From Nitrospira sp. (GTDB lineage Bacteria; Nitrospirota; Nitrospiria; Nitrospirales; Nitrospiraceae), in assembly GCA_029865225.1 (NCBI GenBank), contig JAOUHJ010000003.1:62001-126000 (forward strand): a stretch of 64,000 nucleotides of DNA, given 5' to 3'. Made by a program: the position numbers and the translations under genes. Position 1 is the first letter of the stretch. Each line of letters opens with the position of its first letter. Below, piece by piece: positions 1 to 64,000 of this stretch. The notes beneath the pieces were generated by a model, which ran no database searches, was not told the origin of the DNA, and saw nothing but the letters and a program-made list of their open reading frames with translations.

Positions 1-2
1 TC

Positions 3-605
3 GAGTTTCAGAGCCAGGGAATCAACGAAGTGATCTCTGAAGCCTGCAACAAGATGGCCGAAGGCGAAGTCCTTCAGCTGTATTACAACGGCAATCCTGC
101 GATGCCGGAAATCGATTATATTAAGATCGTCGAACACAAGACCGCCGGATTGATCGCCGCAGCCTGCCAAATGGGCGCCATTCTCGCCGACGCGACTGAG
201 ACCCAACAGCAAGCCCTCTTCCGCTTTGGCCAATACCTGGGGATTGCGTTCCAGGTTGCCGACGATACGCTGGATTACATTGCGAACGGCGCATCCTTGG
301 GAAAAACGATTGGGCAAGACCTGCGACAGGGCAAAGCCACATTGCCGCTCCTCCATCTGCTGCAACATTGCTCGGCGCAGGACCGTCAGATGATCAAAGA
401 TCGAATGGAAACTCGAACGCTCAGCACCGACGACTTGGAACGGATTTTGTTACTCATGGGGGAGTTCGGGTCGATCACCTATGCGATGGATCGAGCCAAG
501 GCCTACATCGCAGCCGCCAAGCATGAGCTCGATCAATTCGACGATAGTACGCCACGGCGCGCAATGTCGGTGGCCGCTGATTACATGATTACCCGCGATC
601 GGTAA
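3..605 (+). CDS. Polyprenyl diphosphate synthase, C-terminal part (gene starts before the window)
   Basis: This is the C-terminal part of a trans-prenyltransferase, which extends an allylic diphosphate with isopentenyl diphosphate to make the long isoprenoid tail of a quinone or of undecaprenyl-type lipids. The frame is open to the left edge, so the N-terminal half and the first Asp-rich motif lie outside the window. What remains shows the second Asp-rich motif (VADDTLDYI), followed by the family's GQDLRQGKATLPLL stretch that contributes to diphosphate and Mg binding. The protein ends at TAA 603-605. The long-chain synthase type (IspB/HepT-like) is likely, but chain length cannot be told from this fragment. 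A DUF1015 gene follows after about 125 bases. Confidence 0.9.
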   Translation, partial: EFQSQGINEVISEACNKMAEGEVLQLYYNGNPAMPEIDYIKIVEHKTAGLIAAACQMGAILADATETQQQALFRFGQYLGIAFQVADDTLDYIANGASLGKTIGQDLRQGKATLPLLHLLQHCSAQDRQMIKDRMETRTLSTDDLERILLLMGEFGSITYAMDRAKAYIAAAKHELDQFDDSTPRRAMSVAADYMITRDR

Positions 606-730
606 GTGTATTCCCGCCAACCGTTAGGACGCTGGCCGTTGAGGCGGCGTAGCGTAGAGTGAAAGGACCCCGTCCTCTCCTGTAACCATCAACCCGTCGT
701 CGCAGTCACGACACAGCCAAGAGGTTGTTC

Positions 731-2053
731 ATGTCACAGATTTTTCCGTTCCAGGGTATGCGGTACGACCAGGCCCTTGTCGGTTCGATCAGGGATGTTG
801 TGGCTCCGCCGTACGACATCATCGATGCAGAAGGGCAACAACGGCTGCATGATCGCCACCCTCACAACATCATCCGTATGGAGTTGGGGATGGACCAGAC
901 CGGTGACAGCCCGGCCCACAACCGATATAGCCGCGCGGCCGCTGCACTCCAATCCTGGATCAAAGAGGGAGTCCTCAAGCGAGATGCGCAACCTGCCGTC
1001 TACTATCACACGATTGAGTACCGTCCGCCGTACTCGGCACCGGGTGCGCCGAGCAAAGTGCTCCGAGGATTTCTCGCCTTGGCCAAACTCGAAGCATTGG
1101 ACTCCGGACATATCTATCCGCATGAGAACACCCGTGCTGCGGCGAAAACCGACCGGTTAAACCTCATTGAAGCCTGTCGCGCGAACTTCAGCCCTATCTG
1201 GTCTCTCTATTCCGATCCCGGCGGCGCCATCATCCGACTGCTCGAAACGGCGACCAAGGGACAACCGGCGCAGTATGACTTTCAAGATGATGCGGACTGT
1301 CGCGAATGCCTCTGGGTTGTGACTGATGAGGCTGTCCTCAAACAGATCACCGACCTCATGCAAAGCAAACCACTGTTCATCGCGGACGGTCACCATCGCT
1401 ACGAAACAGCGCTGAATTATCAAAAGCTCCGTCGGCAACAGCCTGGGGCTCCCACCGGGCTCCAGCCATATGACTCGGTCATGATGCTGCTCACTCCTCT
1501 TGAGGATCCAGGATTGACCGTGCTACCGACGCATCGAGTGGCGACCACCCCACTGCTGCCTTCCGATCAGATCGCCAAACTGCTCGGAGACGCATTCGAC
1601 TTCCGAGAATTTCCCTTCTCCCCCTCCACTCAGGCTCAGGTCCGTCAGCAATTCCTGACCGCCTTGAGAACGGAAGGTCAACAGGGTCCAGTATTCGGAC
1701 ACACTCGACAGGGCGACGACAGGTACATCCTGCTTACGCTGAAGCCGGTCTATCGTCCTTCTATCAAAGCATCGCCTCGGACCAAGCTCGATGTCTCCCT
1801 GTTGCAACAGATGATCGTGGCAAAGCTCTGCCCGACGCAACAGGAACAAGAAGCCATCCTCTATACCAAAGACGACCATGAGGCCCTCGACTGGGTGGCT
1901 CGAGGGACCGGAACCGGAGCCTTTTTGCTCAATGCCACGAAGGTCAGCGAAGTCCAAGCGGTGGCGGCGGCAGGCGAACGTATGCCGCACAAATCAACCT
2001 ATTTCTACCCCAAACCACTCACGGGTCTTGTCCTCAATGTCATGAACGGTTGA
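731..2053 (+). CDS. DUF1015 family protein
   Basis: This 440-residue protein belongs to DUF1015, a widespread family of unknown biochemical function that is often annotated as an uncharacterised SpoIIAA- or HTH-adjacent protein. Family hallmarks include the N-terminal VVAPPYDII segment and the central FIADGHHRYETAL segment. I start it at ATG 731; a TTG two codons earlier is possible. The stop codon overlaps the first possible start of the following response regulator frame, so the two genes are close. No signal peptide or membrane segment is seen. Function cannot be assigned from the sequence. Confidence 0.85.
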   Translation: MSQIFPFQGMRYDQALVGSIRDVVAPPYDIIDAEGQQRLHDRHPHNIIRMELGMDQTGDSPAHNRYSRAAAALQSWIKEGVLKRDAQPAVYYHTIEYRPPYSAPGAPSKVLRGFLALAKLEALDSGHIYPHENTRAAAKTDRLNLIEACRANFSPIWSLYSDPGGAIIRLLETATKGQPAQYDFQDDADCRECLWVVTDEAVLKQITDLMQSKPLFIADGHHRYETALNYQKLRRQQPGAPTGLQPYDSVMMLLTPLEDPGLTVLPTHRVATTPLLPSDQIAKLLGDAFDFREFPFSPSTQAQVRQQFLTALRTEGQQGPVFGHTRQGDDRYILLTLKPVYRPSIKASPRTKLDVSLLQQMIVAKLCPTQQEQEAILYTKDDHEALDWVARGTGTGAFLLNATKVSEVQAVAAAGERMPHKSTYFYPKPLTGLVLNVMNG

Positions 2054-2091
2054 GCGTCGGTGCCCATGACCATCAAGCAAGGGCTAAGGTA

Positions 2092-3456
2092 ATGCACGCG
2101 AAGATTCTTATCGTCGATGACGATCCCGACATCGTCATGATGCTTGAAGACCGGCTCCAAGCGTCCGGGTATGACACGGTCGTGGCGTCGGAAGGACAGC
2201 AGGCCCTGGACCAAATCGCCCACGAATCACCACAGTTGATCCTCCTGGATCTCACTCTTCCCAGATTGTCGGGCCTCGACGTGCTCAAGCGCCTCTCCCA
2301 GATGAAGCCGTCGGAACACCTTCCCGTCATTGTGATGACCGCGCATGGATCCATTGAAGCGGCGGTGGACGCGATGAAGGAAGGCGCGTACGACTTCCTG
2401 ACCAAACCGCTCGATCATGAACATCTCCTGATCGTCATCCGCAAAGCCTTGGAGCGTGATTCACTTCGCCGACAAGTGGCTTACCTGCGTTCGGAGGTCG
2501 ACGGCCGTTATGCATCCATCGTGGGAAACAGTGCCTCCGTACGGTCTGTCGTTGAGGCGGCTCAACGAGCCGCCAAGTCGGATGCCAGCGTCTTGCTCCT
2601 CGGTGAAAGCGGAACCGGGAAAGAACTCTTCGCACGATCGATCCATCAATGGAGCCATCGCTCCGCCATGCCGCTCATCGTCATCAATTGCGTGGCGTTG
2701 ACGGAGACGTTGCTGGAGAACGAGTTGTTCGGGCATGAACGCGGCGCCTTTACCGGAGCGGATCGCCAACAGAAGGGAAAGTTGGAGATGGCCGACGGAG
2801 GAACCGTGTTTCTCGATGAGATCGGCGATATGTCGCTGCCACTGCAGGCCAAACTGCTCCGGGTTCTACAAGACCGGGAATTCCAGCGTGTCGGAGGAAC
2901 GAAGACGGTGTCCGTCAATATTCGTATCATCGCCGCCACGAATAGGGACCTGAGACAGGCCGTGAAGGCGGGACAGTTCCGGGAAGATCTTTACTTTCGG
3001 CTGAATGTCGTTACCCTGACGCTCCCGCCGCTTCGTGAGCGACAAGGCGACGTCCCGGCCCTGGCGCAGTTCTTCCTCGATCGCCACACGCGGGACGCCA
3101 AGCGGCCCGGTATGGCTCTCAGCCAGGCTGCACTCGACACCCTGGCCCATTATCCATGGCCTGGGAATATTCGAGAGTTGGACAATGTGATCGCCCGGGC
3201 CGTCGTCTTAAGCCCGAAAGATACGATCGAGCCCGATATGTTGGCGCTGATGGCGGATGACGCCAGTCTCCGCCAACCAGCGGATGCCTCGCTGCCGTAT
3301 CTGGACTTGTCCTACCACGAATCGATGGAGCAACATAGCCGCTACATCATCACCCGGGCGATGGAACGGGCCGAGGGGAACCAAACGAAGGCCGCAGAGT
3401 CGCTCAAACTCCAACGTACCTATCTCGCTCGCCTGCTCAAGCAATTGAAAGACTAA
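2092..3456 (+). CDS. Sigma-54-dependent response regulator (NtrC family)
   Basis: This 454-residue activator has three parts. The receiver (about 1-120) carries the acidic pair in VDDDPD, the phosphoacceptor Asp in LILLDLTLP, and the conserved Thr and Lys in VIVMTAHG and FLTKPLD. The AAA+ domain (about 145-375) has Walker A GESGTGKE, the sigma-54 contact loop GAFTGA and Walker B TVFLDEIGDM. The C-terminal Fis-type helix-turn-helix contains GNQTKAAESLKLQRTYLARLL. It should open sigma-54 promoters when phosphorylated. ATG 2092, just before the receiver core, is preferred over upstream TTG 2050. No partner histidine kinase is adjacent, so the input signal is unknown. It converges on the murU-like gene. 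Confidence 0.92.
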   Translation: MHAKILIVDDDPDIVMMLEDRLQASGYDTVVASEGQQALDQIAHESPQLILLDLTLPRLSGLDVLKRLSQMKPSEHLPVIVMTAHGSIEAAVDAMKEGAYDFLTKPLDHEHLLIVIRKALERDSLRRQVAYLRSEVDGRYASIVGNSASVRSVVEAAQRAAKSDASVLLLGESGTGKELFARSIHQWSHRSAMPLIVINCVALTETLLENELFGHERGAFTGADRQQKGKLEMADGGTVFLDEIGDMSLPLQAKLLRVLQDREFQRVGGTKTVSVNIRIIAATNRDLRQAVKAGQFREDLYFRLNVVTLTLPPLRERQGDVPALAQFFLDRHTRDAKRPGMALSQAALDTLAHYPWPGNIRELDNVIARAVVLSPKDTIEPDMLALMADDASLRQPADASLPYLDLSYHESMEQHSRYIITRAMERAEGNQTKAAESLKLQRTYLARLLKQLKD

Positions 3457-3477
3457 CAGGTTAAGAGAGCCACAGGT

Positions 3478-4236
3478 TCAGATTGGTGGTGTAGACGGCT
3501 CTGAGAGCTGGCGATCAACGAGGCGAATCAGTCCGGCTCGTGCATCTTTCTCCGCCTGCGCATACCGCTCGGCGGTTCCGATATCAGACCAATAGCCATG
3601 GAAGTCGTACCCGAGGATTTGTTCGCCTCCTTCAATGGCTGCGATGTAAGGATCGATGATCGAAGAAGCGACCCCCTTCGGAACCTTCTGCAGAAGACGC
3701 GGATGTAAGATGTGAATCCCGGCGAACATCCTAGGAATGACCGGAGACGACGACAAAAGCCCTTTTCCCGTGATACGTACAATCTGATCGTTGTCTCCCA
3801 CCTCAACGAGCCCCCATCGCGCAGCGTCTGCATCCTCTCGCAACACCAAGGTCGCCGCCGCTTGGCGTTTTTGATGGAATTCCCAGACTGCCCCAAGGTC
3901 TACCTCGACGAGCGTATCTCCGTTCAAGATCAGCACCGGTTCACCAGAAAAATACGGCTCGGCTTGCTTGATTCCTCCCCCTGTGCCCAAGATGACCGGT
4001 TCTTGTGAGTAAATCATTCGAACGCCGAATTTTGAACCATCACCCAGAACCTGCTCGATCATGGGACCGAGGTGATGAAGATTCACGACAATCTCACGAA
4101 ACCCGTGCCGATTGAGCAGCAAGACGTTCCAAACAATGAGTGGGGTTCCTCCCACCGGTAAGAGCGGCTTGGGAATGGTGTTGGTTAAGGGTCTGAGGCG
4201 GGTCCCAAGACCAGCCGCAAGAATCATGGCTTTCAT
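3478..4236 (-). CDS. murU: Sugar-1-phosphate nucleotidyltransferase, MurU-like (N-acetylmuramate-1-phosphate uridylyltransferase)
   Basis: This 252-residue nucleotidyltransferase has the N-terminal signature MILAAGLGTRLRPLT with IPKPLLPVGG, a GTGGG loop, and the metal-binding Asp in LILNGDTLV. Length and motif spacing fit MurU, which converts N-acetylmuramic acid 1-phosphate and UTP to UDP-MurNAc in cell-wall recycling. The specific call rests on the gene just upstream, an AmgK-like anomeric sugar kinase, which supplies the substrate in the known Pseudomonas pathway. A mannose- or glucose-1-phosphate specificity cannot be excluded. No clear Shine-Dalgarno sequence precedes ATG 4236. The leader is a pyrimidine-rich repeat on the coding strand. 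Confidence 0.72.
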   Translation of the reverse strand: MKAMILAAGLGTRLRPLTNTIPKPLLPVGGTPLIVWNVLLLNRHGFREIVVNLHHLGPMIEQVLGDGSKFGVRMIYSQEPVILGTGGGIKQAEPYFSGEPVLILNGDTLVEVDLGAVWEFHQKRQAAATLVLREDADAARWGLVEVGDNDQIVRITGKGLLSSSPVIPRMFAGIHILHPRLLQKVPKGVASSIIDPYIAAIEGGEQILGYDFHGYWSDIGTAERYAQAEKDARAGLIRLVDRQLSEPSTPPI

Positions 4237-4337
4237 ACGCGTAAAACGTGAGAGGTGAGAGATGAGAGGTTAGAGAGGATAGAGGACGGGCCCATACTGG
4301 GTCTTCGCCTCACGCTTACCGTTTCACGTTTCATGTC
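4237..4337. repeat. Low-complexity spacer between amgK and murU
   Basis: The 101-base gap holds a degenerate purine tract on the plus strand at about 4247-4286, built from GTGAGAGGTGAGAGATGAGA-like units. A second stretch at about 4312-4337 contains CACGCTTACCGTTTCACGTT. Between them lies a short CCCA/TGGG hairpin near 4291-4301. The repeat-like composition is unlike the flanking coding sequence. It may be an intergenic repeat, an mRNA spacer, or merely low-complexity DNA. Confidence 0.5.
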
Positions 4338-5441
4338 TTACTGCAATTCCGGTACGTACGGGGTGATGTGTTCCCGAAGCGTCTCCAGTTCTGGGTATTT
4401 CTTGAGATTTCGTTTCACATAGCCCAAGACACGGGGAATATCGGCCAAAAATTTCGGGTTGCCTTTGACTCGATCGATATAGACGAACCGGCCGGCCGCC
4501 TTCAGATTTCGCTGAATGCTTGTCAGATCGAACAGACGGCGAAACGCGGCACGGTTCGCCCAGACAAAACGGCGCTCCTCCAGTTGAGCCAGGTAGTACG
4601 CCACCAAATCATCGATGAGAGTTTCGTCGAGCTGAATGTAGGCATCCCGCAGAAGTGAGGCCAAATCGTAGGTCGCCGGCCCCATCAAGGCATCTTGAAA
4701 ATCAATCACGCCAAGCCGCAGTCCATCGACCATCAGGTTACGCGAGTGATAATCGCGATGAGTGAAGACACGAGGTTGGGAAGCCAACACTTGGGCAATG
4801 CGCTCGAACTCGCTTCGAATGGTCGTCACCTCCCCTTCGGGCAAGGGCTTGCCATGACGGGCCTCAACCCCATACTCCAAGAAATGATCGAACTCCCACA
4901 TGAGCAAAGGGACGTCGAAACTCCGATGAAACGCCAGACACCCACGGTCTTCCGGAGTGGTTGCGTCGAATTGTATTTGTACCAACACATTGATGGCCTG
5001 TTTATAGCGAGACTCGACGTTTGGGGCATCTGCACGGCTGGCGGCTTCTGCTAGCGTCACATCTCCAAAATCCTCGAGATACAGCAATCCAGCGGATCGA
5101 TCATAATGATAGAGCGTCGGAACGGGGACGTTCGCCTTGGCAAGATGAGCCATGATATTGGTGAACGGCAACTCTGAAATCTGATGCACAGCGCCGCTAA
5201 CTGCCTCTTCCGACTGCTTGAACGCCTCCGGTTCTGCCAACTGCATCACAATAACAGAGTGAGGTTGCCCCTCTGTCATGATGGCGCGGTAGTACCGCCG
5301 ATTCGACGCATCCCCCGCCAACGGCACGAGTTCCCTGAACACCAGGCCAGCTGGGAGGTAATCCTTAATGGCCCGTGCGACACGCGCGTGATCAGGAGGC
5401 GGTAACGGAGATGTGGGAAGTGCGGGGTTGGCCGTCACCAT
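4338..5441 (-). CDS. amgK: Aminoglycoside-phosphotransferase-fold sugar kinase, AmgK-like (MurNAc/GlcNAc anomeric kinase)
   Basis: This 367-residue APH-fold kinase has a catalytic loop with THRDYHSRNLMVDG and a metal-binding segment LGVIDFQDALMGPATYDLASLLRDA. The N-terminal GDASNRRYYR is the nucleotide-side motif typical of AmgK-type proteins. AmgK phosphorylates MurNAc or GlcNAc at the anomeric carbon, feeding MurU directly, and so bypasses de novo UDP-MurNAc synthesis. A MurU-like gene follows 101 bases downstream in the same direction. That neighbourhood is the main reason for preferring AmgK over a generic phosphotransferase. A VanZ-like membrane protein precedes it by about 50 bases and may share the transcript. 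Confidence 0.75.
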   Translation of the reverse strand: MVTANPALPTSPLPPPDHARVARAIKDYLPAGLVFRELVPLAGDASNRRYYRAIMTEGQPHSVIVMQLAEPEAFKQSEEAVSGAVHQISELPFTNIMAHLAKANVPVPTLYHYDRSAGLLYLEDFGDVTLAEAASRADAPNVESRYKQAINVLVQIQFDATTPEDRGCLAFHRSFDVPLLMWEFDHFLEYGVEARHGKPLPEGEVTTIRSEFERIAQVLASQPRVFTHRDYHSRNLMVDGLRLGVIDFQDALMGPATYDLASLLRDAYIQLDETLIDDLVAYYLAQLEERRFVWANRAAFRRLFDLTSIQRNLKAAGRFVYIDRVKGNPKFLADIPRVLGYVKRNLKKYPELETLREHITPYVPELQ

Positions 5442-5492
5442 AGTTGAGGGATTATACCGAGCACCCTATGACTTGTCACGAAGACACAATAT

Positions 5493-5906
5493 TCAATCTG
5501 GCTGTCGCCACGCTTCAGAGATTGAGTTGGCCGGTCTGAAATTGGCCGCTCGATACATGGCAAGGACACCGATTGCGGCCCCAATCGTATCGGCTACCCA
5601 ATCGAGCCAACTCGAGTCTCGAAACGGGACAAATGATTGGTGTATCTCGTCACTGGCCCCATAGAGCGACGCCAATAGAATCGCCATGGGTATCGCATGT
5701 TGTCGCCACGAAACGACGGAGCCTCCACGCAGAGCCCGATAGCACAGCACACCCAACACCGCATACTCGATCCCATGCACGACCTTGTCGCTAAAATCGA
5801 ATAAGAACGCCGGCAGATTATCTTCTGGGTGGGACTGGGAAGAGAGAACAAAAATCACTATGGCATAGGCACAGACCGGCCCCCAATACCGAAGAAATAT
5901 CAGCAT
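5493..5906 (-). CDS. VanZ-like membrane protein
   Basis: This small 137-residue integral membrane protein is of the VanZ family. Visible features are the first hydrophobic helix (about 7-21) ending in LSSQSHP, the DKVVHGIEYAVLG motif that opens the second helix, a third helix near residues 78-88, and a final helix including the SWLDWVADTIGAAIG segment. VanZ relatives are linked to teicoplanin resistance in enterococci, but most bacterial homologues have no proven role. It lies directly upstream of amgK and murU, which suggests a cell-envelope context. The 112-base region to the GH57 gene is a divergent promoter region. Confidence 0.8.
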   Translation of the reverse strand: MLIFLRYWGPVCAYAIVIFVLSSQSHPEDNLPAFLFDFSDKVVHGIEYAVLGVLCYRALRGGSVVSWRQHAIPMAILLASLYGASDEIHQSFVPFRDSSWLDWVADTIGAAIGVLAMYRAANFRPANSISEAWRQPD

Positions 5907-6018
5907 CTCAATCCCTCATGGACAATCAGCACGACGACACAACACCGCATTGCAGCAGCAGATTGCAGGCCCACGACCCCTATGACATACTTCGGAGGCG
6001 AAGGGAAACCGTTCATCG

Positions 6019-8220
6019 ATGAAGCATGTTCACGTCTGTTTTTTTTGGCATATGCATCAACCCTACTACACCGATCCACTGGTGTGCTCGGCCAGCATGC
6101 CATGGGTCCGCCTGCATGCGACGAAGGCATATTACGATATGGCCTACCTCATGGACCAATTCCCTGAGGTCCACGCTACCTTCAATTTTACCCCGTCACT
6201 TCTGTTACAGTTACAGGAAATCGGCAGCGGCAAGGTCCTCGACCTCTTTCTGGAACATGCCCAGCGGCCGGCAGTCGACCTGACGCTTGAGGAAAAGGCC
6301 TTTCTAGTCCGTCATTTCTTTTCAGCCAACTGGGCGACGATGGTACGTCCTTACCCGCGATACCATGAATTGCTGGTAAAACGAGGATTAGATCTACCCG
6401 AACACGATCTGCCCCGCATAGCCCGTCGGTTTTCCACTCAGGAGTTACTCGATCTACAGGTCTGGCACAACCTAGCCTGGTTCGGCTATGGCACTCTCCA
6501 ACAATATCCCCGACTGGCCGCACTGCGCCAGAAAAATCGCGGGTTCACGGAAGACGACAAACACGAAATCCTGGCGATCCAACGCCTCGCGGTACAAGAC
6601 ATCGTTCCTCGCTATCGACGTCTGGTGGATCGCGACCAGATCGAGCTGACCACGACGCCGTTTTTTCATCCCATTCTTCCCCTGGTGATCGACACAAATA
6701 TTACCCGACGCGCGAGACCGGACCTCCCGTTGCCGACTCGCTTCCGGGCTCCCAAGGATGCAGACGTCCAGCTGCGGCAGGCAGTGGAGTTCCATCGAAC
6801 GACATTCGGCCGTCCCCCGATAGGCCTCTGGCCTTCTGAGGGATCAGTCTGTCCGGAAATGCTTCCCCTCGTCCATCAGACCGGCCTTCGCTGGCTTGCG
6901 ACGGACGAAGGCATCCTCGCTCGCTCTCTGGCGATGTGTTACCGACCATGGCATCGGCAATCGGCGCTGTATCAACCCTACCAGATCGGAGAGGCCGACC
7001 ATCCTCTCACCATATTCTTTCGTGACCGCGAGATCTCCGACGCGTTTGGGTTTGTCTATCATAAGACGACACCCGAATCAGCGGCTGAAGATGTCCTGCG
7101 GCGGCTACGGAATATCCCGCACGATACGCCGCAGGAACGAATCGTTGTCCCTATCATTTTGGATGGTGAAAACCCATGGGAACATTATCATGATGGAGGG
7201 GAAAGGTTTCTTTCACTCCTCTACCAAGCCTTCAGCAATCATGAATTAGACCACACCGGACAGAGCACGACTCGAGCTTCCACGATGTCCGAGGCTATCG
7301 CCTCCGTTCCACCGATCCAACACCTCCCCTGTCTGCACTCAGGCTCGTGGATCAATGCTGATTACAAAATCTGGATCGGGCACAGCGAAGACAATCAAGG
7401 ATGGGACATCCTCAGCCACACTCGGTCCAAACTCATGGAGCAAAGTCCAGGGCTTCCCCCCGATCGTGCTCGAACCGCTTGGCAGGAACTGTACGCCGCC
7501 GAAGGCAGCGACTGGTTCTGGTGGTACGGGGACGATTTCGACACCGATTTCAAACCGGAGTTCGACCGGCTCTTCCGAACACATCTCCGCAATGTGTGGA
7601 CGTTGATGGGCCTCTCGCCTCCCGATCAACTGAGCCGCCCGATCTGCACAATCACAATCGGCCCTGAATCCGATGTGGTTCGACAACCGGTTCGATTGCT
7701 CACGCCCACCATCGATGGGCTGGTGTCCGACTTCTTCGAGTGGCACGGGGCCGGCACGATCAATACGCGGCCGCCGCTGGGAGCCATGTGGAAAGTTGAT
7801 GAATTGTTCACCGCAATTCTATTCGGCTGGAGCCTCGATCAATTCGTGCTCAGAATGGATCCCGATGAGACGGCCGTGAAGAAACAAGGCCTTGACATTG
7901 AGGTGACCCTGCGAGGCCCTCAGGCTACGTTTCGGCTGGCCTTTCCTCTGTCTTTTCAGAAAACAGGCGAATTCCTTCTGTCTCAGCAGACTGCCCCGGA
8001 CACATGGCAAGAAATCGGTCGGCATCGAACGATCAGCACAAGCTCCATTATCGAGCTGGGTATTTCTTGGCAAGACTTGCTGCTCCAGCCGGGACAGACT
8101 ATGGAACTGTCTGTGTTGGTCCGAGAGCATGGCCTAGAAGTGGCCCGCTACCCTAGCCTCAAGCCTGCCGTCCTGACCGTTCCAGGACCGGACTTTGAGG
8201 CGGAACAGTGGAGAGTGTAG
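6019..8220 (+). CDS. Glycoside hydrolase family 57 (alpha-amylase or related alpha-glucan enzyme)
   Basis: This 733-residue GH57 enzyme acts on alpha-1,4- and/or alpha-1,6-glucans. Conserved regions are visible in order: HMHQPYY at the N terminus, the TTPFFHPILPLVID region, LWPSEGSVCPEM holding the presumed catalytic Glu, RWLATDEGIL, and IILDGENPWEHYHDGGERFL. The C-terminal third, after LHSGSWINADYKIWIGH, fits the helical and beta-rich tail of long GH57 members. No signal peptide is seen, so it probably works in the cytosol on storage glucan. GalT-like and tRNA-processing genes follow. Exact specificity (amylase, 4-alpha-glucanotransferase or pullulanase type) cannot be fixed by eye. Confidence 0.88.
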   Translation: MKHVHVCFFWHMHQPYYTDPLVCSASMPWVRLHATKAYYDMAYLMDQFPEVHATFNFTPSLLLQLQEIGSGKVLDLFLEHAQRPAVDLTLEEKAFLVRHFFSANWATMVRPYPRYHELLVKRGLDLPEHDLPRIARRFSTQELLDLQVWHNLAWFGYGTLQQYPRLAALRQKNRGFTEDDKHEILAIQRLAVQDIVPRYRRLVDRDQIELTTTPFFHPILPLVIDTNITRRARPDLPLPTRFRAPKDADVQLRQAVEFHRTTFGRPPIGLWPSEGSVCPEMLPLVHQTGLRWLATDEGILARSLAMCYRPWHRQSALYQPYQIGEADHPLTIFFRDREISDAFGFVYHKTTPESAAEDVLRRLRNIPHDTPQERIVVPIILDGENPWEHYHDGGERFLSLLYQAFSNHELDHTGQSTTRASTMSEAIASVPPIQHLPCLHSGSWINADYKIWIGHSEDNQGWDILSHTRSKLMEQSPGLPPDRARTAWQELYAAEGSDWFWWYGDDFDTDFKPEFDRLFRTHLRNVWTLMGLSPPDQLSRPICTITIGPESDVVRQPVRLLTPTIDGLVSDFFEWHGAGTINTRPPLGAMWKVDELFTAILFGWSLDQFVLRMDPDETAVKKQGLDIEVTLRGPQATFRLAFPLSFQKTGEFLLSQQTAPDTWQEIGRHRTISTSSIIELGISWQDLLLQPGQTMELSVLVREHGLEVARYPSLKPAVLTVPGPDFEAEQWRV

Positions 8221-8310
8221 GCAGAACCGTGGGCTGAATGAGCCCGATCAACTTTCGCATCGTCGTGCCGATACATAACGGAGTCAATACCGAGCATTCT
8301 GAGGGAACCA

Positions 8311-9315
8311 ATGCCAGATCTGAGACGTGATCCTATCGTCGGTCGCTGGGTGATCATTTCAACCGAACGAAACGGTCGCCCCCATGACTTTATCAAACCA
8401 CAATCGGCCAAACCGGTTTCTACAACGCTCTGTCCCTTTTGTCCGGGACAGGAACGGCTGACGCCGAAGGAAATCATGGCCTATCGGCCTCAATCCAGCG
8501 AGGCCAACTCTCCGAACTGGAACATCCGCGTCATTCCAAACAAGTTTCCAGCGCTTCAGGTCGAAGGCGACATGGGCCGCGAGGGAATCGGGCTCTACGA
8601 CCGCATGAACGGCGTGGGCGCCCACGAAGTCATCATTGAGACCCCCAACCACGTCGAGAGTCTGGCCGACCTGCCGTCCAAGAAGATTGAAGACTTGTTG
8701 TGGGCCTATCGCGACCGCATGCTCGACCTCAGAAAGGACATCCGGCTCCGCTACATCCTGGTGTTCAAGAATCACGGCGCCTCGGCAGGGGCCACCTTGG
8801 AACATAGCCACTCCCAACTCATCGCCATGCCGATCGTCCCGACCAGCGTGCAGGATGAACTCAACGGATGCCGCAACCACTATCAGCACAAGGAGCGCTG
8901 CATCTATTGCGATATTCTTCGGCAGGATCTCTCAGACGGTGATCGAGTCGTCGTCGAGAATCCTGAGTTCTTGTGCGTGACCCCGTTCGCACCGCGATTC
9001 CCGTTCGAAATGTGGATTCTTCCGAAGCGCCATGCGGCCTACTTCGAAGAAAGTCAGAAGACGCAATTCGAATATCTGGCCCCCATCCTGTCGGAATCGC
9101 TCCGACGTATGGACAAGGTGTTGGCCCATCCTTCCTACAACTTCATCCTCCATAGCTCGCCGCTGCATGAAAAGACCGGCGACTACTACCACTGGCACCT
9201 AGAGATCATTCCCAAACTGACTCAAGTGGCAGGCTTCGAGTGGGGGACGGGTTTCTACATCAATCCGGTCTCCCCGGAAGAGGCCGCGAAGTTTCTGAGG
9301 GAATCGGAGCCCTAG
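8311..9315 (+). CDS. galT: Galactose-1-phosphate uridylyltransferase family (GalT-like, HIT superfamily)
   Basis: This 334-residue GalT-type nucleotidyl transferase has the N-terminal zinc-type CPFCPG pair, a second CIYC motif, and the active-site cluster EHSHSQLIAMP, where the nucleotidylated His resides. The C-terminal half carries the repeat HIT-like domain ending in YYHWHLEIIPKL. True GalT exchanges UMP between UDP-glucose and galactose-1-phosphate. The family also contains ADP-glucose phosphorylases, and with glgC and other alpha-glucan genes nearby that alternative deserves consideration. It lies about 90 bases after the GH57 gene and abuts the next gene exactly (stop at 9315, ATG at 9316). 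Confidence 0.82.
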   Translation: MPDLRRDPIVGRWVIISTERNGRPHDFIKPQSAKPVSTTLCPFCPGQERLTPKEIMAYRPQSSEANSPNWNIRVIPNKFPALQVEGDMGREGIGLYDRMNGVGAHEVIIETPNHVESLADLPSKKIEDLLWAYRDRMLDLRKDIRLRYILVFKNHGASAGATLEHSHSQLIAMPIVPTSVQDELNGCRNHYQHKERCIYCDILRQDLSDGDRVVVENPEFLCVTPFAPRFPFEMWILPKRHAAYFEESQKTQFEYLAPILSESLRRMDKVLAHPSYNFILHSSPLHEKTGDYYHWHLEIIPKLTQVAGFEWGTGFYINPVSPEEAAKFLRESEP

Positions 9316-10701
9316 ATGCCAGTCCGCTTTCGCCTTGAAGATCCCACGCTATCCACGACGCTCCGCAAGATTGAGCAACTGGTACGCCACCAGGGTGGAA
9401 GAACCTGGCTGGTCGGTGGATGTGTTCGCGACCTCGTACTTGGTCAACAGCCGCGCGACCTGGATCTTGAAATCGCTGGACTCCCACCAGGACAGCTTCA
9501 CGCTTTGCTCTCGGAACACTTTTCGGTCCAATTTGTTGGGAAAGCTTTCGCCGTATTCAAGCTGCAAGGTCTGCCGATCGACATTTCTATTCCCTCCCGC
9601 ATTCTGATCGACGAAAGCACATCCATCTCCGGTCTGGTCCGTCAGGCCGACCCTGGCATGGCGATCGATGAAGCCCTTGCCCGACGTGACTTCACGATCA
9701 ATGCGATGGCCTGGGACCCGGATACGAGAGAGCTTCGCGACCCTTTCAACGGGCGGAGAGACCTTGACGCTCACGTCTTACGCCACGTGTCTCACCGGTT
9801 TACCGAAGACCCTGTGCGCGTCCTGCGTGGGATGCAACTGTCCGCCCGCTTTGAATTGAGTGCTCCGCCCGAGACCCTCGCCCTGTGCCAAACTCTCTCG
9901 CAGAATCATCAACCTCGAGAGCGTCTTTGGGAGGAATGGAAAAAGCTCCTCGTGCAGGGTCGTAAGCCCTCGCTGGGCCTACACTTCCTGAATCAATCCG
10001 GGTGGCTGCGCTTCTATCCAGAGCTCGCAGCATTGCAGGGTTGTCCACAAGATCCCGTTTGGCATCCCGAAGGCGACGTATGGATTCATACACTCCACTG
10101 TTTGGACTGGTTCGCCGGCGAACGAACCGGAAATGATCAAGATGACTTGATTGTCGGACTAGGCGTGCTCTGTCACGACTTCGGCAAACCAGCCACAACC
10201 AGGGAGGATGATGGGCGCATTACCTCACGCGGGCATGAACCCGCAGGCGAGCTCCCGACAAGATCTTTTCTCGAACGGCTGACCAACCAGCAAGACGTGA
10301 CGGACGACGTGTTACCCCTGGTGCTGTGCCATCTCCGCCCCCGTGCCCTCTATGATGCCAAGGCATCGGACAGCGCCGTCCGCCGACTCGCTCGACAGGT
10401 GAAACGGCTTGACCGGTTAATCCGTGTGGCGAGGGCCGACCACGCCGGCCGCCCACCAAAATCGTTTGACGGTTTCCCCGCAGGCGAGTGGTTACTGAAC
10501 CGCGCAAGGCAACTGCAGGTTGAGGACCAGGCTCCTGTCCCAATTCTTATGGGGCGGCACTTGTTGGAATTAGGCGTTCCGCCTGGCCCTGACATGGGCC
10601 GACTGCTTGATGACTGTTACGAGGCCCAACTTGATGGAGAGTTTTCGACAGTGGAAGAAGGGCTTATTTACGCAAGAAACAAGCTTTCCGCGCTCTGCTA
10701 G
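9316..10701 (+). CDS. tRNA nucleotidyltransferase / poly(A) polymerase family protein with HD domain
   Basis: This 461-residue class II nucleotidyltransferase matches enzymes that add or repair the 3' CCA end of tRNAs. Visible motifs are LVGGCVRDLVLG, the catalytic carboxylates in RDLDLEIAG, the RRDFTINAMAWDP template-binding region, and FTEDPVRVLRGMQ. A C-terminal HD phosphohydrolase-type domain shows CHDFGKP and HEPAGELPTRSFLERL. Whether it adds the full CCA or only part of it (C-adding versus A-adding enzymes) cannot be decided by eye. It is directly contiguous with the GalT-like gene, suggesting co-transcription. Confidence 0.87.
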   Translation: MPVRFRLEDPTLSTTLRKIEQLVRHQGGRTWLVGGCVRDLVLGQQPRDLDLEIAGLPPGQLHALLSEHFSVQFVGKAFAVFKLQGLPIDISIPSRILIDESTSISGLVRQADPGMAIDEALARRDFTINAMAWDPDTRELRDPFNGRRDLDAHVLRHVSHRFTEDPVRVLRGMQLSARFELSAPPETLALCQTLSQNHQPRERLWEEWKKLLVQGRKPSLGLHFLNQSGWLRFYPELAALQGCPQDPVWHPEGDVWIHTLHCLDWFAGERTGNDQDDLIVGLGVLCHDFGKPATTREDDGRITSRGHEPAGELPTRSFLERLTNQQDVTDDVLPLVLCHLRPRALYDAKASDSAVRRLARQVKRLDRLIRVARADHAGRPPKSFDGFPAGEWLLNRARQLQVEDQAPVPILMGRHLLELGVPPGPDMGRLLDDCYEAQLDGEFSTVEEGLIYARNKLSALC

Positions 10702-10787
10702 CCAGCTTCTTTTCCCTCGACGTTTGCTTCTTCTTCATAGCCGTCACCCCTTGCCCATCGGTCTTCGCACCGTTTATCATTGCTCCC

Positions 10788-10982
10788 ATGCAGGTGCAGC
10801 TGAATCATCCTGTGCGCTCGATCGAAGTCAAAGGACCGAAGAGGGTCAAGGATTTGCTCCGGGAACTGAATCTCGTCGCTGAAGCGCACTTGGTCATTCG
10901 TGGGGACGAATTGGCCACTGAAGACGAGATGCTGTCGGACCAGGATCAGGTCGAGATCAGACCGGTGATCTCGGGCGGATGA
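10788..10982 (+). CDS. MoaD/ThiS-family sulfur carrier protein
   Basis: This 64-residue ubiquitin-fold protein ends in GG, the C-terminal diglycine that is thiocarboxylated in MoaD, ThiS and related sulfur carriers. The length, the central VKDLLRELN helix region and the DQVEIRPVISGG tail support the call. Carriers of this type deliver sulfur for tRNA thiolation, molybdopterin or thiamine synthesis. No partner synthase or E1-like activating enzyme is adjacent, so the pathway is open. The upstream gap of 86 bases shows nothing else recognisable. Confidence 0.75.
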   Translation: MQVQLNHPVRSIEVKGPKRVKDLLRELNLVAEAHLVIRGDELATEDEMLSDQDQVEIRPVISGG

Positions 10983-11115
10983 ACACCCACTCTGCCACGG
11001 CGTGATGCGAGTACCTCTCCGGCACTCACAAATGGTCTTGGCCGTTCACCGAGGCCACGAGGCGCCTCCCCCACCGACCGACTTTTGGACTTCTAACTGT
11101 ATTGACGTTCATCAC

Positions 11116-11145
11116 TTGACCCCCCCTCTTCGAGAACTGTATAAC
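11116..11145 (+). promoter_or_regulatory. Candidate sigma-70 promoter for tRNA-Arg
   Basis: TTGACC at 11116-11121 and TATAAC at 11140-11145 are separated by 18 bases and face the tRNA gene about 100 bases downstream. The match to the -35/-10 consensus is good by eye. The rest of the 265-base gap before the tRNA shows no gene. The assignment is an inference without transcription data. Confidence 0.5.
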
Positions 11146-11247
11146 CATTCGTCCCGGTAAGCTCTATGGTAAGGGTGTGACCTGCACTCGTTCTTCTCGA
11201 CCAGGCCATTTCCCTTTAACCCTATGTCTTAACGCGACAAACTCGAT

Positions 11248-11323
11248 GCGCCCGTAGCTCAATGGATAGAGCATCTGACTACGGATCAGAAGGTTACAGG
11301 TTCAAGTCCTGTCGGGCGCACCA
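11248..11323 (+). tRNA. tRNA-Arg (anticodon ACG)
   Basis: This 76-base tRNA has a genomically encoded CCA end (11321-11323). The acceptor arms GCGCCCG (11248-11254) and CGGGCGC (11313-11319) pair perfectly, with discriminator A. The D arm holds GCTC..GAGC. The anticodon stem CTGAC/ATCAG flanks a loop containing ACG. The T arm has the standard GGTTCAAGTCC. ACG reads CGN arginine codons after A34-to-inosine editing. Confidence 0.97.
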
Positions 11324-11502
11324 AACAGAGCTTGCTCGACCCGGAGCCTTCTCACTACGGCGACGGGATAAACACCTCCAGCGCTTTCTGCCCCTTCCTG
11401 TCCTCACGGATCTGGTCCCATTACATTCAGTCCTGCCGGGCTCAATGATAGACGTTGCATAAGCCTCCCAGACGCCGTAAGGTGAAGGAGGAGTGTGCCG
11501 CC

Positions 11503-12252
11503 ATGAAACATGTTTCGGACCAGGTCGCATTGCCACTCACGCAGGAGCGTGCGTCGGGAGAAAAAACAGAGACTGAAAACCGATACCGGGATGATGTCCG
11601 CACGTTGGCCGGGAAATTGCTCACGGTCCAGGACGAAGAGCGGCGGCGGATCTCGCGTGATCTTCACGACGACGTGAACCAGCGTCTTGGGGCGATCGGA
11701 CTGCAACTCGACACGCTGAGCCGGAATCTCCCGGACTCTCCATCCGTCATCCGTCGGCGGATCCGCGTTATCCGACGGCATGTAAGTGAACTATCCGACG
11801 ACGTCCGTGGACTTGCCTATCGATTCCATCAAACCACGGTGGAGGACCTTGGGCTCGTCGCAGCGCTCCAACGTTACCTCAACGATTTCGTGAAGCGCAC
11901 GGGCATCAGTGCCCGATTCACGAAGCCCCAAGCGGCCGACTCTATTCCGTTGCGATTGGCGACGTGCTTATATCGTATCGCACAGGAAAGTTTGGGGAAT
12001 GTGGGGCTTCATGCAAATGCTTCGCAAGTATCTCTGACACTCGTCGTGTCATCCGACGAGATCTCCCTGACCGTGTGCGACGATGGAATTGGAATGGACC
12101 TCGAAGAAGTCAAACGGCGAAGGGATGGGCTCGGGATGTTGAGTATGGAGGAGCGAGCGAAGCTGCTGGATGGCACGATATCCTGGTGCTCTTCGCCAGG
12201 GAACGGAACAACTGTGTTCGCACGATTTAAACCAGGAACTGAATCGCGATGA
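11503..12252 (+). CDS. Cytosolic sensor histidine kinase, NarL/DegS type
   Basis: This 249-residue kinase has a HisKA_3 phosphoacceptor helix containing RRRISRDLHDDVNQRLG (His in DLHDD) and an HATPase domain with N-box YRIAQESLGNVGLHA, G1 box CDDGIGMD and GLGMLSMEERAKLL. There is no membrane span and no obvious sensory domain: only about 45 residues precede the kinase core. The start is ATG 11503, because AAGGAGG lies at 11485-11491; an earlier in-frame TTG at 11455 lacks such a site. It overlaps the response regulator gene by 4 bases, so the pair is translationally coupled and surely cognate. The signal it senses is unknown. Confidence 0.9.
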   Translation: MKHVSDQVALPLTQERASGEKTETENRYRDDVRTLAGKLLTVQDEERRRISRDLHDDVNQRLGAIGLQLDTLSRNLPDSPSVIRRRIRVIRRHVSELSDDVRGLAYRFHQTTVEDLGLVAALQRYLNDFVKRTGISARFTKPQAADSIPLRLATCLYRIAQESLGNVGLHANASQVSLTLVVSSDEISLTVCDDGIGMDLEEVKRRRDGLGMLSMEERAKLLDGTISWCSSPGNGTTVFARFKPGTESR

Positions 12253-12890
12253 ACAAGCCATCGATTCTTCTCGCAGACGACCATACCCTGTTTGTGGAGG
12301 CCCTGCATAATGTGTTGGAGCCGGAGTTCACCTTGGTCGGTGAAGTAGGAGATGGCCGCGCGCTCCTGGAGGCGGCCCCTCGTCTCCTTCCTGATGTCAT
12401 TTTGCTGGATCTGTCGATGCCGCTCTTAAACGGTATCGACGCGGCCTACCAACTCAGACGCCTGGTTCCCGACTCGAAATTGTTGTTTTTAAGCATGCAT
12501 GGAGATGCGACCTATGTCACCGAGGCCTTCCGAGCCGGCGCAGCCGGCTATGTGTTGAAGCGTTCGACCGCGACCGAACTTCTTCAAGCCATCCGGGCTG
12601 TCTTGCGAGGACAGCTCTATATATCCCCCATGCTGGCGAAAGACATGCTGGATCCGCTTTTACACAGCAAGCGATCCCTGACAGCACCACAAAAGCAACT
12701 CACCATACGCCAGCGAGAAGTTCTCCAGCTGGTCGCGGAGGGACGATCACTGAAAGAGATTGCCACGATTCTCTGCGTGTCGGTCAAGACCGTGGAGTTT
12801 CATAAGACACGCATCGTCAAACAACTGGGGCTTTCTAGGACGGCCGATTTGACCAAGTATGCGGTCACGCACGGCCTAGTCCCCGTCTAA
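12249..12890 (+). CDS. NarL/FixJ-family response regulator
   Basis: This 213-residue regulator has an N-terminal receiver with LLADDHTLF, the phosphoacceptor Asp in VILLDLSMP, the conserved Ser in LFLSMHG and the Lys in GYVLKRS. A LuxR-type helix-turn-helix follows from about residue 150, with LTIRQREVLQLVAEG and VSVKTVEFHKTRI. The ATG overlaps the TGA of the preceding histidine kinase (ATGA), marking them as a two-component system. Targets are not visible in the sequence. A related but degenerate regulator lies about 315 bases downstream. Confidence 0.93.
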   Translation: MNKPSILLADDHTLFVEALHNVLEPEFTLVGEVGDGRALLEAAPRLLPDVILLDLSMPLLNGIDAAYQLRRLVPDSKLLFLSMHGDATYVTEAFRAGAAGYVLKRSTATELLQAIRAVLRGQLYISPMLAKDMLDPLLHSKRSLTAPQKQLTIRQREVLQLVAEGRSLKEIATILCVSVKTVEFHKTRIVKQLGLSRTADLTKYAVTHGLVPV

Positions 12891-13204
12891 TCCCTCGCCA
12901 ATCTCCTTGTGTCTCCTGCCGACTCGTCACCATACCCCTCCGACCTCTTTTCCGCACAGCACCCCCTCTCACTCCTCGGCACATCCAGGGAATGATGTCA
13001 TGGTAACTAGGGACGCTCCTAGTTCTCAGCTTGGGGCATCCGTGGTTAGTTATACCTCATGTCCCATCGCACAAATCATTGAGGGATGGGGCTGATTGTA
13101 GGTGGCGGTGAGCAACGTCGGAAAGGCCTGCATGAGGTTCCTTCACGGCGGGGCCCATTCAGGGCTATCTGTGTCGCCATCTGACTGAAGGAGGCACCAA
13201 CCAC
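12891..13204. other. 314-base gap with a 7-bp inverted repeat
   Basis: No convincing gene is seen here. A perfect inverted repeat AACTAGG (13005-13011) and CCTAGTT (13018-13024) has a 6-base spacer and could be an operator, possibly for one of the adjacent LuxR-type regulators. A weaker CCCATC/GATGGG pair lies near 13062-13089. A Shine-Dalgarno sequence GAAGGAGG near 13187-13194 serves the next gene. Confidence 0.4.
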
Positions 13205-13855
13205 ATGTCCGGTCGCATGACCCCTCGCATTATCCTCTTAGCGGGCATTCATCCATTGATTGCCGAGGATAGTCGACTTCACGTTCACAGTATCCCTGGA
13301 TCGACGCAGTACGAGGTCGTCGAGTCTCCCGCTGACGAATACTCTCTTCTGCCGGTCGTGAATCGCTTAAAACCCCATTTCGTCCTCCTTGATCTATTGC
13401 ATGCAAGCAGTTTACAAACCATTCGACGCGTTACAAGCATCAATCCTTCGTGTTGCATCGTGGCCGTGACGGGAGCACGGAATAGAGATGTGGCAGCGGC
13501 AGCTTTTTCCAGCGGAGCATCGGGTATCCTGTATCGCACCGACATCTCAACCGAACTCATCGATGCGATCAGTACCGTGCGAGCGGGCCGACGTTTTCTC
13601 TCCTCCTCCCTTTCCTCGAAAGCAGCTAGCCCGAGAACGAATGAACTTCGCCCACAGACGAGAGGCATCTCATCGTTGGATGAGCTGATCATGCGTCTCA
13701 CGCTGAGAGGCTACCCGGCATCTCGAATCGCACGTGCGCTCGGCCTTTCTGCCAGAACCGTTCGCCTCAGCATCACCTTTCTCAAACAGTTTTACGGCGT
13801 GCGAACGAAGCAGGAATTAAAGGAGTATGCGACGGCCATTTTTTGCAGGTCCTGA
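13205..13855 (+). CDS. LuxR-type regulator with degenerate receiver domain
   Basis: This 216-residue protein has the same layout as the NarL-type regulator upstream, but with altered receiver residues. The acidic pair expected near the N terminus is replaced (ILLAGIHPL). An Asp is kept in FVLLDLLHA, and the switch Lys position reads LYRTDIS. The C-terminal domain resembles a divergent LuxR helix-turn-helix (ASRIARALGLSARTVRLSITFLKQ). Phosphorylation by the usual Mg-dependent route is therefore doubtful. GAAGGAGG about 10 bases upstream supports ATG 13205. It could act as a phosphorylation-independent regulator or as a partner of the intact regulator. Confidence 0.75.
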   Translation: MSGRMTPRIILLAGIHPLIAEDSRLHVHSIPGSTQYEVVESPADEYSLLPVVNRLKPHFVLLDLLHASSLQTIRRVTSINPSCCIVAVTGARNRDVAAAAFSSGASGILYRTDISTELIDAISTVRAGRRFLSSSLSSKAASPRTNELRPQTRGISSLDELIMRLTLRGYPASRIARALGLSARTVRLSITFLKQFYGVRTKQELKEYATAIFCRS

Positions 13856-13893
13856 CAATCCAATCGGCTTGATGAGAGAGAAGGAGAGATGCC

Positions 13894-14421
13894 GTGGCCA
13901 TGACTAGGACTTTACGCCATCCAGATGGAGAACTACGACTCCGTCGAGTCGAGTGGGGTGACCTGGTACGGGTCGACTTCATGGCCTGGTTAGAGGACGG
14001 CTCCTTGTTTGACTCATCCCTGTATAACGAGCCTCTCGAGTTTATCGCTGGAGAACAGTCTGTCATGCCGGGCATCAATCACCTGGTGATCGGTATGACC
14101 GTCGGTGAGTCCAGAACCCAGCTGCTTCCGCCTGACCTTGCCTTTGGTCTGTATCGCAGCGACCTGTGCTACCGAGTGACGCGCAGATGGTTGAAATCCC
14201 ACCATATCGTGCCGGTGATTGGCCTCGAAGTGGCAATTCTCAAAAAAGATCGCACAGTGATGCATATGATCGTGACTGAATTGGACAGAGAACAGGTCAC
14301 GTTGGATGCCAACCACAAATTGGCCGGGAAGAACATCATGGTTCAACTTGACCTGCTGGAGATTAAAGCTCCCACCGATCGGGACATTCCCGGCACGATA
14401 TTGGGAGGACCTCGCACCTAG
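13894..14421 (+). CDS. FKBP-type peptidyl-prolyl isomerase (SlyD-like)
   Basis: This 175-residue FKBP-fold protein catalyses prolyl cis-trans isomerisation and probably acts as a folding chaperone. SlyD-like features are VRVDFMAWLEDGSLFDSS, the EPLEFIAGEQSVMPGINHLVIGM segment, and the C-terminal part of the FKBP domain, LDANHKLAGKNIMVQLDLLEI. An inserted flap (about 75-130) interrupts the FKBP core as in SlyD, but the metal-binding His-rich tail is absent. GTG 13894 is preferred, because AAGGAG lies 8 bases upstream; ATG 13900 would be 14 bases away. Confidence 0.85.
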   Translation: MAMTRTLRHPDGELRLRRVEWGDLVRVDFMAWLEDGSLFDSSLYNEPLEFIAGEQSVMPGINHLVIGMTVGESRTQLLPPDLAFGLYRSDLCYRVTRRWLKSHHIVPVIGLEVAILKKDRTVMHMIVTELDREQVTLDANHKLAGKNIMVQLDLLEIKAPTDRDIPGTILGGPRT

Positions 14422-14437
14422 ATTGGACGAACACGCA

Positions 14438-14581
14438 ATGGAACTCACGTTGCTGGATGGTCTCGTCATGCTGACAGTCGTCGTCATGTGTGGATCTGTG
14501 CTCAAGTGGGCACGGCGACGGCGCTGGTCCGCGCGTTCTCGAATGAGACGCCCGATTCGGTACCTGACGATTCACCATTAG
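14438..14581 (+). CDS. Possible 47-residue single-span membrane peptide
   Basis: This short open frame of 47 codons begins at ATG 14438, 16 bases after the FKBP gene. The N-terminal 20 residues are hydrophobic (LLDGLVMLTVVVMCGSVL) and are followed by a strongly basic tail (KWARRRRW, then RSRMRRPIR), a topology typical of small inner-membrane proteins with a positive-inside tail. No family is recognised. No strong Shine-Dalgarno sequence is visible, so this is only a candidate. Confidence 0.35.
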   Translation: MELTLLDGLVMLTVVVMCGSVLKWARRRRWSARSRMRRPIRYLTIHH

Positions 14582-14678
14582 GAGGTTGGCTTTCGAATCC
14601 ACACACGCTGTCCCCTCGTGCGTCTGCACATGCGCACATCCTTACGGATGTCGGGACTTGCACACCAGAGAGGTACCC

Positions 14679-14879
14679 ATGAACACCGATAACGGAAACA
14701 AACCGTTCTTACACAAGTCGAGACAGCAAGAATGCCAGGGCTGTGGTGAAACCGTCGATCTGCGACAGGACAGCGCTCTCGTAGAAACCACATCTGTTGC
14801 GTCCCCTTCGGACAAAGACGTCCTTGTCTGGCATCAACAGTGTTACGATTCCTTCCTCGAGGAAGGCGAAGAATGTTGA
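14679..14879 (+). CDS. Small Cys-containing protein of unknown function
   Basis: This 66-codon gene starts at ATG 14679 with an AGAGAGG Shine-Dalgarno sequence a few bases upstream. The product is hydrophilic and contains CQGCG near residue 19 and a later WHQQCYDSFL segment, so a zinc site formed by one CxxC pair and a distal His/Cys pair is possible. It resembles many short zinc-ribbon-like proteins, but I recognise no named family. It lies between the possible membrane peptide and the peptidoglycan-binding lipoprotein. Confidence 0.5.
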   Translation: MNTDNGNKPFLHKSRQQECQGCGETVDLRQDSALVETTSVASPSDKDVLVWHQQCYDSFLEEGEEC

Positions 14880-14957
14880 TCGCGCCGGTCAGAATGATCG
14901 TTGTCGCTTCCACCACACCCGATATCAACAACGGAAGCTGCAATGGAGTAATCGTTC

Positions 14958-15776
14958 ATGGATGATCGTCTAATATTTTCAGGATCCTTCAGCCAGATTT
15001 CTGCCACCGCGCTCACGACTGCGTCGCTTCTCGGTATGCTGAGTCTAACCGGTTGCGACTTCTCGCCTCCGGCCCTGGAGACGCAGATCGATGAACTGCA
15101 CACAGACCTGAACGAGACTGTGGTGGAGAAGATCACATTCGAACAGGACGACTCGGAGTTGCGAGCGCGACACGCCTCCATGCAGCGCACGATAGAAGAA
15201 CAGGAACGAGAGAATAGGGTCCTGCGGGACCGCATCGAGGTCTTGACCGCGAAGAGACCAGGGGCGTCAGTCAAACCATCTTCCTCCCGTCTCACCTCAA
15301 AGTCAAAACGGTCGGTCCTGAAAAAGGGCTCGTACGCTCCCTTGCGGGTCAAACGCTCCCTGATGAAAGGGCCGCGCGTGGCGCGTATTCAACGGCTCTT
15401 GAAGCGCCAAGGACTCCCGATTCAAGTCGACGGCGTCTATGGGAGCGACACAGCTGCAGCCGTTCGTTGGTTTCAACGCTACAACGGAATCAAACCTGAT
15501 GGTATCGTCGGTCCACGTACCGAGCGGGCACTTCTACCAAACACTCGGGTATCAAAACTCATCAGACACCTCTCACTCCAACGTCCACCTCTCACAGGAC
15601 GTGATGTCATACGGCTCCAGAAAGCCTTACGCCGATTCGGTCATCGTCTCACTGTAGACGGGCGCTACGGTCCTGCCACGAATAGAGCCGTCGCCCGTTT
15701 TCAAAAACAGCATGGTCTCAAACCGGACGGCATTGTTGGGCCAAGGACGTGGAGCCTCCTAAAGAGGGGTCTTTAA
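14958..15776 (+). CDS. Lipoprotein with two peptidoglycan-binding domains
   Basis: This 272-residue secreted protein has an N-terminal signal and lipobox-like LSLTGC at about residue 35, so lipidation at that Cys is likely. A charged coiled-coil segment follows (about 45-100, with [21 protein letters not shown]). Two PG_binding_1 repeats come next (about 130-190 and 205-270), each with the motif VDGxYG...AVxxFQ and ending [12 protein letters not shown] or [12 protein letters not shown]. It should anchor to the cell wall from the inner face of the outer membrane or from the periplasm. No catalytic domain is present. Partners are not evident nearby. Confidence 0.85.
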
Positions 15777-15886
15777 GATCCGAGTCCACTTCCTGACAAA
15801 GGTTGATGCCTCTGAGCAAAGCGATGAACGAGCGACATCGGCTTTGCCATGCCTCCCCGCTTATGTCGCCCTCGGCAGACCCCGGT

Positions 15887-16600
15887 CTATAGATGCACCA
15901 TCTCGTCTCGCTCTTCCTTATCCTGATCCTTCGCCTTCCCCCATCGCCGTTCCAGCGCATCGCGCGCGATGTTCCGGCCTCCCAGTCCGACGGCGATCGC
16001 CAGGGCGATGACCACGCCTCCAAACACGATGCTGAATGCGGCCACAACGATTTCCTTGGCGATACCGAGCTGCGTCAAGACCATGGCCGCCGTAAAGAGA
16101 AAAATCCCCCAGCGCACCAGACCGGCGATGAACCTCGCCTCTTGAATCTGCGCGTTGACCATCGCGATCAACGTCGCCTCCGCCAAGAAGTTGCCCATCA
16201 AGACACCGACCAGGATCAAGAGTCCGGCCGCAATCACGCTCGGCAAATAGCCCAAGAGTTGCCCCATCAGGTCGGCGGTCGTCGGCAACCCCAGCGCATC
16301 CACACCCATGAAAACGAAGATGACAAACACGGTCCAGAAGGCCAGACGACCCACGACCTGGGAGAACGGTTGCTTGAGCCCTGCCTTCGCTAACGACGCC
16401 TGCAATCCCCATCGCTCGCTCAACACATCGACGCGTGCTGCTCGTAGCAGGTGCTGAAGGACCGCTTTCATCGTCAACCCAACGAGAATACCAACCACGA
16501 TGAAGCTCATCAGGGCGAGTAACTTTGGGAGTAAGAGCGCCATCCGCATCATCATGTCGCGAAACGCTTCCACTATCGCGTCGCCCCACACATTACCCAT
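15887..16600 (-). CDS. Membrane protein with conserved TM-helix repeat (MscS-related, no MscS beta domain)
   Basis: This 237-residue integral membrane protein has about five hydrophobic segments and the 'conserved TM helix' pattern seen in small relatives of mechanosensitive channels. It ends shortly after the pore-like segment FGGVVIALAIAVGLGGRNIARD and lacks the cytoplasmic beta domain of MscS. Its start overlaps the end of the upstream glycosyltransferase by 8 bases, so the two are translationally linked. A homologous pair, a glycosyltransferase followed by a similar channel-like gene, occurs at 60605-62665. A role in osmotic adaptation is inferred, not shown. Confidence 0.78.
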   Translation of the reverse strand: MGNVWGDAIVEAFRDMMMRMALLLPKLLALMSFIVVGILVGLTMKAVLQHLLRAARVDVLSERWGLQASLAKAGLKQPFSQVVGRLAFWTVFVIFVFMGVDALGLPTTADLMGQLLGYLPSVIAAGLLILVGVLMGNFLAEATLIAMVNAQIQEARFIAGLVRWGIFLFTAAMVLTQLGIAKEIVVAAFSIVFGGVVIALAIAVGLGGRNIARDALERRWGKAKDQDKEERDEMVHL

Positions 16601-17891
16601 CGCTCCACCTCCATCGCTGAATCAAATACGGCTTCATGGTTTCGTACTCGACGGCCAACCGCTCCAGTTCCTCTTCCACGCGCTTCACGGGTAGCGCGCG
16701 TGTCGTCAGGATCAGCGACGCGGTATAGCCAAGGTACAGCTGCGTCAGTGACTTGAGCAAATGCTCACGGTGGAGGAGCCTATCGTGATAGGCCAGGGCC
16801 AAGTCATAGACGACTTGTACCCAGAGACTGGAGGGAAACCGAAAACTATCCGCCTCATCAATACCCAGTTCCAAGATTTGTTGAAACGTGTCCGGCGCCA
16901 ATACGATCTGCCAAATCGGGACCAGATCGCGCAGCCCCTGGCGAAACCCATGGATCATCCGTTCGACATGCAGGGCTCCGACAGACTCCCCCAATCCGGC
17001 CGGTTCTCCGATCGTCGAAACCATCCTCGATCCTTTCACCGGTTCCCATATACTTTGATAGCGTTCCATCATGTGAAAGATGCAGCCGACGGACTGAGCG
17101 AGGATTGTCGAGAGATCCGCCATCGGCTTGGCCTGCCGCACGCGGGGGCCGAGCATCGCCTCACAAACGTCCGCCGCTTCAGCTGCTGCCAGCGTCGTCA
17201 CCCATCCGTCGATTCCGTACAGGGCGATCTCGTCGTCCCACGGTTGCGACAGCAACAACGACCGGATGAACTGATCGGAGAAGGCATAGGCTCCTCCCTG
17301 ATGATAGGTCAATCGCTTTCCGTACAACGCTCGGGTGAGGGGGGCCAGCAAGGTGTTGGTCAAGGTGCCTTCGTACCGATTGCGTGAGAATTGAGGCAGT
17401 ACACAATCTGCGCCTTTATCGAGAATGGGCGACGTGAGCAGTTCGGACCAGCGTTGATCAGCCGATTTCAGATTGCCGTCGACGATTAGGCAAAGCTTGG
17501 CCGTAAGCCGCTCGGTTACCGTGGCAAGGAGCCGTATCGCCACGTCGCGGCCCGGTACTCCGGACTCCGAGACGACATGCAACGACGACCCCAAAACCGG
17601 ATGGCGAACCGGCCAAAACGCCGCGTCACGTCCGACCGCTTGCTCGATGAGATCCGCCGTGCCGTCTTGCGAACCGGCGTCACAATTAACCAGCAGCACC
17701 TTCCGCTCTGGGACAGAGCGACGAAATCCATCGAGCAGCACCTTGGCCACAGTCGGCGCTGTTGTTCCGTCATTAAACGTGAGCACACCTACGACGATGT
17801 CGGTTGGGTCCGACTGGCCCAGCCGTTCACGGACCGATTCCGGCAGGTACGGCTCAGCAAGGGGATGCTCATTCGGTGTAGGCTGATCCAT
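16593..17891 (-). CDS. Glycosyltransferase, GT2/GT81-like, with altered DxD motif
   Basis: This 432-residue protein has a GT-A-type N-terminal domain (IVVGVLTFNDGTTAPTVAKVLL) and a helical C-terminal half. It is homologous along its length to the protein at 61352-62665, sharing GTLTNTLLAPLTRALYG, KPMADLSTILAQSVGCIF and the C-terminal LYLGYTASLILTTRALP region. The metal-binding motif that reads VDSD in the homologue is VDGN here. The GSSLHVVSESG segment also differs from the homologue's GKGSAFRT, so catalytic activity is uncertain. It starts 3 bases after the TreT-like gene and overlaps the channel-like gene. A regulatory or altered-donor role is possible. Confidence 0.75.
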   Translation of the reverse strand: MDQPTPNEHPLAEPYLPESVRERLGQSDPTDIVVGVLTFNDGTTAPTVAKVLLDGFRRSVPERKVLLVNCDAGSQDGTADLIEQAVGRDAAFWPVRHPVLGSSLHVVSESGVPGRDVAIRLLATVTERLTAKLCLIVDGNLKSADQRWSELLTSPILDKGADCVLPQFSRNRYEGTLTNTLLAPLTRALYGKRLTYHQGGAYAFSDQFIRSLLLSQPWDDEIALYGIDGWVTTLAAAEAADVCEAMLGPRVRQAKPMADLSTILAQSVGCIFHMMERYQSIWEPVKGSRMVSTIGEPAGLGESVGALHVERMIHGFRQGLRDLVPIWQIVLAPDTFQQILELGIDEADSFRFPSSLWVQVVYDLALAYHDRLLHREHLLKSLTQLYLGYTASLILTTRALPVKRVEEELERLAVEYETMKPYLIQRWRWSDG

Positions 17892-17894
17892 GGG

Positions 17895-19094
17895 TCACTC
17901 GTGGCACAGGAGCTTTAACAGGGTGAGGTGGTCACCTAAGTGCCGAGTGATGAGAAAATTACGTCGCACATGCTCCTTCGCCGACGCACCCATCCTCGTC
18001 ATGACTCCGGGATTGCTGAGAAGATAGCGGATACGGAACGCCGCACCTTCAACCGAATGGACGACAAATCCCGTAGTACCATCGACGATTTGTGCGGAGA
18101 CGCCACCGGCAGTTCCCCCGATGACCGGCTTCCCTTTCCACATAGCTTCGGACACGGCCACGCCGAACCCTTCCTTCAGGGCTTTCTGAACCACGACGGA
18201 GGCCGCCCGTTGTAACACGTTGATCTCTCGATCAGCCTCGGGCGGCAGCTGAAGGATGTGAATGTCCGGATCGTTGCCGGCCGCCTGTTGCACTTCTGCC
18301 AGCACCGCTTCTCCTTCTGAATCGTGAAGCACTCCGCCGCCGGCCAAAACAAGCTGACAATTATGATGCTTCTTGACCATCCGATAAGCTCGAATCGTGC
18401 CGATCTGATCTTTGAAGCGGTCGAAACGGGCCACCTGTAGAAGAATCGGTTTGCCTTTGGCGATGCCGAAGCGATCGAGCCCCTGCGCGATTTCGGCACG
18501 AGAGAGTTCTCGATTTTTTTCCGTCAGCGGGTCGATCGACGGATAGATCAAAAACTTTGGGATCGGCAGCCGTTGGGCAAATCCCGGCAACGAGAAGACC
18601 GCCGCGTCATATTTCACGACGTGTCGTCGGAACAGACTCCAGATCGAGCGGTAAGGACGGCCCACGTCCAAGTGACAACGCCATACCCACTTACCGCCTT
18701 TCCGATGGTCGATCAAGGCGGCCGGCTGCGGATCGTGCACGACCACTAAGTCCGAATCGAGGTTCAGTGCCCTCCCGTTTCTGGCCGTGATATCGAGATA
18801 GGTCTCGTACATCTCATTGGTGATCGTTTCAGGTCTCCCCTGCAATCCGTCGGCAATCCGTCTTGTCACATCGGAAAACTCCTGTGTTCCGGCTATGACC
18901 TCCCAACGGGCTTCGACACCGAGGGCTTTCATGACCGGCACAAGCCGTCTCAAGATCTCCGCCATTCCGCCCCCGTAGCGCACGGCGCTGATATGGAGAA
19001 ACTGTTTGTCCTGCACCAGATCGCTCAGCCGACGCAGAAAGTCGATCGTACCCTTGGGAGCGACTTCCCGGTACTGCTCCAGCTCGCTGATCAT
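17895..19094 (-). CDS. treT: GT4 glycosyltransferase, trehalose synthase TreT-like
   Basis: This 399-residue GT-B enzyme of family GT4 most resembles TreT, which makes trehalose from a nucleotide-activated glucose and free glucose. Visible are the N-terminal HISAVRYGGGMAEILRRLVP, the central VHDPQPAALI, and the C-terminal nucleotide-binding block EGFGVAVSEAMWKGKPVIGG with the E-x7-E pattern. ATG 19094 is chosen because AAGGAGGG lies about 11 bases upstream; a longer frame would run into the treS gene. The treS gene ends 34 bases upstream. A trehalose phosphorylase function cannot be ruled out from sequence alone. Confidence 0.8.
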   Translation of the reverse strand: MISELEQYREVAPKGTIDFLRRLSDLVQDKQFLHISAVRYGGGMAEILRRLVPVMKALGVEARWEVIAGTQEFSDVTRRIADGLQGRPETITNEMYETYLDITARNGRALNLDSDLVVVHDPQPAALIDHRKGGKWVWRCHLDVGRPYRSIWSLFRRHVVKYDAAVFSLPGFAQRLPIPKFLIYPSIDPLTEKNRELSRAEIAQGLDRFGIAKGKPILLQVARFDRFKDQIGTIRAYRMVKKHHNCQLVLAGGGVLHDSEGEAVLAEVQQAAGNDPDIHILQLPPEADREINVLQRAASVVVQKALKEGFGVAVSEAMWKGKPVIGGTAGGVSAQIVDGTTGFVVHSVEGAAFRIRYLLSNPGVMTRMGASAKEHVRRNFLITRHLGDHLTLLKLLCHE

Positions 19095-19128
19095 GATCCC
19101 CGTTCCCTCCTTGTCGCCCGTTGCATCG

Positions 19129-20808
19129 TTACAACACCGTCTGTTCGATACCGTACGACTCACCATCCGCAGGCTTCCGCATGAGGTTGAGCCAATAGAA
19201 TCCGTAGGGTGCCAACGTCAAGACGTAGGGACGTTCCGTCACCGTGGGGAAGCGCGCTTCTCCCAATAGTTCGACCGGCGTCGAGCCGGCAAATCCTTTC
19301 AGATCCAATTCGACCGATTGCGCCGATCCAGCAAGATTGTGAACGAGTAGCAGCACGACGCCCTCATGCTCTCGAAGATAGGCCAGGACCTTGCCGTTGG
19401 CCGGCCGCAGAAACGTGATCGCCCCTCGTCCAAACGCGGGAAATTGCTTGCGGGCTGCGATCATCCGCTTCATCCAATGGAGAAGCGAATGTGGCGCCTC
19501 CTTCTGCGACTCAACGTTGACCGCTTGGTATCCATACAAGGCATCTGCCACGACCGGCAAATAGAGTCGATCCGCGTCACATGAGGAAAACCCCGCATTC
19601 CGATCCATCGTCCACTGCATGGGAGTCCTCACCCCGTCACGATCCTTCAGCTTCAGGTTGTCCCCCATCCCGATTTCGTCGCCGTAATAGATGATGGGAC
19701 TGCCGGGCAGCGTGAAGACGAGGCTATGGAGAAGCTCGATCTTTCTACGGTCGTTCTCCAACAACGGAGCCAGCCGACGGCCGATGCCGATGTTCCGCCG
19801 CATCGATGGGTCGCGCGCATAGGTGTAATACATGTAGTCCCGCTCCTCACCGGAACACATTTCGAGCGTGAGCTCGTCATGGTTTCGGAGGAAGAGGCAC
19901 CACTGGCAGTTCGGCGGAATCTCCGGCGTGTGCGTAAACATGTCGATGATGGGATCGCGCGTTTCACTCCGTACCCCCATGTAGAGCCTGGGCATGAGGG
20001 GAAAGTGAAAAGCCATGTGAAACTCATCACCATCACCGAAATATGGCCGCACATCCGTCGGCCATTGGTTCGCTTCAGCCAACAAAATACGTCCCTGATA
20101 AGAGGCATCGATCCGCCGGCGGATGTCCTTCAGATAGTCGTGCGTCTCGGGTAAGTTTTCGCAGATGGTGCCTTCACGCTCAAACAAATACGGAACCGCA
20201 TCGCACCGAAACCCGTCCAGCCCCTGATCCAGCCAAAAGGTCATGATGTCCAGCATGGCCTGGCGGACTTCTGGATTGTCATAATTCAAGTCCGGCTGGT
20301 GACTGAAAAATCGGTGCCAATAGAACGCCTTCGCTTCAGGATCCCAGGTCCAATTGGATTTTTCCGTGTCGATGAAGATGATTCTGGCCTTCCCGTACTT
20401 GCGATCGGTGTCGCTCCACACATAGAACCCGCGTTTGGACGAGTGAGGAGACTGACGCGATTCCTGGAACCACGCATGGCGATCGGAGGTGTGATTGAGG
20501 ACCAGGTCGACGATGACACGAATCCCGCGTCGATGGGCCTCATCCAACAGCTGTTTGACATCCTGCATCGTGCCGTACTGTTCAGCCACGGTGAGAAAAT
20601 CTGCCACGTCATAGCCATCGTCCCTGAGCGGCGAAGGATAAAACGGTAACAGCCAGATGCAATCCACCCCGAGCCATTCGAGATAGTCCAGCTTTCCGAT
20701 TAAACCCTGAAAGTCCCCGATGCCGTCTCCATTGCCATCGGCATAGGCCTTCACATGGATCTCATAGAACACCGCGTCCTTGTACCAAAACGGATCGTTG
20801 CTCACCAT
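19129..20808 (-). CDS. treS: Trehalose synthase TreS (maltose alpha-D-glucosyltransferase)
   Basis: This 559-residue GH13 enzyme interconverts maltose and trehalose. Hallmarks are the N-terminal VFYEIHVKAYADGNGDGIGD, WLLPFYPSPLRDDGYDVADF, the nucleophile region GFRCDAVPYLFEREGT, the acid/base ILLAEANQWP, and the FLRNHDELTLE motif that distinguishes TreS. It is the stand-alone form; the maltokinase that is often fused to it is a separate gene here (23374-24918). It therefore fits the TreS-Mak-GlgE route that turns trehalose into alpha-glucan. ATG 20808 is supported by an AGGAGC sequence upstream. Confidence 0.95.
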   Translation of the reverse strand: MVSNDPFWYKDAVFYEIHVKAYADGNGDGIGDFQGLIGKLDYLEWLGVDCIWLLPFYPSPLRDDGYDVADFLTVAEQYGTMQDVKQLLDEAHRRGIRVIVDLVLNHTSDRHAWFQESRQSPHSSKRGFYVWSDTDRKYGKARIIFIDTEKSNWTWDPEAKAFYWHRFFSHQPDLNYDNPEVRQAMLDIMTFWLDQGLDGFRCDAVPYLFEREGTICENLPETHDYLKDIRRRIDASYQGRILLAEANQWPTDVRPYFGDGDEFHMAFHFPLMPRLYMGVRSETRDPIIDMFTHTPEIPPNCQWCLFLRNHDELTLEMCSGEERDYMYYTYARDPSMRRNIGIGRRLAPLLENDRRKIELLHSLVFTLPGSPIIYYGDEIGMGDNLKLKDRDGVRTPMQWTMDRNAGFSSCDADRLYLPVVADALYGYQAVNVESQKEAPHSLLHWMKRMIAARKQFPAFGRGAITFLRPANGKVLAYLREHEGVVLLLVHNLAGSAQSVELDLKGFAGSTPVELLGEARFPTVTERPYVLTLAPYGFYWLNLMRKPADGESYGIEQTVL

Positions 20809-20831
20809 CGCGTCCTGTCCAGCTCCTATCC

Positions 20832-21500
20832 TTACCCACCCCTAGCCAATTGATCGTCGCACATATTCAACAGGCTGGACCGCAACCGTTCCAGGCTGCC
20901 AAGGTAGGGATTCAGCGCCTTCATGCGGTCGGCTAATTCGGTCAGCCTCAAGCCATGCCGAATCCAAGCTGAAAAATCGTTTTCCTCTCGTTGCAGGCGC
21001 AGGTGCGATTCGAACACATGGAAGTAGATCACACTGACATCCACTTCTGAAATCGCGGCACGAAATTCCCGTAGCGTTCGCGCTTCCAACCCGGTCGGGA
21101 CTTCCAGAATACGCGACCGGTTAAAGTAGAACGGGGCACCGAACCCTGCGCGAGGCACCGTGGCGAGACCGGATAGGTGGTCGTCGATCAGAGAGATCAG
21201 TTCTTCCCGCAAGGCCTCCAGGCTCGGATATTCGAACGGATCCACGACCGACAACCGTTCCGCAAGCACATGATCGCGCACCTGCTCGCCCACCCATTCT
21301 GCAAAATCGTTGGGATAGGTCCGTTCAATGAACCGATGGCGCAAGAAAAAACTATGGGTATGAAAGTAAATGGAATCGAGCGGTACCTCTTCTAACAATT
21401 CAGCCAGGGTACGCTCATCTTCCGCCTGCTTCCCGAGAATTTCCTGTATCTCGCTGCACCCGAGGAACCGAAATGCGCCGTCACTGCTCGTTGTTGTCAT
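20832..21500 (-). CDS. DUF5752 family protein
   Basis: This protein of about 222 residues is of DUF5752, recognised by the internal repeat of LDSIYFHTHSFFLRHRF and VSVIYFHVFESHLRLQ, each followed by an acidic FA/SAWI segment. The two halves look like an ancient duplication. Family members are found beside glycosyl hydrolases and glycosyltransferases in several lineages, but the function is unknown. ATG 21500 is chosen. A GTG at 21536 would overlap the stop of the GH15 gene (GTGA), but it lacks a Shine-Dalgarno sequence. It sits between GH15 and treS. Confidence 0.7.
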   Translation of the reverse strand: MTTTSSDGAFRFLGCSEIQEILGKQAEDERTLAELLEEVPLDSIYFHTHSFFLRHRFIERTYPNDFAEWVGEQVRDHVLAERLSVVDPFEYPSLEALREELISLIDDHLSGLATVPRAGFGAPFYFNRSRILEVPTGLEARTLREFRAAISEVDVSVIYFHVFESHLRLQREENDFSAWIRHGLRLTELADRMKALNPYLGSLERLRSSLLNMCDDQLARGG

Positions 21501-21532
21501 GATAGACGATGTCTCTTCCTCTTGATGAACCG

Positions 21533-23356
21533 TCACGCGGCCGGAAATCGCTGTGAGCCAAGAGCTCGGTCAAGGTTATAGGCGGCACTGATCAAGCCGA
21601 TGTGGGCGAAAGCCTGTGGGAAATTGCCCAACTGTTCTCCTGTCAGGGACAACTCTTCCGCATAGAGACCCAAGTGACTGGCATAGCTCAAGATCTTTTC
21701 GAAAATCAGTCGAGCCTCTTCCAATCGCCCAGCTCTGGTCAACGCCTCAACCAGCCAGAATGAACAGAGTGTAAAGGTTCCCTCCTGGCCGGATAAGCCG
21801 TCGGGAGCAGCCTCCTCCTGAAGGTATCGAAAGACCAATGCATCGGACGCCAGGTCGGATATGATCTGTTTGATGGTGGATTGCATACGTGGATCGGTCG
21901 GCGAAAGAAAAAATACGAGCGGCAGAATCAACGCACTGGCATCCAACGCATGGCCTCCATATTCCTGCACAAAAGAGCGGCGCTCATGATCCCAACCATA
22001 GTGCATGACGTCACGATAAATCCGGTCTCTCACATCGATCCATTTAGCGCGATCGGCGGGAAATCCTCTCTTGTCCGCAAGGCGAATGCCTCGGTCGAGC
22101 GCAACCCAGCACATGACTTTCGAATACACAAATTGACGCTGCCCCCCTCGCACCTCCCAGATTCCTTCATCAGGCTTGTCCCAGTTGGCACAGACGTAGT
22201 CCAGTAGGCGCGTCAGTCCCATCCAGCTGTCGTAGCTGATGGGTGATCCATGCTTATTATAGAGATAGGCTGCATCCATCAATGCGCCATACATGTCCAA
22301 TTGGCGTTGTGAAGCCGCGCCATTGCCGATACGGACCGGCGACGAGCCCTGATACCCTTCCCAGTGGGAAAGGATGTCCTCCTGTGTAATTCGACGCCCA
22401 TCGATACCGTAAAGGACTTGCAAGGAGCAATCACGGTTAAGATCGTGACAGCGGGCTTCGAGCCACTGCATGAAGCGACCGGCCTCTTTCGAAAAACCAA
22501 GGCGCAACAGCGCATACAAGGTGAAGGCCGCATCTCGAATCCAAGTGTAGCGGTAGTCCCAATTCCTCTCCCCACCCAACGATTCCGGTAGGCTGGTGGT
22601 CGGCGCGGCGACGATCGCACCGGTCGGTGCATAGGTCAGGAGCTTCAATGTCAACGCCGAGCGTTGGACCATTTCACGCCATCTCCCGGTGTAGCGACAT
22701 TGGCTCAACCACTTCCGCCAATAGGCCACGGTCTCGCGCAACGCAGTTTCAGCCGTTTGAGGGACATCAAGGACGCTCTCGCTCGTTTCCGACTCCAGTT
22801 GCACGAGAACGAAGGTGATCTGCTGCCCTTCTTCCAAGACAAACTCCGCCTCCACGCCTCCCTGCCTCGTCGTCAGCGGCACGGGACTCACCAATCCGAT
22901 CGTCAACGAGGCCGATCGAAAGATTGCCCCGGCCTGGAGCGTCGCGACACGATGATCATCCCGGCCGAAGTTGAACGCGGGATGACACTCCAACCGAAAC
23001 CGAATTTTGCCTCTGACCACCTTGACCATACGAATAATCTGATGTCGCGTCGCATGCACTCCCGGCTCATCGCCTTCGATCGGCATGAAATCCGTTACCT
23101 CGCCGACACCGTCATGGTGCAGAAAACGGGTCAAGAGCACGTTGGTTTCGGGCAAATAGAGTTGTTGTCGTTTTCCATCGTCGGGTGGAGCTATGCGGAA
23201 CCGCCCACCTCGCCGGTCATCCAGCAACGCGCCGAACAAGCTGGGTGAATCGAAGTGAGGGAAGCAACACCAATCGATCGACCCATCCTTCCCCACCAGG
23301 GCCACGGTATGGAGGTCCCCAATGACTCCATAATCTCCGATCGGTTTATACGCCAT
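21533..23356 (-). CDS. Glycoside hydrolase family 15 (glucoamylase or trehalase type)
   Basis: This 607-residue GH15 protein has an N-terminal beta domain ([33 protein letters not shown]) and an (alpha/alpha)6 barrel. Barrel motifs are [22 protein letters not shown], the [10 protein letters not shown] region holding the likely general acid, and the C-terminal [17 protein letters not shown] with the likely base. Prokaryotic GH15 enzymes include glucoamylases, dextran dextrinases and the mycobacterial trehalase. The flanking treS and maltokinase genes make trehalase an attractive but unproven option. No signal peptide is present. ATG 23356 is favoured over a TTG at 23368. Confidence 0.88.
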
Positions 23357-23373
23357 CGGATTCCCCAATCACC

Positions 23374-24918
23374 TTACGCCACCTCCTCCAGCGCAAGGCT
23401 TCGAATACCTTGCAGCGGAATCGGTAGCCAATCCGGCCTATTATGCAACTCGTACTGTAATTCATACAGCGCTTTGTCGAGTTCATAGACCTGAAGCACC
23501 CGCACCACGTCCTCCCACGTGTCGGGCAGGAATGCCGCCTCATCGGGTTTGGCGACCGAGCGATACCCATCGAGAAATGCTGTACGCGCGGCACGCTCCC
23601 ATTCCATGATGACGTCACGATCAGTGGCAGAAAACGGCCGACCCTGTTTCAGCACGGCATGCGTAGCGTAGTTGAACGACCGCAACATGCCCGCGACATC
23701 CTTGAGAGGACAGTGCTTCGCTCGTCGCTCTTTGAGCGGCCGCGCCGGCTCCCCCTCGAAATCAATCACCACGAATCCGTCGTCCGTTTTGAGAACCTGG
23801 CCGAGATGATAGTCACCATGACAGCGAATCTTCGCCGTGTGCCCATTCGCCAACAGGTGAAGGTTCTCAAAACGAGTCCGGCAGACCCTCTCAAGACGGT
23901 CCGGTTCGTCGAGGGACAGTCCGATCAACGCCTGTTGCTCGACCAGCATCCCCCGCAGATCGCGACAGACATCGGCAAGTAACTGCGTCATCTTCCCCTG
24001 CCACCCTTCGACGTCCTGGTCCGTAGTCGGTTCGGGGCGAAAGGCCTCCAGCTCCGCATTCGATGCCAACGCGAGGTGGAGCCTGCCTGTGACCAATCCT
24101 AGGTGGCGGATCTCGCCCAAGAGGGTATCGGACATTTCACGTCGTGCTTTTGCTGTGTTCAGCAATTCTTCCAACCGCAAGAGGATATAGTTCCACCCAT
24201 CCCCTTTGTTCGGGACAAACCCTTGGGCCACGAGAATGGTTCCCTCAGCCGCCATCTCCTCGGTTTGACAGTCGTGATAATTCATGAGGCCGAGCAACGG
24301 CGGGATGTCGCGGCAGGAGGTCTGCGTGGTGAGAAACTCCAGGACCTCGCCGTCCGGATTAATACCCATGTCCAGCTTTCGGATCAATTTCATGATCACC
24401 CGCCTGTCAAGCACAACTGAGGTGTTGCTCTGTTCAGCCGAAAGGACTTTCACGCGATCAACTGGTGCAGCCCATTCCTTCTGCGTTCCAGGCATGACCT
24501 TTCCTGCCAGACAATCCGCATGCCCGATGATCTCCCTTTCCCCTCCGACGGCGGCGTACAAGGCGCGCCAGACATCGTCGTCCCGCGTGGCATCACAGAC
24601 CCATAGCTGAGCGGTGGAGTCGCTTAGCGCAGCGATGGCCACGGCATCATCCCCCTCCAGTCTGGGTCGGACTGAGAGCGGCGCGGCATAGCGTTCTTGC
24701 CCCCCTCCTCGATATTCCACCAGCAGTACCGCCAGCACATGGGGGACGGTCCCAGATGACAACTCAAATCCATCGACGAATCGCACGTCCGCCACCGACC
24801 TGCCTTTACCGCGAAACCATCGCTGCCGCTGGAGATACTCGATGACCGGTCCCCGCCCCTGCGCTTCGAGCGCGGAACGGACCTGATCAGTCCACGGAGA
24901 TTGTCCCGTCACTGACAT
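23374..24918 (-). CDS. mak: Maltokinase (Mak/Pep2)
   Basis: This 514-residue kinase phosphorylates maltose to maltose-1-phosphate, the donor used by GlgE. The N-terminal cap shows QRWFRGKGRSVADVRFVD, and a nucleotide-binding Lys lies in VIMKLIRKLDMG. The APH-like catalytic loop is IRCHGDYHLGQVLKT, with the metal site in VIDFEGEPARPLKERR. It stands between glgE (10 bases upstream) and GH15, inside the GlgE-pathway run. In many species this domain is fused to TreS; here it is separate. The N-terminal methionine follows GAGAGGCGAGAG. Confidence 0.92.
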   Translation of the reverse strand: MSVTGQSPWTDQVRSALEAQGRGPVIEYLQRQRWFRGKGRSVADVRFVDGFELSSGTVPHVLAVLLVEYRGGGQERYAAPLSVRPRLEGDDAVAIAALSDSTAQLWVCDATRDDDVWRALYAAVGGEREIIGHADCLAGKVMPGTQKEWAAPVDRVKVLSAEQSNTSVVLDRRVIMKLIRKLDMGINPDGEVLEFLTTQTSCRDIPPLLGLMNYHDCQTEEMAAEGTILVAQGFVPNKGDGWNYILLRLEELLNTAKARREMSDTLLGEIRHLGLVTGRLHLALASNAELEAFRPEPTTDQDVEGWQGKMTQLLADVCRDLRGMLVEQQALIGLSLDEPDRLERVCRTRFENLHLLANGHTAKIRCHGDYHLGQVLKTDDGFVVIDFEGEPARPLKERRAKHCPLKDVAGMLRSFNYATHAVLKQGRPFSATDRDVIMEWERAARTAFLDGYRSVAKPDEAAFLPDTWEDVVRVLQVYELDKALYELQYELHNRPDWLPIPLQGIRSLALEEVA

Positions 24919-24928
24919 CTCTCGCCTC

Positions 24929-26929
24929 TCAGAAGAAGTAATCGAACTCTTGCTCTCGATGGGTCCATCGCCGTACCACGAAAATCGCAGCCGGCTCGAC
25001 CTGCGGATCCAATCGTAGGATGTAACTGTCGCCTATCATGAGGTCGCGCTGATCGGTGATCATATTGTGCAATTGATACGTTTCATCCGGCTTGATACCG
25101 AGCGCTGCGATTGGAATCCGAAGATGGGCGTCTTGAGACTGGAACGGGCTGAGATTAACGGCCACCAGCACTGAGTTCTTCTTATCGACCGTACTTTTTC
25201 CATAGAACAGAACCTGATCGTTGCTCGACTCATAGAATTCCAGATTTTCCAGTTCATGCAGCGCGGGATTTTCCTGCCTGATTCGATTGAGCAACGTCAC
25301 ATAGTCGACGATATGGCCGGGGCGATCCCAGTCCCACACCGTAATCTCATATTTCTCCGAATCCAGATATTCCTCTTTCCCCGGCAACGCTCGGTTTTCG
25401 CACACCTCGTACCCGCTGTAGATGCCATAGGAAGGGGACAACGTCGCTGCAAGGACCAGCCGGAATTTGAACGCAGGTCGGCCGCCTTGCTGAAGAATCT
25501 CCGGCAGAATGTCCGGTGTATTTGTGAAGAAATTCGGCCGGAAATACTCCTTCATCTCACTGCGCGACAGTTCGATCAGATAGTCCGTGAGTTCCTGTTT
25601 GAAATTGCGCCACGTGAAGTAGGTGTAGGATTGAGTAAAACCTGCTTTCGCCAGCACCTTCATCATTTTGGGTCTGGTGAAGGCTTCGGACAAGAAGATG
25701 GCGTCCGGGTGACGATCCTGCACTTCGCGGATCAGCCATTCCCAAAAGGCCACCGGCTTCGTATGGGGATTATCGACACGAAAAATCTTCACTCCGTGAT
25801 CAGCCCAGAACAGAATCACGCGCTTCATCTCGTTCCAGAGCCCAAACCAGTCTTTGCAGTAAAAGTCGACGTTGTAGATATCCTGATACTTCTTGGGTGG
25901 ATTTTCCGCGTACTTGATCGTCCCGTCCGGACGATGCGCAAACCACTCGGGATGTTCTTTGACGTAGGGATGGTCCGGCGAGCAATTGATGGCAAAATCC
26001 ATGGCCAGTTCCATACCCTGGGCGCGGACGGCCTTTTCGAATCGGTCAAAATCTGCGATCGTGCCGAGGCTCGGCTCCACCGCATCATGGCCCCCTTGTT
26101 CGTTCCCAATCGCATAGGGGCTGCCAGGATCCGTCGGAATCGGAATGAGGGAGTTGTTCTTTCCCTTGCGGTTCGTACGGCCGATTGGGTGGACCGGCGT
26201 GAGATACAGCACATCAAATCCCATGGCCTTGATCGCGGGCAATCGCTGTTCACACTCCTGGAACGTCGAACCCTTGCCTGGGATCGTTCCCTGTGAACGG
26301 GGGAAGATTTCATACCAAGCTCCGTAGCGCGCACGGACGCGATCGACCACCACCTTGAGCTCCCGATCGTAAACCGTCCAAGCCGTACGTTCTTGATGAC
26401 GTTCGACCAGTTGCGCGAGTTCCTCGCTGAGCGCTACAGCGAGCTGAGCCTCCTGGGTATCCGACGACCGCCATTGCTTCAGTAATTCATTGAGTCTGGC
26501 TTTATCCTGTCCCGTCGCCCGTTTCGCCGCCCCTTCGACCAAGGCTCGTCCTTCCAGAAGCTCGCTCTCGATGCGTTCACCTGCCTGCGATTTCTTGGTC
26601 ACCTCCTGGCGCCATGATTCGAATGTGTTGGTGAACGCTCCGATGGTGTAGAGATAGCGCGTGTTCTCCTGAAGGTCGAAGTGGCCGGACCAGCGATCGT
26701 TATCGACGTGCGACATCGCCGCCTCGTGCCACGTCGTTTCGTTGATCGTCCGATACCGAAGCACGGCGGCCAGCACGTCATGTCCTTCTTTGAAAATGTC
26801 GGCGGATACCTCGAGCCGATCTCCGACTTCACGCTTGATCGGATACCGCCCACTATCGACCTCGGGGTCCACCTTTTCGATGATGATCGGCGACCACGTT
26901 TCAGATTTCGATTTCGCCTTGGCCCCCAC
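24929..26929 (-). CDS. glgE: Alpha-1,4-glucan:maltose-1-phosphate maltosyltransferase GlgE
   Basis: This 666-residue GH13_3 enzyme transfers maltose from maltose-1-phosphate to alpha-1,4-glucan. The N-terminal domain opens with RYPIKREVGDRLEV, and the linker is helix-rich. The catalytic barrel shows VLYLTPVHPIG, the EWFAHRPDGTIKYAENPPKKYQD segment, IFRVDNPHTKPVAFWEW with the nucleophile, and IFLSEAFTRP with the acid/base. I start it at GTG 26929, because AAAGGAGG ends 8 bases upstream; a longer frame up to 26989 would swallow that site. TreY ends 26 bases upstream and maltokinase follows 10 bases downstream, so all belong to one run. Confidence 0.95.
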   Translation of the reverse strand: MGAKAKSKSETWSPIIIEKVDPEVDSGRYPIKREVGDRLEVSADIFKEGHDVLAAVLRYRTINETTWHEAAMSHVDNDRWSGHFDLQENTRYLYTIGAFTNTFESWRQEVTKKSQAGERIESELLEGRALVEGAAKRATGQDKARLNELLKQWRSSDTQEAQLAVALSEELAQLVERHQERTAWTVYDRELKVVVDRVRARYGAWYEIFPRSQGTIPGKGSTFQECEQRLPAIKAMGFDVLYLTPVHPIGRTNRKGKNNSLIPIPTDPGSPYAIGNEQGGHDAVEPSLGTIADFDRFEKAVRAQGMELAMDFAINCSPDHPYVKEHPEWFAHRPDGTIKYAENPPKKYQDIYNVDFYCKDWFGLWNEMKRVILFWADHGVKIFRVDNPHTKPVAFWEWLIREVQDRHPDAIFLSEAFTRPKMMKVLAKAGFTQSYTYFTWRNFKQELTDYLIELSRSEMKEYFRPNFFTNTPDILPEILQQGGRPAFKFRLVLAATLSPSYGIYSGYEVCENRALPGKEEYLDSEKYEITVWDWDRPGHIVDYVTLLNRIRQENPALHELENLEFYESSNDQVLFYGKSTVDKKNSVLVAVNLSPFQSQDAHLRIPIAALGIKPDETYQLHNMITDQRDLMIGDSYILRLDPQVEPAAIFVVRRWTHREQEFDYFF

Positions 26930-26955
26930 GTAGACTACCTCCTTTGGCAATATAA

Positions 26956-29850
26956 TCAGGCCATCCGTTCTATTAACGCGACCGGGCACTCAGCCAGGAC
27001 CTCAGCCACACCCACGGCCTGACGACCGTCGTCTTGAATAGTGACCAAGTGTTTCCCGGTGAGAACATTCCGGTAAGGAGACCCTTCTTTCCACGATGGC
27101 ATCGTCACCTTGGTGTCACCCCATACCCGCTCGCCGACCGGGAGCTCGGTAGGATCTTCGATCACACCGGTTAGCAGGCGAGGAACGGCGACGACGACGG
27201 CCTGGTCTCCATGAATGCGTGCGAATGCAAAGAGGTGCTCCCGCTTCGGTCCAAAGACTTGGAGCGGAACGTACTCGCCTTGTTGGAACAACCCCGCATG
27301 CGCTTGGCGATACCGCAAGCCTTCTGTGGTGAGCCACAGCTTGATCCGCCCGTCGGCCCGATGCGTCAGGAGATCGCGCAAGAGGGTTTGTCGGTCCTGA
27401 ACAGAGTCTCCGGCTGACCGCAACGAGGCTAAGACAGTCTGCCTCATCCCATAGTCCACGGGACGGCGATTGTCCGGGTCGACCAAATTGAGATCCCAGA
27501 ACTCCGTGCCTTGGTAGAAATCCGGGACGCCGGGGGCGGTGATCTTGATCAGCAGTTGCGCCAGCGAGTTGTAGATGCCGTACTGTGCGATCCTCCGCTG
27601 GAATGGAAGAAAATCATCGAGGAAGTCTTTCGCGTCGGCTCGATTGAGGACTCTCGCCACAAACTGGCGCATGGCCTCTTCATACTCATGATCCGGATTG
27701 ATCCAACTTGTATGGAGCTTGGCTTCTCTGATCGCTTTGTTCATATAGTTCTGGATTCTTGCGCAAAACCCCTCATATTGTTGCTCATCGAGTTGGGCCA
27801 GCGGCCAAGCGCCGAGTAAGGTTTGGTACAGGAGGTATTCGTCATGGGCGGTCGGCATGAGCCCCAATTCTCCCGACATCTTCCACTTGCGATTCGCCTT
27901 GCTCCACTGGGTCACTCGCTGGCTCCAGAGCTTCGGCATCTCTGACAGCACCGCGATTCGCATGCGGACATCCTCACCTCGTTTGGTGTCATGCGTGGCG
28001 GTGGTTGAGAGGGTAGCCGGCCATCGGCCCTGCCGTTCCTTCAACTGTTGATGGGCCATCGTCGGCGTGATGCCGAAGTGTTGCGGATCGGCCCCCACTT
28101 CGTTCAATGAGACCAGCCGGTGGTACCGGTAGAAGGCCGTATCTTCGATCCCTTTCGCCGTGACCGGACTCGTCGTCTGTTGAAACTTCATGACGAAGCG
28201 AAGCCGCTCTTCATCGTGAGCCTTGTGAGCATCGGCCGGTTGCAAGAGTAGATCACGGACGAAGTCGAATACCGACCCGCTGAGCGCCGGATTGCGCCGT
28301 TTGGCCCTCGTCACAGCCTGCCAAATAAACGCCCGGTCTCGATCCAGTATCCCCTCCGGCGCCCCAGTAATATACGTTCGGTAGACCGGGAAACAGGCGA
28401 TGATCTCCCGGATCGCATGCGTGAGACTATTCAACGTATAGTCCTGAGAGCGTCGATCCCGTTCCGATAACCGATTCAATTGATGGCCTAGGACGTTCAA
28501 CTCGCTCGCCATCGCGACGTTCATGATCAACTGCTTGCATCGGTAGGCCAGCTCGTCGAACGGTTCTTCATTGTCGACGAAACGAGTATAGGCCGCATCG
28601 ACAGCGCGCTCATTGGCACGATTCACAAAGAGCCCGTTCACGAGCGCCAAAAACTCGTAGCCGGTCGTGCCATGAACCGTCCAGGTCTCGGGAATCCGTT
28701 CATTGGCGCCAAGGATCTTTTCGACAAGCAGATACAGCGGACGGCTTTCGGATTCACCGACCTCCGGCCATTCTCTTCGCACCCACCCCTGAAGCTTCTG
28801 GAGATAGTCGGCCGGGTCGTAGAGACCATCGACATGGTCGATCCGAAGCCCGGTCACGGCTCCTTCTTTGAGCAATCGAAAGACCAACTGATGCGTGGCT
28901 TCGAAGACCTCCGGGTTTTCCATTCTCAGCGCAGCAAGCTCGTTGATATCGAAAAACCTCCGGTAGTTGATCTCTTCGGCCGCCACCCGCCAGTCGGCCA
29001 GGCGGTACGCCTGATCGTTCAAGAGATCGTCGAGGAGGTCGAAACTGTGTGGATCGCCTTTAATCCCGTTGATCTGTCGCACGTTCTCGTCCAGAAAGCT
29101 CCGGATCGTCGCATTGCTTTCCAGCAAAGCCGATAGACGGCGACGAACAACTTCTTTCTCTCGATACCGCTCGAGGACCGCCGCTGGGTCACGGGCGTCT
29201 CGCGGCGGTAACCGCGTCAGGGCCGTGATGATACTCTCCAGTTCCATCACATGGGGGCTCTCGGGCCCCTCTGCGTCGGCAAGCTCTTTGAGGCGATGGG
29301 ATAGGATACGAACAGACGCTTTGGGGGCCACGGGGAGACGATGTTCGTAATAGCGGATGATATATCGTCCGTCCTGATATTCTATCTGTAACTCTTGGTC
29401 TTCCAGCACGACCCCATATTGGTTACCGAGGATCGGCAGGAGCACCTTGTTCCGCAATTCGATCTTGAGCGGGTCCCAATCAATATCGAAAAACGACGCA
29501 TACCGTGAGCTAGGCCCGTTCTCAAGCACATCCTGCCACCAGGCGTTGATCTGTTGGGTGATGCCCATATGGTTCGGCACGACGTCCAGCACGTGTCCCA
29601 TTCCACGTTGATGCAACTCGTCGATCATCGCGTGGTAATCCTCTTCGGTCCCGATTTCCGGGTTTAAGGTCGTCGGATCAACCACGTCATACCCATGCAT
29701 GCTGCCCGGCACGGCCCTAAAATAGGGTGAACAATACAGATCAGTAATACCAAGGTCGTTCAAATAGGGAACGAGTTGCGTCGCATCTTGGAAGCGGAAT
29801 GTCCGATTAAGCTGTATGCGGTAGGTGGCGACTGGTATGCGTGGCATCAT
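26956..29850 (-). CDS. treY: Malto-oligosyltrehalose synthase TreY
   Basis: This protein of about 964 residues is the enzyme that isomerises the reducing end of malto-oligosaccharides to a trehalosyl unit, the first step of the TreYZ route. Motifs are RIPVATYRIQLNRTF at the N terminus, YDVVDPTTLNPEIG, VLDVVPNHMG, the nucleophile region GLRIDHVDGLYDP, LYLLVEKILGANE, ATHDTKRGEDVRMR, and PDFYQGTEFWDLNLVDPDNR. I take the ATG at 29850 or 29847; no strong Shine-Dalgarno sequence is visible, and longer starts back to 29907 are possible. Its partner treZ is 18 kb away at 47941-49824. Confidence 0.94.
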   Translation of the reverse strand: MMPRIPVATYRIQLNRTFRFQDATQLVPYLNDLGITDLYCSPYFRAVPGSMHGYDVVDPTTLNPEIGTEEDYHAMIDELHQRGMGHVLDVVPNHMGITQQINAWWQDVLENGPSSRYASFFDIDWDPLKIELRNKVLLPILGNQYGVVLEDQELQIEYQDGRYIIRYYEHRLPVAPKASVRILSHRLKELADAEGPESPHVMELESIITALTRLPPRDARDPAAVLERYREKEVVRRRLSALLESNATIRSFLDENVRQINGIKGDPHSFDLLDDLLNDQAYRLADWRVAAEEINYRRFFDINELAALRMENPEVFEATHQLVFRLLKEGAVTGLRIDHVDGLYDPADYLQKLQGWVRREWPEVGESESRPLYLLVEKILGANERIPETWTVHGTTGYEFLALVNGLFVNRANERAVDAAYTRFVDNEEPFDELAYRCKQLIMNVAMASELNVLGHQLNRLSERDRRSQDYTLNSLTHAIREIIACFPVYRTYITGAPEGILDRDRAFIWQAVTRAKRRNPALSGSVFDFVRDLLLQPADAHKAHDEERLRFVMKFQQTTSPVTAKGIEDTAFYRYHRLVSLNEVGADPQHFGITPTMAHQQLKERQGRWPATLSTTATHDTKRGEDVRMRIAVLSEMPKLWSQRVTQWSKANRKWKMSGELGLMPTAHDEYLLYQTLLGAWPLAQLDEQQYEGFCARIQNYMNKAIREAKLHTSWINPDHEYEEAMRQFVARVLNRADAKDFLDDFLPFQRRIAQYGIYNSLAQLLIKITAPGVPDFYQGTEFWDLNLVDPDNRRPVDYGMRQTVLASLRSAGDSVQDRQTLLRDLLTHRADGRIKLWLTTEGLRYRQAHAGLFQQGEYVPLQVFGPKREHLFAFARIHGDQAVVVAVPRLLTGVIEDPTELPVGERVWGDTKVTMPSWKEGSPYRNVLTGKHLVTIQDDGRQAVGVAEVLAECPVALIERMA

Positions 29851-29934
29851 AATCGATATGGACAGGATGCACGACGCACGGTGCATCACGCTGAGCAACA
29901 CCCCCAAGGTTCGAATGAAATGACGAAGAAATAC

Positions 29935-30519
29935 CTAGTCGGCGTCCACGCGGGCACTTGTCGGTTTTGAATGCTCCCAGTTCCCGCCGTCGCCCATATT
30001 CGCCTGCAGGACCTGCAATAATTTGTTTTCGCTTCGCCGGTCATACTGGCCGACAAGCTGATCCGACTCGCGCACTCGTTTCCGCTCGTCCATCAAAACA
30101 TAGGTCAACTCCGCCAAGATCTTGTTCTGCGTCTGCACTTGCGCCCGTAACATGCGAACCTCGTGAGCGAGATCGGTCTCATGTGGTACCGCCTCCAGAG
30201 TAGCGGGCGCTGCGATCTGTAAGTGCCCATCAGGGGTCTCAGATCGGGGTCGAATCCGCTGGATAGCCCTCGTCACTCCCTCTCGAATCACTCCACCCAC
30301 TTCCGCTGCCCTCAGAGACGCTCCGCGCAACCAGTAGACCATGACGGCCGCTTGTTGGGAACAGGCCCGCGCGAGACGCCCTGCACGGCTGGATGACAGA
30401 TGCACCCGAGCCCCTAGCGGAACCAGTTCCGTGCTGGCTGGCCTGAGTGACGAATCTGGGTTGGCAACAAGGGTCAGCATCTTCACCGGCTTGTTTAGGT
30501 TCAGCTTGCGCTTCTTCAT
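29935..30519 (-). CDS. Unknown protein between glgC and treY
   Basis: This 194-residue protein is preceded by a strong GAGGAAGGAACATC-type ribosome binding site. The N terminus is basic (KKRKLNLNKPVK). The middle contains an amphipathic or partly hydrophobic segment (QQAAVMVYWLRGASLRAAEVGG). The last third is predicted by eye to be helical and coiled-coil-like (VRMLRAQVQTQNKILAELTYVLMDERKRVRESD). No family is recognised. Its placement 17 bases after glgC and 84 bases before the treY start suggests a role linked to alpha-glucan granules or their regulation; this is inference only. Confidence 0.65.
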   Translation of the reverse strand: MKKRKLNLNKPVKMLTLVANPDSSLRPASTELVPLGARVHLSSSRAGRLARACSQQAAVMVYWLRGASLRAAEVGGVIREGVTRAIQRIRPRSETPDGHLQIAAPATLEAVPHETDLAHEVRMLRAQVQTQNKILAELTYVLMDERKRVRESDQLVGQYDRRSENKLLQVLQANMGDGGNWEHSKPTSARVDAD

Positions 30520-30536
30520 GATGTTCCTTCCTCTGC

Positions 30537-31781
30537 CTAACTCTTTCTTGGTCGATCGTGTGAGATGCCACGGAATTGTCTGGGCAACACGACGAGGTTG
30601 GACCGTGAGACATGATAGCGTTTGCGATCCACTGCCGAATTCAATCCCATCTCGGATCCTTCGGGGATCACGTTGAACCGGTCTGCCACCACCCGCCGCA
30701 GATGCGACTTGGCGCCGACAATTGATCCATCAAGGATGATGCACTCTTCTATCTTGGTGCCTGGCTCAATGCGCACATTACGACCGATGACCGATCGCGT
30801 AATTTCAGCGTCGAGGATCTGACTCCCCTGCCCGATCATGGAATCCTCAACATAGGCCTTCGCTAAACTCGCAGTCGGACCGTCGAACGTGTCGGTCAAG
30901 ATGGGCCACTCTCCATTCCGCAGGTCGAAAATCGGACATCCTCCCAGAATATCCATATGCGCCTGCCAGTAAGCCTCCAATGTGCCGACATCACGCCAAT
31001 ATCCCCGCTCCTCATAGGGTTTCAGGCCCGGCACGACATTCTGCATGAAATTATAGGCCACCACCTGATTCTTTTTCATGATTCTCGGAATCACATCGCG
31101 ACCGAAGTCGTGGGATCCGCCTTTTCGGGCGTCCTCGGACAGCACCTTCAGCAAGACATCCGTCTCAAAGATATAGTTCCCCATCGATGAAAAGGCGTGC
31201 TCCGGATCATGAGGCATCGGCTTAGGATGTTTGGGTTTTTCTGAAAACCCCACGATTCGATCATCCGCATCAGTCTCAACTATTCCAAAGCCCCGCGCGG
31301 CATGGAGCGGGACGGGCCTGGCCGCGACCGTCACATCTGCATGTCGTTCTTGATGGAACCGCACCATCTGCGCGATATCCATGCGATAGATATGGTCCGC
31401 ACCAAACACGACCACGAGGTCCGGCGCAAAATCTTCGATGAGATTCAGATTATGAAAGACCGCGTCGGCGGTACCTTCGTACCAGCCTCCACCGGCCTTC
31501 ATTTGCGGAGGGACGACCGTGATGAACTGCTGCTTGATGCGTCCTCCGATCCGCCACGCTCGTCGCAGATGTTCGATCAGCGATTGGGACCGGTACTGCA
31601 CCAGCACGTACATCGCCATGATATCGGAGTTCAAAAAGTTGCTCAGGACGAAGTCGACGATACGATACTTTCCTCCGAACGGCACTGCCGGCTTGCTCCG
31701 GACTTCCGTCAGCGGCATGAGACGTTCGCCTTTGCCTCCGGCCATCACGATCGCCAATACGCGCTTTCCCGCGCTACTCAA
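30537..31781 (-). CDS. glgC: Glucose-1-phosphate adenylyltransferase (ADP-glucose pyrophosphorylase)
   Basis: This 414-residue GlgC makes ADP-glucose from ATP and glucose-1-phosphate. Motifs are AIVMAGGKGERLMPLT with RSKPAVPFGGKYRIVDF, GTADAVFHNL, VVVFGADHIYRMD, GFSEKPKHP, and a C-terminal left-handed beta-helix (IGRNVRIEPGTKIEECIIL). The start is TTG 31781, supported by GAAGGGG 9 bases upstream; the next Met is inside the active-site loop. ADP-glucose can feed a TreT-like enzyme or a glycogen synthase, and no glgA is visible in this window. It lies downstream of the TetR gene (139-base gap). Confidence 0.95.
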   Translation of the reverse strand: MSSAGKRVLAIVMAGGKGERLMPLTEVRSKPAVPFGGKYRIVDFVLSNFLNSDIMAMYVLVQYRSQSLIEHLRRAWRIGGRIKQQFITVVPPQMKAGGGWYEGTADAVFHNLNLIEDFAPDLVVVFGADHIYRMDIAQMVRFHQERHADVTVAARPVPLHAARGFGIVETDADDRIVGFSEKPKHPKPMPHDPEHAFSSMGNYIFETDVLLKVLSEDARKGGSHDFGRDVIPRIMKKNQVVAYNFMQNVVPGLKPYEERGYWRDVGTLEAYWQAHMDILGGCPIFDLRNGEWPILTDTFDGPTASLAKAYVEDSMIGQGSQILDAEITRSVIGRNVRIEPGTKIEECIILDGSIVGAKSHLRRVVADRFNVIPEGSEMGLNSAVDRKRYHVSRSNLVVLPRQFRGISHDRPRKS

Positions 31782-31920
31782 ATCGGTTTTCCCCTTCCCC
31801 TCGTCATACTGCGCTCTTCACAGACTTTCCGCAAGCAGGTTCCACCGCAGAGGCCATTCCGGTGTGATCGCGTGAGTGCTCTCTGCTGGATCGTTACAGA
31901 TATTCATGGTCGTTCGTGGC

Positions 31921-32562
31921 TCACCGAGATCCATTGCCGGCGTTCAGCAGCGGCTGAAGGCTCCGATCGAGTATGTTCACGAAATAGTTGCGTCTGCGCT
32001 CGGTGGATTCCTGACCTTCGAACAACACATCGTAGGTCAACACTCCCGATGTATAGGCTGCCATCGCCCTGGCGATATCCTGTGCGCTCCCAAGCTGATC
32101 AACGCTCATGGCCGGTTTGACAAGCGCCGCAAGTCGGTCCAAGTGAGCGTTGTAGATCGCCAGCAAATCATTCGCCACACCAACCTGAAGCTGCATCAGA
32201 CCTCTGACCTGGTGAAAAAACAGTAAATACTCAGGGCAACTCAGGAAGAAATCCACTCGCGCCTCAATGGCCGCCGAAAGAATCTTCGGTCCTGCTGCGA
32301 CCAACTGAACCGCCTCCTCCGTCTTGGACGTCAATTTATCCAATCCTTCTTTGAGTAAGGCGCAAATGATCGCTTCTTTGGAATCAAAGTACTTGTAGAA
32401 AGTCCCCTTCCCCTGATCGGCTAATTCCGTGATGTCTTCGATCTTCGCCCAATAGATTCCCTTTTCGGAAAACAACCGCCGTGCGACTTCCAAGAGCCGC
32501 CTGTTTGTTCTGGCCTTTCGTCGCTCGACCCGCGAGAGCGAGGCTTTAGCTGGTGTGCCCAT
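31921..32562 (-). CDS. TetR/AcrR-family transcriptional regulator
   Basis: This 213-residue regulator has an N-terminal DNA-binding domain (TNRRLLEVARRLFSEKG, then KGTFYKYFDSKEAIICALL) and a helical ligand-binding C-terminal domain. The start is ATG 32562, with GGGAGGTG upstream. A longer frame to 32649 overlaps the CBM48 gene and is unlikely. It stands inside the glycogen/trehalose run between the CBM48 gene and glgC, so it may control these genes, but no operator is seen immediately upstream. Two TGAC-N6-GTCA palindromes at 35532 and 37533 are candidate sites for a TetR-type protein. Confidence 0.9.
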   Translation of the reverse strand: MGTPAKASLSRVERRKARTNRRLLEVARRLFSEKGIYWAKIEDITELADQGKGTFYKYFDSKEAIICALLKEGLDKLTSKTEEAVQLVAAGPKILSAAIEARVDFFLSCPEYLLFFHQVRGLMQLQVGVANDLLAIYNAHLDRLAALVKPAMSVDQLGSAQDIARAMAAYTSGVLTYDVLFEGQESTERRRNYFVNILDRSLQPLLNAGNGSR

Positions 32563-32581
32563 CGTCGTCCTCTTCACCTCC

Positions 32582-32941
32582 CTATGGAACCGGCCTCGCA
32601 CCCTCGTCGACATTGATCCCGACGCTGCGTATGGAATTGAAAGTGCCATGCTCGTTCATGACTCGTTGGAGGTTGAGCGGATCTTCTTCCCATCGCTCTC
32701 CGTTGACCACGAACTTGTATTGGTAGGTACCAGGGGGCAACGAGATCTTGAGCGTCCAGAGACCACCGGCATCTCGTTTCATCGGCTTCCCCTCTGGGTT
32801 CCACTGATTGAAGTCACCCACCACGGCCACCACGTTGGCCGATGGATCGAAGTATTCAAACAAGACCGATTCTTTCTTGGGTCCTTTTGGTGCACGGGTA
32901 GGGCGAGGCGAAGAAGACTTTTTCTTCACTGGCTCTTTCAT
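32582..32941 (-). CDS. Stand-alone CBM48 / AMPK-beta-type glycogen-binding protein
   Basis: This 119-residue protein has a Lys/Pro-rich N-terminal 25 residues (KKKSSSPRPTRAPKGPKK) followed by one CBM48 (AMPK1-CBM) domain. Domain features include FEYFDPSANVVAVVGDFNQW, GLWTLKISLPPGTYQYKFVV and a DP near the end; the Trp and Lys/Asn residues are of the type used to hold alpha-glucan. There is no catalytic domain. A strong AAGGAGG precedes ATG 32941. It is probably a carbohydrate-binding accessory protein acting on glycogen particles. It is followed after 19 bases by the TetR gene. Confidence 0.87.
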   Translation of the reverse strand: MKEPVKKKSSSPRPTRAPKGPKKESVLFEYFDPSANVVAVVGDFNQWNPEGKPMKRDAGGLWTLKISLPPGTYQYKFVVNGERWEEDPLNLQRVMNEHGTFNSIRSVGINVDEGARPVP

Positions 32942-33047
32942 TCATTCCTCCTTAGCATCCCTGCATTGCGATTCATTTTGCACCGAGTGATCGCGAGGGT
33001 CTGCACGTCGCTTTCTGAACGACCCCATTTTTCACGTTCAATGCGCC

Positions 33048-34022
33048 TTATGCAACCCCCACCAATTCGCTCGGAAACGCCGGAACCTTCCCGATTTTAC
33101 GTAGCCCCTGGGCAATCCGTTTCGGCCTCCCCCAATCACACCAGAGCACGTTCTTGACATCCAGCACCGACGCCTTGTTGAACACATGCTCGAGAAAATC
33201 CATCGAGAAGTTCTGTTTCGGCATCACTTCATAGAGCTGTTTCAGTACCTGCGCTTCCTTCGCCCCACCGACAGTCGGCAGGAGGGTTTCAAACAGGTTC
33301 ATCATCGACGGCAAGACTTTTGTTCCCAACTTCCAGAGGGTTTTGACTTTTGCCACAATGATCATCGTGTTCCAAAGCACCTGTCCCTGCACCAATGTCT
33401 TGGCCAGGTGTCGTTTCGGTTTCTCAACAAACCGCCCCACGTGCCATAGGGAATGGGATCCGTACCCCCCCACATACCGATCCAGCTGGATATACCCATA
33501 GTCCAGATCGACTCCATCGGGCTGGATGCCCAAGAGAATCAACCGATCCTCCAGCAAATCGATCGCACGGACGGCATGCCTGACCGCCTCAACCAATTGC
33601 CCCTCAGGGTGAACGAAGTGGTCAGATGGATAGATCGCGACGGTCGCGTCGGGATCGGCAGCTCGAACATAGGTGAGAGGCAGAAAAACTCCTGGTGCGG
33701 TATCACAATTAGCTGGTTGCACCACAAGAACCCCACCTCGACCATGCAATTGACTGCGTGCGGTTTCTTCGTGACTCGCACCGACGACAGTCACCCTCTG
33801 CGCTGGATCCGCGAGGGTGTCCGCCCGATCCACCGTATGTTGCAGCATGGATCTTGTCCCGGTAAAGGTGCAATATTGTTTCGGACGATCCTCTCCGAGC
33901 CACTGCTTGATCATCGGAGCCAACCTCGTTCCCTCTCCACCGGCCAAGACTATCGACCAGAGGTGAGGAATGACATCCACGTCCTTTCGCATCTTCCATT
34001 TTTCTGGAGTTGGGATGGTCAT
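33048..34022 (-). CDS. Mannose-1-phosphate guanylyltransferase-like sugar nucleotidyltransferase
   Basis: This 324-residue nucleotidyltransferase has the signature SIVLAGGEGTRLAPM and DRPKQYCTFTG, the VVQPANCDTAPGVFLPLTY segment and ATVAIYPSDHFVHP. The pattern is that of GDP-mannose pyrophosphorylase-type enzymes, but no isomerase domain is fused. The start is ATG 34022 with AAAGGAGGG 5-6 bases upstream. In the context of alpha-glucan and GT81-like genes it may instead make an activated hexose for compatible-solute or glycan synthesis. Substrate preference is uncertain. Confidence 0.78.
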   Translation of the reverse strand: MTIPTPEKWKMRKDVDVIPHLWSIVLAGGEGTRLAPMIKQWLGEDRPKQYCTFTGTRSMLQHTVDRADTLADPAQRVTVVGASHEETARSQLHGRGGVLVVQPANCDTAPGVFLPLTYVRAADPDATVAIYPSDHFVHPEGQLVEAVRHAVRAIDLLEDRLILLGIQPDGVDLDYGYIQLDRYVGGYGSHSLWHVGRFVEKPKRHLAKTLVQGQVLWNTMIIVAKVKTLWKLGTKVLPSMMNLFETLLPTVGGAKEAQVLKQLYEVMPKQNFSMDFLEHVFNKASVLDVKNVLWCDWGRPKRIAQGLRKIGKVPAFPSELVGVA

Positions 34023-34176
34023 TCGTTCCCTCCTTTCGCTCGCAACCGTCATGTACTTCTAGACCTTCTTCTTTCACCTCACAGTATGGTTACAGCCTTC
34101 TGTTGTCACATGGAATCGAGGAAAACCTGACTGCCCTACGCATCGTGGCTTCCCATATTCGCTCCGTACACCGGCT

Positions 34177-34416
34177 TCACGCAGCTGGGCACCGTTCAAA
34201 CATGCCAGGCACAATTCGCTCCCACGTACGGCGATCCCTCGTTTGCCCTCGATAGGGTTTGGGCGGAACAGCCGCCCGGTGCGTGAGCACCACGGGATCG
34301 ACGACTTCGCCGCAATTAATACACCGCCACCCTTCAAATTGGAGGTGTCCGGTGTCATCCCGCAGATCCTCGAAAGAATCCCGAATTAAACATCCCCTGC
34401 AACGTTGGCATCTCAT
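34177..34416 (-). CDS. Small zinc-ribbon-like protein
   Basis: This 79-residue protein has two CxxC pairs (CQRCRGC near the N terminus and CINCGE near residue 33), forming a likely zinc ribbon, and a basic C-terminal half (KPYRGQTRDRRTWERI). AAGGAGG lies about 7 bases before ATG 34416. A family name is not recognised with certainty. It precedes the mannose-1-phosphate guanylyltransferase-like gene by 154 bases. Confidence 0.65.
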   Translation of the reverse strand: MRCQRCRGCLIRDSFEDLRDDTGHLQFEGWRCINCGEVVDPVVLTHRAAVPPKPYRGQTRDRRTWERIVPGMFERCPAA

Positions 34417-34483
34417 AAGCCGTCCTCCTTCGAACTCTTGACCTATCCACTTGCCAAGAGAGCGTCAACTTTCAATACTGAAC

Positions 34484-34780
34484 TCATACGTTGACGAGGT
34501 TGCGGCCCCGTTCAATAGCTTTTTGGAATTTCTCCGTTGCCTGTTCGGTGGCCTTCTGGAACTTTTCCGTCGCTTGCTCCGTGGCTTTCTGAAACTTCTC
34601 GGTCGCCTGCTCTGTGACATCTCCCGCTTTATCCCGGACATCCTCGGCAAAATCCGCAATTCGACGACGGGTTCGAGTGCCTGACTGAGGAGCATACAGT
34701 AACCCTGCAGTCCCACCGACCACGCACCCCGCCATAAATGTCAACAGTAACCCCATCGCCCCATACCGTCCGTTTTCCAT
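34484..34780 (-). CDS. YtxH-domain protein with three 11-residue repeats
   Basis: This 98-residue stress-type protein has an N-terminal hydrophobic helix (GLLLTFMAGCVVGGTAGLLYAP) followed by the YtxH-like TRTRRRIADFAEDVRDKAGD. Three exact copies of the 11-mer TEQATEKFQKA follow and end at IERGRNLVNV. The repeats are reminiscent of group 3 LEA-type 11-mers, a resemblance I make by pattern only. ATG 34780 is supported by a G-rich Shine-Dalgarno sequence. YtxH proteins are usually tied to general stress responses. Confidence 0.8.
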   Translation of the reverse strand: MENGRYGAMGLLLTFMAGCVVGGTAGLLYAPQSGTRTRRRIADFAEDVRDKAGDVTEQATEKFQKATEQATEKFQKATEQATEKFQKAIERGRNLVNV

Positions 34781-34995
34781 CGTGCACCCCCCTTTCATTG
34801 GGTAACAATACTGTGGCCCTGATTTATCTCACCCCTTCTTGACTCTCGTAGCTGTGGCGCCGTACGCGAGCTCCCGTTCAGACGATACTCCACACTTCCC
34901 TATCATCGGGGCTATCGATCGAGAGGTTCTTCGCCATGCACGACCAATTTTTCCCTCATGACGTCTGACTTGTGTGATAGGTCCGCGTATCGTCC

Positions 34996-35478
34996 TCATA
35001 CACTCTCTTTTGATCCAGTCGGCGGCTCCGGACTAGGTAATTGTGGACACTGCCGCTGAAAGAGAACCCCGAACCCCGCCTGATTCCTAAATTCGTCGGC
35101 TAATGGACAGTGCCACACCACCATTCCTCGAGTGAGCTCATGACCCACCGCATCCTCTTCTTCCGGAACGAGACTGATGGTAACTTCCGAACCAACGGGC
35201 GCCATCCACGTCGACTCAATAAAGATCATTGCGCGCCCGATACACCCTGTTGTTCCCTCGTGGCAATATCCATCCTGGTCCCACACCAAGAGCTTCCGAT
35301 GTCGCCTCCCTTCCTGTCGATGGCTCTCTGCGTTCATGGGATCTCGGTCCCTCTTGACACTCTCTGGTAAAACCGGATTGACGCCTAATGCACGAACTAC
35401 CTTCTCTTCCGACTTTCGACGGTTACCAGATCTTCTCCCCTGTTGATCGCCGCTTGTCCCGACCATCGCCATCAACAC
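34996..35478 (-). CDS. PilZ-like domain protein
   Basis: This 160-residue protein resembles a PilZ domain: RRHRK near the start of the domain is a candidate for the c-di-GMP-contacting arginine motif. It is followed by RAMIFIESTWMAPVGSEVTISLVPEEEDAVG and a final GFGVLFQ. The N-terminal 55 residues are basic and low-complexity. GTG 35478, with GAGGTG 6 bases upstream, is the most likely start; ATG 35472 and 35466 are alternatives. The palindrome TGACT-N4-AGTCA lies about 55 bases upstream of the gene. Confidence 0.65.
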   Translation of the reverse strand: MLMAMVGTSGDQQGRRSGNRRKSEEKVVRALGVNPVLPESVKRDRDPMNAESHRQEGRRHRKLLVWDQDGYCHEGTTGCIGRAMIFIESTWMAPVGSEVTISLVPEEEDAVGHELTRGMVVWHCPLADEFRNQAGFGVLFQRQCPQLPSPEPPTGSKESV

Positions 35479-35504
35479 TTATATCACCTCAACTAATCCC
35501 ACTA

Positions 35505-35545
35505 AGTCACTTATGACTATTAATCCATAAGTGACTGCTCAGTCA
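35505..35545. promoter_or_regulatory. Inverted repeats upstream of the PilZ-like gene
   Basis: AGTCACTTATG (35505-35515) and CATAAGTGACT (35526-35536) are perfect inverted copies. The palindrome TGACT-GCTC-AGTCA (35532-35545) overlaps the right copy. Read on the minus strand, the right part is TGACTGAGCAGTCACTTAT, matching the element at 37533 in 14 of 19 bases, with a compensated change in the palindrome. It is probably a repressor or activator site. Confidence 0.6.
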
Positions 35546-35755
35546 TTCATAGCACTCGCCATTACCGCCTGTCAAGCCATTCCAGCACAAAATCAAGGTA
35601 ATCAATGGTGCTTGAAAATGATGCGAGTCACGTCACCAGCGAGGAAATGGAGGAGGCCTCGTCAGACACCTTGGTAATCAGGCTGGCGAGCCTGGACAGC
35701 CTTTGGCGGGGTCAACGGAGAGCGTTCGCCATGCACCAATTGACAAAATTTCAAG

Positions 35756-35800
35756 GGTCGCCACCAGACTGCTGACTCTTACGTCGAGCTGGTGGCGACC
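35756..35800. terminator. 12-bp stem-loop, possible terminator
   Basis: GGTCGCCACCAG (35756-35767) and CTGGTGGCGACC (35789-35800) are perfect inverted repeats with a 21-base loop. The stem lies just past the end of the minus-strand OmpA-type gene (stop at 35872), so it could fold in that transcript. No T-run follows on that side, so termination by the intrinsic mechanism is uncertain. Confidence 0.45.
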
Positions 35801-35871
35801 GACTTGCCTACCAGGCTAGGGCACACCTAGGTTGAGATATGTTCCGCTCAACAGTTCTTGGCATCCAACAC

Positions 35872-36918
35872 TCACTGTTTTGTCGGTATCAGCACGATCT
35901 CAACCCGGCGATTTTGAGCCTGACCGGATGGCGTGGCATTGTCCGCGATGGGTTTGCTTTCCCCATACCCCTTGATTTCCATCCGCTCGGCCGCAATCCC
36001 TCCGTCGAGAAGAATCTTTTGAACCGATTGCGCACGCGACTCAGAGAGGGACAGATTGTACTCGTTCGACCCAATGGAATCTGTATGGCCCTCAATCAGC
36101 AGAGTTTGGTCCGGTACGGCAGCCAGAGCCTTTGCGATTTTTGTCAGCTGCATTTGCATCGCCGGCTTCACGTCCGCCTTGTTAAAGTTGAAATAGATGT
36201 TCCCGGGTAACGTCACGATCACTCCACGGGCGTCCTCGCGCACCTTTGCCAAACGGGACAACGTCGCCGTCAACTCCGCTTTCGATTTTTCATGCTCCGC
36301 GCGAAGCCGTGCGAGCTCACGTTCAGCCTGTTCAGCACGAGCTTGCTCAGCCGCCAGTGCTGCAAGTTTTCCCTGTTCGTCTAATGCAAGTTTTTCCTGT
36401 TCCTCGCGAAGTCGTGCGACCTCCTGCTCCGCGCGAGCCCGTTCAGCAGCCAGCTTTGCTTTCGCATTCTGCAGAGCCTGTTCCTGCTCTTGGGACAAAG
36501 TCTTCATCCGTTCAAGCTCCGCTTCCTGCTCTTTTTGCCTGAGCAGGATCAGCTCGGCATCACGCAACGCCAATTCATGCCGGTTCTTCCGATTCGTTTC
36601 ACGACGGATGGCTTCCTCGGCCGCCTGAGTTTCTGCTGCGTACTGCGCCTTCCTCGCCTCCGCTTCCGCCAACCTTGCCTGGTGAAGGATGGCCGCCTCA
36701 TCATGGTCTTTGTCCCATGACTTGTTGGCAATATCCAGGTTGGCTGCTGCGGAGTCGTATGAACGTGTCGCGCGTGTGTCCGCATTCGCAGCCTTGGCAT
36801 CTTGGAGAGCCAGGCGTGCCTCGACAAGCTCGTTGGGTGGTGGGCCGGGAGTCGCACAGGCAGTGATAATCAAAACACCCAAGAGAACACCGCTTACACC
36901 CCAAATTCTATCGTGCAT
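35872..36918 (-). CDS. OmpA-family lipoprotein with DUF4398-like coiled coil
   Basis: This 348-residue lipoprotein has an N-terminal signal with lipobox LIITAC, and a long helical region rich in Ala/Glu/Arg (about 40-215) resembling DUF4398 and coiled coils. An OmpA C-terminal domain (about 230-345) follows, with IYFNFNKADVKP, IEGHTDSIGSNEYNLSLSESRAQSV and GYGESKPI. That domain should bind peptidoglycan. ATG 36918 is chosen because AAAGGAGATG lies just upstream. It follows another DUF4398-type lipoprotein gene in the same direction after a 60-base gap. Confidence 0.88.
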   Translation of the reverse strand: MHDRIWGVSGVLLGVLIITACATPGPPPNELVEARLALQDAKAANADTRATRSYDSAAANLDIANKSWDKDHDEAAILHQARLAEAEARKAQYAAETQAAEEAIRRETNRKNRHELALRDAELILLRQKEQEAELERMKTLSQEQEQALQNAKAKLAAERARAEQEVARLREEQEKLALDEQGKLAALAAEQARAEQAERELARLRAEHEKSKAELTATLSRLAKVREDARGVIVTLPGNIYFNFNKADVKPAMQMQLTKIAKALAAVPDQTLLIEGHTDSIGSNEYNLSLSESRAQSVQKILLDGGIAAERMEIKGYGESKPIADNATPSGQAQNRRVEIVLIPTKQ

Positions 36919-36978
36919 AGTCGCATCTCCTTTTTTCTCACCTATTCGTCCTCTCTCAGACTTCATGGCAGACTCAGG

Positions 36979-37365
36979 CTACGGATTTTTTAACTTTTTC
37001 TTCAGCTCTGTGGCTTTGGCCTCCAATTCGTCCGCTTGCTGGCGCAGCATGGCGGACTCACCTTTCTTCTGTTCGGCTTCAGCCCGGGTGCGCGCCGCTT
37101 CGGCGTAGGTGGTCGTTTCCAGAAGCCGTTCCCGCGCCACCGCGTGATCGCCCTTCCCCGAAGCCTGCTGTGCCGCACCGAGTGCCTGCCGGGATTTCTG
37201 CAGCAGATCCGGAGCACGATCAAAAGCCCCGGCCGATTCAGCACTCCGGATAGTCGCTTCGGTTTCTGCCAGTTCTGCCGGGGTCACCGGCGTGACACTC
37301 GAGGCGCAGCCGATCGCAATGAACGACAGGACAATGACCACGGTTGGCCCAATAACATTCCTCAT
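36979..37365 (-). CDS. DUF4398-type lipoprotein
   Basis: This 128-residue lipoprotein has a signal ending in FIAIGC, then DUF4398-like repeats (AELAETEATIRSAESAGAF, PDLLQKSRQALGAAQQAS) and a C-terminal coiled coil (RQQADELEAKATELKKKL). ATG 37365 is chosen because AAGGAG lies about 9 bases upstream; the longer frame to 37431 lacks such a site. It is the first gene of a two-gene unit with the OmpA-type lipoprotein. A TGACC-CATT-GGTCA palindrome lies about 170 bases upstream. Confidence 0.82.
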   Translation of the reverse strand: MRNVIGPTVVIVLSFIAIGCASSVTPVTPAELAETEATIRSAESAGAFDRAPDLLQKSRQALGAAQQASGKGDHAVARERLLETTTYAEAARTRAEAEQKKGESAMLRQQADELEAKATELKKKLKNP

Positions 37366-37532
37366 AAGAGAACTCCTTTTCGTTTTCACCATTTTGAGCC
37401 CGTAAACCGCACCTTCCTCTCTTTCTCCCAATCTAAACCGCCAGACAGACGCTATTTGACCTGACTAATCACCACCAAGAATCACCTCCCCCCCAAGGCG
37501 CTATGGTAATAATATGACCTTCTGCCCATACA

Positions 37533-37546
37533 TGACCCATTGGTCA
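37533..37546. promoter_or_regulatory. TGACC-CATT-GGTCA palindrome upstream of the DUF4398 gene
   Basis: This is a perfect 5-4-5 palindrome followed on the plus strand by CTTAT. The 19-base string TGACCCATTGGTCACTTAT matches TGACTGAGCAGTCACTTAT (minus strand at 35527-35545) in 14 positions, with C/G changed to T/A together. It is a likely shared operator; TetR-type proteins often bind such dyads, and a tetR gene lies 5 kb away. Confidence 0.55.
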
Positions 37547-37731
37547 CTTATTTATCGCATACCTAACATTATCTGTCAATCCTCGGAAGAAACTTCACGC
37601 TCCCGCCTTCATGTTCGTATCGTAGGCACTTCGGCACTCATGTGGCTTTTAGGGGCAGGATACAAACTGACATTGTGGAAAAATTGAGCATTCTGTGAGC
37701 CCTCTCGACTCATTACTGAAGGAGATACAAC

Positions 37732-37833
37732 TTGCGTACCATCCATCACTCGGGCAATATTGGCAGGCTAGCTGCCAAAACTGGTGTCAGCAGGGCGACG
37801 CATTTCAACCAGTTGGCCCGGAGGTTAGCCTAG
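37732..37833 (+). CDS. Possible 33-residue small protein upstream of lapA
   Basis: A short frame begins at TTG 37732 with GAAGGAG 7 bases upstream and ends at TAG 37831-37833. The predicted product contains NIGRLAAKTGVS, a pattern like the first helix-turn-helix of MerR proteins, but the frame stops before any further domain. The nucleotides also hold inverted repeats (37760-37778; 37774-37817), so the segment may be an RNA leader rather than a gene. The lapA gene starts 24 bases later. Confidence 0.35.
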   Translation: MRTIHHSGNIGRLAAKTGVSRATHFNQLARRLA

Positions 37834-37857
37834 GCCGATTTACGAGGGTATGACATC

Positions 37858-38139
37858 ATGACTTCTCTATTTGTGGCACTCGGTCTGGCGATTCTCATTG
37901 CCGTCTTCGCACTACAAAACACATTCCCCGTAACGGTTCAGTTTCTCTTCTGGGAGCACGAAACCTCTTTGGTCCTGGTGATTCTCTCCTCGACCGCCAT
38001 TGGAGCCGCACTCAGTGCCCTCGCCTCACTCGGGACGCGTTGGCGTCACACGCGCGAAACCCGTGCGCTGCTCGCGACCTTGGAGGAGGAACGAAAACGG
38101 ATTGCCGCCTTGGAGCGGCGCGTCCGTGACATGCCGTAA
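37858..38139 (+). CDS. LapA (lipopolysaccharide assembly A)-domain protein
   Basis: This 93-residue membrane protein has two hydrophobic helices (FVALGLAILIAVFALQN and LVLVILSSTAIGAALSALASL). They flank the TFPVTVQFLFWE loop and are followed by a basic coiled-coil tail ending in RVRDMP, as in LapA/YciS-type proteins. LapA helps regulate envelope LPS synthesis in Enterobacteria; homologues elsewhere have unknown partners. The GAGGG sequence about 9 bases before ATG 37858 supports the start. Confidence 0.78.
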   Translation: MTSLFVALGLAILIAVFALQNTFPVTVQFLFWEHETSLVLVILSSTAIGAALSALASLGTRWRHTRETRALLATLEEERKRIAALERRVRDMP

Positions 38140-38220
38140 TCCTAAGGCTCCGTCACCTGCGCATCCTGTATTAATCGTAGATCAGCTCAGGCTCAGTGAA
38201 ACCCCTGTCACCGTCGGGAA

Positions 38221-39090
38221 TCATGCAGGCGAGATCTCTTTACGCGCATCCGATCGCATGGCCCAGAACCAGGCGACTTCTGCTCCAAGAATAAAGACGA
38301 GAGAGGCATAGTAGAGCCACATGAAGAAGAACATTAGGCCGCCCAGGGTGCCGTACAACACGAGGGACTCTTGGGCCATGGAGACATACCAGGCAAATCC
38401 CCAGCGTGCCAACTGGAACAACAATGTCGCGCTCAAGGCACCAACCAGCAGCGCTTCCGAGCACAGCGTAATCGCGGGAGCCACACGATACAACACATAG
38501 AACAGCGTCACCGTCCCAACAAATCCGAGAACTCGGTCCAGCACCGTCAACGCAGGGATGAACACCGGCGTCAACGATGGGTAGCTCTCCGCGAACGTCC
38601 ACACAATTGTCACGAACGATGTATTAAGCACGACGACAAGCAGCAACACGGCGACCAGCAGTGTGATGAGCAGATCAATCCCGATCCCCCTGATGAACGT
38701 GCGGGTCTGCTGCGCACGAAACACCTGATTGAGCACGATCCGGACCGACCCGAAGAGAAAACTGCTGAACACGATAAACGAGGCGACCCCGACGAGGCCC
38801 AGCAGCCCACGACCGGTGACGACCGCCGCCAAGTTTTCTGCCAGCGCCTGCTGTGACTGGGGAAGAAAGGCCCGCAACACCGACCGGACTTCGTTCATCG
38901 CGCGCTCGGAATCCAGCACCGTGTACCCGAGCATCGAAACCATCAACAGCGACAGCGGGACGAAATACAGAAGCAGGTTAAAGGCGAGGGCGCTGGTGAG
39001 AAAGAACCCGTTGTCCGCTAAGAACTTCTCCACGACGGATCGGAAGAATCCCCAGACATGACCGGCCCACTGGCGCCACGATGGGATCAT
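38221..39090 (-). CDS. YihY/BrkB-family membrane protein
   Basis: This 289-residue integral membrane protein is of the YihY/virulence factor BrkB family (earlier mis-called ribonuclease BN). Features are FFLTSALAFNLLLYFVPLSLLMVSM near the N terminus, six hydrophobic segments, and GGLMFFFMWLYYASLVFILGAEVAW near the C terminus. The function is unproven. Its ATG overlaps the stop of the AI-2E-family gene (ATGA), so the two are translationally coupled. It converges with lapA. Confidence 0.87.
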   Translation of the reverse strand: MIPSWRQWAGHVWGFFRSVVEKFLADNGFFLTSALAFNLLLYFVPLSLLMVSMLGYTVLDSERAMNEVRSVLRAFLPQSQQALAENLAAVVTGRGLLGLVGVASFIVFSSFLFGSVRIVLNQVFRAQQTRTFIRGIGIDLLITLLVAVLLLVVVLNTSFVTIVWTFAESYPSLTPVFIPALTVLDRVLGFVGTVTLFYVLYRVAPAITLCSEALLVGALSATLLFQLARWGFAWYVSMAQESLVLYGTLGGLMFFFMWLYYASLVFILGAEVAWFWAMRSDARKEISPA

Positions 39091-40178
39091 GGCTCGAAGC
39101 TTCCGAACACCACGCCGGCCCGTTGCGTTCGATAGCTATCCAGAAGGGCAAAGCTAACGGCAACGACGAGGGGGCCGGCCACGATGCCCACGAGCCCAAA
39201 GAACTGGATGCCACCTAAGACCGCAAAGAACGTCAACATCGTATGTAACTTCGAGGCTTCGCCGACGACGATGGTCCGAACCACATAATCGAGGACAGCG
39301 ATGATGACTCCTGAGACACAAAGGATCACCCCGGCTGCAACGTCGCCCTGGATGAATGAGTACAGGGCGACCGGCAACCACACGATCCCGGCTCCGACGA
39401 GAGGCAAATACGCCAGGATCCCCATCACGGCACCCCACAGCAGAGGGACCGGAATCCCGGCAAACCAAAATGCGAGGCCACCGACGATGCCTTCGAGTGC
39501 AGCCACGAGCGTGTTGCCGAGGACGGCGCCCCTCACCACCTCGCCGAATCGGTGGACGACCAACTGTTGATGCGGTTCATCGAGAGGCAGAACAACTCTC
39601 AATGAATCCACCATGCTCTTACCGTCGCGGAAAAAGTAAAAGGTGCAGAGCAGGATGATGCTGAGCTCCATCAAGGCGACCAGCACATTCTTTGCAACCT
39701 GGGTCAATTGTTCCACGAGCGCACTCCCGAGTTGAGCCAAGTTATCGACTAAGACGGAACGCAAATCGGTGCCGGTCATCCGTTGGAATTCCTGAAGCTG
39801 CTCTAAGATCACCGTCGCCCAGGGATGGACGCGCCATTGATCGATCACTCCCGGTCCCTGTTCCAAGGCTGAGACGACCGTCAAGTAGGTCCGTGCCAAT
39901 TCTTTTCCGATCAGGAATGACAGATACGCCAGAGGGAGGATCACGCCGATCGTGACTGCGACACTCATGACCAACGCGCTCAGCGAGCGGCGGTCACCGG
40001 TCAACTTCACGATTTTGCAATACTGCGGATAGAGCCCGTAGGATAGAACGGCAGACCAGATCAGCGCGGGAAAATAGGGCCGAAACGTGGCAAAGAGCAA
40101 ATAGCCTAAGCCGACCAGAAAAATGAGTGTCGCCAGGCGAGCGGTCGAGTCGAGCGTCTTCTTCCCCTCTTCACTCAT
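39087..40178 (-). CDS. AI-2E family transporter
   Basis: This 363-residue polytopic membrane protein of the AI-2E exporter superfamily (PerM-like) has about eight hydrophobic segments. Among them are TLIFLVGLGYLLFATFRPYF, SIILLCTFYFFRDGKSMV, and GIPVPLLWGAVMGILAYLPLVGAGIVWLPVAL, followed by a C-terminal segment with GGIQFFGLVGIVAGPLVVAV. The family was named for autoinducer-2 export, but many members do not transport it; ion or solute transport is possible. The downstream YihY gene overlaps its stop. Confidence 0.87.
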   Translation of the reverse strand: MSEEGKKTLDSTARLATLIFLVGLGYLLFATFRPYFPALIWSAVLSYGLYPQYCKIVKLTGDRRSLSALVMSVAVTIGVILPLAYLSFLIGKELARTYLTVVSALEQGPGVIDQWRVHPWATVILEQLQEFQRMTGTDLRSVLVDNLAQLGSALVEQLTQVAKNVLVALMELSIILLCTFYFFRDGKSMVDSLRVVLPLDEPHQQLVVHRFGEVVRGAVLGNTLVAALEGIVGGLAFWFAGIPVPLLWGAVMGILAYLPLVGAGIVWLPVALYSFIQGDVAAGVILCVSGVIIAVLDYVVRTIVVGEASKLHTMLTFFAVLGGIQFFGLVGIVAGPLVVAVSFALLDSYRTQRAGVVFGSFEP

Positions 40179-40239
40179 GAGGATGACTTCCGATCAGATA
40201 TTGCGACCGTACCTACAGGGAGAAGCGACCTGCTCAAGC

Positions 40240-42531
40240 TCAAGTTCTTTCAGAACTGATGGTTTGTGCCATCATAGGCACCCGATCGAGCTTCGTCCAG
40301 TCCTCCCATGTGCTGCCGGGAGGACCGGCTTTGATCCGCCACGACGGATACGCGTGCTCACCCGGAACGTTCGGCGTCTCGATATCCCCCAACAGGTCTT
40401 CCAAAGAGATCAACACGATTCGACTTGGTGTACGCGCCACATAGGCATAGACAGCCCGACAGAGCTCATCGGTCAATTGTGGGATCCCCTCGGCTGCTCG
40501 CGGACAGCCCTCCGGCAGTAGCCGTTCTTTCGCCAAGGCGTCCAGCAGCGCTTGCTTGTCCCGGGCACGGGCAACCCTGTCGCGACTGAGCCATTTCGGG
40601 TCTCGATAGAGACCAAGTTGAACCTTCAACTCGATGTCACGACCGATCCAAAATCCTCGCAATGTCGGCAGGTCGTGGGTCGTCACGGACGCGGCGGCGG
40701 CCTGCGGAAACCGAGATGGTTTTGCAAACTGTCCACGTGCGGTTTGTTCAAAGAGCAAGAGCCGGTACGACAGTAAGCCCCCCGCCATCAACCGAGTCCG
40801 GATCGATGGGGTCACCGTTCCCAGATCCTCTCCAATGACCATCACTCGCTCTCTTTGGCTTTCGAGCGCTAAGATACCCAAGAGATCCTCCGCGGGATAT
40901 CGCACATACGTCCCTTCGGCCGGTACATGTCCTTCTGGAATCCAGAAGAGACGGAATAGGCCCATGGCATGATCGATTCTGATCAGCCCACAAGCCTGCA
41001 TCGCCCGACGATAACAATCCGCAAACAAACGATACCCGTCCTTGCGAATCCGACTTGGATGAAACGGGGACAGATTCCACCGTTGCCCATTGGGAGAAAA
41101 CAGTTCCGGTGGGGTCCCGACCGAAGCGGCAGCCACCAATTGGTCCTGAAACGCCCAGGAATCCGCCCCGCCCGGATCGATTCCCACCGCCATGTCCTTA
41201 TAGAGCCCGATGGCCATGCCTGAGCGCTTCGCCGCCGATTGGACAGCCTGGAATTGTTGCTGGCAGTGCCATTCGACGTACTGGAAGAACTGCAGGCGGT
41301 TCTGATAACGACTCGCAGCCTGTTTGACCGCCGGGGACTCAGGATGCTGGTATTCTACCGGCCAGGAACGCCACCCTTTCGAATTGGTTCCGGCAACGTT
41401 CCCGCGATGTGACATCTTCTCCTCTAACGTCCGAAAGAGTGCGAACCGCTGCAGCGCCTCCCCTTCATTCCGAACGAACCGGAGAAAGGCACGAGCTCTG
41501 GCGGTTTTTCGCGCAAGATGGTGCCGCTGGAACAGGCGAAAGAGCTCTTCCAGCATCTGCCGTTTGATCCGCTCAACAGCTTCATGCTGTACCGTCTGGC
41601 TCCGGCGCAGCGATGTGAGTTTGGCTTGAAAGGCCGGTGCCCTGACTTTCTTTTGGACGGAGGGTGTGTCTCGAAATTCTGGAATCCCTTCAATATCCAG
41701 GTAGAGCGAATGATGAAAGAGCCGGCTGGAGGGCGAATAGGGGCTGACTTGCCCAGGCGGTAAGGCGTGAAGCGGATTTACTCCCAGCAGGTCCGCGCCA
41801 AGATCATTCCCGGCCCACTGAATCATCTCTTTGAGATCCCGAAAATCCCCGATGCCCCAGTTCTTGGCGCTGCGGAGGCCGTAGAGTTGGATCGTAAGTC
41901 CCCAGATCCGACGGGACTTCATCATCGCGGGAGGGAGGAAGCAACGGTCCGGCACAACAATGACCGTCATCTCAGCACGCCGGTTGATCCCCGGTCCCGA
42001 GGCTTCCACAACCAGCGAATGGTAGCCGAGTGGCAGTTTGCGGGAAAACGGCAACGCCACTTCACAATGTCGAAGGCCATAGAGCATCGCCTTGCCGAGA
42101 ATGTTCACCCCTCGTCCGACAACCCGCCCGGTCAGCACCCCACCCTGTTCCTTCCTCAGTCTCCACACGAGCGTGATTCGCCTCAATTGATCGGCTGCCA
42201 CAGGCAACCGGACGGGAAACGTGCGGGGTAGTCGATCCACCCTCACGACCATCACAGGATCCAACATTTCACGCCAACGTTCCGAACGAATCTCGCGCAT
42301 CCTCTCGCTCAGTTGCAGCGAGTTCCACGCTTCCACACCCATCACCGAGAGAACTTGGCGAAGGCTCTTCTCGCTCACCTGGCGTCGGACTCCTCCTTCA
42401 TCCACATAGGAAGTCGCCACCCCGAATTGGGCTGCCAATTGGCGGAGCCGCCCGTCGGTCCCCTGACTCTTCGCTTGCGTCTCTGTCCGTCGGCGAGGTT
42501 GCCGTCCCTGCTCAATTTTCGGCGATTTCAT
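40240..42531 (-). CDS. malQ: 4-alpha-glucanotransferase (amylomaltase)
   Basis: This 763-residue GH77 enzyme disproportionates malto-oligosaccharides. It has an extra N-terminal domain (about 1-160), then VGVNPLHALPPGQVSPYSP-type active-site elements. Further motifs are KDMAVGIDPGGADSW, LIRIDHAMGLFRLFWIPEG with the nucleophile, VIGEDLGTVTP with the acid/base, and SVTTHDLPTLRGFW. ATG 42531, preceded by AAAGGAG at a 10-base spacing, is preferred to starts up to 42606. It is divergent from glgB across 103 bases. It probably recycles oligosaccharides released by GlgX. Confidence 0.93.
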   Translation of the reverse strand: MKSPKIEQGRQPRRRTETQAKSQGTDGRLRQLAAQFGVATSYVDEGGVRRQVSEKSLRQVLSVMGVEAWNSLQLSERMREIRSERWREMLDPVMVVRVDRLPRTFPVRLPVAADQLRRITLVWRLRKEQGGVLTGRVVGRGVNILGKAMLYGLRHCEVALPFSRKLPLGYHSLVVEASGPGINRRAEMTVIVVPDRCFLPPAMMKSRRIWGLTIQLYGLRSAKNWGIGDFRDLKEMIQWAGNDLGADLLGVNPLHALPPGQVSPYSPSSRLFHHSLYLDIEGIPEFRDTPSVQKKVRAPAFQAKLTSLRRSQTVQHEAVERIKRQMLEELFRLFQRHHLARKTARARAFLRFVRNEGEALQRFALFRTLEEKMSHRGNVAGTNSKGWRSWPVEYQHPESPAVKQAASRYQNRLQFFQYVEWHCQQQFQAVQSAAKRSGMAIGLYKDMAVGIDPGGADSWAFQDQLVAAASVGTPPELFSPNGQRWNLSPFHPSRIRKDGYRLFADCYRRAMQACGLIRIDHAMGLFRLFWIPEGHVPAEGTYVRYPAEDLLGILALESQRERVMVIGEDLGTVTPSIRTRLMAGGLLSYRLLLFEQTARGQFAKPSRFPQAAAASVTTHDLPTLRGFWIGRDIELKVQLGLYRDPKWLSRDRVARARDKQALLDALAKERLLPEGCPRAAEGIPQLTDELCRAVYAYVARTPSRIVLISLEDLLGDIETPNVPGEHAYPSWRIKAGPPGSTWEDWTKLDRVPMMAQTISSERT

Positions 42532-42634
42532 ATACAGGTTGCTCCTTTGTCTTCTTAGCTCCCCCCCCTTTCTTAGCATGAGCGACTGGCTTAGGATAGG
42601 CATCACTTAACAGTGGCCAAGGAGGGTGAGATCT

Positions 42635-44836
42635 ATGGTGCAGCTCGAACATATCGAACGACTCGTCAATGCAGAACATTGGGATCCGCGTGAGTTGCTG
42701 GGCCCTCATCGCACAACCATAAACGGGAGGGAGGCTTTGTCAGTTCGGGCCTACGCACCTGATGCGAGCGAAGCACAGATTATTCCTGATACGCCTGGCC
42801 GCAAACCCATACCGATGAACCGCATCCACGAATCAGGGTTGTACGAGGCGGTCTTGGACTCACCGAAGAGCACGGTGAACTACCGAGTCCGAGTCACCGG
42901 TTCTCAAGGAACCGTCACGGAACGCCATGATCCCTATGCCTTCCCTCCGTTGATCACGGACCATGATCTCCACCTGTTTTCAGAAGGAAAACTGTTCAAA
43001 GGCTACGAGAGATTGGGGGCCCATCTCACAACCGTCGACGGGGTTGCCGGGGTTCATTTCGTCGTCTGGGCTCCGAACGCCATGCGAGTCAGTGTCGTCG
43101 GCGGCTTCAATCATTGGGACGGTCGCTGCCATCAGATGATCGGGCGTGGATCGACCGGTCTCTGGGAATTGTTCGTCCCCGATATTCCTGAAGGAACGAT
43201 TTATAAGTACGAAATCCGCTCCCACCATGCCACTGCCCCCTTCACCAAGGCCGACCCCTACGCATTCTCGGCTGAACTGCGTCCTCGTACCGCATCCATC
43301 GTTCACAATCTGTCCACCTACCGATGGAACGACCGGGCGTGGATGGACGCCCGCGCCACACGTGATCCGCTGACCGCCCCCATGTCCATCTACGAGGTGC
43401 ATCTGGGATCCTGGATGCGGGTGCCCGAAGAGGAGAATCGCTGGCTGACCTATCGCGAACTGGCCGACAAACTCATTCACTATGTCAAATATATGGGCTA
43501 CACCCACATTGAACTCATGCCCGTTACCGAGCATCCTTTCGACGGATCGTGGGGCTACCAGGCCACCGGCTACTTTGCCGCCACCAGCCGATTCGGCTCA
43601 CCTGAAGACTTCATGGCCTTCGTCGATGCCGCGCATCAAGCGGGAATCGGCATCATCATGGATTGGGCACCGGCGCATTTCCCCGACGATGCCTATGGCT
43701 TGGCCTGGTTCGACGGCACACATCTCTACGACCACGAGGACGAGCGCCTCGGCTATCATCCGGAATGGAAGAGCCGCATCTTCAACTACGGCCGCGTGGA
43801 GGTGAAGAATTTTCTCCAGAACAGTGCGCTCTTCTGGTTGGACAAGTATCACATCGACGGTCTTCGCGTGGATGCAGTCGCCTCAATGCTGTACCTAGAT
43901 TATGGAAGAAAAGCCGGCGAATGGATCCCCAACCAGTTTGGAGGGAACGAAAACCTCGCGGCCGTCTCTTTCCTCAAGGAATTGAACGTGCTTGTCCATC
44001 AGGAACATCCTGGCGCAGTCACGATTGCTGAAGAGTCGACGGCATGGCCGGGTGTGTCAAAACCCACCTATACAGGAGGCTTGGGCTTCACGTTCAAGTG
44101 GAATATGGGTTGGATGCACGACATGCTGGATTATTTCGAAAAGGATCCCGTCCATCGCAAACACCATCAGAATCAGATCACGTTTGGATTACTGTATGCC
44201 TTCCATGAAAACTTCATTCTTGTGCTATCCCACGACGAAGTGGTGCACGGGAAAAAGGCCCTGCTCGACAAGATGCCCGGAGATGAGTGGCAACGTTTCG
44301 CAAACCTGCGTGCGCTCTATGGGTACATGTACGGGCATCCCGGCAAGAATATGCTGTTCATGGGCGGTGAGTTCGGTCAGTGGTGGGAATGGAACCATGA
44401 CGATGGTCTACAGTGGCATCTCTGCCAGTACGAGCCGCACCTGGGGTTACAGCGGTTCGTCCATGACCTCAATTGGCTGTATCGGACCGAACCCGCGCTC
44501 TACGAGGTCGACTACGATTGGACCGGATTCCAGTGGATCGACATCAACGACACGGAAAATTCTGTCATCTCCTTTCTCCGCAAAGCCAAAGATCCTAATA
44601 ATCAGATCGTCTGCGTGTGCAACTTCACACCAGTCCCACGCCATGGATACCGCATCGGCGTCCCGATGCTCGGTTGGTACCGCGAGCTGCTGAATAGTGA
44701 CGCGGAACTCTATGGAGGGAGTAACCTTGGCAACGGAGGCGGCGTGACGGCTGAACCGATCGCATCCCACGGCTTTCCCAACTCCGTCGTCTTGACGCTC
44801 CCTCCCGTATCGGTCCTGTACTTCAAGGCGGGATGA
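42635..44836 (+). CDS. glgB: 1,4-alpha-glucan branching enzyme
   Basis: This 733-residue GH13_9 enzyme introduces alpha-1,6 branches. The N-terminal GlgB domain (HWDPRELLGPHRT) and CBM48 (GVHFVVWAPNAMRVSVVGGFNHW) precede the barrel. Barrel motifs are ELMPVTEHPFDGSWGYQ, GIGIIMDWAPAHFP, the nucleophile motif GLRVDAVASMLYLDY, the acid/base in IAEESTAWPG, and LVLSHDEVVHGKK. AAGGAGGG lies 8 bases before ATG 42635. It complements GlgE by branching the linear glucan. The 3' end overlaps the ATP-grasp gene on the other strand by 14 bases. Confidence 0.96.
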   Translation: MVQLEHIERLVNAEHWDPRELLGPHRTTINGREALSVRAYAPDASEAQIIPDTPGRKPIPMNRIHESGLYEAVLDSPKSTVNYRVRVTGSQGTVTERHDPYAFPPLITDHDLHLFSEGKLFKGYERLGAHLTTVDGVAGVHFVVWAPNAMRVSVVGGFNHWDGRCHQMIGRGSTGLWELFVPDIPEGTIYKYEIRSHHATAPFTKADPYAFSAELRPRTASIVHNLSTYRWNDRAWMDARATRDPLTAPMSIYEVHLGSWMRVPEEENRWLTYRELADKLIHYVKYMGYTHIELMPVTEHPFDGSWGYQATGYFAATSRFGSPEDFMAFVDAAHQAGIGIIMDWAPAHFPDDAYGLAWFDGTHLYDHEDERLGYHPEWKSRIFNYGRVEVKNFLQNSALFWLDKYHIDGLRVDAVASMLYLDYGRKAGEWIPNQFGGNENLAAVSFLKELNVLVHQEHPGAVTIAEESTAWPGVSKPTYTGGLGFTFKWNMGWMHDMLDYFEKDPVHRKHHQNQITFGLLYAFHENFILVLSHDEVVHGKKALLDKMPGDEWQRFANLRALYGYMYGHPGKNMLFMGGEFGQWWEWNHDDGLQWHLCQYEPHLGLQRFVHDLNWLYRTEPALYEVDYDWTGFQWIDINDTENSVISFLRKAKDPNNQIVCVCNFTPVPRHGYRIGVPMLGWYRELLNSDAELYGGSNLGNGGGVTAEPIASHGFPNSVVLTLPPVSVLYFKAG

Positions 44837-45911
44837 CCGGCACGTCCTGTCCTTCGCCAACTCGGCTCGGAACCGGAGTCGTTCTGTCGGAAGGTGTGAC
44901 GTGCGGATGCCAACGCAGCCCCAGATCAAGGATTCTCTGCAGCAGCGCGGAGTAGGGAAGGCCCGCGCTAACGGCTGACGAAGCAAAGTCCTCGACTGTT
45001 GCAATATGCGGGTTTGGGTTCGCTTCGAGCACATAGACCTGTCCCGCCGGATCAAGTCGAAAATCAACCCTCGCATACCCGCTGAGCCCCAGGCTGCGGT
45101 AGACACGCTTGGCGAGACTCTGAAAGACCTGTCGTTGCGATTCTGTCAGATCACCAGCTGCATTCGAGCGAAGACCGTATTTCTGCTGGTAGGCTCGGCT
45201 CCACTTCACCCTCGCTGTAGCAATCTTGCTTGCTTCCTCCGGTAGTCGGCTCATATCGAGCTCCCATAGAGGGAACACTTGCAGCCGGTGATTACCCATC
45301 ACGCCGACATACAATTCGCGTCCCTCGATGTACCGTTCCACTAATGCACCAGTACCGAGGCTCTGATGGATGAACCTGACCCGCTCTTGTAACTTGTCGT
45401 CATCATCCACGATCGAGGCCTGGGAAATTCCCAGCGAGGCTTCTTCCGAGACGGATTTCACGATCAAGGGGAATGCTAGCTCTTTTGGTCTCTTAACCGA
45501 ACGACCTAATGGGACCGTGATGAACTCCGGAATCGGAATTCGGTGATAATAGAGAATTTTTTTGGCCAATCCTTTGTCGCGGGCCAACATCAATCCTCTT
45601 GGATTGCACCCCGTATACGGCACCTTCAGTAATTCGAGGTACGACACCACGTTCTGATCATAGATGGCCACCCCGCTGAACTCCTCCAGCAAATTGAAGG
45701 CGATGTGAGGCTTCCAGTCATCCACGGTTTGGCGGATCACGGCGAGTTCATGTTGGACGCCAAGCGGACGCACCTCATGTCCGATCTCTCGAAGCGTATG
45801 GACGACTTCGTATTCCGTCCTCCATTCAGCCGTGCTGAGGTCCACCCCCTCGACGGTATCCGGCGGAAGGAGATCTTCGTGGACCAGGACGAGGACACGC
45901 AAGGGTTTCAT
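44823..45911 (-). CDS. ATP-grasp ligase, D-alanine-D-alanine ligase-like
   Basis: This 362-residue ATP-grasp protein has an N-terminal pre-ATP domain (LRVLVLVHEDLLPPD) and FNLLEEFSG, a short GLMLARDKGLAKKILYYHRIPIPEF segment, the ATP-binding LVKSVSEEASLGIS-type region, and the C-terminal metal site GYARVDFRLDPAGQVYVLEANPNPHIA. It should form a peptide or amide bond with ATP. It differs from housekeeping Ddl in length and in its neighbours, so the substrate is open. Its ATG overlaps the stop of the metallopeptidase gene (ATGA). Its end overlaps glgB on the other strand. Confidence 0.82.
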   Translation of the reverse strand: MKPLRVLVLVHEDLLPPDTVEGVDLSTAEWRTEYEVVHTLREIGHEVRPLGVQHELAVIRQTVDDWKPHIAFNLLEEFSGVAIYDQNVVSYLELLKVPYTGCNPRGLMLARDKGLAKKILYYHRIPIPEFITVPLGRSVKRPKELAFPLIVKSVSEEASLGISQASIVDDDDKLQERVRFIHQSLGTGALVERYIEGRELYVGVMGNHRLQVFPLWELDMSRLPEEASKIATARVKWSRAYQQKYGLRSNAAGDLTESQRQVFQSLAKRVYRSLGLSGYARVDFRLDPAGQVYVLEANPNPHIATVEDFASSAVSAGLPYSALLQRILDLGLRWHPHVTPSDRTTPVPSRVGEGQDVPVIPP

Positions 45912-46945
45912 AACGCCACCCGGTGATGCCCGCTGTGCAGATAGTTCATCGTTTGCACCGTGAGAAGGATCGTGACATCAAGCGTGGCCTTCCCCTCCGG
46001 GATGGCCAGCCGGAGACGCTGTTCGCGACAGCGTGTCACGATATCCTCGAACACGCGGTCGATCGTGTATTGGTATTCTCCGGTCCAAGCCGCCACCTCT
46101 CGACTGACATCCCGGCGAATACGCGTGAGAAACTGCACCGCCGAAAGATTAGCCCGATGCTCAGAGGCAGCAGAAAAAATCCGCCGCAAATCACGATCGT
46201 AGAATGTCGGATGAGGCGTTCCATAGTGGGCGTGCTTCTGCTCGTAGTGTTTCCGCAAGGTCCGGCGTAGGCGAGGCAGCGAGTCCACATGTTGCTTGGT
46301 CGTGACCATCGGTCGTGCATCGACCAACAAGTCCATCAACCGGTCCATGTATTCCAATTTCTTCAGCGCCGGCCAACCGGCATACCGTTCCCTCCACAAG
46401 GACTGTGGATTCAGCCACACCGCAAAGGTCTCCGCAAAATCTTCGTCTGGATGGCTCTGCGCATACCACATATCCAAATGAAGGACATAGCTCTTGCTGT
46501 AGGGTTTCGGGGTGTAAAACTTTGGATAAGGTTGGGTCGACCTTCCGAAGATCGCCTGCCTATCACGACGGCGACGGATCCCATAGGCATTTTCCAGCGC
46601 ATGCCCGGCCTCGTGCCGAAGAATGCGCATGCACCATTCAGGCGTTCCCCCCTCCACTTCCAACATCTGCGACAGTTCCAGTTGAGCTAGCCGTGGGTGT
46701 GCCAGGTAAAAGGGAACGGCAATGCCGGGAACTCCATCCGGAGTGAACCACTCGTTCGAAAGCCAGAAATGCGGGCGAAAGAGGAGGCCTCGCTCGCCCA
46801 ATTCTTTTGATAATTGCGCGATTTGGTCGGTGATCTGACTTCGTTCCATAGTCACGTTGAGGTCACAGAATCGTAAGTCCAGAAGTTTTTCATCAGACCA
46901 ACTGACCCACGTGGGTTCCCGTTCTGTTCTCGCCTTGCTTACCAC
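45908..46945 (-). CDS. Putative zinc-binding metallopeptidase (HEAGH)
   Basis: This 345-residue protein has the zincin motif HEAGHALENAYG and a distal region AQSHPDEDFAETFAVWL that may give a third ligand, as in the putative metallopeptidase families with an HExxH core. No signal peptide or membrane segment is seen. The start is probably GTG 46945 with AAAGGGG about 5 bases upstream; a TTG at 46960 overlaps the stop of the mscS gene but lacks a ribosome binding site. It is followed with a 4-base overlap by the ATP-grasp gene. The peptide substrate is unknown. Confidence 0.7.
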   Translation of the reverse strand: MVSKARTEREPTWVSWSDEKLLDLRFCDLNVTMERSQITDQIAQLSKELGERGLLFRPHFWLSNEWFTPDGVPGIAVPFYLAHPRLAQLELSQMLEVEGGTPEWCMRILRHEAGHALENAYGIRRRRDRQAIFGRSTQPYPKFYTPKPYSKSYVLHLDMWYAQSHPDEDFAETFAVWLNPQSLWRERYAGWPALKKLEYMDRLMDLLVDARPMVTTKQHVDSLPRLRRTLRKHYEQKHAHYGTPHPTFYDRDLRRIFSAASEHRANLSAVQFLTRIRRDVSREVAAWTGEYQYTIDRVFEDIVTRCREQRLRLAIPEGKATLDVTILLTVQTMNYLHSGHHRVAL

Positions 46946-46956
46946 GCAAACCCCTT

Positions 46957-47871
46957 TCAATGTGACGCCTGTTGGGTCTGCTCCATTCCAGCGACATACA
47001 GCGGAGGCGGCGTCCCCTGTTTCGGCTCACCCCAGTAGATCGTTTGATGCGGGAACGGGATTTCGATCCCCTTCGCATCGAAGGTCTTCTTGATTCGACG
47101 ATTCATCTCTCGTCCCACTCGCCATTGTTTGATCGGCCGAGTCTTGATCCGGCACTTGATGATCACGGCTGAATCGGCGAATTGATCGACGCCCAACATT
47201 TCCAACGGCTCGAGAATATCCTCGGTAAACTGGGGATCGCGCCGCAACTCCTCCGCGATGTCACGCAGAACAGCCATCACCTCGTCGACATCTTCCCGAT
47301 ACGCAATCCCGACCTCGAAGAGGTAGAAGGCATAGACCTTCGTCATATTCTTGACCTTGTCGATGACCCCGTTCGGCACCACATGCACATTCCCAGACAG
47401 GTCGCGCAGCGTCACAGTCCTGAGTTTCACCTCCTCAACCACCCCTCCGACCCCCGCAATCTCCACGACATCACCAACTCGGATCGAATCTTCGAGCAGG
47501 ATAAAAAATCCCGTGATCACATCTTTCACCAGACTTTGTGCGCCAAAGCCGATGGCCAATCCCCCAAGACCAGCCGCTGCCAAGATCGGCTTCAAATCGA
47601 TTCCGACCTCGGACAAGATCATCATGCCCCCTACGGCAAGAATCACCACGCGACCCACATCACGAATCACATGAGTCAGGGTCGTGGCTCGCTTGATCTG
47701 CGCCTCGGTCGGCAACGTACCCTCGTACACTTTCTGAAATCGATTCATCGCCCGTTTGACAATGGCGAGCCCTGCAGCCATCACGACGGAGATGATCAGG
47801 ACTCGCAAACCAGACGTCGTCGACCATTCGAACCATCGTTCAATGAAGCTCGTCACATACGAATCCGGCAT
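46957..47871 (-). CDS. MscS-family mechanosensitive ion channel
   Basis: This 304-residue MscS-type channel has N-terminal transmembrane helices (TSGLRVLIISVVMAAGLAIV and VVILAVGGMMILSEVG), then the pore helix region AAGLGGLAIGFGAQSLVKD. The beta domain follows (DSIRVGDVVEIAGVGGVVEEVKLRTVTLRDLSGNVHVVPNGVI). ATG 47871 is chosen because GGAGG lies 5 bases upstream. It opens under membrane tension to release solutes on hypo-osmotic shock, which fits a region rich in trehalose-making genes. The gene precedes the metallopeptidase and ATP-grasp genes. Confidence 0.93.
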   Translation of the reverse strand: MPDSYVTSFIERWFEWSTTSGLRVLIISVVMAAGLAIVKRAMNRFQKVYEGTLPTEAQIKRATTLTHVIRDVGRVVILAVGGMMILSEVGIDLKPILAAAGLGGLAIGFGAQSLVKDVITGFFILLEDSIRVGDVVEIAGVGGVVEEVKLRTVTLRDLSGNVHVVPNGVIDKVKNMTKVYAFYLFEVGIAYREDVDEVMAVLRDIAEELRRDPQFTEDILEPLEMLGVDQFADSAVIIKCRIKTRPIKQWRVGREMNRRIKKTFDAKGIEIPFPHQTIYWGEPKQGTPPPLYVAGMEQTQQASH

Positions 47872-47940
47872 GCCTACCTCCACACATTAAAAGATCCCAC
47901 GGGAGCAGACTCAACGCTCGGCGTCACAGGCTGCTCTGCA

Positions 47941-49824
47941 CTAGGAAGCCATAAACACAGCCGCACCATAGGCGGGAATCACCACTGACATTCCTTCAGG
48001 TGAGATAGAGAGCTGCATCGGCACCGAACCTTGACCACTCCCACCGAATTCTTTGGCCATGGAGTCGAGCCTCCGCAACCATGTGCCTTGCGGCTCGACC
48101 AATCGTACCGTAACCGGCGACGTATTGAAGCCACAAACAACCAGCGAGGCGGTATTGTCTCTGGTCCAACGATGCATCACCAAAACCCGTTCGTCATCGA
48201 ACACCCACACCCGATGGTTCCGAATCGTGCCGTCTCCGGCGCCCAACGACGGCTCCTTTTTTCTGACCTGGATTAGGGCTTGGCTCCATCGCAACAGGGC
48301 TGCTTGCCGATCGTCGAGCTGTTCCCGATTCAGCCGACTTCGCTCGAAGGTGGCCGAGTCCTGAGGGTCCGGAATGTCTTCCGGATTCCAGCCGAAATGC
48401 GCAAATTCTCGTCGACGGCCTTGCCTGACCGCTTCGACCAAGTCAGGGTCGCCGTGTTCGATGAAGTACTGGAACGGTGCCGTTTCTCCATACTCCTCTC
48501 CCATGAAGAGCAATGGGATATTCGGAGACAGCAGGACGAGAGCACGGATGGCCTTGAGCGCATCCCATGGAAGTTGGGTGCTCAATCGATCCCCGACCGC
48601 CCGGTTGCCGATCTGATCATGATTCTGTGAAAACACGACGAACTGAGATGGCTGGCAATGTCGAGATGAGTTCCCATGCCGACGTCGGCGATGGGCCGAG
48701 TATCGAGCGCTATAGACGAACCCGTTACGAACCGCCGCGGCCAAATCACTCAGCCCGTGAAAATCCTCATAGTACCCCTTCCGCTCACCGGCAACGACAA
48801 CGCGCAAGGCATGATGGAAATCGTCGTTCCATTGGCCATCGAGTCCATATCCCCCGACCGACGGAGGATCGATCACCCGCGCGTCGTTCAAATCACTCTC
48901 TGCGATCACGTTCACCTCTCGTCCCAGGCGTTGAGCCTGACTATGGACGGCGGACGCGAGGTCCTTGAGGACATGCTGCGCGCTGAAGTCGAAGATGCCA
49001 TGGATCGCGTCCAACCTGAGTCCATCGACATGATACTCCGTCACCCAATACAACGCGTTATCGACGACGTACTGCCGAACCTCATCGCTATCCGGCCCAT
49101 CATAATTGATCGCCGATCCCCAAGGAGTCCTGTACCGATCCGTAAAATAGGGACCAAAGTCGTTCAGATAGTTCCCCTCTGGTCCTAAGTGGTTGTACAC
49201 CACATCAAGAATTACGGCGAGTCCGGCTGCATGACAGGCATCGACGAGCCGTTTCATGCCCTGAGGGCCCCCGTAACTTGATTGGGGAGCGAAGGGGTGG
49301 ACCCCATCGTAACCCCAATTACGCCGACCCGGAAACTCTGCCACCGGCATGAGTTCGATCGCCGTAATCCCGACGGTGTCCCTCAGATAGGATAAGTGTG
49401 GAATGATCGCCTCGAACGTCCCTTCTCTTGTGAAGGTCCCGACGTGCAACTCGTAGATGATATAGGTGTCCAGCGGCATCCCCTTCCATCCCATATCCGT
49501 CCATCGAAATGAGGTCGGATCAACCACGACGGACGGGCCGTGCACCCCATCGGATTGAAAGCGAGAGGCAGGATCAGGCCGTTCCTTCCCTCCATCCAGC
49601 ACATAGCGATAGCGAGATCGAGGAACAACTCCGGTCACCACAGTTTCAAAATACCCCCGTTCGTCTCGTTGCATCGGCACCATGACTCGATCCTGATCAA
49701 CCAGTTGCACGGCAACGGTCTTGGCGTAGGGTGCCCAGACACGGAATTTCACCGCATCTCCGGTTGTCGGCATAGCTCCGATATCAAGCGACCACTTCTC
49801 GTTCGGCATCATCGTCATATTCAT
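47941..49824 (-). CDS. treZ: Malto-oligosyltrehalose trehalohydrolase TreZ
   Basis: This 627-residue GH13_10 enzyme releases trehalose from maltooligosyl-trehalose, completing the TreY-TreZ pathway. The N-terminal CBM48-like domain (VKFRVWAPYAKTVAVQLV) precedes motifs [53 protein letters not shown] with the nucleophile, VIAESDLND with the acid/base, and VVFSQNHDQIGNRAVGDR. ATG 49824 is used because GGAGGAGG lies upstream; other in-frame starts up to 49947 are possible. It is divergent from glgX. Confidence 0.94.
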   Translation of the reverse strand: MNMTMMPNEKWSLDIGAMPTTGDAVKFRVWAPYAKTVAVQLVDQDRVMVPMQRDERGYFETVVTGVVPRSRYRYVLDGGKERPDPASRFQSDGVHGPSVVVDPTSFRWTDMGWKGMPLDTYIIYELHVGTFTREGTFEAIIPHLSYLRDTVGITAIELMPVAEFPGRRNWGYDGVHPFAPQSSYGGPQGMKRLVDACHAAGLAVILDVVYNHLGPEGNYLNDFGPYFTDRYRTPWGSAINYDGPDSDEVRQYVVDNALYWVTEYHVDGLRLDAIHGIFDFSAQHVLKDLASAVHSQAQRLGREVNVIAESDLNDARVIDPPSVGGYGLDGQWNDDFHHALRVVVAGERKGYYEDFHGLSDLAAAVRNGFVYSARYSAHRRRRHGNSSRHCQPSQFVVFSQNHDQIGNRAVGDRLSTQLPWDALKAIRALVLLSPNIPLLFMGEEYGETAPFQYFIEHGDPDLVEAVRQGRRREFAHFGWNPEDIPDPQDSATFERSRLNREQLDDRQAALLRWSQALIQVRKKEPSLGAGDGTIRNHRVWVFDDERVLVMHRWTRDNTASLVVCGFNTSPVTVRLVEPQGTWLRRLDSMAKEFGGSGQGSVPMQLSISPEGMSVVIPAYGAAVFMAS

Positions 49825-49962
49825 CTTGCCCTCCTCCGGCCCATTGTGCAGAATTCGCCGGCCGTAACCAAGCCCGCCAGGTATTTTTGTATTCTTTCTG
49901 ATAGAATCCGCCGGCTCGAATAAATATGGACCCATAATAAGAATCACGAAGGGAGAACGAGG

Positions 49963-52113
49963 ATGAGAGTTTGGCCAGGGAAACCGTACCCACTGGGGGC
50001 CACATGGGATGGCGAAGGGGTGAACTTCGCGCTGTTTTCAGAACATGCCACGGCGGTTGAACTCTGTCTGTTCGATGGACCGGAGGCGACGGAGGAATCC
50101 CATCGCATCCGCGTTGAAGAACGGACCGATCAAGTCTGGCACGTGTACATCCCAGCGCTTTGGCCTGGCCAACACTATGGGTATCGAGTGCATGGACCGT
50201 ATGCTCCCCAAGAAGGGCATCGTTTCAACCACCACAAGCTCTTGATCGATCCCTACGCCAAGGCCATCGCGGGAACCGTCGAGTGGTCGGACGCCATGTT
50301 CGGCTATCGGATCGGCGACCCCAAGGCGGATCTTTCCTTTGACACCCGAAATAATTCCTCCAATATTCCCAAGTCTGTCGTCATCGATCAGGCTTTCACC
50401 TGGGGCGGCGATCGGTTGCTGAACACCCCATGGGACAAGACGGTCATCTCAGAAATTCACGTCAAGGGGCTCACGGCACGTCACCCGGACATACCGGATC
50501 ATATACGGGGCACCTATTCCGGCTTGACCAACCCGGCGGTCATCGACCACCTCCTGGAGCTAGGCGTCACTGCCGTCGAGTTGTTACCAGTCCATCACTT
50601 CGTCCGCGACAAGCACCTGGCCGATCGCGGCTTGATGAATTATTGGGGCTATAACACCATCGGGTTTTTCGCCCCAGATATCCGCTACACCGTCTCGCCG
50701 CTCCGTGGACGAGGCGTCCGTGAGTTCAAAACGATGGTGAAGACCTTGCACAGCGCCGGTATCGAAGTCATCTTAGACGTCGTCTACAACCACACGGCTG
50801 AGGGCAACCACCTCGGCCCCACACTCTCGTTCAGAGGGATCGACAACGCCGCTTACTACCGTTTGGTCGATAACGATAAACGCTACTACATGGACTACAC
50901 CGGTTGCGGCAATACACTCAACGTCTCGCATCCACGTTCGCTGCAGCTCATTATGGACAGTTTGCGGTATTGGGTCACGGAGATGCATGTGGATGGGTTT
51001 CGGTTCGACCTGGCTTCCACCCTCGCCAGAGAACTCCATGCCGTGGACCGGCTGAGCGCCTTTTTCGACATCCTGCATCAAGACCCCATTCTCTCCCAGA
51101 CCAAACTGATCGCGGAGCCCTGGGACGTCGGCGAAGGCGGCTATCAAGTCGGGAATTTCCCTGTGGGCTGGGCCGAATGGAACGGCAAGTATCGAGACAC
51201 GATCAGGCGATACATCAAGGGAGACGGAGGACAGATGGCGGAACTCGCCTATCGCCTGACCGGCAGCAGCGACCTCTACAGTACGAGCGGGCGTCGGCCA
51301 TTTGCGAGCGTCAACTTCGTCACGGCGCACGACGGATTCACACTCCACGACCTGGTGTCGTACAACGACAAGCACAACGAGTCCAACGGTGAGAACAACC
51401 AAGACGGCACGAACGACAATGACAGTTGGAATTGCGGCGTCGAAGGTCCAAGCAACGATCCCGCGATTCTTGAGCTCCGAGAACGGCAGAAACGGAATTT
51501 GCTGACTCTGCTCTTTCTTTCGCAAGGTGTGCCGATGCTCTGCGGAGGCGACGAGATTGGGCGGACGCAGCGAGGCAACAATAACGCCTATTGTCAGGAC
51601 AGCGAGATCAGCTGGTTCGACTGGAACCTTGATCGTGTGCAACAGGATTTTCTTGCGTTCGTCAAAGACCTCATTGCGTTTCGGAAGAAACACCCGGTTC
51701 TTCGACGACGTCGGTTCTTTCAGGGACGCCATATCCGAGGGTCAGAAGTCAAAGATCTCGCGTGGTTTCGACCAGACGGTAAAGAGATGACCGACGAAGA
51801 TTGGAATGCCGGCTACGCAAAGTCGCTTGTGCTCAGACTCGCCGGTGACGCCATTGCTGAGCGAGACCAAAAAGGACGTCCGATCGTGGATGACACCTTG
51901 CTGGTCATCCTCAATGCCCATCATACCCCGATGGCCTTCACGTTACCGGCCCACAAGCGTGGGATCCGTTGGCACCCAGTGCTGGACACCGCACTCCCAG
52001 GAGAGAACAGGAAGCAGGTCAGTGCCTTCAAGGGAGGCGAACAGTACGAAATGGAGGCTCGATCGATCGCCGTGCTGCGTCTCGACGGAAAGCAGGAGCA
52101 CAAATCAGCCTGA
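49963..52113 (+). CDS. glgX: Glycogen debranching enzyme GlgX (isoamylase type)
   Basis: This 716-residue GH13_11 enzyme hydrolyses alpha-1,6 branches. The CBM48 domain ([23 protein letters not shown]) is followed by [39 protein letters not shown] with the nucleophile, [19 protein letters not shown] with the acid/base, and [21 protein letters not shown] stretch typical of GlgX/TreX is [19 protein letters not shown]. The Shine-Dalgarno GAAGGGAG precedes ATG 49963. It produces linear maltodextrins for MalQ and TreY. The 138-base gap to treZ is a shared divergent promoter region. Confidence 0.96.
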
Positions 52114-52249
52114 CCTTAACTGATGTAGGTTGTCCATCGTACTTACCAAGTTGGAATCTCCGCTCAGGGTGAGTCCGTCGCGGTGATGCTGTCGCGGTCT
52201 CTCATCAGACGAGAGCCGTCCTCGTTCAACACATAGCGAAGGAGCGCGC

Positions 52250-53080
52250 ATGATCCTGAAAGACTGGTTGGAGACGTTACAAGAGTCCGCGGAATCAACC
52301 GTCTCCCTCACCGTCTCCTATGTCCCCAAACTCCTCGGCGCCCTTCTCCTGGTGTTGGCAGGCTACCTGCTGGCCCGCATGGTCGGCGCTGCGACGGCAG
52401 GGCTGGTCAAGCTGGTCGGCCTGGATCGTCTGCTCGCCAAAACGCCTCTCCAAACCCTGTTCAACAAGGGCGGCTCCTCGAAGACCGGATCCGATATCCT
52501 CGGCATGCTGATCTTCTGGTTGATCTTCCTCCTCTTCGGGATTACCGCCACCGATATGCTCGGCCTCCCAGCTCTCTCGGCCACACTGACCGACCTCGCC
52601 CGCTATCTTCCCAAGGTGGGACTCGCTGTCCTGATCATCGTGCTGGGAATGATGGCCGCGAGTTATATCAAAGACCTGATCAGCTTGGCTTGCGCATCGG
52701 CGGGCATCTCTCAAGGGACAATCGTGGCACAAACGTTCTATGTCGCCGCGATCCTCGTTGTCTTTGTAACGGCGGTCAATGAACTGGGAATCGATACCAC
52801 CCTCTTAAACAGCACGCTCATGATCGGCTTCGGGGGGCTCATCGCAGGAGCGGCCCTGTCCTTCGGACTGGGCGCCCGTGTCACCGTAGCCAACCTGATT
52901 GCCTCCCACTATCTCCAACCGCTTTTTCGAGTCGGGCAAACGATCCGCGTCGGCGACATTCATGGGACGATTGTGGCCTTGACTCCCATCGCAATCGTGC
53001 TGGAGACACCGGAAGGTCGAGTTTTCGTTCCGGCATCGCGATTCCAGGAATCGAGCGCGACGATCGAGAAGTCCGTCTGA
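52250..53080 (+). CDS. MscS-like small membrane channel protein with partial beta domain
   Basis: This 276-residue protein is of the 'conserved TM helix' group related to MscS. It has about five hydrophobic segments, a GGLIAGAALSFGLGARVTVANLI pore-like region and, unlike the paralogues at 15887 and 60605, a short MscS-type beta segment (VGQTIRVGDIHGTIVAL, then ETPEGRVFVPASRF). It begins 136 bases after glgX and ends 2 bases before an MgtE-domain gene. It may be an osmotically controlled channel. Transport specificity is unknown. Confidence 0.78.
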   Translation: MILKDWLETLQESAESTVSLTVSYVPKLLGALLLVLAGYLLARMVGAATAGLVKLVGLDRLLAKTPLQTLFNKGGSSKTGSDILGMLIFWLIFLLFGITATDMLGLPALSATLTDLARYLPKVGLAVLIIVLGMMAASYIKDLISLACASAGISQGTIVAQTFYVAAILVVFVTAVNELGIDTTLLNSTLMIGFGGLIAGAALSFGLGARVTVANLIASHYLQPLFRVGQTIRVGDIHGTIVALTPIAIVLETPEGRVFVPASRFQESSATIEKSV

Positions 53081-53082
53081 CC

Positions 53083-53976
53083 ATGGACGCAGAATCCCGG
53101 TTGACCCTGGCCTACCTCAAGTCCCACCCACTCGAAGTCTCCAGGCAGCTCGAATCGTGGCCCCCGGCGGATGTCGCCACGATCATGGCGCCCTATTCTC
53201 CACAGGACATCGCTGTCGTACTCGAACACATCTCGCCGTCGCAGGCAGCTCGGATCCTCGAACATCTCGCCCTGGATAAGACAGCCGACGTTGTGACTCT
53301 CCTTCCAACCGCCCCGGCGGTCGGGATCTTGCGGCAATGCAACCCCTCTGTCCAGAAGGAGGTATTTGCGCGTCTCGACCGATCTGTGGGTCCGAGCCTT
53401 CGGCTCAGCATGGCCTATCCCGATGGGACCGCCGCCAGCCTGGCTGATCCCCGAGTAGCGATTTTACCTCCCGACATCACCGTTTCGGCTGCGCTGGAGC
53501 GTATCAAGCGGGATGCGGCCCACGCGACGTACTATCACTATGTCGTCAAGCGGGACGGAATCCTTGCCGGCTTGGTGACCACGAAGGAACTCCTGGCCGC
53601 GTCCCCGGACCAGCTCACCGCCACAATCATGAATGGGCACATTGCGACGGTGGCCGCAGAGGCGACCGAGGGGGAATTGCCTCAAAACCCACATTGGCGT
53701 CTCTACCACACTTTGCCGGTCGTCGATCGACAGGGATACTTTCTCGGCGCGCTGCGTTACAGAACCTTGCGTCGCGTCGAAGCGCAGTTCGAGGTGAAAC
53801 CGACGGCGGGACCGCTCCCACAGGCCTTGGTGCAGATGTGGGAGGCCTACGCCATGATCGGTCTCCATATCATGACCGATCTCGCCCAGGCGGTCGATGC
53901 GAGTGTTTCGGAACAGAAGCCAACGCTCCCGAAGGAGGGCAAGAAAACCGATGCCACTTCCCAGGAAACTCCATGA
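53083..53976 (+). CDS. Soluble MgtE-N/CBS protein
   Basis: This 297-residue protein has the cytoplasmic half of MgtE: an MgtE_N superhelix (VLEHISPSQAARILEHLALD, about 20-110) and two CBS-like repeats (about 135-240, including DGILAGLVTTKEL and YFLGALRYRTL). No membrane helices follow; the protein ends after a short amphipathic stretch. It lies immediately upstream of a full MgtE and overlaps it by 26 bases. It may modulate that transporter or act as a free regulatory subunit. Mg binding is inferred from the family only. Confidence 0.8.
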   Translation: MDAESRLTLAYLKSHPLEVSRQLESWPPADVATIMAPYSPQDIAVVLEHISPSQAARILEHLALDKTADVVTLLPTAPAVGILRQCNPSVQKEVFARLDRSVGPSLRLSMAYPDGTAASLADPRVAILPPDITVSAALERIKRDAAHATYYHYVVKRDGILAGLVTTKELLAASPDQLTATIMNGHIATVAAEATEGELPQNPHWRLYHTLPVVDRQGYFLGALRYRTLRRVEAQFEVKPTAGPLPQALVQMWEAYAMIGLHIMTDLAQAVDASVSEQKPTLPKEGKKTDATSQETP

Positions 53977-55246
53977 AACGTTCATCATCGACCATCCCGC
54001 AGAGGCCGGCCCGCTCCTGGAGTCCTTCGAGATCGGCGATATCGTCCGGCTGATCGAATCCATTCCGCCGAATTCGATCGCAGCTCTCCTCTCGTCCATG
54101 AATCCCGCCGTCGCTTCAGAAACCTTGGCGGCACTGCCCGAGGAGCTGGCGATTCAGGTCGTGCGTGAAACCTCCCCCGGAGACGCGGCAGGATTGCTGG
54201 CGCGATTGGAACGGGACCGACGGAAGGCGATCATCCGGCGGCTCGCCCGCCCGCTTGCGAAAGAGATTCGCCTGTTCATGGAGTATCCGGCCGAATCGGT
54301 CGGCAGCCTGATGGATGCGGGAGTATTCGCATTGTCCGAGGACCTCACGGTCGAAGAAGCCGTGACACAGGTACGGATCAGGGCACCCAAAGACCTGCAT
54401 GACATCTACGTCATCGACCGCCGCCGGTATCTCGTCGGCATGTTCTCGGTTCGAGACCTGCTGCTGCTCAATCCGGCGGAGCGGCTGCAGTCCGTCATGC
54501 GGCGTGACGTACCGACCATTCACCCCATGGAAAATCGCGAAGAAATCGTCGACCTCTTCGTCGGACGGCGGTTGCTGACGATTCCCGTCGTGGATCTTGA
54601 TGGACGATTGCTGGGGGTGATCAAGAACGAGGATATCGTCAAGGCCAGCCAGGAGGACGCCACCGCCGACCTTCAGACGATGGTCGGCGCAAGCAAGGAT
54701 GAGCGGGCTCTCTCCCCTCTCTTGTTCTCCGTGCGGAAACGGCTGGGTTGGCTGCAGGTCAACTTGGTCACAGCGTTTCTCGCCGCGTTCGTGGTCGGGA
54801 TGTTCGAAGATGTCATCGCGCAATTTACAGCCCTGGCCGTCTTGCTGCCGGTCGTGGCCGGTCAATCAGGCAACACCGGCGCGCAATCCTTGGCGGTCGT
54901 CATGCGAGGGCTCGCCCTTCGCGACATCAGGCCGGCCCAATGGTTCCGAGTCGTCTCCAAAGAACTCGGCGTGGCCTTACTGAACGGCCTTGCGGTGGCG
55001 GCAACCACTTGCGCCGCTGTCTACTGGTGGAGCGGCTCTGCAGGTCTCACGATGGTGATCGGAATTTCTATGGTGGCCTCGATGTGCATTGCAGGCTTTT
55101 CCGGCGCCGTCATTCCCATCATCCTGAGATCACTGAACCAGGACCCTGCACAATCATCTTCAATCATTCTAACGACCGTGACCGACGTCGTCGGGTTTTT
55201 CAGTTTTCTTGGGCTGGCGACCGTCTTCGCTCATCTCCTTGTGTGA
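53951..55246 (+). CDS. mgtE: Magnesium transporter MgtE
   Basis: This 431-residue Mg channel has an MgtE_N domain (about 15-110), two CBS domains (about 120-240, with SVRDLLLLNPAERLQSVMRR and LDGRLLGVIKNEDIVK) and five C-terminal transmembrane helices. Among the latter are LAVLLPVVAGQSGNTGAQSLAVVMRGL, with the conserved Mg-pathway pattern, and SSSIILTTVTDVVGFFSFLGLATVF. ATG 53951 is preceded by AAGGAGGG. It overlaps the upstream soluble MgtE-N/CBS gene. The channel closes when cytosolic Mg is high. Confidence 0.93.
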   Translation: MPLPRKLHETFIIDHPAEAGPLLESFEIGDIVRLIESIPPNSIAALLSSMNPAVASETLAALPEELAIQVVRETSPGDAAGLLARLERDRRKAIIRRLARPLAKEIRLFMEYPAESVGSLMDAGVFALSEDLTVEEAVTQVRIRAPKDLHDIYVIDRRRYLVGMFSVRDLLLLNPAERLQSVMRRDVPTIHPMENREEIVDLFVGRRLLTIPVVDLDGRLLGVIKNEDIVKASQEDATADLQTMVGASKDERALSPLLFSVRKRLGWLQVNLVTAFLAAFVVGMFEDVIAQFTALAVLLPVVAGQSGNTGAQSLAVVMRGLALRDIRPAQWFRVVSKELGVALLNGLAVAATTCAAVYWWSGSAGLTMVIGISMVASMCIAGFSGAVIPIILRSLNQDPAQSSSIILTTVTDVVGFFSFLGLATVFAHLLV

Positions 55247-55292
55247 GCGCTGCGCGAACTTCAACGGTTCTGGGCCGCCGACATCAGCCGCC

Positions 55293-56318
55293 TTAATTTT
55301 TTCGTGACCGCTGCACAATTCCTCGCAATAACCGGCCCAACAAGTCCGCGCCGGTAATCAAACGTGGCTGTTCCACCCATAAAAGCACCGTGTCATAGCT
55401 GATGATATGGTCACCGGGTGAGTCCGGATCGTAGGTGAGCTGTGCCAAAACCTTCCCAAGCGGTTCGTGCCGATTTCGTACGATCACAGGCCGATGGCAA
55501 TAGGCATGGGGGTCTGTATGCTGCCCGATAAAGAACGTGTGGCGCAGAAACCCATCGGCGTCCATGATGCAACAGGGTTCGTTGTGTTCGTCCGTGATGA
55601 CCACCCAGGCCTTATCGGACGCATTAACCTGGCGGAGGAATGGGTCGTCCGGCGACCGCTGGAAATCGGGAAATATCGGGACGCCGTCATGAACAGGGAG
55701 CCGGATGATACTGGTCGGGTCAACCGGCACTCCTTCCTGATCGACCGGAATATCGTCGATGGTCAAGAAATTGAGCGCCCCGATCGCTTCGATACGGCCG
55801 ACTTCCGACTTCTCGTCCTCCATATGACGACGCAGCAACTCTTTGAGCTCCGCCTCTCGAAGATAGGCGATCGCTTCCTTCCCCAGCCACACATCCAACA
55901 GCATGCCTGAAGGTTTGACGACCGGGAACAAGATGACACGATACACCCTTAACCATTTCGAGAAGAGGGCCGCCATCCGGACTGCCCGTCTGGAAAAGTA
56001 TGCCTGTGGGATAAGTTCCCCGAAGATCGTGATAAAGAAGGTTGAAAACAGGAACGCGGTGACGCCGGCCATCACTGAGTTCGACAACAGCGTGAGAAGC
56101 ACGTTGATGCCGACGTTGCCCCAGAGAATCGTGGCCAGGATATCGTTAGGGTGCTCCCGAAGCCGCAATACTTTTTGGGCGTCGTAATTTCCGCTCGCCG
56201 CTTCCGCCTCCAAACGCAGCCGACCGAGACTGAACACTGCCAGATTCAAGCCCGACATCAAAGCCGATTGACTGAGACAGACGATGATTCCGATCCAGAT
56301 TAAGACATTACTTGCCAT
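55293..56318 (-). CDS. CNNM/CorC-type membrane protein (DUF21 with CBS)
   Basis: This 341-residue protein has an N-terminal DUF21/CNNM transmembrane part (WIGIIVCLSQSALMSGLNLAVFSLGRLRLEAEA, DILATILWGNVGINVLLTLLSN, FFITIFGELIPQAYF) and a C-terminal CBS-like region (about 180-330). CNNM/CorC relatives transport Mg or Co. This protein lacks the extra CorC-HlyC C-terminal domain. Its proximity to MgtE (46 bases from its end) supports a role in divalent-cation homeostasis. The start at ATG 56318 has a GGAGAGAG sequence upstream; ATG 56336 is less favoured. Confidence 0.82.
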   Translation of the reverse strand: MASNVLIWIGIIVCLSQSALMSGLNLAVFSLGRLRLEAEAASGNYDAQKVLRLREHPNDILATILWGNVGINVLLTLLSNSVMAGVTAFLFSTFFITIFGELIPQAYFSRRAVRMAALFSKWLRVYRVILFPVVKPSGMLLDVWLGKEAIAYLREAELKELLRRHMEDEKSEVGRIEAIGALNFLTIDDIPVDQEGVPVDPTSIIRLPVHDGVPIFPDFQRSPDDPFLRQVNASDKAWVVITDEHNEPCCIMDADGFLRHTFFIGQHTDPHAYCHRPVIVRNRHEPLGKVLAQLTYDPDSPGDHIISYDTVLLWVEQPRLITGADLLGRLLRGIVQRSRKN

Positions 56319-56425
56319 ACGGCTCTCTCTCCACAATCAATAAGCATGGGAATGCACACTGGGTGCTACATAGTATGGTGATGGTTAGCGCACGACCTCT
56401 ATAGGCCGACCCACCCACTCGGATT

Positions 56426-57532
56426 TTAGTGAAGCCCCAATCGTTGACCTGTTTCGGTATTGAATAGATGGAGTGTCGCGTGGGGTGCTGAGACACCCAC
56501 ACGATCCCCAATCCTCGGGGTAAACCCTGCCTGTGCGGAACCGATGATGGTGATCATCTCCTTGTGGTCTTGAAGCTCAACCGTGACCCACAAGGTCGGG
56601 CCTGACGGTTCGGTGAGGCGAACGACACCGAATCCTCCGACGTTGTCTCCTGACTCATGTGCAGGCCCCACGCTGATGTCCTCTGGTCTGAGCCCTACGG
56701 TCACCATCTGCGCTTGATCACCTGTCGGCGCATCTGGAGGTCTCTTGAGATGCAACGGCCCAGCTTGAATGCGATCCATTCCTAGCTGCGCAGAGAGCAG
56801 GTTCATCGGAGGATACCCCATGAAACCAGCGACGAAGAGATTGGCCGGGGCGGCATAGATATCATGAGGCCGTCCGATCTGCTGAACCTGTCCTTGATTG
56901 AGAGCCGCAAGCCGGTCGCCCAAGGTCATGGCTTCTGTTTGATCGTGAGTCACATAAATCGTGGTGACCTTTAATTCCTTGTGGAGCCGGAGCAATTCCG
57001 CGCGCATGGAGGCCCGCAACTGCGCATCGAGGTTCGACAGCGGTTCGTCCAACAGAAACAATCGCGGCTTCCTGATGAGGGCCCGGCCCAAGGCGACCCG
57101 CTGCCGTTGCCCGCCCGAGAGTTCACGCGGTCGTCGATCCAGCAATGCCGACAACCCCAGAAACCCTGCCACCCGTTCCACTTCTTCCTTGATGCGCGTT
57201 CGATCGAGGCGCTTGGGGCGGGGGACCACGGTCAGTGGAAAAGCCATATTCTCGCGCACGGTCATGTGGGGGTACAGCGCGTAGCTTTGAAACACCAATG
57301 CGACATCGCGCTCCCGTGGTTCTAAGTCGGTCACATCGACCCCGTCGAATAGAATACGACCGGCGGTCGGTTGATCAAGACCGGCAAGGAGACTCAGCAA
57401 TGTCGATTTACCGCAGCCGGAAGGGCCCACGAGTACGAAGAACTCACCGTCCTGTACCGTCAGCGTGAGCGGAGGCAGAATGGTTTTCTGCCCGATACGC
57501 TTCTCGATCAACTCGATCCGGACTTCAGCCAT
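56426..57532 (-). CDS. ABC sugar importer ATPase (MalK/UgpC type)
   Basis: This 368-residue ATPase has Walker A GPSGCGKSTLLSLLAG, the Q-loop region FQSYALYPHM, signature LSGGQRQRVALGRALIRKP, Walker B LFLLDEPLSNLD, and a C-terminal OB-fold domain (MVTVGLRPEDISVG). This is the CUT1/MalK subfamily, which powers uptake of di- and oligosaccharides or polyols. It starts 4 bases after the MalG-type permease and completes a MalEFGK set. The C-terminal domain may bind regulators such as transcription factors or IIA-Glc-like proteins. Confidence 0.93.
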   Translation of the reverse strand: MAEVRIELIEKRIGQKTILPPLTLTVQDGEFFVLVGPSGCGKSTLLSLLAGLDQPTAGRILFDGVDVTDLEPRERDVALVFQSYALYPHMTVRENMAFPLTVVPRPKRLDRTRIKEEVERVAGFLGLSALLDRRPRELSGGQRQRVALGRALIRKPRLFLLDEPLSNLDAQLRASMRAELLRLHKELKVTTIYVTHDQTEAMTLGDRLAALNQGQVQQIGRPHDIYAAPANLFVAGFMGYPPMNLLSAQLGMDRIQAGPLHLKRPPDAPTGDQAQMVTVGLRPEDISVGPAHESGDNVGGFGVVRLTEPSGPTLWVTVELQDHKEMITIIGSAQAGFTPRIGDRVGVSAPHATLHLFNTETGQRLGLH

Positions 57533-57536
57533 TGCC

Positions 57537-58397
57537 TTATCCTTTCACGCTGCCGGCCGTCAGACCGGCAATGATGTGCCGTTGAAATGCCAGCGCGAGA
57601 CCGGCAACCGGCAGAGTCACCACCAGAGACGCGGCGGCCAAGTCGCCCCAAGGAATTTCGTACAGTCCTGGGAACAGTGCGACGGCAACCGGCGCAGTGC
57701 GAGTGCTATCGCTGGCGGTCAGCGTCAGGGCAAACATGAACTCGTTCCAGGAATAGATAAAGACCAAGAGCGCCGCAACCGCAAGCCCCGGTCGCGCAAG
57801 GGGAAACATCACCGTCAGCAACGCCTGCAACGGTGTACAGCCGTCGATGCGCGCAGCCTGGTAGAGCTCCCTGGGAAGCTGCTGAAAGAAGCTCGTCAGC
57901 AGCCACACGGCGAGCGGCAGTGAATACACCGCATGGGTCAATCCCACGGCGACGAGGGTATCCCTCAACCCCAGCTCCCTCATCAGGAGGTACAACGGAC
58001 TGATGACCGCGATAGGCGGGAACATCGATGTGACGAGCGCCACCCCGAGTATCACCGACTTGCCGGTGATCGGGAGCCGTGCGAGCGCAAAGGCGCAAAA
58101 TGCACCCACCACGATGGCGGTCACCGTCGCACTTGCGGCCACGATCATGCTGTTCGCGAGCGACCGTGGCAGTGACGATTTGAGTAAGACCCGATCATAG
58201 TGCACACCCGTCACGTGCTCTGGGAAGAGAGGAGGCAGGCGCACGAGATCCTGATCAGGCTTGATCGATGTGACCGCCTGCCAGAGCACCGGTCCGAGAC
58301 AGAACAGCCCGACAACTAAAAGCACACCTACCGTAAGGCCACGAGCCCGAAGCCCATTCATCATGGGTGACCCGGCCTGATCGTTGGGGCGATCCAT
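57537..58397 (-). CDS. ABC sugar permease (MalG type)
   Basis: This 286-residue permease has about six membrane helices and the EAA loop motif ELYQAARIDGCTPLQALLTVMFPLARPGL. It resembles the MalG/CUT1 half of sugar importers. Its ATG shares one base with the stop of the MalF-type permease (TGATG overlap), and the ATPase gene follows 4 bases later. Its substrate is expected to be a di- or oligosaccharide or a glycosylated polyol; the substrate cannot be fixed by sequence. Confidence 0.92.
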   Translation of the reverse strand: MDRPNDQAGSPMMNGLRARGLTVGVLLVVGLFCLGPVLWQAVTSIKPDQDLVRLPPLFPEHVTGVHYDRVLLKSSLPRSLANSMIVAASATVTAIVVGAFCAFALARLPITGKSVILGVALVTSMFPPIAVISPLYLLMRELGLRDTLVAVGLTHAVYSLPLAVWLLTSFFQQLPRELYQAARIDGCTPLQALLTVMFPLARPGLAVAALLVFIYSWNEFMFALTLTASDSTRTAPVAVALFPGLYEIPWGDLAAASLVVTLPVAGLALAFQRHIIAGLTAGSVKG

Positions 58398-59293
58398 CAG
58401 GCACCCCCCTGCACATGCCGGCGGAGCAGCATCAGATACAACATCGAAAGGAGTGCGGCGAGCACAAACATCGCCGTGGCCAGAGCGGATCCATATCCGA
58501 ACTGTAAGGTTTGGAACAGCGTCTTGTACGCATAGATCGACAGGGTCTCCGTGCTGTTGCCCGGGCCTCCGCCCGTGAGCACAAAGACCGCATCAAATAC
58601 CCGGACCGCGTCCATCGTACGGAAGACCAGCACGATGACGACGACAGGCATCAGAAGTGGCAGGGTAATCCGACGAAATTGTTCCCACGCTCCAGCCCCA
58701 TCAACTCGCGCTGCCGCGTAGAGTTCCTGCGGCACGGTCTTCAATCCGGCAAGGAGCAACAGCGCCGCGAACGGCGTGGTTTTCCACACATCCATCACGA
58801 CCGCCGCATGAATCGCCCAATCGGGATCTGCCAGCCAATCGATGGGCCCTTCGGTTATCCCGGCTGCAGAGAGCAGATAGTTGAGCAAGCCGTAGTCCGG
58901 TTGATAGAGCCAGGCCCAGATCTGGGCGGACACGACAGTTGGAATCGCCCACGGAAGAATGATCATGACATGGGCCCACCGGAGTCCCTTGCCCGCTCCA
59001 TTCGACAGACGGTTCAGGAGCAGGGCAAACCCGAACCCCAACAACAGCTCGGCCGATACGGAGAGGGCCGTGAAATATAACGTCGTCCGGCAGGCGGCCC
59101 AAAACCGGTCATCCCCCCACAGTTGGAGATAGTTCCGGGCGCCGACGAATTCATCGATTCCAAAGATCGGCAACTGCTGACGCAGACTGAGCCACAAGGC
59201 CGCGGCAATCGGAGCAAGCGCGATCAGACTCACGAGTACAAACGCAGGACCCGCAAATACATATCCCCATGCGCGCTCGGAAAGACGGATCAT
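58397..59293 (-). CDS. ABC sugar permease (MalF type)
   Basis: This 298-residue permease has an N-terminal helix (AGPAFVLVSLIALAPIAAALWLSL) and the CUT1 signature ELYAAARVDGAGAWEQFRRITLPLLMPV. A typical C-terminal segment is FDAVFVLTGGGPGNSTETLS. It pairs with the MalG-type permease downstream (one base shared) and follows the substrate-binding lipoprotein by 37 bases. Together they form a heterodimeric channel for a sugar substrate. Confidence 0.92.
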   Translation of the reverse strand: MIRLSERAWGYVFAGPAFVLVSLIALAPIAAALWLSLRQQLPIFGIDEFVGARNYLQLWGDDRFWAACRTTLYFTALSVSAELLLGFGFALLLNRLSNGAGKGLRWAHVMIILPWAIPTVVSAQIWAWLYQPDYGLLNYLLSAAGITEGPIDWLADPDWAIHAAVVMDVWKTTPFAALLLLAGLKTVPQELYAAARVDGAGAWEQFRRITLPLLMPVVVIVLVFRTMDAVRVFDAVFVLTGGGPGNSTETLSIYAYKTLFQTLQFGYGSALATAMFVLAALLSMLYLMLLRRHVQGGA

Positions 59294-59330
59294 CCGGCTA
59301 CCCTTTTCATCACTAGAGGCAATGGATCAC

Positions 59331-60608
59331 TCATGATCGTTCCATCACTGCCGTTGCACGTTGTTCCCCCATGATCTGATCAACTCGGCGTCTGATGGCC
59401 TCCAGTGCATCTTTAGGCGACTTTCGCCCCACGACGACCGCACTGATTTCCGGCTGTACCGCTTGAGAAATGAGAAGATAATATGGTGTGACCGGACGCG
59501 GCCTCGCTTCCAACAGGATCGGATGGAGATCCTTCAAGAGAGGGCGCACCTCGAGCAATGACTCATCAGCATAGAGAGCTCGCCGAACCGGGTTATACCC
59601 CAACTCCACTGCGACCTTGCGTTGCGTCTCAGTAGAGGTCAAGAATGTGATCAGCTCACCCACCATCTCTTGATGGGTGGAACTGTTCGGGATGGCGAGC
59701 ATCCACCCTCCGAGAACCGGCGCACTGGCAAATCCGGAAAAGGCCGGCAGAGAAACAACTCCCACCTTCCCGCGAACCGGCGAACCCTCCTGTTGCAGCA
59801 GAGACCAGGCATAGGGCCAATTTCGCATGAACACCGCGTGGCCTTCACCGAACATCCACCGAGTGGATTCTTCATCTGCCATGCTGGTGGACAGTGGGGT
59901 AATACCGTGCTTCGAGATGGTCTCTCGCAAGAACCGCAGACCAGATTCGGCACGGTCTCGATCGCCGCTCCAGAGATCCGTTCCGTTACTCCGGAGCACC
60001 TCGAGCGTGACACACATCAGACCTTCATATTGCTTCCCCTGCCATACAAACCCGGCTAAGCGAGAGTCCCGCTCCGCATCCAGGATCAGCTTGGCGGCCT
60101 GAGCGAGCTCAAGCCATGTGCGAGGCGGTTCAAGACCGTGACGATCCAACAAGTCACGCCGGTAGTAGAGAACCCCTGCGTCGACATACCATGGCACTGC
60201 ATACAGACGGCCATTGAAGGTGGCCGCCTCGATCGGACCAGGAAAGAACTCCTCCTGCTCAGCCGGAGTCAGGAGTCCGTCCAGCGGGGCAATCCACCCG
60301 GCCTTGGCGAATTCCTGCGCCCAAATCGTATCGATCCCCAGCAAATCAAACGGAGCCCTTCCTCCGTCCAAATTCATGGCATAGTACTGATGTTGTCGAT
60401 CCGAATCGGACGGTAAGAGCTCTTCTCGAACCGTGACCCCTTCATGCTGTCGTTCAAAATCCCTGAGCAGGTCGGACAGCACCCGGCCATCACCGGATAG
60501 TTTCCCATGCTTGAACACGAGAACGGTAGGCGAACGATCCGTCCCTTCTCCGCTCTGCGTGCACCCAATCGCCGCCGCCAACCAGAGTAAGAGGAACAGC
60601 CTCATCAT
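59331..60608 (-). CDS. ABC sugar-binding lipoprotein (MalE/UgpB type)
   Basis: This 425-residue extracytoplasmic solute-binding protein is of CUT1 type. A signal with lipobox AAIGC at about residue 16 predicts lipidation. Typical segments are LSDLLRDFERQHEGVTVREELL, GIDTIWAQEFAKAGWIAPLDG and YAVPWYVDAGVLYYRRDLLD. Its start overlaps the stop of the channel-like gene by 4 bases (ATGA). The ligand is likely trehalose, maltose or another glucoside, judging only by the surrounding genes. Confidence 0.92.
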   Translation of the reverse strand: MMRLFLLLWLAAAIGCTQSGEGTDRSPTVLVFKHGKLSGDGRVLSDLLRDFERQHEGVTVREELLPSDSDRQHQYYAMNLDGGRAPFDLLGIDTIWAQEFAKAGWIAPLDGLLTPAEQEEFFPGPIEAATFNGRLYAVPWYVDAGVLYYRRDLLDRHGLEPPRTWLELAQAAKLILDAERDSRLAGFVWQGKQYEGLMCVTLEVLRSNGTDLWSGDRDRAESGLRFLRETISKHGITPLSTSMADEESTRWMFGEGHAVFMRNWPYAWSLLQQEGSPVRGKVGVVSLPAFSGFASAPVLGGWMLAIPNSSTHQEMVGELITFLTSTETQRKVAVELGYNPVRRALYADESLLEVRPLLKDLHPILLEARPRPVTPYYLLISQAVQPEISAVVVGRKSPKDALEAIRRRVDQIMGEQRATAVMERS

Positions 60609-61315
60609 AAATGTCGCAGATCATCCGGAGCGCGATCACGTCCTCGACTCCAGAACGTCCGCTCAAGATAGTCCTTGGCCAAATCCTTGGCCCCGAGTCC
60701 GAACGCCAGACAGGTGGCGAACACAATGCCTCCAAAGGTAATCCCGAAGCCCACCAGTACAACACTTGCCGCAATACCCAATTCCTCCGCTGCCATGGCC
60801 AATGCAAAGAGTTGGATGCCCCAACGCGACATATTCGCAAACAACCGTGCCGGTGGCAGCCCGGCATTTACCCCTGCGATCAACACGCCCTGTGCGATGA
60901 AATTGGACAGCAGGTATCCGCTGACCAAAATCAACCCTGCGACCAACGCGTGAGGAATGTACGCCAAGAGCGAATTGGCAAACTGGTTGATCGGCTGGAG
61001 ATTCAACGCCCCCAACCCGGCAATCACGGAAAAGGCGACGACAGCCCAATAGACGGCCTGGCCCACGATATGGGAGGGATCGGCCTTCACGCCCCCGCGC
61101 AAGAGCGCGGCATTGATCTCAAGCCGATCGCACAGATGGTCGAGACGCACCACGCGCAAGAGCCGCTCGACCACATGGGCCAACGCGCGGGCCACCAAGA
61201 AACCCACACCGATGATAATGAGCATGGCCAACACATTCGGTAATACATCCAAGACCTGTCGGCCAAGTTGCTCCAATGGCGCGAGTAACGCAGTGCGAAA
61301 AAAGTCTGTCGTCAT
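60605..61315 (-). CDS. Membrane protein with conserved TM-helix repeat (MscS-related), paralogue of the gene at 15887
   Basis: This 236-residue protein has about five hydrophobic segments and a pore-like FGGIVFATCLAFGLGAKDLAKD, homologous in length and pattern to the protein at 15887-16600 (shared LERxxWxxxxxR-type ends and RWGIxLFxxAM). No MscS beta domain is present. ATG 61315 is preferred (GGGGGAGGTGAGT upstream). It follows a glycosyltransferase gene and overlaps the sugar-binding lipoprotein gene by 4 bases, so it is encoded within the sugar-import operon. Confidence 0.78.
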   Translation of the reverse strand: MTTDFFRTALLAPLEQLGRQVLDVLPNVLAMLIIIGVGFLVARALAHVVERLLRVVRLDHLCDRLEINAALLRGGVKADPSHIVGQAVYWAVVAFSVIAGLGALNLQPINQFANSLLAYIPHALVAGLILVSGYLLSNFIAQGVLIAGVNAGLPPARLFANMSRWGIQLFALAMAAEELGIAASVVLVGFGITFGGIVFATCLAFGLGAKDLAKDYLERTFWSRGRDRAPDDLRHL

Positions 61316-61351
61316 ACTCACCTCCCCCCCGTTCACCGCCGGCACTCTCGC

Positions 61352-62665
61352 TTATGCTCGCGGTTCAGGGTTCCACCGTTCGACCAAGTAAGATTTCTTC
61401 GACTCGAACGCATCACAGAGTTGTTCAACCCGCCCTTCGGCCTCCTTCGTCGTCAGCGCCTGTGTTTCCAACACAAAGGTCGCTGTCCGCCCAAGATAGA
61501 GAGGCGTCAAGGCTTTCAGCAAATGCTCTCGAGCCATGCGATGTTCACGGTACGCCAGTGCGGCTTCAAATACCACACGAACCCACAAGTCATCGGGAAT
61601 GCGAAAATCCGAGGCAGCGGTCGATCCCGCCGTCATCAGTTCCCCGACAATCTCCTTGCCCAACGCCTGTTCCCAAATAGGCGCCAGATCGGCTAAGCCC
61701 TGTTGAAACACAGCGATCATGCGCTCCACATTGACGTTGACGGGCTCAACACCCACCTCGTACTGAAAGCCAAAGAGCTTGACCGCTTTCGACCCTTGCA
61801 CCGTCGACCAGACGCTATGGTGCGACTCCATCAAGGCAAAGACCGCTCCCAATACCTGCATGAGCATACCGGCCAAATCCGCGGCTGGATCCTTTGGATT
61901 ATGAATCTTGGCCCCGAGAAAACTTTGGCAAACTCGGGCACCGCTCGCGATGGCCTCCGTCGTCATCCAGATATCGATCCCAAATCGCGCGACATCCGAC
62001 TCCCAAACATGTTGGTCCAGGTAATGTTCGGACAAATGCCCGGCAAATCCAAAATCACCCCCGATCGGCTGCCTGATCCGTTGACCATAAAGAGTCCTGG
62101 TGAGGGGATACACAATACTGTTCGTAATCGTGCCGTCATACTTATGACGCAGATAGTAGGGGGCCACGTAGTCATAATGATCGTCGAGGATCGGACGCAA
62201 CAACAGCTCGATCCACTCCGGTGTGATGCTCCGTAGGTCCGAATCCACGACGGCGCAAGCCTTGGCATTCAACCGCCGCGCGATCTCGAAAATCGTCCGG
62301 AACGCACTCCCCTTGCCGGGAATCCCATGATAGGGCGTGATGATCTTCTGAAGCTGGCTCTGTTGATCGCGGATGAGTAATGCGTCGTAATCGACCACCG
62401 CTCTCGAGACCGCCTCGGCTGTCCCATCTGATGAGCCTCCGTCAGAGTTCACCAACACGGCCCGATGCTTGGGAAAATATTTCGCGAGCCCGACACTCAC
62501 GGCACGGACCACATGCTCGATGGTATCGGCGTTGTTGTAGCTCGGAATGCCGACGAGCACGTCTACGCTGCCGATCGCATCGAGGGAAGCCTCGGTTTCC
62601 GCCGTCAACGCGACGGGTGGTTTGCTCACTTCGGAGCTTGGCGCTGTTCTTTCGTCGGGTCCCAC
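61352..62665 (-). CDS. Glycosyltransferase (GT2/GT81-like), paralogue of the gene at 16593
   Basis: This 437-residue GT-A protein shows VDVLVGIPSYNNADTIEHVVRA, a GKGSAFRTIFEIARR segment, the metal-binding VDSDLRSITPEW, and DGTITNSIVYPLTRTLYGQRIRQP. These echo glucosyl-3-phosphoglycerate synthase-type enzymes. The helical C-terminal half is shared with the protein at 16593-17891, which lacks the DxD. GTG 62665, with GGAGGAGG about 7 bases upstream, is the likely start, and its frame overlaps the end of the GT81 gene by 40 bases. The product sugar is unknown; an osmolyte or glycolipid is possible. Confidence 0.8.
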   Translation of the reverse strand: MGPDERTAPSSEVSKPPVALTAETEASLDAIGSVDVLVGIPSYNNADTIEHVVRAVSVGLAKYFPKHRAVLVNSDGGSSDGTAEAVSRAVVDYDALLIRDQQSQLQKIITPYHGIPGKGSAFRTIFEIARRLNAKACAVVDSDLRSITPEWIELLLRPILDDHYDYVAPYYLRHKYDGTITNSIVYPLTRTLYGQRIRQPIGGDFGFAGHLSEHYLDQHVWESDVARFGIDIWMTTEAIASGARVCQSFLGAKIHNPKDPAADLAGMLMQVLGAVFALMESHHSVWSTVQGSKAVKLFGFQYEVGVEPVNVNVERMIAVFQQGLADLAPIWEQALGKEIVGELMTAGSTAASDFRIPDDLWVRVVFEAALAYREHRMAREHLLKALTPLYLGRTATFVLETQALTTKEAEGRVEQLCDAFESKKSYLVERWNPEPRA

Positions 62666-63870
62666 TGATGATCCTCCTCCACGGCTCGCACGAGACGATC
62701 GAAGACATCCGGAACCGCTGCGGCCACGCGACTCCAGTTTGAAATCATCGGCACTCCTAACGGATCTTTCTGGAAGACCTCTGATGCGAGCCTGATGCCT
62801 TTGAGAAAAGTCTCGACGGCAGTCCGCTCCGCATGTCGATCGAACTTCAGACTGTTGATCGCCGCACTGTCTTCATACCGACGGATGGCCTCCTCGGCGA
62901 TACGAAGATAGGTGGCTCGCAAGGTCTTGAGCTCCGGATCACCGAGCACCAAACCTTCGCTGGCCAGATGGCGGAACAGAGATTTCGCGATATCCACCGT
63001 CATCTTGAGCAATCCTTTTTCCGGATCGTCCGAAGACAATGCTTGATGTTTGTGCTCATACGCATCGGCGATATCGGCCTGGCACACACGGCGCAATGCG
63101 CAGTTGCGGTACACTTCCGCCAGAATACCGACCTCCAATCCCCAGTCTCCCGGAATACGGTTGACCCAGGCCAGATCGCGAACCATCGCAAATTCTCCTG
63201 CCAGGGGGTACCGAAAACTGTCAAGAAAAGTCAACAAGTGGTGGTTCCCAACGAGTTGCTGCAATGAGCGTATGAGCGGAGTGATGAACAGCCTGGTGAC
63301 GCGCCCGTGCAGCTGGTCTGTGACACGGCTGTAATAGCCCTTACAAAACTCATAGCCGAGATTCGGATTGCCGAGCGGATAGCAGAGCCGGGCAAGATAT
63401 TCACGGTGGTAGCTCACGATATCGCAATCATGCAGCGCGATGACCTGGCTTTGCTGTCGAGCCAAGACATAGCCGAATGCGAGCCAGCAGGATTGGCCCT
63501 TTCCGGGCAACCCCACATCGACCTCCCGTTCGACCAGGGTCTTGAGGATGTCTTGCACCGGAGCACCATCCACCCAGACGAGCCGCACATGTTGCGGAAG
63601 GACCTTGAAATAGTCTTTCGCACGCCGAAATTCGAGGGCCGATGCATGCCCGAGCGCGACGACGATCTCGTTCAGATATTTGACTCGCTTCAGTTCATCA
63701 ACGATTCCAGCCAGGGCCGGACCTTCGAGTTCCGAATAGAGGCACGGTAAGACCAATGCGATCGGGTTGACATGGCGATACTGCTCGAGTTCCCGCTCCA
63801 GCTGTTCCAAGTTGGATGAACCGAGGCGATGCAGAACACTCACCACCCCGTTCTGGAAGAAATCCGACAT
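62626..63870 (-). CDS. Glucosyl-3-phosphoglycerate synthase-like glycosyltransferase (GT81)
   Basis: This 414-residue GT-A enzyme has the family features PGKGQSCWLAFGYVLARQQ, the metal-binding ALHDCDIVSY, GRVTRLFITPLIRSLQQL, RYPLAGEFAMVRDL, and IPGDWGLEVGILAEV. GT81 GpgS enzymes transfer glucose from NDP-glucose to 3-phosphoglycerate to start glucosylglycerate synthesis. The phosphatase that finishes that pathway (GpgP) is not recognised in this window. It is the first gene of the run through the ABC importer; GGAGGAG lies about 7 bases before ATG 63870. Glucosylglycerate as product is an inference. Confidence 0.75.
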   Translation of the reverse strand: MSDFFQNGVVSVLHRLGSSNLEQLERELEQYRHVNPIALVLPCLYSELEGPALAGIVDELKRVKYLNEIVVALGHASALEFRRAKDYFKVLPQHVRLVWVDGAPVQDILKTLVEREVDVGLPGKGQSCWLAFGYVLARQQSQVIALHDCDIVSYHREYLARLCYPLGNPNLGYEFCKGYYSRVTDQLHGRVTRLFITPLIRSLQQLVGNHHLLTFLDSFRYPLAGEFAMVRDLAWVNRIPGDWGLEVGILAEVYRNCALRRVCQADIADAYEHKHQALSSDDPEKGLLKMTVDIAKSLFRHLASEGLVLGDPELKTLRATYLRIAEEAIRRYEDSAAINSLKFDRHAERTAVETFLKGIRLASEVFQKDPLGVPMISNWSRVAAAVPDVFDRLVRAVEEDHQWDPTKEQRQAPK

Positions 63871-64000
63871 GATGATACTCCTCCGGAGTTCAGTGCGGCG
63901 ATCGCTCCGTCGTCTCTACGTTGGGTCCGCCGCAGCTAGATAGGGCCCCAGCATCGCACAGATGAGCGATTAATCCCAGATGGAATTTCATGAATTGTTG
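63871..64000. other. Upstream region of the glycosyltransferase-ABC run (window end)
   Basis: The last 130 bases contain the ribosome binding site of the GT81 gene. I see no further gene here. They may hold the promoter of the minus-strand operon, but no clear -35/-10 pair is obvious. Confidence 0.4.

Follow-up and report, generated by a model that had tools for sequence, protein, structure and literature searches.

TetR-family proteins often repress transcription through palindromes that overlap promoters, and they mostly act on nearby genes (PMC6790063). The same account describes the "type II" arrangement of the scheme of Ahn et al., in which a TetR-family local repressor is encoded beside its targets and in the same orientation (PMC6790063). 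Among individual members, DarR of Mycobacterium and Rhodococcus recognises the palindrome ATACT-N4-AGTAT, binds as a dimer of dimers on overlapping palindromes, and contacts the TxC half-site through Lys44 and Gly45 (PMC10636190). RutR of Escherichia coli has a palindrome of about 16 bp (PMC10891134).

We analysed two palindromic elements in a 64,000-nt stretch of Nitrospira sp. DNA (hereafter the window). They precede a PilZ-like gene and a DUF4398-OmpA gene pair, respectively (Table 1). Judging from sequence comparison, it is highly probable that both are the operator of the TetR-family regulator encoded nearby, and that this protein represses an envelope and storage-sugar operon that includes its own gene. 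If this is true, Nitrospira, an environmentally important nitrifier, gains a concrete transcription switch, in which one TetR, the operator it acts on and a limited group of targets link the cell envelope with glycogen and trehalose genes. Such a regulator in Nitrospira was not found among the matches listed in the open-access literature.

The two 19-mers are located where the original prediction had placed them (37533-37551 on the plus strand, 35545-35527 on the minus strand) and have 14 of 19 bases in common. The inverted copy of AGTCACTTATG that it described is also present (35505-35515 and 35526-35536, complementarity of 100%), and corresponds to the right arm of O1 opposite the junction of O2 and O3. 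The motif TGACN6GTCACTTAT, with up to two mismatches, has four matches in the window, one on each strand at two places, where 0.86 are expected (sd 0.94); none of 100 window shuffles attains this count. When we scanned the whole 4.12-Mb genome for its 13 fixed bases with at most one mismatch, as had been proposed, these were the only two places, 2 kb apart; the backward control of the motif gave one match in the same genome.

Two other elements of the original prediction had to be revised. The plus-strand reading of the 37.5-kb copy runs against the direction of the gene. Read in gene direction (minus), this copy is TGACCAATGGGTCATGTATGGGCAGAAGGTCA (37546 to 37515), and the CTTAT that was counted as common to both is, in this copy, the reverse complement of the bases that follow the -10 box. 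The claim that the palindrome arms change together is correct for the two window copies and fails for the family: among 21 sites, positions 5 and 10 are C..A in 11, C..G in four, T..G in four and T..A in two, i.e., they are complementary in six sites and non-complementary in 15. Covarying arms were therefore rejected as a sign of selection for symmetry. The element is also larger than first described, since it comprises a promoter, a dyad, and a second dyad 18 bp further. In gene direction, the two window sites are built alike: TTGACA, 17-18 bases, a -10-like box with TGC before it, 0 or 4 bases, and the operator core TGACY-N4-RGTCA, which is followed 18 bp downstream by a degenerate second copy and sometimes by a third. 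At the level of sequence alone, a palindromic site overlaps the promoter of the adjacent genes.

Table 1. Predicted promoters, operators and genes of the module (positions in the window)
Feature	Positions	Strand	Basis
-35 element TTGACA of the unit PilZ-like/YtxH/.../TetR	35570..35575	minus	sequence; TTGAC invariant in the 9-site alignment
-10 element TATGAA, TGC before it (extended -10), 18-nt spacer	35546..35551	minus	sequence; same place as TATAA of several orthologs
Operator O1, TGACTGAGCAGTCA, expected across +1	35532..35545	minus	sequence and comparison
Operator O2, TGGATTAATAGTCA, 18 bp downstream of O1	35514..35527	minus	offset-18 matrix peak, 21 arrays and 7 out-of-genus arrays
Third slot O3, degenerate, TGACTTAGTGGGAT, limited to the left half	35496..35509	minus	offset-36 matrix peak (21 arrays)
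-35 element TTGACA of the DUF4398-OmpA unit	37574..37579	minus	sequence; match of the promoter-plus-dyad pattern
-10 element GATAAA, TGC before it, 17-nt spacer, DUF4398-OmpA unit	37551..37556	minus	sequence
Operator O1 of the DUF4398-OmpA unit, TGACCAATGGGTCA	37533..37546	minus	sequence; found by profile R1
Operator O2 of the DUF4398-OmpA unit, TGGGCAGAAGGTCA	37515..37528	minus	18-bp offset as at the PilZ-like operator
DUF4398 lipoprotein-like gene	36979..37365	minus	PF14346, 30.7 bits vs cut-off 27.9
OmpA-domain lipoprotein-like gene	35872..36966	minus	PF00691
Strong hairpin behind OmpA, where the DUF4398-OmpA transcript may end	35756..35800	minus	RNA folding
PilZ-like gene, at the head of the operon	34996..35478	minus	orthologs
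YtxH gene	34484..34798	minus	PF12732
Mannose-1-phosphate guanylyltransferase-like gene (ManC)	33048..34052	minus	PF00483; TIGR01479 scores under its cut-off
Small stand-alone CBM48/AMPK-type glycogen-binding protein, adjoins TetR	32582..32941	minus	PF16561, PF02922
TetR-family regulator, proposed repressor	31921..32562	minus	PF00440; AF2 model; ORF open from 32649
GlgC-like gene, follows TetR on the same strand	30537..31781	minus	PF00483, PF25247; neighbourhood in relatives

Given the usual distance from promoter to start, transcription should begin inside the O1 dyad. A promoter consensus scan of the window listed neither promoter (three sites found vs 4.1 in shuffles). The -10 boxes of both are off consensus, and TATGAA is absent from the list since its sixth base is not the T demanded by the scan. 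One might ask if the conserved symmetry mainly reflects RNA structure, with the 5' leader folding into a hairpin (AGUCACUUAUG / CAUAAGUGACU) or a terminator-like stem being formed. A 12-bp stem can indeed form in the PilZ leader of the window, and among the terminator-like stems that the terminator scan lists (eight found vs 6.6 in shuffles) is a plus-strand one at the 37.5-kb O1. The linker pairs in 59 of 112 cells vs 51.5 in shuffles, a marginal excess (4% of 5000 shuffles reach 59) that is accounted for by the repeated operator half-sites. However, the folding of the leaders is unremarkable (z -1.73 and -0.83), and three of the out-of-genus arrays (G194, G323, and G062) form just 3, 4, and 4 of 14 pairs. 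Furthermore, O1, which is the best conserved dyad, extends across the expected start, and only part of it would be transcribed in gene direction. We consider this structural reading extremely unlikely, and return to the sites as probable DNA operators of the TetR.

We inspected the best PilZ-like matches of nine relatives: eight keep the promoter and dyad before this gene, the exception being G003; a looser array pattern gave no match at loci with weaker PilZ matches (L013-L032). The alignment of nine sites (eight relatives and the window) has invariant TTGAC, TGAC, GTCA, TG, and GTC columns. We used these nine sites to build a sequence-only promoter-operator profile (R1), and searched 79 genomes of the genus; the filters were strict and no more than 53 candidates were scored in each, so weak sites elsewhere may be missed. 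The profile matched 30 genomes at E ≤ 1, of which 17 had a strong match (E ≤ 1.3e-6); the best match in the remaining 62 had an E value of 0.054. The DUF4398 site of the window, absent from the training set, was recovered at 25.2 bits (E 4.4e-5).

We then identified TetR orthologs (E ≤ 1e-10) in 16 of the 79 genomes, all 16 within the 17 with a strong operator; eight of the 16 had contributed no training site to R1. The seventeenth operator genome (G048) is 78% complete and its contig stops 24 bases behind the CBM48 gene. The operator is upstream of TetR and on the same strand in all 16 (the window and 15 relatives), at a distance of about 1-5 kb. These counts come from 19 compared regions, including two controls lacking the operator (G003 and G004) and two regions showing no TetR (G048 and the second contig of G023). 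Each of the contigs G023:C100 and G023:C275 has a PilZ-like gene with an operator, corresponding to paralogs or to a mixed assembly.

The co-occurrence of operator and TetR in the genus is partly a single event, because both share one operon. The link between them can be separated from the shared operon in G003, in G062 (see below), and at the second operators of the DUF4398-OmpA pair. G003 keeps the PilZ-like, DUF4398-OmpA, CBM48, and GlgC genes; its TetR is broken (about the first 44 residues in one piece), and we found in it neither a YtxH match nor an operator before the PilZ-like gene. The DUF4398-OmpA pair is upstream of the main operator in G000, G107, and G013, and has its own operator copy there. 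This copy is clear in the first two, with a longer stretch from promoter to dyad in G107, and weak in G013 (R1 E 0.185). In five other genomes (G046, G002, G037, G114, and G098) the pair is inside the operon, and R1 finds no second site beside it. The region of G003 concerned (L105/L143, JAHBWT010000008.1, around 3.1-4.3 kb) has the appearance of a natural decay of the module, with ManC and TetR in pieces and the operator gone.

We searched the 79 genomes with a pattern of promoter and dyad (TTGACN{22,29}TGACYNNNNRGTCA), which fails to recover the second site of G107 and that of G013 and so does not cover all variants. It gave 26 matches in 24 genomes. The 17 operator genomes account for 19 of them, all at the module, and seven of the 62 others for one each. 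The backward control of the pattern gave 12 matches in the 79 genomes. A wide regulon was rejected, as the seven matches in the other genomes do not exceed the level of the control; two pairs of these seven are identical in sequence, and by eye none has a TATAAT-like -10 box. Elsewhere in the genome of the window, R1 found a single weak match (E 0.247). Hence, the regulon appears to be local, although weak or oddly spaced sites may be missed. These results also bear on the possibility that the dyad is bound by another regulator, e.g., one of the CRP/FNR type, whose 14-bp sites (two 5-base arms separated by a 4-base gap) have the very geometry of the dyad. FNR-type sites are of the form TTGAT-N4-ATCAA, whereas the arms are here TGACY/RGTCA, and the dyad lies over the transcription start instead of at -41. 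Strong sites are confined to the genomes with this TetR plus G048, and the pattern shows no surplus elsewhere. Binding by such a regulator is thus very unlikely, and the TetR encoded in the operon is the much better candidate.

Outside the genus the operator could be studied in more distant backgrounds. We found TetR at E ≤ 1e-25 in 17 of the 395 genomes of the phylum, of which seven are outside the genus (44-64% identical) and represent seven other genera, six from the same family and one from another family. All seven have exactly one TGACN6GTCA within up to 4 kb upstream of TetR, an outcome seen in 2.5-7.4% of 2000 shuffles each. A TTGAC box is found 22-29 nt before the dyad in six of them (≤0.15% of 2000 shuffles each); in G347 the dyad is present and the box absent. 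In G062, the genome from the other family (TetR 44% identical), the dyad is directly before TetR, and no YtxH or CBM48 match was found within the 16 kb examined. A single duplication might have produced both window copies, in which case they would be two duplicated promoters sharing nothing but ancestry, with no regulator. We give this almost no credence: the site is kept in the orthologs of seven other genera, its flanks have diverged, and its centre is unconserved (16 different tetramers in 21 sites). The suggestion that the nearby TetR governs a small regulon through the palindromes as a common operator receives strong comparative support, from the co-inheritance, the sole TetR_N match in the genome (see below), and the dyads upstream of all seven TetR orthologs from outside the genus.

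The most distinctive trait of this system is the 18-bp array. When the O1 matrix was scored at every offset behind O1 in 21 arrays, the top peaks were at 18 (z 17.9) and 36 (z 9.7); since the arrays are related, these z values are not probabilities. Lesser peaks at offsets 11, 29, 25, 4, and 32 (z 3.4-7.0) match half-sites in some cases. Of the arrays, 11 were first found by patterns holding conserved letters and 10 by R1, and the invariance of these letters is partly by choice in the former. The seven out-of-genus arrays had no part in the matrix, and offset 18 was their best of 62 (5.5 vs a mean of -26.9, sd 6.0); offset 36, i.e., O3, was not among their best offsets. G366 has two good copies, TGACCATATAGTCA-CTTA-TGACTATATGGTCG. 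Three recognisable dyads at 18-bp steps are visible at L103:4855-4904 (G021) and at L163:10863-10912 (G347). Such an array also lends itself to testing how TetR dimers align on DNA.

The assignment of the regulator to the TetR family is clear from its TetR_N domain (PF00440, 45.6 bits vs a cut-off of 24), which is the single match of this profile (E ≤ 0.001) in a genome that is 99.98% complete. The helix-turn-helix stretch GKGTFY.YF is identical in all 23 aligned TetRs. The AF2 model has the all-helical fold of the family (eight helices, mean pLDDT 82, with the five models varying between 59 and 82); its recognition-helix region is modelled as non-helical with low confidence (pLDDT 62 for block 51-60). 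A fold search against the PDB gave 124 matches at E ≤ 0.001, with TetR-family chains first (PfmR, BkaR, and FadR of B. subtilis), and identities of 14-23% to the 50 best of the 124. The first neighbours include fatty-acid regulators; with identities this low, we rejected the deduction of a ligand from the nearest fold. Scores were far from the cut-offs of described families: 40.1 vs 150 for ScbR, the top NCBIfam family, 35 vs 200 bits for FadR (Bacillus type), 37.8 vs 330 bits for FasR, and 30.6 vs 368 bits for the RutR equivalog (TIGR03613).

The genes behind the operators are less uniform in the quality of their annotation. A gene does follow the 35.5-kb palindrome, as the original prediction had it, but the name "PilZ-like" is weakly founded: the window protein has no Pfam match, and a PilZ scan of nine proteins (eight orthologs and that of the window) gave one score just below the cut-off (22.0 vs 22.5 bits). 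This assignment, like the stress role attributed to both units, is presumptive. YtxH is found between the operator and TetR in 16 of 16 genomes of the genus (the window and 15 relatives), and is separated from ManC by 431 nt, a gap that a transcript reaching as far as TetR would have to cross. The CBM48 protein has 119 aa; its gene is directly before TetR in the 16 TetR-bearing genomes of the genus and near TetR in four of the seven outside. The DUF4398 ORF is open from 37431, and the ATG at 37365, preceded by GGAG, is judged from the sequence to be the likelier start. The region behind OmpA (35740-35815) folds with -33.3 kcal/mol (z -4.87). The hairpin within it has a 12-bp perfect inverted repeat and a weak T run, and is not in the terminator-scan list of the window. 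It is consistent with separate transcription of the two units, and the need of the DUF4398 unit for an operator of its own would then be understandable. The names that Pfam and NCBIfam give to the targets (YtxH, DUF4398, OmpA, ManC-like, CBM48, and GlgC) suggest that envelope upkeep is tied to storage sugar.

We propose that a TetR dimer binds O1 over the start of a sigma-70-type promoter and switches it off. Further dimers would occupy the degenerate O2, and sometimes O3, in 18-bp steps downstream, probably in a cooperative way, and the occupancy of O1 to O3 would be a roadblock across the first 30-50 or so transcribed bases. The main promoter would drive the PilZ-like, YtxH, ManC, CBM48, and TetR genes, and perhaps GlgC. 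As it would drive TetR itself, the repressor would limit its own synthesis. Wherever the DUF4398-OmpA pair is outside the operon, it would respond through its own operator copy. A ligand of TetR would presumably release the operator. A more elaborate version, in which a row of TetR dimers sits on the 18-bp-phased array over the start and leader, CBM48 is a partner or sensor, and the glycogen state sets the levels of the envelope proteins and GlgC, is conceivable and rather unlikely.

How does this locus compare with the described systems? It resembles type II TetR repressors in its TetR_N helix-turn-helix, mostly helical predicted fold, palindrome over the promoter, and adjacent targets in the same orientation; it differs by its envelope and storage-sugar targets, the tandem operators at 18 bp, and the position of the regulator downstream in the operon. 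Like DarR, it has a 14-bp palindrome of 5-4-5 layout, in which ATACT and TGACY share A-C-pyrimidine equidistant from the centre, a Lys-Gly pair in the helix-turn-helix (GKGTFY here), and more than one proposed dimer per operator. From the order of the motif, Lys52-Gly53 may act here as the half-site readers do in DarR. Unlike in DarR, the core is TGACY-N4-RGTCA and the copies are 18 bp apart, without the overlapping palindromes that accommodate two DarR dimers. The identity to a DarR chain is 18% (fold search, 50 best of 124), and no link to c-di-AMP is apparent here.

The RutR site is TTGACCANNTGGTCAA, with the core TGACC-N4-GGTCA. The DUF4398 site of the window is of this core type, and both regulators are of the TetR family. 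Yet, RutR acts at many places (PMC6790063), and the gene contents are unrelated. Fatty-acid regulators of the FadR/PfmR/FasR type come first in the PDB fold search, with weak FasR and FadR family scores, but the identities to the 50 best chains (14-23%) are low, the scores are far below the family cut-offs, and no fatty-acid gene was recognised in the operon. The TetR operon described here thus very probably belongs, on the strength of its sequence, to a known kind of system: a TetR-family repressor with a predicted operator.
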